DNA from: an uncultured Rubrobacteraceae bacterium
GTDB lineage: Bacteria > Actinomycetota > Rubrobacteria > Rubrobacterales > Rubrobacteraceae
Assembly (NCBI GenBank): GCA_902806065.1
Contig: CADCVE010000048.1
Coordinates: 4,186-36,785 of the forward strand
Direction: 5' to 3'
DNA length: 32,600 bases
Shown here: positions 1 through 32,600 of the stretch, piece after piece
How the letters are laid out: the number at the start of each line of letters is the position of its first letter
How positions within the stretch are numbered: the first letter of the stretch is position 1
Notes under the pieces: generated by a model
The model's input: the letters and a program-made list of their open reading frames with translations, nothing else
Databases searched by the model: none
Told to the model about the DNA's origin: nothing
Made by a program: the position numbers and the translations under genes

Positions 1-298
1 GGCCCTTCTCCGTCAGGTACACCCTGGTACACCGGGCATCCTTCGGATCACGGCACCGCTCTAGAAGCCCGGCCCTCTCCATGCGGCTTAGCATATTGGT
101 GACCGTGGGTGGCTCCACGCCGAGCAATGCCGCAAGCTCCGACGGGGCCAACCCATCCCGCCTCCACAGGTGCGAGAGCACCATCTCCTGACCTACGTGT
201 AGCCCAATCTCCGCCAGAGCAGCCCCGACGCCCCCGCGATATGCCTTGCAAGCCCTCGCTAATAGATAGCCGGTCGTTTCCCCGATAGGCTTTGTCAC
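1..298 (-). CDS. MarR family transcriptional regulator (partial, runs off left edge)
   Basis: A minus-strand frame opens with GTG at 298 and runs open to the window edge for 99 codons. It reads as the N-terminal two thirds of a MarR winged-helix protein. A helix-turn-helix stretch (LAPSELAALLGVEPPTVTNM) is followed by an SRMERAGLLER recognition region and a DPKDARCTRVYLTEKG wing, which is the classic MarR beta-hairpin. The start lies 8 bases after the stop of the DUF5519 gene, so the two are probably cotranscribed. The perfect palindrome at 701-718 upstream of that gene is the obvious autoregulatory target. MarR proteins act as dimers that release DNA on binding a ligand or on oxidation; the ligand here is unknown. 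The C-terminal dimerisation helix is outside the window. Confidence 0.82.
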   Translation of the reverse strand, partial: MTKPIGETTGYLLARACKAYRGGVGAALAEIGLHVGQEMVLSHLWRRDGLAPSELAALLGVEPPTVTNMLSRMERAGLLERCRDPKDARCTRVYLTEKG

Positions 299-306
299 CG
301 GAGAAC

Positions 307-675
307 TCAGCTTGCTTCCTCGCCCGGCGCCCCGTTCGCCGCGGCCTTCGTCGCCTTCTTACTGCCCCTCTCCATGAGATGCTGGTAGTTCAGGCGAAAT
401 AGCTCCACCACGGCGGTCGCGTCTTCGGGGACACGGGGGTAGTAACTTACCCAGCCTGTCTGCGGCAGCACATGGTGTGGCTCGGCTTTACCCCCGGCCA
501 CGAGTTCCTTGCGCATCCGAACCGGGAATGGTAAGTCCGCCACCTGATCTCCATGCAGGTGACCGATCTCATGCCCCCTCACCCGAAACTCGACACCCCC
601 AAACCGGTGCGGCCTCGCCTCCACCCCGGGCCACCCCAAAACCTCTCGCTCCACTACCTCTCTAACACTCGACAT
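307..675 (-). CDS. DUF5519 family (luciferase-domain-like) protein
   Basis: This 122-residue protein starts at ATG 675 behind a GGGAG-type ribosome site. The central stretch, GHEIGHLHGDQVADLPFP followed by VRMRKELVAGGKAEPHHVLP and GWVSYYPR, matches small actinobacterial proteins annotated as luciferase-domain or DUF5519. The family has no established activity and is not a true luciferase. The protein has no signal peptide or membrane segment and is likely cytosolic. The last 20 residues are Lys/Ala-rich and probably disordered. It is the first gene of a two-gene unit with the MarR regulator and sits behind a palindromic operator, so it may be the effector gene the regulator controls. Family assignment is from remembered motif similarity. 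Confidence 0.75.
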   Translation of the reverse strand: MSSVREVVEREVLGWPGVEARPHRFGGVEFRVRGHEIGHLHGDQVADLPFPVRMRKELVAGGKAEPHHVLPQTGWVSYYPRVPEDATAVVELFRLNYQHLMERGSKKATKAAANGAPGEEAS

Positions 676-694
676 TCTCGTCTCCCATCCCGCC

Positions 695-718
695 AGTATA
701 TAATTAGCCGGCTAATTA
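695..718 (-). promoter_or_regulatory. Promoter with perfect 18-bp palindromic operator (probable MarR site)
   Basis: TAATTAGCCGGCTAATTA at 701-718 is a perfect inverted repeat. On the minus strand it is followed directly by TATACT (695-700), a good -10 hexamer, so the palindrome fills the spacer of the DUF5519-marR promoter, where a bound repressor would block RNA polymerase. The size and A/T-flanked TAGC/GCTA core are typical of MarR dimer sites. No good -35 is visible, which fits a tightly regulated promoter. Confidence 0.7.
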
Positions 719-848
719 AATGGTACTACTAAAGTCACGGGTATCAAGGCGTTTTGGAGTGGACGGACGCACGAGGGATGATGATAACGGCTCTCGGGTT
801 CTTTATATTGCGTCGTGGCTGGGCACTGTGGAGAGCTACGACGAGAAA

Positions 849-889
849 GCGGAGATCCCGCGCCCTCAGTGAGGGTGCGGGATCTCCGC
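849..889 (-). terminator. Strong hairpin downstream of selD
   Basis: A near-perfect inverted repeat has arms GCGGAGATCCCGC and GCGGGATCTCCGC plus an inner CCCTC/GAGGG pair around a 3-base loop. That gives about 19 pairs with one G-T wobble. It begins 22 bases beyond the selD stop in the direction of transcription. The T-run after it on the minus strand is short (GCTTTCTC), so it may stabilise or attenuate the senB-selD mRNA rather than act as a textbook terminator. Confidence 0.65.
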
Positions 890-911
890 TGGCTGGTGTG
901 GCTTGTGGGTG

Positions 912-1949
912 TTAGGTGGTGACCAGGATGCCATTTCCTTCGACGACCTCGCCGACGACTATCGCTACCGGAGTGCCGTGTTTCTCGGCGGCGCGCACGA
1001 ACTCCGCCGACCGCTCTTTGGGGACCGCGACGAGCAGGCCGCCGCTGGTTTGCGGATCAAAGAGGGGCAGGAGGTAGTCGGTCTCCACGCCATCCGCTAA
1101 CACTTTATCTCCCAGGTATTCCTGGTTAGCGTTCAGGCCGCCCGGATAGCAGCCCTCGGCCGCCAGGGAGATGGCTCTCTCCCAGACCGGTACGTTGCCC
1201 CGGTGTACGACCGCCCCGACGCCGGAAGCTTCGAGCATCTCGGAGAGGTGTCCGAGGAAGCCGAACCCGGTGACGTCCGTCGCGGCCGAGACCGGGACTT
1301 CGCGCAGCGCGGCGGCGGCGGCCTTGTTTAGCGTGGCGGCTGCTTCGATAGCGTCTTCTATCTCCGCCTCCGAGACCAGGTCTCGTTTGAGGGCCGTGGT
1401 CAGGATGCCGACCCCGAGGGGCTTTGTGAGCACCAGCGAGTCGCCTACCTTCGCCCCGGCGTTCCTGACGACTTTGTCCTCCTCGACGAAGCCGGTGACC
1501 GAGAGGCCGTACTTGGGTTCGTCGTCCTGGATGGTGTGACCGCCGCAGAGCCTCGCTTCGGACTCGTCGATCTTGGATTGGCCGCCGGCCAGGATGTCGC
1601 GCAGTATGCTCATGTCAAGCGAGCAGGGGAACGCGACGAGGTTCATTGCCGTCAGCGGCACGCCGCCCATGGCGTAGATATCCGAGAGGGCGTTGGCAGC
1701 GGCGATCTGGCCGAAGCGGTACGGATCATCGACGATGGAGGTAAAGAAGTCCACCGACTGGAGCAGCAAGCCGCCCCCGAACGGGATGTATCCCGCGTCG
1801 TCCCGGGTCTCCATCCCGCTCACGAAACCCTCCGCCGCCTCCGGAGTGAGCCCTTTGAGTACTTGCTCCAGGTCCCCTGGAGCGAACTTAGATGCTCAAC
1901 CAGCCTTCTGTGAGTACTTCGTCAACCTTATACGTGTCTTTTCGTCCAT
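912..1949 (-). CDS. selD: Selenide, water dikinase SelD/SenC, a selenoprotein with Sec18 (UGA at 1896-1898)
   Basis: SelD makes selenophosphate from selenide and ATP. Read through one in-frame UGA, the frame from ATG 1949 gives 345 residues, the usual SelD length. The N-terminus reads LTKYSQKAG-U-ASKF, placing U18 and K21 exactly where E. coli SelD has catalytic Cys17 and Lys20. Other family residues follow: DD at 50-51, D67 in QSVDFFT, D90 in SDIYAMGG and GGHT at 136-139. Treating UGA as stop forces a start at 1823 and loses the active site. A hairpin at 1865-1883 lies 12 bases after the UGA, as in bacterial SECIS elements. The ATG is 3 bases past the senB stop, with GGAGG inside the senB end, so the two genes are coupled. 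In this context it also serves as SenC for selenoneine. Confidence 0.93.
1865..1883 (-). promoter_or_regulatory. SECIS-like hairpin for selD Sec18
   Basis: On the minus strand, 12 bases after the UGA, GCTCCAGG-GGA-CCTGGAGC forms a perfect 8-bp stem with a G-containing 3-base loop. Bacterial SECIS elements sit inside the coding region just 3' of the UGA and present a G in the apical loop to SelB. Both position and loop agree. It is also the 20-base coding stretch for the residues after Sec, so sequence constraint is shared. Confidence 0.75.
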
Positions 1950-1952
1950 GCT

Positions 1953-2936
1953 TTAAGTATAGCCTCCGATCTTGGTTGGAGACGTGGCCTCCATGACTTC
2001 CTCCACCAGACTACCCAGCGCCGCCTTCTCGCGTTCGGGGAGCACGAGGTATTTGCGTGCCTCGCACCGGGCTTCGAGCGTTAAGTAGAAATCCTCGTCA
2101 GTCTCGGCGCGGTACAGGAGCCGGGCCAGGGCCTCCTCGTCGCCCACCGGATAGTAGCCGGGGTAGTTCTCGCCGAGCATCCCGACGTTGCCGGGGATGT
2201 CCGAGGCTACCACCGGTACCCCCGAGGCAAGAGCCTCCGAGACCACGTTCGCCCCGCCCTCCATCACCGAGGTCTGCGCCAGGAGGCGCGACCGGGCCAG
2301 CAGACGCCGCGCCTCGCGCCAGGGCGTCTCGCCGAGCCAGCGGTAGCGGTGGTTCTTTAGGGTGTGTAGCCGGGCCTCTTCGGCGAACTTCTCGTTGTAG
2401 GGGTGGCCGGTGTGAGTCACGCGGATGCTGGAGGTGGGGGGGAGTAGTTGAGCCGCGAGGGCGGTGCGGAATGGGTCCTTCTCGTCTCTGAGGTGCCCGA
2501 TCACGCAGACGTCAAAGTATCCTTCAGCGGATAGCAGCGGCTGCATCGGATTGGCGGACTGGTAGATCGTACGGGCCTTGGCCCGGTGCCGAGGCTCCAA
2601 CTCCTCCAGCCCCTTCTCCTGCAGGACTATAAGGGCGGTCGCCAACTCCAACGACTCTCTGGCAGCTTCGTCAAACCGGATGTCCCGGTAGAGGTCGGTG
2701 CCGGTGAGGGTGACTATAAGGGGGCGTCCGGGTTGGGTAGCAGCGTAGCGTTTGATGGAAGGATGGCTGCGGAGGGCGTGCAGCGCGATCATTACGTTCG
2801 GCTCATTGCCGCTCCAGCTCTCCTCCAGCAGCACCTCATGGCCTGTCTGCCGCAGGAAGTGGGACCAGCGCACCGCAGTCGCCCGGTTGCCGTTGCGCAG
2901 CTTCGGTCCGGCCGGTGTTATGACGTTGACCTTCAT
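1953..2936 (-). CDS. senB: SenB-type selenosugar synthase (TIGR04348-like glycosyltransferase)
   Basis: SenB transfers selenium from selenophosphate onto a UDP-sugar, giving a 1-seleno-sugar for selenoneine synthesis. The 327-residue protein has the GT-B/GT4 look. Its N-terminus MKVNVITPAG, with GNRATAVRW, MIALHALRS and LTGTDLYRDI, is the hallmark block of the TIGR04348 group. A donor-site motif, EGGANVVSEALASGVPVVAS, lies near residues 240-260. I chose ATG 2936 because the family begins there; an upstream ATG at 2996 would add 20 unconserved residues and run into the divergent senA promoter. The next gene downstream, selD, starts 3 bases after the stop. Adjacency to selD and an EgtB-like gene separates this from an ordinary glycosyltransferase. 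The identification rests on motif recall plus context. Confidence 0.85.
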   Translation of the reverse strand: MKVNVITPAGPKLRNGNRATAVRWSHFLRQTGHEVLLEESWSGNEPNVMIALHALRSHPSIKRYAATQPGRPLIVTLTGTDLYRDIRFDEAARESLELATALIVLQEKGLEELEPRHRAKARTIYQSANPMQPLLSAEGYFDVCVIGHLRDEKDPFRTALAAQLLPPTSSIRVTHTGHPYNEKFAEEARLHTLKNHRYRWLGETPWREARRLLARSRLLAQTSVMEGGANVVSEALASGVPVVASDIPGNVGMLGENYPGYYPVGDEEALARLLYRAETDEDFYLTLEARCEARKYLVLPEREKAALGSLVEEVMEATSPTKIGGYT

Positions 2937-2984
2937 TGCGTCTGAAGTAGCCTCACGATCTCCAAATCGTACACTCTTCGGGCG

Positions 2985-2996
2985 ATGTAAGTACAT
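2985..2996. promoter_or_regulatory. Inverted repeat in the senB/senA divergent promoter
   Basis: ATGTA-AG-TACAT is a perfect 5-2-5 inverted repeat in the 138-base region between the two divergent sen transcripts. It is well placed for a shared operator. No convincing -10/-35 pair can be drawn around it, and its half-sites are short, so chance occurrence is possible. Confidence 0.3.
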
Positions 2997-3074
2997 ATCC
3001 CGCTACGCCCCGAACGGTTTTCGCTAGGATAATGTCAAAGAATCGAGACGGAGCCTGAGAGGGAGGTCGCTTAC

Positions 3075-4421
3075 ATGCAAGACACGCGCGAGCAGACAGA
3101 GCAACTGGCGGAGATGCTGGTAGATACCCGCAAGCGAACCCTGGATCTCATAAGCGACCTCGACGACGAGCAGATGCTGGGTCCGCAGCTGCGCATTGTC
3201 AACCCGCCGCTCTGGGAGATAGGGCACCTCGCCTGGTTCCAGGAATACTGGAACCTCCGGCGCCCGAAGGGTACCTGGTATGAGAGCGAAGACCCCTTCG
3301 GCCCCTCCATGCTGGACAACGCCGACGAACTCTACAACTCTATGGAGGTACCCCACGACACCCGCTGGGACTTGCCGCTCCTCTCTCGCGGCGAGACCAT
3401 GAGCTACATGCAACGTGTCCTCGACGACACCCTGCACAAGCTAAACACCGAAGGCCCCACGCCAGAGAACGCCTACTTCGCCCGCCTCGCCACCTTCCAC
3501 GAAGACATGCACGCCGAAGCCTTCACGTACACCCGTAACACTCACGGCCTCCCAATTCCACCCATCTCAACCCAGGACCCCACACTCTTAGAGACCCAAC
3601 CCACCGGCACTTACGAGGGCGACGCCGAAGTCCCCGGTGGCCAGTTCGTGCTCGGCGCCGGTGATACCAGCGGCCTACCCTTCGTCTTTGACAACGAGAA
3701 ATGGGGCCATCCGGTAGACGTCGCCCCCTTCAGGATGTCCCGCGCCCCCGTCACCAACGCCGCGTTCGCCGCCTTCGTCGATGACGCCGGCTACGAGCGC
3801 CGCGAGCTGTGGAGCGACGAGGGTTGGGCGTGGCGCGACTCCGTCTCCGCCGAACATCCGGTCTACTGGTCGAAGGAGGCGGACGGCTGGAACCATCGCA
3901 GGTTCGACCGGGTAGAGCCCTTGCCGCCGCACCAGCCCGTCATGCACGTCAATTGGTATGAGGCAGAGGCGTACTGCCGCTGGGCCGGGCGCAGACTGCC
4001 CACCGAGGCCGAGTGGGAGCTCGCCGCCTCCGCCGAACCCACGTCGGACGGTTCGACCATAACCTCCTACAAGCGTCTCTACCCGTGGGGAGACGAGCCC
4101 CCGACGCCCCGCCACGCAAACCTCGATGGACGGCTGCCAGGGTCCGTGGACGTCGCGGCCTTCCCCGAGGGCGATAGCGCGTTCGGGTTGCGGCAGATGA
4201 CCGGGAACACCTGGGAGTGGTGCTCGGACACCTTTGGGCCGTATCCTGGCTTCGTCCGCGATTCGTATAAGGACTACTCCGAGCCCTGGTTCAGCGGCCA
4301 CAAGGTGCTACGTGGCGGTTCCTGGGCTACTCGGGGGCGAATGCTCCGCAACACCTGGCGCAACTTCGCAACTCCGGACAGGCGGGACATCTTCGCCGGG
4401 TTCAGGACGTGTTCGCTTTGA
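3075..4421 (+). CDS. senA: Selenoneine synthase SenA (EgtB-like non-heme iron enzyme)
   Basis: This 448-residue EgtB homologue starts at ATG 3075 behind GGGAGG. Residues 1-155 form a DinB-like helical domain supplying the iron ligands: H51 in GHLAWFQEYW, then H142 and H146 in HEDMHAE. Residues from about 185 to the end are a formylglycine-generating-enzyme-like (C-type lectin fold) domain, with PVMHVNWYEAEAYCRWAG, RLPTEAEWE, NTWEWCSD and VLRGGSWATR. EgtB forms a C-S bond between hercynine and a thiol. SenA does the same with a selenosugar, and the enzyme then yields selenoneine. I call it SenA because the divergent neighbours are SenB and SelD, with no egtA, egtC or egtD beside it. Hercynine must come from an EgtD encoded elsewhere. 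An EgtB with ergothioneine activity cannot be excluded from sequence alone. Confidence 0.87.
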   Translation: MQDTREQTEQLAEMLVDTRKRTLDLISDLDDEQMLGPQLRIVNPPLWEIGHLAWFQEYWNLRRPKGTWYESEDPFGPSMLDNADELYNSMEVPHDTRWDLPLLSRGETMSYMQRVLDDTLHKLNTEGPTPENAYFARLATFHEDMHAEAFTYTRNTHGLPIPPISTQDPTLLETQPTGTYEGDAEVPGGQFVLGAGDTSGLPFVFDNEKWGHPVDVAPFRMSRAPVTNAAFAAFVDDAGYERRELWSDEGWAWRDSVSAEHPVYWSKEADGWNHRRFDRVEPLPPHQPVMHVNWYEAEAYCRWAGRRLPTEAEWELAASAEPTSDGSTITSYKRLYPWGDEPPTPRHANLDGRLPGSVDVAAFPEGDSAFGLRQMTGNTWEWCSDTFGPYPGFVRDSYKDYSEPWFSGHKVLRGGSWATRGRMLRNTWRNFATPDRRDIFAGFRTCSL

Positions 4422-5254
4422 GCGCCAACTACGAGAACGCACAGCCCCAACCTACTGATCTAGCGGCGTTAAAGCAACGCCAGCAGAAGGCTTGGTCCTC
4501 TGGCGACTATACGATGTTCGGCGCGGCATTCCTCATCATCAGCGAGTTACTGTGCGAGGCCGTGGATCTCAGGTCCGGCCAGAAGGTCCTCGACGTGGCG
4601 ACTGGCAGCGGTAATACCGCCCTGGCCGCCTCCCGCCGCTTCTGCGAGGTGACTGGCATAGACTACGTTCCGGCGCTACTCGAACGGGGCCGGGAACGCG
4701 CCGCCGCCGAGCGGTTGGAGGTTACCTTCGAGGAAGGCGACACTGAGAGTATCCCGTTCCCAGACGCCTCGTTCGACGTCGTGCTCTCGACGGTCGGGGC
4801 GATGTTTGCCCCCGACCAGGAGAAGGCGGCGAGCGAGCTGCTCCGGGTCTGCCGTCCGGGCGGCAGGATCGGGCTGGCCAACTGGACGCCCGATAGCTTC
4901 ACCGTGGCGATGAACGATGTCTTTGCCCGGTACCTGCCTCCGCCTCCCGGCCTCAAGCCGCCCGCGCGCTGGGGTACCGAAGAAGGGCTGCGGGAACTAC
5001 TCGGCGGTGGTACGAAAGGCATCAGTACTGTCCGGCGTAGTTTCGTGTTTCGCTACCGTTCGGTGCGGCACTACCTGGAGATGCTCCAGACCCACCTCGG
5101 TCCTACGCGAGAGGCTTTCCTGAGACTGGATCCGGCGCAGAGGGAGGGGCTGGAGGTTGACCTCGCGGACCTTATCGGTCGGTTCAACCGTTCCGGCGAT
5201 GCGACTATGGTGGTGCCAGGGGATTACTTGGAGGTCGTCGCGGTCAGGCACTGA
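4409..5254 (+). CDS. Class I SAM-dependent methyltransferase coupled to senA
   Basis: This 281-residue Rossmann-fold methyltransferase has motif I VLDVATGSGNTALAA at about 61-75, motif II with the ribose-binding acid (VTGIDYVP), PDASFDVVLSTVGAMF for motif IV, and RPGGRIGLANW after it. The GTG start at 4409 overlaps the last 13 bases of senA in another frame, so translation is likely coupled. The next ATG (4513) would remove the conserved LKQRQQKAWSSGDY leader. The family is broad (Methyltransf_11/25) and substrates cannot be read from motifs. It is not EgtD, which is larger and has a different architecture. Coupling to senA suggests selenoneine, a selenium intermediate, or a detoxifying Se-methylation as the substrate; that is inference. 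It ends 8 bases from the convergent DUF2723 gene. Confidence 0.8.
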   Translation: MFALSANYENAQPQPTDLAALKQRQQKAWSSGDYTMFGAAFLIISELLCEAVDLRSGQKVLDVATGSGNTALAASRRFCEVTGIDYVPALLERGRERAAAERLEVTFEEGDTESIPFPDASFDVVLSTVGAMFAPDQEKAASELLRVCRPGGRIGLANWTPDSFTVAMNDVFARYLPPPPGLKPPARWGTEEGLRELLGGGTKGISTVRRSFVFRYRSVRHYLEMLQTHLGPTREAFLRLDPAQREGLEVDLADLIGRFNRSGDATMVVPGDYLEVVAVRH

Positions 5255-5262
5255 GAGAAGGT

Positions 5263-6945
5263 TTACCGGGCGGGACCTGTGCGCGAGATACAGGTTGACA
5301 GCTCGCCGGCGCTGCGCCCTTCGTCGGGTTCGGGGCCTGCCCACTGCCGACTCTCCGAGCCGGTATATGGCGCGCCACCGGGGGGGACTAGCTCGTAGAG
5401 GAGGTCTGTTTCGATGTCGAGGACGGAGAAACCGGCGTTTCGGAAGGCGCAGAGGTCGGTGCTGCCTTCGAGTACGTAGACGGGTCCGCTTCTGGCGGCC
5501 ACCCTGGCGTCGGCGACGCCGGTGCCGCCTATGTCCGTGGTCGTGGGGTAGTCGTCGGGGTTGGGTGGGGATGGCCAGATCCTCATGGGGTTACTGGAAG
5601 GGTACCAGGGACTTATGAGCGTGAGGTCGGCGCGACGCTCTTCGACCAGCATCATGTACGGGAGCGGGCTGCGGTGATGCAAGACGGTCGCGTCCGGCGT
5701 GGTCTCTTCGGCCACTGTTTCTATGATCCGGCGTCCTTGCAGGTCCTGGCTATAGTCCACGGATGGGTAGTCCTCACGAACGTCCGAAACGGCCAGGTAT
5801 AAAAAGCAGACGGAGATCAGGCCTGTAGCCACCGCCCGCGCCAGGAGCGGAGACCTCTCCAAAAGGTGCCCGGCTGTGTCGAGGACCCACCCAATGCCTA
5901 CGGATATGAACAGCGCCAGCATCAGGTAGGACGGGATGAAGTAGATGAAGTAGTCGAAGATGTCGTAATCGACCGCGTAGACGAGCCAGCCCAGAAAAGG
6001 CAGGCCGAGAAGCAGTGCTCCCACGCGGTCTTCGAGCAACATCACAATGGCTCCAAGCACCGCCATAAGGAGCAGAACGAAGTGGAACTCGTCCAGTAGA
6101 TACCCCCACAGGGAGACGAGCCGCGAGAGGACCTCGCCCGGCGGGAGGGTCCCGAAGCCGATGCCGACCTCGCGGCTGAGGACGAGGTCCACGAACCCGG
6201 TGAAGCTGCCGGGCTCCGCCTCGTACACCGGCGGCTGCGTGTAAGCTCTTATCGGCAGATAGAGGTAGGGCAGGAGCCCCAGGATGAATAGCCCCGCTCC
6301 CTGGAGGACGAGCCGCCGTTCACGCAGTTTGCTGCGGTCGATGGCGAAGACGAAGAGGGCGGCGGTGGGGAGGAGGAGGCCGCTCGTGACGTGGTTCGTG
6401 AGCGAGAGGCCCATGAGGAGGGCTGCGGCGAGGAGGTACCGGTCCTCTCGCGTGTCCCGCCACACGAGGAGGGCGAGGATGATGAGCGAGACGAAGACGG
6501 CGTTCAAGGTGTAGACCTCGGCGATGACGGCCTGGCTCCAGAAGGTGTTCCCGGCGGCGAAGGCCAGGGAGCCGGCCGCTGCCGCCAGGATTCGTTTGCT
6601 CAGCCGCAAGGCGGCGAAGAAGATGATGAACACCGCCGCCGCGCCGAAGACGGCCGAGGCGAGGTTGACCCGGTAGGCGGGGTCGCCGAAGGGCAGATAG
6701 GTGAAGAGGTGAGCGAGCAGCGTCCATGTGGGGTAGCCGGTTGGTTGTGTGATCCCCAGGACGTACGGATGGACTTGAAGCATGGCCGCGTCGATGAGAT
6801 CTGGCCTCTCATAGTAGAGAACACCCGGCGCCAGAGTCCTCAAATACAGCAAGAAAGCGAAGCTCGCGACCCCGAAAGCCGCCAAGAGGGACCACGCCAG
6901 GTGCAGTTCAGGTCTAATCGAAGCTTTGTTAACGGTGAGTTTCAA
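5263..6945 (-). CDS. DUF2723 family multi-pass membrane protein (GT-C-like)
   Basis: This 560-residue protein has about ten to twelve membrane segments spread over residues 15-400, then a roughly 150-residue soluble C-terminal part. The first extracytoplasmic loop holds an acidic segment (YYERPDLIDAAMLQ) followed by LGITQPTGYPTWTLLAHLF, the signature of DUF2723 proteins. These resemble GT-C glycosyltransferases that use lipid-linked sugars, and the acid in that loop is the likely catalytic position. NTFWSQAVIAEVYTLNA is also typical. Translation starts at TTG 6945 with no clear Shine-Dalgarno, so the start is the weak point. The substrate is unknown; a role in cell-envelope or protein glycosylation is inferred. 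The gene is convergent with the methyltransferase and has its own promoter region at 6946-7126. Confidence 0.75.
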   Translation of the reverse strand: MKLTVNKASIRPELHLAWSLLAAFGVASFAFLLYLRTLAPGVLYYERPDLIDAAMLQVHPYVLGITQPTGYPTWTLLAHLFTYLPFGDPAYRVNLASAVFGAAAVFIIFFAALRLSKRILAAAAGSLAFAAGNTFWSQAVIAEVYTLNAVFVSLIILALLVWRDTREDRYLLAAALLMGLSLTNHVTSGLLLPTAALFVFAIDRSKLRERRLVLQGAGLFILGLLPYLYLPIRAYTQPPVYEAEPGSFTGFVDLVLSREVGIGFGTLPPGEVLSRLVSLWGYLLDEFHFVLLLMAVLGAIVMLLEDRVGALLLGLPFLGWLVYAVDYDIFDYFIYFIPSYLMLALFISVGIGWVLDTAGHLLERSPLLARAVATGLISVCFLYLAVSDVREDYPSVDYSQDLQGRRIIETVAEETTPDATVLHHRSPLPYMMLVEERRADLTLISPWYPSSNPMRIWPSPPNPDDYPTTTDIGGTGVADARVAARSGPVYVLEGSTDLCAFRNAGFSVLDIETDLLYELVPPGGAPYTGSESRQWAGPEPDEGRSAGELSTCISRTGPAR

Positions 6946-7126
6946 GCGCAGTTTAGGGTACTACATGAAAGCCGCGTCACCCGTCTGACCCGGGCCGGTA
7001 ATCCAGCGGTAGGACGTGAGTGATCTAAGAAGTTAATCCGACCGTAAGAAAGGTGCGAGATAGTTGTGCCATAGTGTAGTCAGGATCCTTGTGGCAAAGG
7101 GTTGTTAATAACCGAAGGGAGCATGT

Positions 7127-8164
7127 ATGCCAGTTGCGGTAGGCATTGGCCTGACAAATGAATGCAATCTGGCCTGTCCGCACTGCTACCGGCCCACGCT
7201 GGAACGGCAACGCCTCTCCGTGCCGGAGGTCGAGACGATCCTGGACAACCTCGATGTCGGGTCGGTGAACCTCGGGGTGGGTGAGAACGGGGTACACCCA
7301 GAGTACCGTGAGATGCTGGCGCTTCTGAGAGAGCGGGAGGTGAAGACCGCGATCACCTCCAACGGCTACAGCCTTGAGATGCTCACCGACGAAGAGGTCT
7401 CTGGCTTCCACTCCGTCGAGCTCTCCTTCGACTTCCCCACTAAACAGGAGACGGACGAGTTCCGTGGCGAGGGCGCGTGGGAGATGGCGAAAGATTCCCT
7501 GCGGCGGTGCCAGTCTCTAGGCATTCCTACTTCCGTGGCGGCGGTGATGATGAGTACTAACTACACTCGGATGGGAGAGGTAGCGCGCTTCGCGGCGTCT
7601 CTAGGCTGCGACCTGCGCGTCAACGTGTACCAGCCGGTGATGGGCGAGGAGTTTACCCTCTCCTACGAGCAGTTCTGGCAGGGGTTCGCCAACCTCTTCG
7701 CGGCCGGTCCGGTGGTCGTGTGCAGTGAGCCGCTGGTAAACGCGATCATGGGCCTCGAAACAACGCGCGGTAACCCGTGCGGCCAACGCAGCATCCGGGC
7801 GCTGCCCGCCGGCACCATAACCCCCTGCCCGTACTGGCCGACCGCCGCCGCGCGCATCCCGCACCTCGCCGATACAGAGCACAGCGTCTGGGACCGGCGC
7901 GAGTTCGAGAAGTCCCGGCACGTCCCGCAAGCGTGCAAGCCGTGCCGCTTCGTCGAGAGCTGCGCGGGTGGCTGCGCGAGCCGCAGGGCCTTGCGCGACC
8001 GCCTGGATGAGCCGGACGAGTATTGCCCGGTGGTGCACGGCGAAGACGAAGTCCGGCGTATACAGGAGATGCTCCGCTACACCCTGAGCAACCCCGAGGA
8101 CGTACCGAAGGCAGGCAACGCCTGCACGACGGTGATCAAGACCGCCGGTCCTTTACTAGCGTGA
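7127..8164 (+). CDS. Radical SAM protein with SPASM domain
   Basis: This 345-residue protein starts at ATG 7127 behind GGGAG. The CxxxCxxC motif that binds the radical-SAM 4Fe-4S cluster is C13, C17 and C20. A complete SPASM set follows: C218 and C234 in the C-x10-G-x4-C spacing, then C270, C273, C279 and C283 (Cx2Cx5Cx3C), then C300. The enzyme should therefore carry auxiliary clusters, as in peptide-modifying maturases and related enzymes. GVGENGVHPEY replaces the usual GGEP motif region. The tail after the SPASM domain ends NACTTVIKTAGPLLA and adds an eighth non-radical-SAM Cys at 333. No precursor peptide gene was found beside it. The neighbour is a convergent Crp/Fnr regulator. Substrate unknown. 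Confidence 0.88.
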   Translation: MPVAVGIGLTNECNLACPHCYRPTLERQRLSVPEVETILDNLDVGSVNLGVGENGVHPEYREMLALLREREVKTAITSNGYSLEMLTDEEVSGFHSVELSFDFPTKQETDEFRGEGAWEMAKDSLRRCQSLGIPTSVAAVMMSTNYTRMGEVARFAASLGCDLRVNVYQPVMGEEFTLSYEQFWQGFANLFAAGPVVVCSEPLVNAIMGLETTRGNPCGQRSIRALPAGTITPCPYWPTAAARIPHLADTEHSVWDRREFEKSRHVPQACKPCRFVESCAGGCASRRALRDRLDEPDEYCPVVHGEDEVRRIQEMLRYTLSNPEDVPKAGNACTTVIKTAGPLLA

Positions 8165-8192
8165 GTCTGGGTCGGTCCTTTTTACGAGTGTA

Positions 8193-8213
8193 GAGTAGAG
8201 CTAGACTCTACTC
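8193..8213. terminator. Hairpin between convergent radical SAM and crp genes
   Basis: GAGTAGAG-CTAGA-CTCTACTC is a perfect 8-bp inverted repeat placed 29 bases after the radical SAM stop and overlapping the crp stop codon. It is well sited as a bidirectional barrier between convergent genes, but neither side has a long T-run, so efficiency is doubtful. Confidence 0.45.
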
Positions 8214-8904
8214 ACCCGGCAGCCCGTTCCAGGGCCTGGGTATCCTTGAGGTAGATGTACCTGTTTCTCAGCTCCACGGCCCCGGCTTTCTGAAGTTTGG
8301 TGAAGGCCCTGGTGACGGTTTCGCGGCTGGAGCCGATCATCGTCGCCAGTTGCCGGTGGGTATAGTGGATGGGTATACGAGGACCCTCGGGAGTCATAAT
8401 GCCCTCGCCTGCGGCTAGCTGGAGGATGAGGCTCGCCAGGCGCGCGGGGACGTTCTTGAGGGTGACGTCCTCCAGACGGGTCTCGCACGAGCGCAGTCGC
8501 TCGCTGAGGACGCGGATCATCCTCATACCCACCTCGGGGTTCCCCCGCACGATACGCTCCAGGTCCGTGTTCTTCAGGATGCAGATGTCGGACGGCTCCA
8601 TAGCTTCCGCGTACCCCTTCCGCATCCTTTGGGCCGTGAGCGCCATCTCACCGAACATCGTCCCTGCCTCCACCACGGCGAGCGTGAACTCCCAACCGTC
8701 GGGAGCTATCTTGTAAATCCTTACCCGACCCTTCTTGAGCATGAAGAGCGCCTCGCTCCGGTCCTCCGGGGTGTAGAAGATCCTGCCCTGCTCGATATGG
8801 GTGTCCGGAACGCGCCGGCTGAACTCCTTCAACTCGTCGTCCGAAAGAGGCTCCAGGACGTCCACCAGGGAAAGGAGCCGTATCTTTTCCTCAGGTAGCA
8901 ACAC
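8212..8904 (-). CDS. Crp/Fnr family transcriptional regulator
   Basis: The 230-residue protein starts at GTG 8904 behind GAGGAGACGG. Residues 15-135 are a cyclic-nucleotide-binding beta-barrel, with GRIFYTPEDRSEALFMLKKG and AGTMFGEMAL (a phosphate-binding-cassette-like segment). A long dimer helix follows, then a Crp-type winged helix at about 150-225, with YTHRQLATMIGSSRETVTRA as the helix-turn-helix. There is no Cys cluster of the oxygen-sensing FNR kind, so a small-molecule ligand is more likely; which one is unknown. The recognition helix SSRETVTR is the standard one for GTGA/TCAC half-sites, and such a site lies 46 bases upstream, between this gene and the divergent DUF417 gene. Confidence 0.88.
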   Translation of the reverse strand: MLLPEEKIRLLSLVDVLEPLSDDELKEFSRRVPDTHIEQGRIFYTPEDRSEALFMLKKGRVRIYKIAPDGWEFTLAVVEAGTMFGEMALTAQRMRKGYAEAMEPSDICILKNTDLERIVRGNPEVGMRMIRVLSERLRSCETRLEDVTLKNVPARLASLILQLAAGEGIMTPEGPRIPIHYTHRQLATMIGSSRETVTRAFTKLQKAGAVELRNRYIYLKDTQALERAAG

Positions 8905-8949
8905 TCGAACTTCCGTCTCCTCTCAAGCCTCCAACCGCTACGTATCACA

Positions 8950-8963
8950 GTGACATACGTCAC
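8950..8963. promoter_or_regulatory. Crp-type operator between crp and the DUF417 gene
   Basis: GTGACATACGTCAC fits GTGA-N6-TCAC exactly, the spacing used by Crp/Fnr proteins with the SSRETVTR recognition helix seen in the adjacent regulator. It lies 46 bases from the crp start and 57 from the DUF417 start, so it could serve autoregulation, control of the divergent gene, or both. Confidence 0.6.
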
Positions 8964-9019
8964 CGAAGCTTACCAGCCATTCCCCCATAATGTTACGAAA
9001 GCAACGAGGGAGGCGTGGT

Positions 9020-9520
9020 ATGAACATGAGAAACGTCGCGGTGAGGCTAGAGGGGAGCGAGTCAGAACGGAGGCTCGAGGCCGTGGGCAGGGGCGTCCTT
9101 CGCTACGGGCTAGCGGGAACCCTGTTGTTGGTCGGGGGGCTGAAGTTCGCCGAATACGAGGCCGAGAATATACAACCTATGGTTTCCACGAGTCCGCTCT
9201 TTTCGTGGATCCACAGGAGGATGGGCTTGCGCAAGACCGCGAGGTTCATAGGGATCACGGAGATAGTGATGGGCACCCTGATCGCCGCAAGACCGCTTTC
9301 GCCGAGAGCCTCGGCGCTAGGTAGCCTTGGGGCCACCGTGATGTTTCTCACCACCCTCAGTTTCCTCCGTACGATGCCGGGGGTTTTACAGGAAGACCAC
9401 GGGTTTCCGGCGCTCTCCCTGGAGGGGCAGTTCCTGGCCAAAGATGGCGTGCTGCTCGGGGCGGCAATCCTGATCGCTGGCGAATCGCTCCGGGCCGCTC
9501 AAGGCCAGCACTCACGCTGA
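9020..9520 (+). CDS. DUF417 (YkgB/RclC-like) membrane protein
   Basis: This 166-residue inner-membrane protein has four predicted membrane segments: YGLAGTLLLVGGLKF, a middle pair around GITEIVMGTLIAA and TVMFLTTLSFL, and VLLGAAILIAGE at the end. LKFAEYEAENIQPMVSTSPLFSW is the DUF417 hallmark, and GFPALSLEGQFLAKD is also shared with that family. One member, E. coli RclC, belongs to a reactive-chlorine resistance operon; the molecular activity is not known. I start at ATG 9020 because GGGAGG lies 6 bases upstream; an in-frame start at 8990 has no ribosome site. The gene is divergent from crp with a Crp-type palindrome between them, so it is a likely target of that regulator. Confidence 0.82.
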   Translation: MNMRNVAVRLEGSESERRLEAVGRGVLRYGLAGTLLLVGGLKFAEYEAENIQPMVSTSPLFSWIHRRMGLRKTARFIGITEIVMGTLIAARPLSPRASALGSLGATVMFLTTLSFLRTMPGVLQEDHGFPALSLEGQFLAKDGVLLGAAILIAGESLRAAQGQHSR

Positions 9521-9544
9521 GGCTTGCCACAGCCGTTGGCCGGG

Positions 9545-9739
9545 ATGTCCCGAGGCGAGATACAAGCGTACCTTCGCGAACAGTTGGCGCACCTTGCCCA
9601 ATCTTCACAATCCGTCGGCGCAGAGTGTCTAGCTGCACTCCTCGGGAACTTCGCCCGGGCACTGAAGGAGCCCCCATCCCTCCCGGAGACTGACCGGTTC
9701 GAAGGAAATTCGGCACCCATCACCGCTTTCGCTCGCTGA
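9545..9739 (+). CDS. Possible small hypothetical protein
   Basis: A 64-codon frame starts at ATG 9545, 24 bases after the DUF417 gene. An in-frame TTG at 9524 would add 7 residues. The first 45 residues are strongly helix-forming (GEIQAYLREQLAHLAQ then LAALLGNFARALKEP), which looks more like a protein than chance. There is no good ribosome site and no family I recognise. It may be a real small gene at the end of the DUF417 transcript or a chance frame. Confidence 0.3.
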   Translation: MSRGEIQAYLREQLAHLAQSSQSVGAECLAALLGNFARALKEPPSLPETDRFEGNSAPITAFAR

Positions 9740-9791
9740 AGAACATGGTTGGCTACTGCAAAGCCCTATCTCCGCTGATCCTCCCCGGTGC

Positions 9792-11186
9792 CTACGTAGA
9801 TTCTTCTGTTTTCGTCTGCGATACGGCCAGCCAGTCGAGGACGACGGCGGCGGTCCAGGATTGGTTGTCGGAGCCGAGTAGCTCGCCGGTGAAGGGCTCG
9901 AAGTACTCTCCGAAACCCTCGCTTGCGATCTGCTCCAGCGAAGCTCTCCGCAGACGCTCGGCTCTCTCTTGTTCACCGGCCCGGACCAGCGACGACCACA
10001 ACAGCCAGTTGAAGACCGGCCAGACGGGACCTCGCCAGTACCTCTTCGGATCAAACTCGGGGTCTTCGGGGCTGGTGCTCGGTGGCAGCGGCCAACGTAG
10101 CCCCGGCTCCCCGAGGAATGCAGTCGATTCGAGGACTTCGAGGAGGGATCCGAGATGATCTGGGTTCCTGATGCCCGCTATGATTGGTGCGAAGCCACCC
10201 ACGGTGCGAGCCGGCAGCGGCGCGGCGGCCCACAGATCGTAGTCCAGGCAGAGCCTCAGCTCGGGGTCCCAGCACTGCTCCAACCCTTGCAGGCCACGCT
10301 CGATCCACTCCTGGATCGTCGAACGTTCCTCGTTTGGCGCATCGACCACTTCGGCGATTTCCAGCAGCGCTTCGTTAGACCTCACCAGGATCGCGCTAAA
10401 GAGGACGTCCTTCACTAGAAACGGATGTGATTCGTAGATGGCGGCCTCGTTGCAACCGACGCTCTTTATCAGATCGACGAGCCAGATGTAGCGATAGTAC
10501 TTCTCCTCGGTGGGTCTTTCGGAGGGATCCGTGTCCTTGAGGTCGGGGCGGGGGTGGGACGGCTGGTCGCCGAGCGTGCATCTCTCCAGGGCAGCGTTCC
10601 AGCGCGGGGAGTTGTCGGTCCCGCTCTCCCAGGGGTGGTAGATGGTAACCAGCCCGGACTCCTCCGGGTCCCGGGTGGTCGCGAGGTACCGGTGCCAAGC
10701 GAACAGCTTGGGATAGAGCGTTTCAAGGAAGCCGTGCGCGTCCGTGAGTATGTCCTCGCCTCGATTCCCGGCGACTTCCCAGATGTGCCAGGCGGCCATG
10801 GCATGGACCGGCGGTTGGCATAGGCCGCTCGTGGGGGCCGGTGTGGGTGGGGCATCGGGAGAGTCCGGCGCCACTGTGGCCCAGTGCTCCGGGCCCGGGA
10901 AGTAGCTATCCGGTGGCGCCTCCATGTTGAAAACGATGTGAGGAACCTTGCCGGTGGCCCACTGGTGATCAAAGAGCGTAACTAGCTCCCGAGCAGCGCG
11001 GTGAGTGTCAAGGTGGGCCAGGCCGATGGCGATGAAGGCACTGTCCCAGCTCCACTGGTGAGGGTAGAGTCCCGGAGATGCCTTGGTCCAACCTCCCATA
11101 TCGTTCTCGTGCAGTATCTCCTCCGCCCGTGAAGCCAACTCCTTGGGTTCCTCGAAGGCTCCCCCTGGATAGAGTTTCTCTCTCAT
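9792..11186 (-). CDS. GH63 glycoside hydrolase, probable mannosylglycerate hydrolase
   Basis: This 464-residue soluble protein has an (alpha/alpha)6-barrel glycosidase pattern. LYPHQWSWDSAFIAIGLAH near residues 40-58 places D48 close to the catalytic acid of characterised mannosylglycerate hydrolases (Asp43 in the Thermus enzyme). YHPWESGTDNSPRWNAAL and YWRGPVWPVFNWLL are substrate-site blocks of this GH63 subgroup, and the late GFGEYFEPFTGE probably carries a catalytic base. Such enzymes split mannosylglycerate or glucosylglycerate, the compatible solutes of thermophilic and desiccation-tolerant bacteria including Rubrobacter, to recover sugar and glycerate. There is no signal peptide, so it acts in the cytosol. 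Start ATG 11186. It stands alone, with no synthase gene beside it. The exact substrate cannot be fixed from sequence. Confidence 0.75.
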   Translation of the reverse strand: MREKLYPGGAFEEPKELASRAEEILHENDMGGWTKASPGLYPHQWSWDSAFIAIGLAHLDTHRAARELVTLFDHQWATGKVPHIVFNMEAPPDSYFPGPEHWATVAPDSPDAPPTPAPTSGLCQPPVHAMAAWHIWEVAGNRGEDILTDAHGFLETLYPKLFAWHRYLATTRDPEESGLVTIYHPWESGTDNSPRWNAALERCTLGDQPSHPRPDLKDTDPSERPTEEKYYRYIWLVDLIKSVGCNEAAIYESHPFLVKDVLFSAILVRSNEALLEIAEVVDAPNEERSTIQEWIERGLQGLEQCWDPELRLCLDYDLWAAAPLPARTVGGFAPIIAGIRNPDHLGSLLEVLESTAFLGEPGLRWPLPPSTSPEDPEFDPKRYWRGPVWPVFNWLLWSSLVRAGEQERAERLRRASLEQIASEGFGEYFEPFTGELLGSDNQSWTAAVVLDWLAVSQTKTEEST

Positions 11187-11557
11187 GTCGTTCCCATCCC
11201 TTCTTACAGCTTCGAGGCCAGAAAGACCCGCTCCAACCGGTCCCGTCCGTTCGACACCCTTTCGAGGCTACCGTGGCAGCCCCAACTCCCCTAGCTTTTC
11301 CCCAACAGATCTTTTCGCTTCTCTATTCTGCGCAACGGTTATTAAGAGACTCTTGCGAATTCCTTACAAGATAGAGAAGTTGCTTTCGCATGCAAACTCC
11401 AACCATGCGTGTCCTCCGCTTCACGCTGCGCTGCGCATAGCCGCCCACGCGTCCCGGTCAGGTTGTAAGAATATTGTAAGCGAAACGCAAGCTCTATGTA
11501 ATGTTTTAGACTAATGCTAGGTGAGGACATCTTTTATGTGTGGGAGGCTGGAACGTA
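11187..11557. other. 371-base gene-free region between divergent genes
   Basis: This stretch separates the GH63 gene and the NDH-2 gene, which are divergent, so it should hold both promoters. It has an AT-richer core (about 11320-11520) unlike the flanks. Features seen are a CTTACAA at 11363 and two TTGTAAG copies at 11463 and 11474. No open frame with a ribosome site and no RNA-like fold was recognised. Confidence 0.5.
11463..11480 (+). promoter_or_regulatory. Tandem TTGTAAG repeats, 11-bp period, upstream of NDH-2
   Basis: TTGTAAG occurs at 11463-11469 and 11474-11480, one helical turn apart, in the AT-rich promoter region of the NDH-2 gene. Direct repeats with an 11-bp step are the style of OmpR/PhoB-type response-regulator sites. 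An inverted copy lies at 11363-11369. The regulator is not known. Confidence 0.35.
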
Positions 11558-13234
11558 GTGGTTAGATATATGCGGCGCGCGGTGATTGGGCTGCTGGCCG
11601 GGAGCGCGAGTAGTGTGGTGCTGTCGGCGACGCTTGGGAGCGCCGTTCTGGGTACGCTTCTCGGGGCTCTCGTAGGGATCGGGTATGCTCTAGCCTTTCG
11701 TCCGGGGCCGGGCGCGTACGTTGATAGCGGTATGACGGCGGCGGCGTTGGGTGTGCCGCTGTGGGCGGGGATCAGCGTGATTGCGCTGCCGCTGTTGTCG
11801 GGCGAGCCGCCACAGTGGACGGTCGAGGGGATGCGGGAGCTATTTCCGGGGCTGGTGGGGTGGGTCCTGTATGGTGCGACTCTAGGGTTAGTGTCACAGG
11901 CGTTGATAGACTTGGCCCGCCGGTGGCTGGGGCCGGAGGATACACCGTCGAGACCCGAACGCCGGATCGAGACGCGCGTCGTGATCCTGGGTGGTGGCTT
12001 CGCGGGCGTGGCGACCGCGAAACGTCTCGAGAAGAAGTTCGGTCCCGACCCATCGGTGGAACTCACGCTGGTGAGCGACACCAATGCACTCTTGTTCACG
12101 CCGATGCTTCCGGAGGTGGCCGCGAGCAGCCTGGAGCCAACGCACATTAGCAGCCCGCTTCGCACGAGTCTGCACCGTACCGTCGTCATCCGCGGGCGGG
12201 TAGGCGAGATCGACGTGAAGAAACGCAGAGTCGTGCTTCAGGCGGACGCTGGCTCACACGAGGGCGACGAGTTACCGTATGACCATCTCGTTCTGGCCGT
12301 GGGCTCCGTGTCTAACTATCTGGGGATGGAGGCACTCCAGGAGGAGGCGTTCGACTTCAAGACGCTCGGCGACGCTATCCGCATCCGCAACCACGTCATC
12401 GACACCTTCGAACGCGCCGACCGCGAACCGGACCCGGAGACCCGCCAGGCTCTGCTGACCTTCGTGGTGGCGGGCGGCGGGTTCGCGGGCACGGAGATGG
12501 CCGGCGGGCTGAACGACTTCGTGCGCGGCATGCTAGCGTTCTACCCCAACGTCCCGCCCGGAGAGCTGCGGGTCGTGGTGCTACATTCACGGGATCGCAT
12601 CCTGCCGGAGTTAAGCGAATCTTTGGCTGCTTACGCCCTGGAGCGCATGAAGGAGCGGGGCGTGACGTTCGAGCTAGAGACCCGCGTGGCTGATGCGCGA
12701 CGGGGCGTGGTCGTGCTGGATTCCGGCGAGGAGATCCGTACCGAGACTCTGATCTGGACGGCCGGGACGACGCCTAATCCGCTGCTGAAGGATCTACCGG
12801 CCGAGCGCGACAAGCGCGGCGCGGTGGTGGTCGACGATAACCTGGCCGTGCCGGGTTGCGAGGGTCTGTGGGCGGCGGGGGACTGCGCCGCCGTGACGGA
12901 CATAAAGACCGGCGAGCCCTGCCCGCCCACGGCCCAGTTCGCGCTGCGTGAGGCTTACGCGCTGGCGGACAACATTCATGCTGCCGCGCGCGGACTCCCA
13001 CTCAAGCCTTTCCACTTCGGCGGGCTGGGGACGTTGTGCGTCGTGGGCCACCAGACCGCGTGCGCCGAGATCAAGGGCGTGCGCTTCTCGGGGCTTGTGG
13101 CGTGGATGATGTGGCGTGCCGTCTACCTGTCTAAGTTGCCGGGGCTGGAGCGCAAGGTGCGCGTGTTCGTGGACTGGAACATAGAGCTGTTCTTCCCCCG
13201 CGATATCGTGCAGACGATCGAGCTAGACAAATGA
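11558..13234 (+). CDS. Type II NADH dehydrogenase with N-terminal membrane domain
   Basis: From about residue 138 this is a two-dinucleotide-fold flavoprotein of the NDH-2 type. The FAD fold is [17 protein letters not shown] (about 141-157), the NADH fold [17 protein letters not shown], and the second FAD motif [25 protein letters not shown] and the C-terminal [14 protein letters not shown] amphipathic region also match. NDH-2 passes electrons from NADH to quinone without pumping protons. The first roughly 120 residues are unusual: three or four hydrophobic segments ending [20 protein letters not shown] and [13 protein letters not shown], closely resembling the repeat unit of the next gene. 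I chose GTG 11558 because GGGAGG lies 10 bases before it; an in-frame GTG at 11540 is the alternative. The stop overlaps the next ATG by 4 bases (ATGA). Confidence 0.88.
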
Positions 13235-14655
13235 ACTCCTCGCGCACCACAGCTATGATCTCCGGTCTCGTCGCCGGTTGCCTCGGCGGAGCCGCGATCT
13301 GGTCTCTAGGACTAGCATCGTTGTTGGTCGGTCCGGTCCTCGGCGCACTTTACGGCCTGCTCTTCGCGCTGCTACTCCTGCGGCGGGCGGACGGTCCGGG
13401 CGCGGGGCTGCTCTGGGGCCTCGGCTACGCGCTCCTGCTGTGGCTGGCCGGCCCCGCGGGCCTATTCCCGTTGCTGGGCGCCATTGGCGGAGGTAGCGGA
13501 GCCCCGGTGATGGGGATGCTCGACACCGCCCGCGACCACTTCCCCGAACTCGTCGCGTACCTCCTCTGCTTCGGCCTGCCGCTAGGCTTAACGATGGGGG
13601 TCTCGGGTGGCCTTCGGCGTTCGCCTGGGCAGACTAGTTTCAGTCTGCCGCGGGCGTTGGTGGTCGGTGGGGCGGCGGGTGTCGTGGGCGGGTGGGCGTT
13701 TGGCCGGTGGATGGCGCAGGTCGATTTCTTCCCGCTCATCGCGGGGTTGGTGGGCTCCGAATCATCGACGGTAGGTATGGCGCTGCATTTTGTAATCGCG
13801 GTCTTTATCGGGGCGAGCTTCGGCGTGTTGTTCCAACGCGACGTACGCGGCTTAGGTTCGTCTCTGGGGTGGGGAATGGCCTACGGCTTTTTGTGGTGGT
13901 TTCTGGGGCCGCTTACGTTCCTGCCCATCTTGCAGGGTAGCTTGCCTGACTGGTCTTACGAGCAAGGCGGCGAGTTGTTCGGTTCGCTGGTGGGGCATGT
14001 GATCTACGGTTTGCTGCTCGGCCTGGTGTACGCGGCTCTAGACCGGCTCTGGGTGGGCTTCTTCCATAACTCAGACCCGATCAACCGCGAGGTCGAGGGC
14101 CCGGGGAAGCGCACGCTGCGCTCTCTAGGCTGGGGCGCCCTGGCGAGTCTGGCGGGCGGCCTCTTGTTTAGCCTGGTGATGGTCGCAACCGGCGTGCTGC
14201 CCGATATAGCCAACCTGGTAGGTGGCTCGTCTCCGGCTTTGGGTTTCGTGGTCCACATGGGGATCAGCACCATGATCGGCATGAGCTACGGCGTGCTGTT
14301 TGCTTATGAGGCGCCCGACGTGGGGTCCAGCGTGATCTGGGGCATGCTGTACGGGCTGGTGTGGTGGTTCGTGGGTCATTTGACGCTGTTGCCGATCCTG
14401 CTCGGCGAATCGTTTACCTGGACCACCGAAGCCGCCGGCGCCGGGCTACCGTCGCTGATCGGACACCTCATCTATGGCGCGGCGCTGGCGCTCGTGTTCC
14501 TGCTACTAGAACGCCGTCATGCCGGCTGGAACCGCCTCGACCCGCGCATCGCCGCCCGCGAAGCCCGGCGGCAACGCCCGTCTGGAACCCCCGCCCCCGC
14601 CCTATGGCTCTTCGCCCTGGTGCTCGGCGTGCTGCTGCCAATAATGCTCGCCTAG
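13231..14655 (+). CDS. Membrane protein of three tandem repeats related to the NDH-2 N-terminal domain
   Basis: This 474-residue hydrophobic protein is coupled to NDH-2 by an ATGA overlap. Three homologous units of about 120-135 residues are visible at 8-124, 141-272 and 296-428. Units two and three share [24 protein letters not shown] versus [24 protein letters not shown] (each shown from the conserved Ser), and [16 protein letters not shown] versus [16 protein letters not shown]. Unit one is more diverged and has an insertion around residue 85. Each unit has four likely membrane segments. A fourth copy forms the N-terminus of NDH-2. The C-terminal 45 residues hold an Arg-rich linker and a last membrane helix. 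No family with known function is recognised; a membrane partner or anchor for NDH-2 is inferred. Confidence 0.8.
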
Positions 14656-14897
14656 CAGTGGAGCCCCTCATCCTCATATAGCGATCACCGTCTATCATTC
14701 ATGCTGTCCCGAAAATTAGATGTTTAACCATTTTTAACTGTTCATCTTCTTGTAAGCAACTGGCAAGGAACACGTAAGGTGCGTCGCATACCTTATAGAT
14801 AACGGACGAACAGCCAGGGAGGTGCGGCGCCAGGTAGCCCAATACAGGCACGAAAAAGTGGTTGGAGGAAGTCAACGGGCGAAAGAGAGGCAAGAAG

Positions 14898-15227
14898 ATG
14901 AGAAAGCTAATGGTGCTGGCCGCGATGCTGGCGATGATGTTGGTGGCCGCGTCTCCGGCTATGGCGCAGACCATCGATGGTGGCGACGAGAACAGCGTGG
15001 AACTCTCCTCCGGGGATGTCTTCTCCTTCGAGGACGAGCTTTTCTTCCTGATCTTCTTCGACGAACTCTTCGATGACTCCGACGATAGTGACTTCGAGTT
15101 CGACTCCGACGATAGTGACTTCGAGTTCGACTCCGACGATAGCGACTCCGACAACAACAACGGCGGAAATAACAACCGCGGCGACAACGACTGGGGCAAC
15201 GGGAACGGCAATGGCGGCCGTAACTAG
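14898..15227 (+). CDS. Secreted, highly acidic Asp/Ser repeat protein
   Basis: This 109-residue protein begins with a clear signal peptide (MRKLMVLAAM, a Met/Ala/Leu core, then ASPAMA before Gln24). The start is ATG 14898, with GAGGCAAGAAG before it; an in-frame GTG at 14862 would put charged residues ahead of the signal. The mature part has an ELFFLIFFDELF hydrophobic patch, then tandem DSDDSDFEF units encoded by a 27-base repeat, then an Asn/Gly-rich tail (GGNNNRGDNDWGNGNGNGG). The mature chain is extremely acidic and has no Cys. Such sequences can bind Ca2+ or coat the surface; the function here is unknown. A strong terminator follows, so it is probably monocistronic. Confidence 0.7.
   Translation: MRKLMVLAAMLAMMLVAASPAMAQTIDGGDENSVELSSGDVFSFEDELFFLIFFDELFDDSDDSDFEFDSDDSDFEFDSDDSDSDNNNGGNNNRGDNDWGNGNGNGGRN
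15075..15146 (+). repeat. 27-base in-frame tandem repeat
   Basis: Units at 15075-15101 and 15102-15128 are identical over 27 bases (GACTCCGACGATAGTGACTT then CGAGTTC). A partial third unit at 15129-15146 has one T-to-C change. Each encodes DSDDSDFEF. Perfect identity of the first two suggests recent copy-number change by slippage. Confidence 0.92.
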
Positions 15228-15281
15228 AGAGGGTTTCGGGCTCTAGCGCTTCGGGTTTTAGCCCGGAGAGGCAAAACGGCG

Positions 15282-15305
15282 GACCGGGACATTACAGTCC
15301 CGGTC
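15282..15305 (+). terminator. Rho-independent terminator after the acidic repeat gene
   Basis: GACCGGGAC-ATTACA-GTCCCGGTC is a perfect 9-bp stem with a 6-base loop, followed by TGCTTTCTTCTTTG. It lies 55 bases after the stop. A second, weaker GGGCT/AGCCC pairing lies just upstream at about 15238-15265. Confidence 0.75.
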
Positions 15306-15337
15306 TGCTTTCTTCTTTGTAGTTGTGGGAGGTTCGA

Positions 15338-15892
15338 ATGAAGTACGGTCTTGTTTTGGTTGCGGTGTTGTTTGTGGCGTTGCTGGGAGGATGTGGTCCT
15401 ACTGGCGGTGGTTTCGCGGAGGCGGAGACGGCGAAAGGGTCCAGCCGGCCTGCTGTGGAGAGCGGGGATCTCACCCTGGGTGATGCGGCGATCACCACGG
15501 AGGACGGGAATACATTGACCGTATCATCCTACGAGTCGCCTCTGTCTCCGGCCGGCTCCTCCAAACCCAGGCCGGGCTTCGAGTTTTCGGCCATCGAAGT
15601 CGAAGGTTGTTCCAGCCCGTCTTCGGGGAGGGACCTCATGGCCGTTGGGTCCGCGGCCTTCGTCCTGCTGATGCCGGATGGCGACCGCGTACTTCCGGCA
15701 ACGAACGCGGAGGAGACGGGTGTGAGGGAGCCTATTTTACAGACTATGGACCCCTTCCCCGGGCAGTGTGAGGGCGGTTTCGTGGTCTTTCAGACGCTAC
15801 AGGGTGAGAGGCCGGAGTTCATAGTCTTCGAGGAGCAGTTCAAGAGCGAGGACGAGGCGCCGCCGATCCGGTGGATGGTCCCTGACGAGTAG
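15338..15892 (+). CDS. Hypothetical lipoprotein
   Basis: This 184-residue protein starts at ATG 15338 with GGGAGG 6 bases upstream. MKYGLVLVAVLFVALLGGC is a lipoprotein signal peptide with the lipid-modified Cys at 19. A Gly/Thr/Ser linker leads into a beta-rich domain of about 130 residues (LTVSSYESPL, GFEFSAIEVEGC, SAAFVLLMPDGD, CEGGFVVFQTLQGERPEFIVF). The order of strands resembles DUF4352-type immunoglobulin-like domains on envelope lipoproteins, but I would not assign the family firmly. Two Cys in the mature domain (in EVEGCSS and GQCEGG) may form a disulfide. It sits just downstream of the terminator, so it has its own promoter. Confidence 0.75.
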   Translation: MKYGLVLVAVLFVALLGGCGPTGGGFAEAETAKGSSRPAVESGDLTLGDAAITTEDGNTLTVSSYESPLSPAGSSKPRPGFEFSAIEVEGCSSPSSGRDLMAVGSAAFVLLMPDGDRVLPATNAEETGVREPILQTMDPFPGQCEGGFVVFQTLQGERPEFIVFEEQFKSEDEAPPIRWMVPDE

Positions 15893-15987
15893 GGGAGTAT
15901 CGGGACTGGGCCTGACCATCGACCTTGTTGTAAAGGATCGGGAGGTTGCTAAGATCCATTACTTATTCTCTAACGTAATGGTGATAG

Positions 15988-16788
15988 GTGGAACGCAAAG
16001 AGACAGCGGCAAACAACCCGGCAAAGGACGCGCTGGCTACCGACGATGGTAACCAGCGCGTCGTCGCCGTCGTCCCCGCGCTCGATGAAGCCCGGTCCAT
16101 AGCCGGGGTTGTGAGGGCCTTGCGGGAGCAGAGAGCCGTGGCGCTCCACCGTGTCATCGTGGTGGACAATGGCTCGACCGACGGGACCGGGGAGACCGCG
16201 CGCCGGGCCGGGGCTCACGTGGTACGCGAAGAGCGGCGTGGATACGGCTATGCCTGCCTCGCGGGTGTGCTTGCAGCGGGGGAGGCCGGCGTTATAGTGT
16301 TGCTCGATGGTGACGCCGCTGACGACCCCGACGATCTCTCCCGCATCCTGGAGCCGCTCCTCTCGGGCGACGCGGACCTGGTAGTGGGTTCCCGGACCCT
16401 GGGAGCCCGTGAGCCGGGCTCCATGACCCCACAACAGGTGCTCGGCAACCGTCTCGCCGCCTTTTTGATGAACAAGATCTACGGCGTCAACGTTAGCGAC
16501 CTCGGCTCTTTCCGGGCCATTCGACGCGATGATTTGCTCGCCCTGGAGATGGGGGAGATGACTTATGGCTGGCCGGTGGAGATGATAGTGAAGGCCGCGA
16601 GAGCGGGATACCGCTACCACGAGGCACCCGTCAGGCACCGCAGGCGCTCCGGCGGCACCTCGAAGGTCGGCGGCACTCTAAAAGGGAGCCTCATGGCCGG
16701 TTGGTACATTCTCTCTACCGTTCTCCGCTACGCTCGCTGGACGCCACGAGAGCGCGGACGCGAGAGCGTGGAAGCAGGGCGGTGGTGA
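15988..16788 (+). CDS. Family 2 glycosyltransferase
   Basis: This 266-residue GT-A protein has VVAVVPALDEARSIAGVVRAL at the N-terminus (first 20 residues diagnostic), VIVVDNGSTDGTGETARRAG for nucleotide binding, and VIVLLDGDAADDP carrying the DxD metal site. ADLVVGSRTLG and SDLGSFRAIRRDDL follow. It most resembles polyprenyl-phosphate sugar transferases and related GT2 enzymes; the acceptor is unknown. There is no convincing C-terminal membrane pair, so it probably works at the inner face of the membrane. The start is GTG 15988; an in-frame stop lies just upstream, and the ribosome site is weak. It is first in a tight run: the next gene starts 5 bases after its stop. Confidence 0.85.
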   Translation: MERKETAANNPAKDALATDDGNQRVVAVVPALDEARSIAGVVRALREQRAVALHRVIVVDNGSTDGTGETARRAGAHVVREERRGYGYACLAGVLAAGEAGVIVLLDGDAADDPDDLSRILEPLLSGDADLVVGSRTLGAREPGSMTPQQVLGNRLAAFLMNKIYGVNVSDLGSFRAIRRDDLLALEMGEMTYGWPVEMIVKAARAGYRYHEAPVRHRRRSGGTSKVGGTLKGSLMAGWYILSTVLRYARWTPRERGRESVEAGRW

Positions 16789-16792
16789 GCCG

Positions 16793-17485
16793 GTGAGCGA
16801 TGCTCTATACATCATCGCCAAGGCGCCGCGGGTAGGCCTGGCAAAGACGAGGCTCGGGCGCGCTATTGGTGATGAGGCTGCCATCGCGCTCTACCGGGCC
16901 TTTTTGCGGGACCTCGGCGCGCGGTTCGCGGACGCGCCGTTCGAGTGTGGATGGTACGTCACGCCGCCGGATGCCTGGGACGACATCTCACCACTCGTTG
17001 GTCCTTGCGGGCGCGGCAGGCGGGTACTGTTGCAGAACGACGGGGATCTCACCGAGCGCCAGCGGGAGCTTTTTAGCGGGGCCGCGGCCCGGGGCGAGGA
17101 GCGGGTAGTACTCATAGCCTCCGACTCGCCGCAGCTTACTATCGAGGTCGTCGAGGAGGCCTTCCGCGAGCTAGACCGGCATGACCTGGTCTTCGGGCCT
17201 ACCTACGATGGCGGCTACTACCTGATCGGGATGCGTATTGGTAAGGGCCTCTGCGACGTATTTGGCGGCGTGCCGATGAGCACCGGAACCGTGCTCGGCG
17301 ACGTCGTGGCGCGGGCCGGGAGCCTCGGGCTCTCCGTCGGGTGGGTCGAGACTACCTTCGACGTGGATGAAGTCGAAGACCTGCAGCACCTGCGGAAACT
17401 AGTCCAGCATCGCCCGGACCTCGCCGCGACCCGGGCCGCCCTCGCAAGGCTCGGTCTGCACGGGGCCGGAAAAGAGATCGCGTGA
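16793..17485 (+). CDS. DUF2064/TIGR04282-type transferase
   Basis: The 230-residue protein has a nucleotidyltransferase/GT-A-like fold. It opens LYIIAKAPRVGLAKTRLG, then has VVLIASDSPQL at mid-length and VFGPTYDGGYYLIGM, all hallmarks of DUF2064 proteins. The family's TIGR04282 branch was first named rSAM/selenodomain-associated transferase 1 and later tied to arsenosugar synthesis, though many members sit in other pathways. The GTG start at 16793 follows the GT2 stop by 5 bases, and its own stop overlaps the next start (GTGA). With a glycosyltransferase before it and a nucleoside phosphorylase after it, it probably makes or transfers an unusual activated sugar; this is inference. Confidence 0.82.
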   Translation: MSDALYIIAKAPRVGLAKTRLGRAIGDEAAIALYRAFLRDLGARFADAPFECGWYVTPPDAWDDISPLVGPCGRGRRVLLQNDGDLTERQRELFSGAAARGEERVVLIASDSPQLTIEVVEEAFRELDRHDLVFGPTYDGGYYLIGMRIGKGLCDVFGGVPMSTGTVLGDVVARAGSLGLSVGWVETTFDVDEVEDLQHLRKLVQHRPDLAATRAALARLGLHGAGKEIA

Positions 17486-18333
17486 ACGGGGAGAAGGGCG
17501 GCTTTGACCAGCAGGCCGCGGCGCCTATCCTCAGCGGCAAGGGCTACGAGGAGCCAACGGTCTTTACCCCGGAGAACCTTTTGCGCGAGGCGAGACGGCA
17601 GAAGGGTCTGGAGTCCGTCCGGGTCCCGGAGGTCTGCGTGCTGGACCCGGACGGGGACATCGTCGAGCACCTGCGGGAGACGGGCCGCGCGGAGCGGGAC
17701 CCGCACTGGGCCTGTTACCACACCCGGTTGTATGTCTTCGAGGAGGGAGGCGTCTCTTACGGAATCGTCGGTGGGGTGGTGGGGGCGCCGTTCGCGGTGC
17801 TCGTGGCCGAGGAGTTGTTCGCTTCGGGGTGCCGGTTCCTTATCAGTGTTACCTCCGCCGGCCAGATCACAGCGGTCGCACCCCCGCCGTACTTCGTCTT
17901 GATCGAACGCGCGCTCAGAGACGAGGGTACGAGTTACCATTACGTCCCGCCTTCGCTTTACAGCGAACCGCACCCCGAACTACTCCAGATGCTCCAGGGA
18001 GCCTTCGAGGAAGAAAAGATTACGGTCTCCAGCGGTGCGGTGTGGACGACCGATGCCCCCTTTCGGGAGACGGCAACGGAGATAGAGCGCCACCGCTCGG
18101 CCGGCATCCTCGCGGTGGAGATGGAGGCCGCCGCCCTGTACGCCTTCTCGCGGGCCACGAACAACCCGCTGGTCTGCTTCGCGCACGTAACCAACCAGAT
18201 GGCGAGCATCGAGGGTGACTTCGAGAAGGGCGCCGAGAACGGCAGCTCCGACGCCCTACGCGTGATCGGCGCGACCGCGCACCGCTGGCTGCAGCGAAAC
18301 GAACACGACGAAGCCTCGCTCACGAGAGGCTAA
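17482..18333 (+). CDS. Nucleoside phosphorylase (PNP/UDP family)
   Basis: This 283-residue protein belongs to the trimeric/hexameric nucleoside phosphorylase superfamily. ISVTSAGQI is the glycine-loop region, AVEMEAAALYAFSR the ribose/base-site signature with the Met-Glu pair that holds the ribose hydroxyls, and the early VYGI-like region reads GVSYGIVGG. It resembles uridine-phosphorylase-like proteins more than the PNP1 type. It splits a nucleoside with phosphate to a base and (deoxy)ribose-1-phosphate. The start is GTG 17482, overlapping the DUF2064 stop by 4 bases. Placement inside a glycosyltransferase run rather than a salvage operon is unusual and suggests a modified nucleoside or sugar-1-phosphate intermediate. 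Confidence 0.82.
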   Translation: MNGEKGGFDQQAAAPILSGKGYEEPTVFTPENLLREARRQKGLESVRVPEVCVLDPDGDIVEHLRETGRAERDPHWACYHTRLYVFEEGGVSYGIVGGVVGAPFAVLVAEELFASGCRFLISVTSAGQITAVAPPPYFVLIERALRDEGTSYHYVPPSLYSEPHPELLQMLQGAFEEEKITVSSGAVWTTDAPFRETATEIERHRSAGILAVEMEAAALYAFSRATNNPLVCFAHVTNQMASIEGDFEKGAENGSSDALRVIGATAHRWLQRNEHDEASLTRG

Positions 18334-18338
18334 GAGAG

Positions 18339-19490
18339 ATGACCAATGAGTCCGGCCACAAACGCGCCCTCGTAACCGGTGGGGCCGGTTTGATCGGCTC
18401 TCACCTCTCCGACCTGCTCCTCGCCGAGGGCTACCGCGTCCGCATTCTCGACAACCTCGAACCCCAGACCCACCGCAACGGCAAGCCGCCCTGGGTGTCC
18501 GGGGAGGTAGAGTTCGTAAACGCCGACATCCGCGACCGGGAAGCGGTACGCAAGGCCCTCGAAGACGTAGACGTCGTCTTCCATCAGGCGGCCTACGGCG
18601 GCTACATGCCGGAGATGGGCAAGTACGTACATGTCAACAGCTTCGGCACCGCCCAGATGCTGGAGGTCATCCGCGACGAGAACCTGCCAATCGGCAAGGT
18701 CGTAGTCGCCTCCTCTCAGGCCGTCTACCGCGAAGGGGCGGCCGTCTGCCCGCGTCACGAACTCGTCTTCCCGCGAACCCGTCCCGTCGAGCAACTAGCC
18801 TCCGGCGACTACACGGTTCATTGTCCGATATGCGGTGAGATCACCACGCCGGCCACGACGCCGGAGGAAGCGCCAATGGGCGGTGAGACGGTCTATGCCA
18901 TCACCAAGGCAGACCAGGAGCAGTTGGTGTTGGCCTGGGGACGGCAGACTGGAATACCGGCCGTGGCGCTGCGCTATTCATGTACCTACGGCCCGCGCCA
19001 ATCGGTCTTCAACCCTTACACGGGTGTGATCGCAATCTTCGCGACGCGCCTCCTCAACGATCAGCCGCCCATACTCTACGAGGACGGAGAGCAGACCCGC
19101 GACTTCTGCTACGTAGAGGACATCGCCCGCGCCAACCTGCTCGCCGCCACGACCGACAAGCTCGACGGCTTACCCGTAAACATCGGGAGCGGATGCGCCA
19201 CCACGATCCGGGAAGTCGCCGGCATGGTCTCCGGCGCCCTCGGCGTACCTATCGAGCCCGTGACTCGCGGAGAGTTTCGGCCCGGTGAGATGCGCCATCT
19301 GACCTCGGATATCTCCCGCGCCCGCGATGCCGGCTACGAACCCACCGTAGACCTGTCAACCGGCATCGAGCGGTATTTAGAGTGGATACGGACGCAGGGA
19401 GGCGTGCGCGACTACTTCGCCGCCGCCGAGCAGGTGCTGCGGGAGAAGCGGATCGTACAGCGGACCGCGAGTCCACCCGGCCGCAACTAA
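18339..19490 (+). CDS. Extended SDR sugar-nucleotide epimerase, probable dTDP-L-rhamnose 4-epimerase-like
   Basis: The 383-residue protein has the NAD-binding ALVTGGAGLIGSHLSDLL at 10-27, a catalytic Ser region VVVASSQAVY, and YAITK with Y186 and K190. NIGSGCATTIREVA marks the C-terminal substrate domain. An insertion around 137-170 contains HCPICGE (C162 and C165) plus C137, a feature I associate with dTDP-L-rhamnose 4-epimerases and close relatives. The enzyme would interconvert nucleotide-linked hexoses for envelope glycans. ATG 18339 lies 5 bases after the phosphorylase stop, in the same transcript. An alternative in-frame start is absent nearby. GDP- or UDP-sugar specificity cannot be excluded. 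Confidence 0.8.
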   Translation: MTNESGHKRALVTGGAGLIGSHLSDLLLAEGYRVRILDNLEPQTHRNGKPPWVSGEVEFVNADIRDREAVRKALEDVDVVFHQAAYGGYMPEMGKYVHVNSFGTAQMLEVIRDENLPIGKVVVASSQAVYREGAAVCPRHELVFPRTRPVEQLASGDYTVHCPICGEITTPATTPEEAPMGGETVYAITKADQEQLVLAWGRQTGIPAVALRYSCTYGPRQSVFNPYTGVIAIFATRLLNDQPPILYEDGEQTRDFCYVEDIARANLLAATTDKLDGLPVNIGSGCATTIREVAGMVSGALGVPIEPVTRGEFRPGEMRHLTSDISRARDAGYEPTVDLSTGIERYLEWIRTQGGVRDYFAAAEQVLREKRIVQRTASPPGRN

Positions 19491-19536
19491 TGACAGGCCC
19501 CCACGGCCACCACACTCTCCACGAAAAAATCGCGGT

Positions 19537-22029
19537 TTGAAAAGACAACTGCCACAGATGCTCCAGTCCTTATTTTTCTACGCCGTCGTTCATCGGCGGG
19601 CCGATGCTTACGCGGTATGCGTGCTCTTCGCGCTCACGGTAGCCTCCATGTGGGGCTTTCTGGGGGATGAGCCCATCGTAGGGCCGGACCCCGCGACCCA
19701 GTATTACCCCTGGTACGCTTTTCTCGGCGAGAGCCTGAGGGCTGGCGACATCCCGGCGTGGAACCCGCACCAGTTCTCCGGGGCACCCTTCGCGGCCGAC
19801 CCTCTCTCCGGCTGGACCTACCTGCCGGCGATGTTGCTCTTTGCCTTCCTGCCGCTAGCCGCCGCGGCCAAGGCCTACGCATTCCTCACCCTGTTTCTCG
19901 CCGGGCTCTTTGCGTACGCCCTCGCCCGCGCTCTCGGGATGGGGACCGCCGGAGCTTCGCTCGCGGCGGTGGCTTACGAGTACAACGGCTTCCTGTACCT
20001 GCAAAACATCTGTTGTCTACCGTACGCCGCCGTCCTGGCGTGGCTGCCGCTTGCGATCCTTGGCGTGGAAACGGCAATACGCAGCCGCGACCGGATGGAG
20101 AGGATCTTATGGTGGGGGATATCGGGGTTGGGGCTCTCCCAGATCCTCGCCGCTTGGCTCGGACAGGGCTCGTATTACGCCCTACTCGCGCTGGGCAGCT
20201 ACGTGGTCTACCGCACCGTGCTCTCCCCACCGGATAACATACGTGGCCTCCGGGATAGGCTCTCGGGTTGCGTGCTGCACGGTGGTGCGGTGCTCGTGTT
20301 CGGGTTCGGTCTCGCCGCCGCTGGAGTGCTCCCCAGGCTGGAGTACAACGCGCTCTCCAACCTGGCGGGCGGCTACTCCGAGGCCGACGTCACAGCGGGG
20401 GAGGCCGGCGGGTGGGCCGCGAGGGACTGGGGCTTGCTGTTGGAGCCTGGCTTCTGGTACGCGGGCTTCACCGTTCTTGCCCTGGCTCTCGTTGCACCCG
20501 TAGTCTCCGGGCGGCGCTACTCCGTTCCCTTCTTCGCCGGACTGTGTCTGTATGCCCTGATCCTCTCCGGTCCAGGGCCGACACCACTCCATTCGGCACT
20601 CTACCTGCTGCCCTACATCGAGCGGCTTCACCCGCACGACCCCGACCGCATAATGCTGATCTTCTACCTGGGCTCATCACTTCTGGCCGGCGCCGCGCTA
20701 ACCGTCCTCGGGGAGAAGGCCGGCCGAAAGCCCCTCCTGCTCCTCCTCCCCGTTCTCGCGGCTCTCCTCCTGGCAGCCGCGAAGATACTGCCGCCCCCGA
20801 TCGAGGCGGCCCCGGACGGGACGGCTCTTGCCAGGGGGTGGGGTGCTCTCTCTTCCGTATTGTATGAGGGCGGTGTTCCGGTCCCCGCCGGACTGCTACT
20901 CGCCCTGGTGCTGGCCGTCTTTCTCGTCCCGGCATATGCCCTGCTGCCGGACAGACGCGCCGTTCTGCGCGGACTCGTGCTCACATTGCTCGTCTTGGTC
21001 GTGTTCGCTGACTTGCTCGCCGCTAGCAGGGCCATGATAGTCGAGCACCCCTATGCGGTGGGCGTAAAGATGGATCTCGATGAGTACTATCGTCCTTCGG
21101 GGGCGGCCCGCTTCCTGCAAGCCAGGGGTGAGGAAGAAGAGTTTCGCTACTTCGGCTTCGGTCCGAAGTACGTGGAGTGGGGGACCATCTCCACCCCGGT
21201 GCTGTTCCGCGACCCGGCAACTCTGGCGCTGGAGCCCAACAACCGGGCAATGCCGCTGGGGCTGCAAAACGTCCAGGGCTACAATGCTGTCAGCGTCGCC
21301 GGCTACGGTGAGTACATGAGGGCGCTGAACGGCGTCGAGCAGAACTACCACCACGCGGACGTACTCGACAGAGAGCTCGATTCTCCCCTGCTCGATCTCC
21401 TGGGCGCTCGCTACGCCATAGTGCCCGCTGATGCTCCCCCGGAGAATCAGGCAGGTCTTCGGCTGGTGTTGCAATCCGAGCACCCGGTCGTGTATGAGGA
21501 CGGCCAGTCAAAGGTGCTGGAGAACGAAGACGCGTTGCCGCGCGCCTGGATCGTCCACTCCGCGCGGCAGGTAAGCACCAGGCAAGAAGCCCTCGACCTC
21601 CTTAGCGCCGAACAGGTAGACCCCAGAGAGACGGCGCTGCTAGAAGACATCCCACCGGAGATGTCCGAGCCTGAAGATCCATCCGGGGACAGGGTCTCGA
21701 TAACGGAGTATGGCGCGGACAGTATGCAACTGGAGAGCGCCACCGGGGCGCCGGGCTTGCTAGTGCTCGGTGAGGTCTATTACCCGGCGTGGAAGGCGTA
21801 CGTAGATGGAGAGCCCGCGCCCGTGTATCTCACGGATCACCTCCTGCGCTCCGTACCGATCCCCGCTGGCGAGCATATCGTCGAGCTACGCTACGAATCA
21901 TGGACCCTGTGGGCGGGGATGGCGATCTCGCTCTTCACCCTCACAGCGCTTATAGTCCTGGCCGTCGCCACCGGAGCGCAACGCTGGCGTAAGAGCACCG
22001 GCGATAAAGAGCCCACGACCACTACTTGA
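19537..22029 (+). CDS. YfhO-like large membrane protein (GT-C-like)
   Basis: The 830-residue protein has about twelve membrane segments over residues 20-500 and one near the C-terminus (MAISLFTLTALIVLAVATG). The first periplasmic loop reads DPATQYYPWYAFLGESLRAG and then IPAWNPHQFSGAPFAADP, the YfhO/GT-C pattern with a likely catalytic acid. The soluble C-terminal domain has YYPAWKAYVDGEPAPVY and VPIPAGEHIVELRYES, seen in YfhO proteins. B. subtilis YfhO acts in lipoteichoic-acid glycosylation; here the role in envelope glycan modification is inferred from family and from the upstream sugar genes. The TTG start at 19537 is uncertain, and ATG 19558 is the alternative; neither has a clear ribosome site. 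Confidence 0.82.
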   Translation: MKRQLPQMLQSLFFYAVVHRRADAYAVCVLFALTVASMWGFLGDEPIVGPDPATQYYPWYAFLGESLRAGDIPAWNPHQFSGAPFAADPLSGWTYLPAMLLFAFLPLAAAAKAYAFLTLFLAGLFAYALARALGMGTAGASLAAVAYEYNGFLYLQNICCLPYAAVLAWLPLAILGVETAIRSRDRMERILWWGISGLGLSQILAAWLGQGSYYALLALGSYVVYRTVLSPPDNIRGLRDRLSGCVLHGGAVLVFGFGLAAAGVLPRLEYNALSNLAGGYSEADVTAGEAGGWAARDWGLLLEPGFWYAGFTVLALALVAPVVSGRRYSVPFFAGLCLYALILSGPGPTPLHSALYLLPYIERLHPHDPDRIMLIFYLGSSLLAGAALTVLGEKAGRKPLLLLLPVLAALLLAAAKILPPPIEAAPDGTALARGWGALSSVLYEGGVPVPAGLLLALVLAVFLVPAYALLPDRRAVLRGLVLTLLVLVVFADLLAASRAMIVEHPYAVGVKMDLDEYYRPSGAARFLQARGEEEEFRYFGFGPKYVEWGTISTPVLFRDPATLALEPNNRAMPLGLQNVQGYNAVSVAGYGEYMRALNGVEQNYHHADVLDRELDSPLLDLLGARYAIVPADAPPENQAGLRLVLQSEHPVVYEDGQSKVLENEDALPRAWIVHSARQVSTRQEALDLLSAEQVDPRETALLEDIPPEMSEPEDPSGDRVSITEYGADSMQLESATGAPGLLVLGEVYYPAWKAYVDGEPAPVYLTDHLLRSVPIPAGEHIVELRYESWTLWAGMAISLFTLTALIVLAVATGAQRWRKSTGDKEPTTTT

Positions 22030-22310
22030 AAGCATGCCGGGGAGAACGTTCGGACAGCCTCGCAGAGGTTGGCAGGATGGTCTCGGTAAGGTGCCCGGCA
22101 ATAGCGCTTACCTGTGTATGCTACATCCAGGGTCTTGCAAGAGGATAGTGATATGTGGTTCCATACCGAGACGTAAATGATGTTACGCGAGCGCGACTGG
22201 TGGTAATTACGCAGATCTCGGATGCTTGTACTGTAGTCGCTGGTGGGCTCTAGGCGGTAGTATCGGCGTCTGGCGTAACTTTTCGATTCGATTCAGATGG
22301 AGAGAGGCTT
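22030..22310. other. 281-base intergenic region upstream of metF
   Basis: No gene is visible. A short hairpin (GGTAAG at 22085-22090 with CTTACC at 22107-22112) is the clearest structure. I looked for SAM and cobalamin riboswitch cores, which often precede metF, and did not recognise one. A GAGAGG ribosome site lies just before the metF ATG. Confidence 0.4.
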
Positions 22311-23174
22311 ATGCAAACTGAGCAAGAACGTTCCAAGGTCTTCAGTGTCGAGTTGTTCCCCCCCAGGACACCCGCGGGAGAGGAAAACCTCGCCGCGGCC
22401 CTCGGGCCGCTCTCGGCGCTGGGACCGTCGTTCTTTTCGGTGACCTTCGGCGCCGGCGGCACGACCCGCTCGGGTACCATCGAGACCGTGGTCAAGACCA
22501 TGGACGAGACCGGCATCGAGGCGGCTCCACACTTATCCTGCATTGAGGGTACACGCGAGAGTATCGGGGAGTTCCTCGATCGGTACAAGGACGCCGGAGT
22601 GCGCCGCATCGTCACGCTGCGGGGCGACCTGCCGGGCGATATGGAGAGCCCGGGCGTCTTCAGTTGTGCTACCGAGCTGGTCGCCTTCATTCGCGAGCGC
22701 ACGGGAGGTTACTTCCATATCGAGGTAGGGTGCTACCCGGAGTTCCACCCCGAATCGGAGTCGGCTGCCACGGACCTGGGGTACTTTCGCGATAAGGTAG
22801 AGGCGGGCGCCGATTCGGCCATGACCCAATTCTTCTTCAACGCCGACGCCTATTTCTACTTTGTGGATGAGGTCGAGCGTATGGGCGTGGATATCCCTAT
22901 TGTTCCCGGCATCATGCCGATCTGGGACTACGAGAAGGTCGCCCGCTTCTCGGACGGATGCGGCGCCGAGATCCCGCAGTGGCTGAGGAAGCGGATGGAG
23001 GCCTACGGTGACGACGCCGCGTCGCAACGAGAGCTTGGCATCGAGTTCGTCACCGACCTGTGCCAGAGGCTGCTGGATGCTGGCGCGCCGGGCCTGCATT
23101 TCTACTCCCTGAACCGCGCCGAGCCGACGTCGACGATCTGGAGCAACCTCGGGCTGAAGCCTACCGCTACTTGA
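22311..23174 (+). CDS. metF: Methylenetetrahydrofolate reductase
   Basis: MetF reduces 5,10-methylene-THF to 5-methyl-THF, the methyl donor for methionine synthesis. The 287-residue protein has the family blocks in order: FSVELFPPRTPAGEENL with the catalytic Glu, FFSVTFGAGGTTR, PHLSCIEG, RRIVTLRGDLPG, GCYPEFHPES, then DSAMTQFFFNADAYFYF and IPIVPGIMPI. The C-terminal HFYSLNRAEPT is also standard. Length matches single-domain bacterial MetF with a TIM barrel and FAD. ATG 22311 has GAGAGG 4 bases upstream. It is probably monocistronic or shares a transcript with the small membrane protein that follows 123 bases on. Confidence 0.96.
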   Translation: MQTEQERSKVFSVELFPPRTPAGEENLAAALGPLSALGPSFFSVTFGAGGTTRSGTIETVVKTMDETGIEAAPHLSCIEGTRESIGEFLDRYKDAGVRRIVTLRGDLPGDMESPGVFSCATELVAFIRERTGGYFHIEVGCYPEFHPESESAATDLGYFRDKVEAGADSAMTQFFFNADAYFYFVDEVERMGVDIPIVPGIMPIWDYEKVARFSDGCGAEIPQWLRKRMEAYGDDAASQRELGIEFVTDLCQRLLDAGAPGLHFYSLNRAEPTSTIWSNLGLKPTAT

Positions 23175-23297
23175 TCGCCAGCCCAGGCGTCCGGGTCAGT
23201 AGCCGGCGCCAGTAAGCTGCATCGTGAGCCGCGGCGTTCACTCGCGGCCTGCGAAGTTTACAACCACAACCTCTCGCGAATCGGTAAGGAGGAAGGC

Positions 23298-23741
23298 TTG
23301 CGCGTAGCGGCCGTGGTGGTCGGTTCTATCGGGGCGCTGCTAGGCGTGTTCAAGGGGCTCTATTCGATCTTGACCTGGGCACTCATGGGGCTCAGACCGG
23401 GAGGAGCAGGCGTCCTCAACTCCTACACGTACGTGCTGTGGGCAGCCAACGCTGTATTGGTTGCCTCGTGCATCGTGGCGTTGGTTGGCGCGCTTTGGAC
23501 CAGCCGCGGTAGTCAGCGCATGGGGGGTGCGCTCTTTCTGGCCGGCGTCACAGGACTCGCAGTAGCCATGGTGTCCTTCGTCGTTGTGCAGGCGACCGTC
23601 TTGGCGCCCCAGATCCCGGGGATGCCGACCACACCCAACACCCTCTTCTACGTGGTTTGGCTCCTCCCCGTTCCGTTCCTGCTGATCGCCGCAGGGCTTT
23701 CGCTCTTCGCCGGGCGAGGAGAAACTCGGCCCGCCCGGTAG
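23298..23741 (+). CDS. Hypothetical four-helix membrane protein
   Basis: This 147-residue protein starts at TTG 23298, supported by AAGGAGGAAGGC directly upstream. Four hydrophobic segments are visible, around residues 3-20 (VAAVVVGSIGALLGVFKG), 46-67 (VLWAANAVLVASCIVALVGA), 76-101 and 118-138. The layout resembles small DUF4064-like bacterial membrane proteins, but the match is too general to name. A Pro-rich loop (PQIPGMPTTPN) separates the last two helices. It has no obvious functional neighbour; metF lies upstream and the phosphorylase downstream. Confidence 0.7.
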   Translation: MRVAAVVVGSIGALLGVFKGLYSILTWALMGLRPGGAGVLNSYTYVLWAANAVLVASCIVALVGALWTSRGSQRMGGALFLAGVTGLAVAMVSFVVVQATVLAPQIPGMPTTPNTLFYVVWLLPVPFLLIAAGLSLFAGRGETRPAR

Positions 23742-23874
23742 AGGAAGCGGCCACTCTCAGAAAATCCGGTTTGCTCGCAAAAATTCTATGACGACGGATC
23801 ATCGAGAAACCTCGCATCGTAACTTGAAGCTTTTCACAAACAACAAGGCGCTGAACATAAGCATCTACAAACAA

Positions 23875-23909
23875 GCGAGAGGCCGACGGCAATAACGCCG
23901 GTCTCTCGC
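23875..23909. terminator. Hairpin between the membrane protein and the phosphorylase gene
   Basis: GCGAGAGGCCG (23875-23885) pairs with CGGTCTCTCGC (23899-23909) over 11 bp, with one G-T pair and a 13-base loop. It lies 134 bases after one stop and 58 before the next ATG. Without a T-run it may be an mRNA structure or barrier rather than a true terminator. Confidence 0.4.
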
Positions 23910-23966
23910 CCAAGCGCCGCGTTATCATTTCAATTCGCCGTTCTCAATGATTATCTCAGGAGGCCC

Positions 23967-24785
23967 ATGATAGACATAGGTGTCGTTACCGGCTCGGGTA
24001 TCTATGAGTTTGCCGGAGCCCAGGAGTCTCGTGTGGTGGAGAGTCGCTTCGGAGAGGCGGAGGTTACGGTCTTTCGGGCCGGGCCGTGGACCGTCGGCGG
24101 CATCGCCCGGCACGGAAGGGAACACTACCATTTGCCACACACGATCCCGCACCGGGCCAACCTCCTGGCTCTCAAGCAACTCGGCGCGCGAGCAGTCCTT
24201 GCTACCACCACTGTAGGTGCAGTGGACCCGGATATACCACCGGGACGGCCCGTGCTTTTCGACGACCTCTTCTTCCCGGAGAACCGGCTGCCGAACGGTG
24301 AGCCTTGCACCATCTTTACCGAGCCGGGCGACCCGGAGCGTGGACACTCCATAATGAGCGAGCCCTTCTCCCCAGGGCTCCGGCGGAGGATGGATCTTGC
24401 CGCGAGAGACCTCGGGGTGGAGGTGGTAGTTGGTGGTGTCTACGCGCACACCAACGGCCCGCGGTTCGAGACGCGAGCGGAGATACGAGCATTGAGGGCG
24501 GCTGGGGTGACGGCGGTGAGCCAGACCTGCGGACCCGAGGCAATTTTAGCCGGGGAACTCGAGTTGCCTTATAGTCTCGTGGGCTTCCCGGTGAACTATG
24601 CGACCGGGGTCGCGGAGCCCGGGGCCAGGGAGGATCTCGACCGCCTGCTCACGCTCTCGGCCGAAGTTCTTTCACGGCTCGTACTGCGGACGGCGGAGAT
24701 GCTGGAGGAGAGGGACCTGAGCTTCGAGCACGGATACGTTTATCGTATGGAGGGAGGGGCGGGGGGAGCAGAGGCTACAATCTAA
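23967..24785 (+). CDS. MTA/MTI phosphorylase family protein
   Basis: This 272-residue PNP/MTAP-family protein has GVVTGSGIYEFAG at the N-terminus (phosphate loop), GGIARHGREHYHLPHTIPHR for phosphate and ribose binding, VLATTTVGAVDPDI, and GGVYAHTNGPRFETRAEIRA, all classic. The base-site loop reads SLVGFPVNYATGVAEP; adenine-specific MTAPs carry Asp there, while bacterial methylthioinosine phosphorylases carry Asn. So 6-oxopurine or MTI preference is plausible. It recycles the by-product of polyamine synthesis or salvages purine nucleosides. ATG 23967 has AGGAGG 3 bases upstream, a strong but closely spaced site. Confidence 0.87.
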   Translation: MIDIGVVTGSGIYEFAGAQESRVVESRFGEAEVTVFRAGPWTVGGIARHGREHYHLPHTIPHRANLLALKQLGARAVLATTTVGAVDPDIPPGRPVLFDDLFFPENRLPNGEPCTIFTEPGDPERGHSIMSEPFSPGLRRRMDLAARDLGVEVVVGGVYAHTNGPRFETRAEIRALRAAGVTAVSQTCGPEAILAGELELPYSLVGFPVNYATGVAEPGAREDLDRLLTLSAEVLSRLVLRTAEMLEERDLSFEHGYVYRMEGGAGGAEATI

Positions 24786-24847
24786 TAAACCAGACCGCCC
24801 TTTTTAGCAACAAGCTCCGTTCACAAGGCTACGGAAAGGCAACCACG

Positions 24848-25900
24848 ATGACTTACCCGCTCCGCTTCTCCCTCTTCACGGTCGCGCTCGGCGCGATCCT
24901 GTTCACGCTCGTGGGGTGTGGTGGTGAGCAGGACTCGTCCGAGCAGGGCTCTTCTGAGGAGGGTGCTGCCGAGGAGCAGTATGCGGCTTCGGCCGCAGAA
25001 CCGGCCGAGGCGCAGCCGCTCGCGGAGGCGCCGGTAGGGGAGGTGATCGAGGTAGGCAACGGGCCGGAGGGGATCGTAGCAGACCCCGAGACCGGTCTGG
25101 TCGCTGTCGGCCTCAGGGAGCCTAACGAGTTGGCGCTGGTCGATGGTAGCAGCGGGGAGGTGGTTCGCAGGGTGGAGTTGCCGGAGTCACCCCGCCACCT
25201 TGGCCTCGCCGGTTCCGGCGGCCCGGTGCTCGTGCCGGTCGAGGGCGAGTGGACCCTCATACAGGTGAGCCTGCCGGACGGAGAGAGCATCTCCGAAATA
25301 GACGTCGGCGCCGTGCCGCACGACGCGGACGCCGCCCCGGATGGCCGCATCTTCGTGGGCAACGAGTTCAGCGACACCATCTCGGTCATAGAGAACGGTG
25401 AATACCTGGAGACGATAGACGCCCCACTTCAGCCGGGCGGAGTGGCGACGACACAAGACGGACTCGTCGGCGTCATCGGAGTCAGCGCCCTGGAACTGGA
25501 GGTCTTCGAGGCTGACACACTGGACTCTCTGGGACGCGCGGACGCGGGCGAGGGACCGACTCACATACGGGCCGGCCCCGACAATCGCTTTTACGTAACG
25601 GACACGCGTGGCGACGCCATCCTCATCTACGAGCCCCGGCCCGAGCCGGAACAGGTCGAAAACGTCTCCCTGCCGGGACAGCCCTACGGGGTAGCCGTGG
25701 ACCCCGAGCGCGGCCACCTGTGGGTAACGCTCACCGCCGAGAACGAGCTGGTACAGTTCGCCCTGGAAGATGGCACACTCCGCGAACTCGCCCGTTACCC
25801 CACGGTCAGCGAGCCGAACACCGTAGCCGTGAACACGGCTACCGGACGGGTGTTCGTGACGGGCCGGGCGGAGGGGCAGCTACAGTTGATCGACCCGTGA
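24848..25900 (+). CDS. YVTN/YncE-like beta-propeller lipoprotein
   Basis: The 350-residue protein has a lipoprotein signal ending TLVGC with C24, an acidic Ser/Glu linker of about 45 residues, and then a series of roughly 40-residue beta-propeller blades. Blade signatures are GPEGIVADPETGLVAVGLR, HDADAAPDGRIFVGNEFS, GEGPTHIRAGPDNRFYVTDT, PYGVAVDPERGHLWVTLTA and PNTVAVNTATGRVFVTGRA. Such YVTN-type propellers are extracytoplasmic and usually bind partners rather than catalyse. It is the first gene of a redox operon, 62 bases before the selenoprotein redoxin, so it may be a scaffold for that system. The partner is unknown. Confidence 0.85.
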   Translation: MTYPLRFSLFTVALGAILFTLVGCGGEQDSSEQGSSEEGAAEEQYAASAAEPAEAQPLAEAPVGEVIEVGNGPEGIVADPETGLVAVGLREPNELALVDGSSGEVVRRVELPESPRHLGLAGSGGPVLVPVEGEWTLIQVSLPDGESISEIDVGAVPHDADAAPDGRIFVGNEFSDTISVIENGEYLETIDAPLQPGGVATTQDGLVGVIGVSALELEVFEADTLDSLGRADAGEGPTHIRAGPDNRFYVTDTRGDAILIYEPRPEPEQVENVSLPGQPYGVAVDPERGHLWVTLTAENELVQFALEDGTLRELARYPTVSEPNTVAVNTATGRVFVTGRAEGQLQLIDP

Positions 25901-25962
25901 GAGAGTTCGGGATCAGGCGCGCAAGAGCGGTAAACTCTACCTATGCAAAGCAGGAGAACGAG

Positions 25963-26451
25963 ATGAGAAGCACCGCCTATCTGGCTGCAATGTTAGTGCT
26001 GGTAGCCTTATTGGCCGTGTCGTGTGGCGGGTCTGGCGGTGCGGCCTCTGATTTTAGCGCCACGACCGTCGAGGGGGATGAGTTTAGTCTGTCGGAGAAG
26101 CGGGGCGAGGTCGTCGCGCTGTACTTCATGGCCGGCTACTGAGACAACTGCATACCTGAGGCCCGTGCTTGGTCTCAAATTCAAGCGGAATACGAAGATG
26201 AGGGGCTCGAGTTACTGATGATCGCGACCGATCCCAATGACACGCCTGAGACTATCGAGGGTTTCCGACAGAGGGCCGACATTGCACCGCTTCCCTGGGC
26301 CGTGGATGAGAACGGAGAGGTCTCACGTGCTATGGATGCCAACGCCCTTGAGACGACCGTGATACTGGACAGGGAGGGAGAAGTAACCTTCAGGGACGCT
26401 ACCTCGACCGACTACGAAACCCTCCGGCGCGAGCTCGAGGCGGTACTCTGA
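25963..26451 (+). CDS. TlpA-like redoxin lipoprotein, a selenoprotein with UxxC active site (Sec60)
   Basis: Read through the UGA at 26140-26142, one frame gives 162 residues: a lipoprotein signal (LLAVSC, C21), then a thioredoxin fold. VVALYFMAGY-U60-D-N-C63-IPEARAW aligns with the TlpA/ResA active site CxxC, with U in place of the first, nucleophilic Cys. ELLMIATDPNDTPE and TTVILDREGEVTFRD continue the fold on the far side. If UGA were a stop, both pieces would be non-functional. A SECIS-like hairpin follows at 26157-26177. E130 occupies the usual cis-Pro position before TTVILD, which is unusual. Its membrane reductant is probably the CcdA protein encoded next. Likely a surface thiol or peroxide reductase; the substrate is unknown. 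Confidence 0.88.
26157..26177 (+). promoter_or_regulatory. SECIS-like hairpin for the redoxin Sec60
   Basis: TGAGGCC-CGTGCTT-GGTCTCA forms a 7-bp stem with one G-T pair and a 7-base loop containing G. It begins 14 bases after the UGA, nearly the same distance as the selD hairpin (12). The position fits a bacterial SECIS inside the coding frame. The stem is moderate, so binding by SelB needs testing. Confidence 0.62.
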
Positions 26452-26492
26452 ACGAACTGCAGCAGCTACTCACCGGCTGGCTCTCCGGGCTG

Positions 26493-27209
26493 GTGGTGGT
26501 GCTCCCGGTGGGCTACGCTTTCGGGGCCGGGATGGTCGCGGCGGTGAACCCCTGCGGCTTCGCGATGCTGCCGGCCTATCTCTCTCTGTACCTCGGCGCC
26601 AAGGAGGAAGACTTCGCGAAGCTCTCGCCCGCATCCCGAATGCTGCGGGCGCTTCTGGTCGGCGGGAGCGTCTCCTCGGGTTTCATCCTCCTCTTTGGGC
26701 TGGCCGGTCTCATGATCTCGGCCGGGGGTGGCGCGCTCCTTGGAGTGATGCCCGTCCTGGCCGTTTTTATTGGTATCGCCCTGATCCTGCTCGGACTGTG
26801 GACGTTTGCTGGACGCACCCTGTACATTGGCGTCTTCGAGCGGCTGGCGAACCGGTTGGGAGATCCCACCAACGTGAGTGCGCGGGGCTTTTTCCTATTC
26901 GGGCTCGCCTACGGCGCGGCCTCCCTAAGCTGCACCCTGCCGGTCTTTCTGGTAGTGGTCGGGGGCGGTATCTCGTCGGACGGCTTCACGGCCGGGGTGG
27001 GGCAGTTCCTCGGCTATGGTCTGGGCATGGCCTCGGTGCTCGTGGTGCTTACCCTCGCGCTGGCACTCTTCAAGCAGGGGTTGGTCAAGCGGATAAAGAG
27101 CGTCGTGCCCTACACGCGGCTTGCCTCCGCGGTCCTCCTCATGCTGGCGGGCGTGTACATGATCCTCTACTGGGCTTCGTCCCCTGTTTTGAGTGGCGTG
27201 CCCGGATGA
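26493..27209 (+). CDS. CcdA-type transmembrane thiol reductant transporter
   Basis: CcdA/DsbD-like proteins carry electrons from cytosolic thioredoxin across the membrane to extracytoplasmic redoxins. The 238-residue protein has six membrane segments. The two family Cys are present: C21 in AAVNPCGFAMLPAYL and C147 in AASLSCTLPVF, at the usual positions in helices 1 and 4. The start is uncertain: GTG 26493 opens the listed frame, but the frame extends upstream through NELQQLLTGWLSGL to a CTG at 26448 that overlaps the redoxin stop as CTGA. The extra residues look native, so the true start may be that CTG. The stop overlaps the next ATG by 4 bases. The redoxin upstream is its obvious client. 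Confidence 0.88.
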   Translation: MVVLPVGYAFGAGMVAAVNPCGFAMLPAYLSLYLGAKEEDFAKLSPASRMLRALLVGGSVSSGFILLFGLAGLMISAGGGALLGVMPVLAVFIGIALILLGLWTFAGRTLYIGVFERLANRLGDPTNVSARGFFLFGLAYGAASLSCTLPVFLVVVGGGISSDGFTAGVGQFLGYGLGMASVLVVLTLALALFKQGLVKRIKSVVPYTRLASAVLLMLAGVYMILYWASSPVLSGVPG

Positions 27210-27883
27210 ACCAACGCTGGGGACTCCTGAAGACCTATGTCCTTGCTCTAGCCGTAGCGTTGTTGGTGGTTGGTTGTGGAGCGTCGAATGAGGGTTCCGG
27301 CGGTTCCGAGGGTGGCGGGGAGCAGGCGAGCGATTCCTCCGGGGAAGAGGTGTCAGTGGGGGAGACCGATGCGATTGTCTGGGGCACGGGTGACCGGGGC
27401 GCTGTGCTCGCGCATGGGGCTGCCTACGACGCCGCGAGCTGGGAGGACCAGGGCCGGACGCTGGCGGAGAACGGCGTGGTGGCCCTCGCGGTCGAGGAGA
27501 CTTCGGCTTCTAACGTGCGGTCCGCCATCAACTACCTGAAAGAAGAGAGCGGTGTGGAGAGTGTGGCTTTGATCGGGGCGAGCGCGGGCTCCCGGGGGGT
27601 GCTGGAGGCTGCGGAGGCGAGCTCCGAAGAGGTAAGCCAGATCATCCTCCTCTCAGGCATGGGTGATGTCTCTGGCCTCGGGGAGCAACCGAAGCTCTTT
27701 GTCGCCAGCGAGGGAGAAGGGGGACTGGCGGAAGAGGTCAGCCGGATGGCCGAGGAAGCCCCCGGAGCCGAGAACGAGGCGCTTCTACTCCCCGGCGACG
27801 CCCACGCCCAGGCTATCTTCCAGACGGAAGAGGGGGAGCGCCTCACACAGACCATCGTGGAGAGGTTGGAGGAGTACGGGTAA
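27206..27883 (+). CDS. Alpha/beta-hydrolase-fold lipoprotein
   Basis: The 225-residue protein starts at ATG 27206, overlapping the ccdA stop (ATGA); a longer frame back to 26798 merely runs through ccdA. A lipoprotein signal ends LLVVGC (C24), followed by a Gly/Ser/Glu linker. The hydrolase fold shows AVLAHGAAYDAASWEDQG for the early strand and oxyanion region, VALIGASAGSRG with the nucleophile elbow (S126), and LLLPGDAHAQAIF with a likely catalytic His. It lacks a recognisable lid and is short. The activity is likely an esterase or peptidase at the outer face of the membrane; the substrate is unknown. It is the last gene of the redox operon. Confidence 0.82.
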   Translation: MNQRWGLLKTYVLALAVALLVVGCGASNEGSGGSEGGGEQASDSSGEEVSVGETDAIVWGTGDRGAVLAHGAAYDAASWEDQGRTLAENGVVALAVEETSASNVRSAINYLKEESGVESVALIGASAGSRGVLEAAEASSEEVSQIILLSGMGDVSGLGEQPKLFVASEGEGGLAEEVSRMAEEAPGAENEALLLPGDAHAQAIFQTEEGERLTQTIVERLEEYG

Positions 27884-27917
27884 CCCGTAAGCTGTGAGAG
27901 GGTTCCGTACCGTCCGG

Positions 27918-28727
27918 CTATTCGTCGTCGGAGATCTCGATCATCCACAAGCTATCGGCCCGGACGTCGAGGATATAGACGCCGTCCTCCTGGATATCTA
28001 CCTCCGACGAGACAGTAGACGGTTGGACTTCTTGTTGCGTCTGGTCAGCCTCGTCTCCGGGTATGCGATGCACCTCGTTGCCGTCCGTGTCGCGCAGGAA
28101 GACCATATAGCTTCCTCCGGCCGGGTTGGTCACGTCGATCGTCTTCGGCCCGCTTGAGAGGTGGAAGAAAGGCGTAGCCGAGTCATCGTTGCCGCTGAAC
28201 CTCGTCGGTTCCGGGGCGCTTGAAGGGCGGGGTTGCTCTACCTGAATCGTCCAGGGGCCGTCCGCCTTCACCTCGAAAAGGTGCTCCCCGGAGACCGGTA
28301 CGGGCACCGCCCTGGAGATATCCACCGAGCCGGTTTTGTCCGCTAGAGAGAGCGCCGCCCCCGGCCGTGCCCCGTCTTCCTGGTCTCCGAAGAACTCCAG
28401 TCGCCCGGATGTTTCGGCGGTCTCTCCCTGCTCTGCCGAGAGCAGGTTGACCACGAAGCTACCCTCGCCCTGGTGAGTCATGTTCACGATCGCGAGGCCC
28501 AGTTCAAGCCCAAACAGATCCGTGGCAGAGAGTTCGCTCTTCGGACCCTGCTCCTCCGCCGATGTCTCCTGCCCACCGCCCTTACAAGCGTCGGCAATAA
28601 CTATGGGGGTAACGATGGTGGCTATCAAGCCGCAAGCAGTGAGGATGTTGAATACTACGCGCCGCAGACCGGTCCTCGCCCGAGTTTCCCCCTCGACCGT
28701 CCGGCCGAAACTACCCTTTTTAACCAT
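27918..28727 (-). CDS. Hypothetical membrane-anchored envelope protein
   Basis: This 269-residue protein starts at ATG 28727 behind GGAG. Residues 1-23 are basic, and 24-46 (VVFNILTACGLIATIVTPIVI) form one membrane segment, followed by a Cys and a Gly/Glu linker. The exported part has two similar beta-rich units: GEHLFEVKADGPWTIQVEQP near the middle and GVYILDVRADSLWMIEIS at the C-terminus, separated by a SGPKTIDVTNPAGGSYMVFL strand pair. This looks like tandem small beta-sandwich domains of surface proteins. No family with a known role was recognised. It is convergent with the redox operon (34 bases apart). Confidence 0.7.
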   Translation of the reverse strand: MVKKGSFGRTVEGETRARTGLRRVVFNILTACGLIATIVTPIVIADACKGGGQETSAEEQGPKSELSATDLFGLELGLAIVNMTHQGEGSFVVNLLSAEQGETAETSGRLEFFGDQEDGARPGAALSLADKTGSVDISRAVPVPVSGEHLFEVKADGPWTIQVEQPRPSSAPEPTRFSGNDDSATPFFHLSSGPKTIDVTNPAGGSYMVFLRDTDGNEVHRIPGDEADQTQQEVQPSTVSSEVDIQEDGVYILDVRADSLWMIEISDDE

Positions 28728-28771
28728 CCCGCTCCGAATTATGTAAGTAGCCGACGTGTCCGAAGCAGTAT

Positions 28772-28788
28772 GTTAACCCAAAGTTAAC
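28772..28788. promoter_or_regulatory. GTTAAC direct repeat, 11-bp period
   Basis: GTTAACCCAAAGTTAAC holds two GTTAAC copies one helical turn apart, 44 bases upstream of the envelope-protein start. The step and the GTTAACCC unit resemble PhoP-type boxes of actinobacteria (GTTCACCC repeats). It could mark phosphate or envelope-stress control, but only two units match and the core base differs. Confidence 0.35.
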
Positions 28789-28846
28789 TCGAACACTTCA
28801 GCCGCCAGGAAGATCAAATAATGTAGTTGCCTGCGAGGGCTAACCC

Positions 28847-29396
28847 TTAGATCACCAGCGTCGTCAGGGCCAGGAATAATACGTATCCGACAACGACGCC
28901 GACCACTACTTCCGCTATCGCACCTGCTACTCCGCCCGCGTCTTTGCCTCCTCCGTCACGTCGTTCTTCATGGCTCGCTGCAAACCCAAGACCTCACCTA
29001 CCGTTAGGCGGGCTTGCCTTTAATCGCCAAGATAAACGCATCTGCCGCTAGCATCACGAAAGTGCTACCTCGATGATTTTGTCTACGTCGCCCACGGATC
29101 TCGAACGTTTGCACCGAAGTACGAGAAGATAGAGGCAGCGGCTCTAGAGCTTGACAACGCGCATATCACGGGCCGGAGCCACGCCAGCGGGGTGACGAAG
29201 TACAGGACGAGGGCCATGGGCGTGTAGGCGAGGAAGTTACCGATGAACAGGAACTGCAAGACCATCACCATCGACCCGTACCCCAGGACACCTTCGATCA
29301 GGAACACCTAAAGGTCGATGCCGGTCGTCGCCAGGGTCAGCAGGATACTCCCGATCTGGATAGAACCTGCCCGAGCGCGGGCTGCGGTAGTGGCAG
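28847..29396 (-). pseudogene. Decayed paralogue of the neighbouring small membrane-protein gene
   Basis: Reading the minus strand in shifting frames recovers a copy of the gene at 29469-29966. The N-terminal part QIGSILLTLATTGIDL is followed by a TAG where the intact copy has Tyr, then VFLIEGVLGYGS, FLFIGNFLAYTP, LARLRPV-like WLRPVICAL, and AASIFSYFGANV. A frameshift leads to VDKIIEVAL, another to VMLAADAFILAI, and a further one to GGKDAGGVAGAIAEVVVG and GYVLFLALTTLVI before the TAA at 28847. Each piece matches the intact protein in order. At least one nonsense and three frameshift changes mean it cannot make the full protein. Confidence 0.82.
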
Positions 29397-29468
29397 GTGA
29401 GCCGCGAGCGATGGCAACCAACGTGCGGCCTCTCGCGCCGGAGGCTCCCACGAGTGCCTCCTGGCGAC

Positions 29469-29966
29469 CTAGATCAGGGGTATCAACGGGAGAAACATCA
29501 GGTACCCCACCACAGCACCGATGCCTAACTGCGCGGCCGCTAGTGCTACGCCACGTGCTCCTCCTTGCCAGGAGAGGGCCGCATCGACGGTCAGCATCAC
29601 GATAAGCAGAACCTCGATGATCTTCGTGACGTTCCCGATGGTGTCGATGAACGAAACGTCGTAGTACGAAAAGATGGAGGCGATGGCCATCGCGATGATG
29701 ATCGTACGTACCACGGGCCGGAATCGCGCCAGCGGGGCTATAGGCAGATACAGGGCGCAGAGCAACGTCACGTAGCCGAAGAAATTGCCGGCGAACAGGA
29801 CCTGGTAGATCGGCCCCTGTTGCTCCTCCGGTGACAACCCGGAGAGAAAGCCTTCGATGAGGAAGATGTACAGGTGAACGCTGGCCGTCGCCAGGGCCAG
29901 CAGGATCACCGCGATCTGAACGGGGCCTATGCGGGTACGGATTCCGTTGGCTTCGGCGGTGGTCAT
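29469..29966 (-). CDS. Hypothetical five-helix membrane protein
   Basis: This 165-residue protein starts at ATG 29966 behind GGGAGG. Segments include IAVILLALATASVHLYIFLI (17-36), FAGNFFGYVTLLCALYL, VRTIIIAMAIASIFSYY, KIIEVLLIVMLTVDAALSW and the C-terminal LGIGAVVGYLMFLPLIPL. The conserved EGF/EEQQ loop lies on the outside. No named family is recognised; the layout is that of small actinobacterial integral membrane proteins. A decayed second copy lies immediately downstream (28847-29396), so the locus arose by tandem duplication. A perfect TTCTGT/ACAGAA palindrome lies 57 bases upstream. Confidence 0.7.
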   Translation of the reverse strand: MTTAEANGIRTRIGPVQIAVILLALATASVHLYIFLIEGFLSGLSPEEQQGPIYQVLFAGNFFGYVTLLCALYLPIAPLARFRPVVRTIIIAMAIASIFSYYDVSFIDTIGNVTKIIEVLLIVMLTVDAALSWQGGARGVALAAAQLGIGAVVGYLMFLPLIPLI

Positions 29967-30022
29967 GGTCTTTTTCCTCCCGATAACGGCGGTACAGTTC
30001 CTATATACCGTCCAAAAGTATC

Positions 30023-30037
30023 TTCTGTCACACAGAA
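30023..30037. promoter_or_regulatory. Perfect 6-3-6 palindrome upstream of the membrane-protein gene
   Basis: TTCTGTCACACAGAA is an exact inverted repeat with a 3-base centre, 57 bases upstream of the ATG at 29966. The AT-rich context with TATATA close by suggests a promoter and operator. The regulator is unknown. Confidence 0.4.
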
Positions 30038-30111
30038 ATATAACCTATCAGGTCCCACCGATGCCTTACGGAGGTATTAAATGTAGCCCGCCGCTCCCCC
30101 AGTGAGTATTA

Positions 30112-31067
30112 GAGGCTCCGCCAATAGGTAACTTCTCAAGGCTTGCGGCGAGGACGACTCTCCCAACGGTAGCGGGTCCAAGCTTCTCGGACGAGCCTGC
30201 TCACGGTGACGACCACCTCGGAGAAGGCGATCCAGAAGTCGATAACTCTATCCCTGCGCTCGGTACACCATACGAGCTTCTTGTGAGCGTTATTCCAGGA
30301 GTTCGTGCGCTCCACTACCCAACGTTTCGTGGCACCAAGCGGGGCCGGTTTCCCTCTCTCGGAGATCACGGGCTCCAGGCCACGAGACTTTAATTTCTCG
30401 CGGGTAGTATGCGAATCGTAGCCGCGATCGAGGTGGACTCTCATCTGCTCGGGTAGCGGCCCGATCACCTCCAGGATGTCTAGGGTCTTATCCAAAAGCG
30501 GCGAGTCATGGCGATTGGCCGGTGCGGCTATGGCTCCGAGTGGGATGCCGTTGGCGTCTACGATCGTGGAGCGTTTGATGCCTTGCTTTCCCCGATCCAC
30601 CGGGCTTTTGCCTGCCTTCTCACCACCACAAGGAGCCTTCGTGATGCAGCAGTCGACGGCCACCTCGGAGAGCTCCAAACCAACGATGCGATCGTAGGCA
30701 TCGAGCGTTATCTCCTGCAGTTTCTCCATTACCCCAGAGCCGATCCATTCATCGCGCCGACGACGCAAGGTAGTCGCCGAACACGACTCATCGGAGATCC
30801 TCTCGTAGGCGCAGCCGAAAACGAGTACCTGCACGAGTTTGTCAAAGACCAACCTGTCGTTGATGCGGGGTCGATGAGAACCCCAAGGGTGTTTCACTTC
30901 CCTTGGTGGCAATAGGTTGCAGAACTGCTCCCAGATGGGATCGATGATGTATGGTGGCAAAGCGGGCACGGAGAGGCTCCTTCTTTGGGTAGCTTCGAGA
31001 ACTCCCCAAATGATCGAGCATCCGTGCCCGCTTTACATTCGCCCGCATCCCCTATTGGCGGAAGCTC
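30112..31067. mobile_element. Complete IS5-family insertion sequence (956 bp)
   Basis: The left end GAGGCTCCGCCAATAGG (30112-30128) and the right end CCTATTGGCGGAAGCTC (31051-31067) are inverted repeats matching at 15 of 17 positions. Direct repeats TTA flank the element at 30109-30111 and 31068-31070, as expected for an IS5-type target duplication. The single transposase gene fills the interior on the minus strand. Intact ends, target repeats and an unbroken transposase suggest recent insertion and possible activity. Confidence 0.88.
30136..30969 (-). CDS. IS5-family transposase
   Basis: The 277-residue transposase starts at GTG 30969 behind AAGGAG. The N-terminus is the DUF4096-like segment (IIDPIWEQFCNLLPP, HPWGSHRPRINDRLVFD). 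The DDE triad is visible as D106 in VAVDCCITKAP, D181 in VHLDRGYDSH and E220 in RWVVERTNSWNNAHKK, the last with the Y/W-(2)-R-(3)-E-(6)-R-type layout. TIVDANGIPLGAI and APANRHDSPLL are also standard for the family. It cuts and joins the ends of the element at 30112-31067. The reading frame is unbroken. Confidence 0.93.
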   Translation of the reverse strand: MPALPPYIIDPIWEQFCNLLPPREVKHPWGSHRPRINDRLVFDKLVQVLVFGCAYERISDESCSATTLRRRRDEWIGSGVMEKLQEITLDAYDRIVGLELSEVAVDCCITKAPCGGEKAGKSPVDRGKQGIKRSTIVDANGIPLGAIAAPANRHDSPLLDKTLDILEVIGPLPEQMRVHLDRGYDSHTTREKLKSRGLEPVISERGKPAPLGATKRWVVERTNSWNNAHKKLVWCTERRDRVIDFWIAFSEVVVTVSRLVREAWTRYRWESRPRRKP

Positions 31068-31125
31068 TTAGTATGTCGTCCGGAAACTCGAGTCTGGCGG
31101 TCTTTGGGAAACTAGACTTGTAGAT

Positions 31126-31154
31126 TTGACAAACGCTTGTCTTTGTGGCAACAT
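31126..31154 (+). promoter_or_regulatory. Promoter of the MarR/VOC operon with an overlapping operator
   Basis: TTGACA (31126-31131), a 17-base spacer and CAACAT (31149-31154) form a sigma-70-type promoter. GACAA-ACGC-TTGTC (31128-31141) is a perfect 5-4-5 inverted repeat over the -35, well placed for MarR self-repression. The transcript would start about 31161, directly at the ATG at 31163, so the mRNA may be leaderless. Confidence 0.6.
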
Positions 31155-31162
31155 CCTGTCGT

Positions 31163-31642
31163 ATGGACGGATGGACCACAGAAGGGGATGCTTTTAGCGA
31201 GATAGTTCTCGAGGTCTTTCGGCTCAACGGGCGCTTGATCGACGCGGGAGACAGCATCGCGGCTCCCGTGGGTCAGACCAGCGCGCGCTGGCAGGTCTTG
31301 GGGGTGGTTGCGGGCGGCCCCGCTTCGGTCGCCCAGGTCGCCCGCGCGATGGGGCTCACCCGTCAGGCCGTCCAGAGAACCGCCGACCTTCTGGCCGCCG
31401 ACGGGCTGGTGCAATACACCGACAACCCCCATCATCGCCGCGCCAAGCTCGTGACGATGACCCCCGAAGGTCAACAAGCACTCGACTATATACAGCAACG
31501 GCAGGCTCGGTGGGCCAACCGGATCGGAGGACAGCACGACTTGGAGCAGATGCGAACGGCCGCCACGGTGCTGCGGCAGCTAAGGGAGAGCCTCGAACGA
31601 GACGAGCAAGGCAGTGACTCGTCGGCAGGTTCCGACGTTTGA
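31163..31642 (+). CDS. MarR family transcriptional regulator
   Basis: This 159-residue MarR protein has VGQTSARWQVLGVVAGGPAS as the first helices, VAQVARAMGLTRQAVQRTAD as the helix-turn-helix, and DNPHHRRAKLVTMTPEG as the wing. The dimerisation helices are at both ends, and the Ser/Asp-rich tail is disordered. I chose ATG 31163; an in-frame GTG at 31145 lies inside the -10 to -35 spacer and cannot be translated from this promoter. No Shine-Dalgarno precedes the ATG, which fits a leaderless transcript. It is 45 bases from the VOC gene it probably controls. It is not closely similar to the MarR at the left edge. Confidence 0.87.
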   Translation: MDGWTTEGDAFSEIVLEVFRLNGRLIDAGDSIAAPVGQTSARWQVLGVVAGGPASVAQVARAMGLTRQAVQRTADLLAADGLVQYTDNPHHRRAKLVTMTPEGQQALDYIQQRQARWANRIGGQHDLEQMRTAATVLRQLRESLERDEQGSDSSAGSDV

Positions 31643-31687
31643 TCCATCATCTCCGTAGCGGAGACCCAACAGGAGGCAAAGACCCGC

Positions 31688-32059
31688 ATGAAACTAAACC
31701 ATCTCAATCTCACGGTCACTGACGTCGGGGCGGCCCGGGAGTTCTTGGAGACATACTTCGGGCTACGGTGCGCGGCCACGCGCGGCGACTCCTTCGCCGC
31801 GCTGTCCGACGATGACGGACTGTTCCTCACCCTGATGGAAGGCAAAAAGGTCGAATATCCGGGGACCTTCCACGTCGGCTTCGCGCAGGCGAGCGAAGAG
31901 AAGGTCGATGAGATCAATCAGCGACTAAAGGACGATGGATTCGACGTAAAGTCTCCCGGCAGATTCCATGGCGCCTGGACCTTCTACTTCAACGCCCCCG
32001 GCGGGTTCACTATCGAAGTTCTCGGCGCGGATGATCCCCAATTTCCAGTCGGCGGATGA
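31688..32059 (+). CDS. VOC superfamily (glyoxalase/bleomycin-resistance-like) protein
   Basis: The 123-residue protein starts at ATG 31688 with AGGAGG upstream. It has the two-module VOC fold: LNHLNLTVTDVGAAREFLET with a potential metal His in the first strand, FHVGFAQASEEKVDEINQRL in the middle, and FYFNAPGGFTIEVLG with the terminal Glu. So the His/His/Glu-type metal site appears to be present. VOC proteins include glyoxalases, ring-cleavage dioxygenases and antibiotic-binding proteins; the activity here cannot be named. It is the second gene after a MarR regulator, a common arrangement for inducible detoxification. Confidence 0.87.
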   Translation: MKLNHLNLTVTDVGAAREFLETYFGLRCAATRGDSFAALSDDDGLFLTLMEGKKVEYPGTFHVGFAQASEEKVDEINQRLKDDGFDVKSPGRFHGAWTFYFNAPGGFTIEVLGADDPQFPVGG

Positions 32060-32485
32060 TGTCCGGTCGATGCAACCGGAGTAGAGAATCCGACTATAGC
32101 CGATTGACGGGAGCATCGTCAGGCTCCTGTCGGCAGCCAACTAAAGGAGTCTCCGTGCAGATCACCGCCTCAGCGCCTGTTTTGTAATGGTCAAACTTGC
32201 CTCGCCAGCCGCCGCAGTATGGGGTCACGGGACCATTCGGGGGAAATCGTACTGCGAGAATGTGAGCGGCGGCTGCCCTCCCGGTCGGCCTAACCCGAAT
32301 TTTGTAGGGTCGTACGTACCTTCTTCGCAGGCGGCCCCTCGGAATCTCGTGCTGAGGGGGTTCTCGGAAGTCCGCCTACTGCCGGGGGCTTGCGCGAACC
32401 GTCTTCTCGGCGACGGGGGCTATACCGTGGCGGAAGCTGATCTTTGCCAGACGACCAGAGAGCAGGCATGAACCTACAGCGTTTC
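32060..32485. other. 426-base region without an intact gene
   Basis: After the VOC gene comes a hairpin (GACGGGAGC at 32106-32114 with GCTCCTGTC at 32123-32131), then a truncated 10-residue frame with a good ribosome site (32155-32187), then about 300 bases in which no credible gene was seen. The 94-codon and 91-codon frames here lack family features and are probably chance. Confidence 0.5.
32155..32187 (+). pseudogene. Truncated VOC-like gene start
   Basis: AAAGGAG stands 6 bases before GTG 32155, and the frame reads VQITASAPVL then stop. MQITASA is a common opening of VOC-fold proteins, and the upstream neighbour is a VOC gene. The similarity ends after seven residues, as if the rest had been replaced when mobile DNA entered on the right. 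The evidence is short, so chance is possible. Confidence 0.35.
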
Positions 32486-32600
32486 TCACAATGACTGAGC
32501 GGCCGTGTAGCCGCAGTGGACAAACCATCCCCTGGCGTCCTCCGGTGTGATCGCGTCGAGTGCAAGCCCGATCGCCGCCACGAGCGTCTCCTTCGTGCGT
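32486..32600 (-). CDS. IS630-type transposase, C-terminal fragment (runs off right edge)
   Basis: The last 37 codons of a minus-strand gene enter at the right edge. The sequence TKETLVAAIGLALDAITPED followed by ARGWFVHCGYTAAQSL is the characteristic C-terminus of IS630-family DDE transposases, where ARGWF-HCGY closes the catalytic domain. The stop is TGA at 32486. The catalytic residues lie outside the window, so completeness cannot be judged. It is too short to appear as an independent long frame. Confidence 0.72.
   Translation of the reverse strand, partial: RTKETLVAAIGLALDAITPEDARGWFVHCGYTAAQSL

Follow-up and report, generated by a model that had tools for sequence, protein, structure and literature searches.

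The DNA analyzed here (henceforth the window) is a stretch of 32,600 nucleotides from an uncultured Rubrobacteraceae bacterium. On its plus strand, positions 25963-26451 are open throughout except for a TGA at 26140-26142. The first-pass annotation had claimed that two adjacent frames join through this TGA without a frameshift, and the translation bore this out, yielding a single protein that begins with MRSTAYLAAMLVLVALLAVSC and reads FMAGY-U-DNCIPEA around the TGA. The features in and around this gene are given below, of which the ribosome-binding site and the lipobox were recognized in the sequence itself.

912-1949, minus strand: selD (selenophosphate synthetase), with a TGA/Sec of its own (QKAGUASK) and a hairpin after the UGA
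24848-25900, plus strand: upstream beta-propeller lipoprotein, adjoining the redoxin gene in the nearest relative (G007) as well and lying near it in G001 and G037
25952-25956, plus strand: likely ribosome-binding site (AGGAG), 6 nt upstream of the ATG
25963-26451, plus strand: predicted Sec-containing TlpA/ResA-like redoxin lipoprotein of 162 aa and ~17.6 kDa (142 aa and 15.5 kDa once the signal is cleaved)
26023-26025, plus strand: lipobox Cys21 (LAVSC), end of the signal peptide
26140-26142, plus strand: in-frame TGA, the putative Sec60 and nucleophile of U-D-N-C; TGA in 10 and TGC in 7 orthologues
26149-26151, plus strand: Cys63, resolving residue of UxxC, invariant across 17 orthologues
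26157-26177, plus strand: bacterial SECIS-type hairpin (-8.2 kcal/mol) with a 7-bp stem and, after a spacing of 21 nt from the UGA, a 7-nt loop (CGUGCUU)
26448-27209, plus strand: CcdA-family membrane electron carrier with two Cys (36 and 162), its start overlapping the redoxin stop (CTGA)
27206-27883, plus strand: downstream alpha/beta-hydrolase-like lipoprotein with a weak Pfam match below the cut-off, following CcdA in G007 too (65%)

Frame pairs joined through TGA were frequent, as 14 sites in the window passed a loose mechanical filter. Two such frames are unremarkable on their own, and it is homology that raises the redoxin site above chance. We consider that the full gene almost certainly encodes one intact, membrane-anchored Sec redox protein. 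The designation as a UxxC redoxin lipoprotein was supported by the lipobox, which recurred in relatives (e.g., LAGC, VAGC, LAAC, and LSAC), the redoxin fold, the Sec machinery in the genome, and a hairpin that conforms to the SECIS rule. Standard annotation in Rubrobacteraceae would split the gene into two, as had been anticipated, but the downstream piece, expected to be recorded as a fragment, was absent from the list of open reading frames at the 80-aa threshold.

Among 39 Rubrobacteraceae genomes, we could align 17 orthologues over the active site, and a CcdA-type gene adjoined the redoxin gene in all 17 loci. The CcdA-like protein matched no Pfam or NCBIfam model of its own, and its identity was taken from annotated homologues (some on plasmids) that were 37-40% identical to it. 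The redoxin stop overlapped the CcdA start in most loci as GTGA (CTGA in the window), while a gap of ~370 nt separated the two genes in a single exceptional locus (L067). The other two neighbors in the window were considered as disulfide substrates and rejected. Neither the propeller nor the hydrolase-like lipoprotein possesses a Cys beyond the lipobox (the lipobox Cys is the sole one in the latter), and both are unlikely to be substrates since they lack redox cysteines. In 7 of the 8 loci of a sister Sec clade (L048-L053 and L063-L070; note that one of the seven is a partial match and that the eighth contig is cut off), a DUF3179 lipoprotein bearing a CPLC motif was encoded directly upstream of the Sec redoxin and may be its partner. 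This lipoprotein was otherwise rare in Rubrobacteraceae. Further downstream in the window, the open reading frame at 30136-30969 (minus strand) resembles an IS5-type transposase, judged by the appearance of its sequence only.

Codon 60 and its decoding

The first-pass annotation placed the UGA exactly at the nucleophilic Cys of a CxxC motif. The orthologues agreed with this placement, as codon 60 was TGA in 10 of the 17 and TGC (Cys) in the remaining 7, and every close homologue carried either Cys or Sec at residue 60. The motif was UDNC in the window and G007, UPKC, UPRC, or UGRC in eight more divergent TGA forms, and CGSC in the seven TGC forms. A scan of GTDB contigs with the single protein retrieved no relative, and the alignment-based scan retrieved 12. 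Rubrobacter taiwanensis (Cys form) is among the named carriers, as are several Rubrobacter MAGs. When the search was extended to 396 genomes across the phylum, no further TGA-bearing member was detected, and most of the translated matches outside the family were ordinary TlpA proteins of the WATWCPPC type. In a different family of this phylum, a distantly related TlpA-like redoxin (L035, locus position ~1612-1614) likewise has a TGA in frame where the first Cys would be (WUPVC), and its genome carries a tRNA-Sec (80.5 bits). The best tree implied two changes between Sec and Cys, albeit a single Sec clade was not rejected (p-AU 0.27), and both one and two changes are compatible with the tree.

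The proteins of the window and G007 were 73% identical. After the TGA, dN was 0.17 against a dS of 1.32, with 47 of the 80 differences falling at third positions, and thus we regard the portion past the TGA as being under purifying selection and, by this measure, translated. The reading of the gene as a Cys redoxin gene that was either made a pseudogene by a nonsense mutation or misread in base calling, for which one base change (TGC to TGA) would suffice and which the many draft assemblies might invite, has next to no chance of being correct, and we take it as already refuted, together with a fortuitous open reading frame, by the same TGA in 10 independent genomes (some with proteins merely 47-50% identical to that of the window), by the selection past it, and by the Sec machinery in the genome.

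The genome of the window possesses a complete set of selA, selB, selC (tRNA-Sec), and selD. The genes for SelA (500 bits), SelB (354 bits), and tRNA-Sec (66.5 bits; anticodon tca by ARAGORN) were adjacent to one another on contig C94, and the product of selD in the window would donate the selenium for Sec. The Sec-containing selD is grouped at 912-4421 with senB and senA (413.5 bits for SenB and 527.8 bits for SenA) in a cluster for the synthesis of selenoneine, and selenophosphate would thus supply two pathways here. A UbiE/MenG-like class I methyltransferase gene adjoins senA (4409-5254), with no EgtD match listed for it. Among the 10 TGA genomes, tRNA-Sec was above the family cut-off in 7, and a full selB or tRNA-Sec was not found in the other 3 (G007, G036, and G037), which are incomplete MAGs (75-88%). 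The presence of the machinery did not separate the genomes with Sec forms from those with Cys forms, as it occurred in both groups. Five selenoproteins have been assigned to Rubrobacter xylanophilus (PMC1794560).

The hairpin that had been noticed 14 bases past the UGA was located at 26157-26177, and comprises TGAGGCC (26157-26163), the loop CGTGCTT (26164-26170), and GGTCTCA (26171-26177). The letters of the stem were the same in G007. According to the published rule, a bacterial SECIS has a loop of 3-9 nt on a stem of 4-16 bp, a G within the first two loop positions, a distance of 16-37 nt from the UGA, and an MFE of -7.5 or lower (PMC13188914). The hairpin in the window passed all four criteria of this rule, which about 5.3% of the coding positions in the window pass by chance. 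Compared with synonymous shuffles, no unusual stability was detected for this hairpin (z = +0.98) or for that of selD in the window, and we left folding energy out of the evidence for this lack of signal. Neither was third-position conservation near the UGA significant between the window and G007, the sole pair available. Considering the chance rate and the ordinary stability, we regard the hairpin as consistent with, but not proof of, Sec insertion. The SECIS evidence by itself is modest, since the stability is ordinary and 5 of the 8 sequences of the other Sec clade failed the strict criteria.

The eight members of this sister clade (L022-L029) share a different and far stronger element, which occupies columns 15-68 of alignment A2 (column 1 being the T of the UGA codon). 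It consists of a hairpin of 14 bp, two pairs of which show compensatory changes, and of a second, 9-bp hairpin directly abutting it. The second hairpin, which is not present in the window, reads GGCCTACGA-GGA-TCGTGGGCT. Its codons were synonymously almost invariant: over codons 16-21, 168 of 168 pair comparisons among the eight sequences were alike at synonymous sites, compared with 131 of 248 for codons 31-43. The two abutting hairpins may form a two-part SECIS, as the apical loop of the second (GGA) matches the loop predicted for the selD hairpin in the window.

The ordinary thermodynamics of the hairpin, as well as the use of UGA as the normal stop of the redoxin gene itself, could be read as signs that translation truly terminates at codon 60, apart from occasional near-cognate read-through by Trp or Cys, giving a lipopeptide of 59 aa and a little full-length protein. 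We find this very hard to believe, as the residue of the orthologues at this site was always the catalytic Cys, SelB, SelA, tRNA-Sec, and a TGA-containing SelD were all present, and the downstream sequence was conserved like a functional domain. On the comparative evidence, the UGA of codon 60 would instead be decoded as Sec by SelB and tRNA-Sec, with the short SECIS hairpin just 3' to it.

The active site and its genomic context

The redoxin exceeded the Pfam cut-offs of PF00578 (AhpC-TSA; 61.4 bits versus 26), the best match, and PF08534 (Redoxin; 49.2 versus 26.6). A structure model from the single sequence was poor (pLDDT 50), and was replaced by an AlphaFold2 model from a 13-sequence alignment (pLDDT 93.6; pTM 0.89). 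The best PDB matches of the latter were ResA structures with a TM of ~0.9, and a ResA/TlpA-type thioredoxin fold is predicted with high confidence. The redox motif is C/UxxC, with Sec predicted at the first position in the window and nine relatives. The canonical cis-proline of the fold was replaced family-wide, by Glu in all 10 Sec forms and by Asp in all 7 Cys forms (the ALETT/ALDTT column of alignment A1), and a Geodermatophilus homologue likewise had Asp at this position. The Glu/Asp site corresponds in the alignment to the second proline in the PLPTS of ResA (4nmu), which we take to be the cis-proline. A Glu in place of the cis-proline is unusual for a thiol-disulfide oxidoreductase.

The Sec and Cys forms also differed in their surroundings. 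MerA was encoded near 6 of the 7 Cys forms (613 and 617 bits for TIGR02053 in the two scanned), a homologue of ArsR/SmtB regulators near all 7, and a MerE-like small protein in between in the Cys-form loci examined. No merA was found beside the Sec forms, and neither merA nor other mer genes adjoined the pair in the window. Genome-wide, MerA was detected in 6 of the 7 Cys-form genomes and none of the 10 Sec-form genomes at the set threshold (for the genome of the window, E 1e-130); the Fisher p of 0.0006 ignores relatedness and thus describes the pattern rather than testing a cause. Several Gram-positive lineages carried redoxin-CcdA pairs inside or next to mer operons, as seen in Rubrobacteraceae (L057-L062) and on three plasmids (L102, L103, and L106) from Staphylococcus, Mycobacterium, and Nocardioides. 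The order in the Staphylococcus plasmid pSK76 is merR-TlpA-CcdA-merT-merA-merB. The role of redoxin-CcdA in mer operons seems little described.

As selenols bind Hg(II) very tightly, and as mer operons contain or adjoin both the Cys orthologues and more remote redoxins paired with CcdA, the selenoprotein might still serve the handling of mercury or other soft metals, as its Cys cousins presumably do. We hold this to be improbable, as no merA was seen next to the Sec forms and their genomes had none at the threshold applied. A tentative and rather doubtful explanation for the pattern is that Sec occurs only outside mercury operons in this mer-shared lineage, with the coupled Asp/Glu at the cis-proline site, because Hg(II) would poison the selenol in a mercury-exposed envelope; in addition, CcdA synthesis would hinge on the selenium supply via the stop/start overlap. 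We found no mention of the Cys/Sec contrast with mer operons or of the coupled Asp/Glu difference in the literature searched, the coverage of which was incomplete. Whichever the cause, the choice between Cys and Sec tracks the genomic context (inside or outside a mercury operon) as well as another active-site residue. As sister genomes contain close Cys orthologues and the electron-donor gene is a constant neighbor, the family lends itself as a natural experiment on the reasons for which bacteria retain or abandon selenium in a given enzyme.

As to the chemistry, the first-pass annotation suggested that the protein would be a strong thiol or peroxide reductase. Selenols are good peroxidatic nucleophiles, the best Pfam match was AhpC-TSA, and some Cys-form operons contain an AhpC/TSA gene past the redoxin-CcdA pair on its downstream side, all of which would suit a peroxide reductase akin to AhpC/peroxiredoxins. 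This role is unlikely, albeit the least so among the alternatives, as the peroxiredoxin motif TxxC/TxxU was not matched (the site is AGY-U-DNC), the UxxC resides in a ResA-type fold, and the invariant CcdA partner suits a thiol-disulfide relay. The same three characteristics, namely the motif, the partner, and the fold, lead us to favor disulfide over peroxide chemistry, and the most probable role of the protein is that of a thiol-disulfide reductase outside the cytoplasm that receives its electrons from CcdA.

Altogether, we propose with considerable confidence that the redoxin of the window is a true selenoprotein, in which UGA60 is decoded as Sec via SelB, tRNA-Sec, and the SECIS. Its lipobox suggests that the product is exported and held by a lipid anchor at the outer membrane surface of the cell, where the UxxC site of the ResA/TlpA-type redoxin would cycle between a selenenylsulfide and the selenol/thiol. 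Given the invariant pairing and the translational overlap, the neighboring CcdA would re-reduce the redoxin with electrons brought across the membrane from cytosolic thioredoxin, and the redoxin would in turn hand them to oxidized targets in the envelope, the direction of flow being the presumed one. The family would share its ancestry with the Cys-using redoxin-CcdA pairs that reside in Gram-positive mer operons, and the Sec versions were found only outside such operons.

Comparison with known systems

The redoxin resembles ResA/TlpA (e.g., Bacillus ResA; PDB 1st9 and 4nmu) in the ResA-type thioredoxin fold, the membrane anchor, the two-residue redox motif, and CcdA as the likely donor. It departs from them in having Sec for the first Cys and Glu for the cis-proline, in scoring 60.3 bits against the curated ResA cut-off of 170 (NF002854), and in that no cytochrome c maturation genes were seen adjoining it. 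Two curated models with Sec in the redox site, NF053656 (TUGYCR thioredoxin-fold selenoprotein) and NF041054 (ResA-like WAxxUGC), are weakly similar to the redoxin, which differs in motif and is far under their cut-offs (24.5 versus 100 and 32.7 versus 300, respectively). As no curated NCBIfam model reached its cut-off for this protein, we regard it as a well-supported extracytoplasmic Sec redoxin, on comparative grounds, beyond the coverage of such models.

The mer-operon pairs (Staphylococcus pSK76, the plasmids of Mycobacterium dioxanotrophicus and Nocardioides JS614, and a contig of Rubrobacter taiwanensis) share the adjacent redoxin and CcdA genes with the window, and the R. taiwanensis redoxin is a close orthologue of that in the window. 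Unlike the latter, these pairs use Cys and adjoin merA and other mer genes.

The predicted UxxC selenoprotein families reported previously include a Prx-like thiol:disulfide oxidoreductase (PF00578), a Redoxin family (PF08534), and a thiol-disulfide isomerase-like family (cd02966) (PMC13188914). The redoxin of the window is like them in bearing UxxC in an AhpC-TSA/Redoxin domain, although that study, compared here by family names, does not name a CcdA-coupled lipoprotein lineage of Rubrobacteraceae. UxxC redoxins of PF00578/PF08534 are already known as predicted bacterial selenoproteins, and the redoxin predicted here adds to them.
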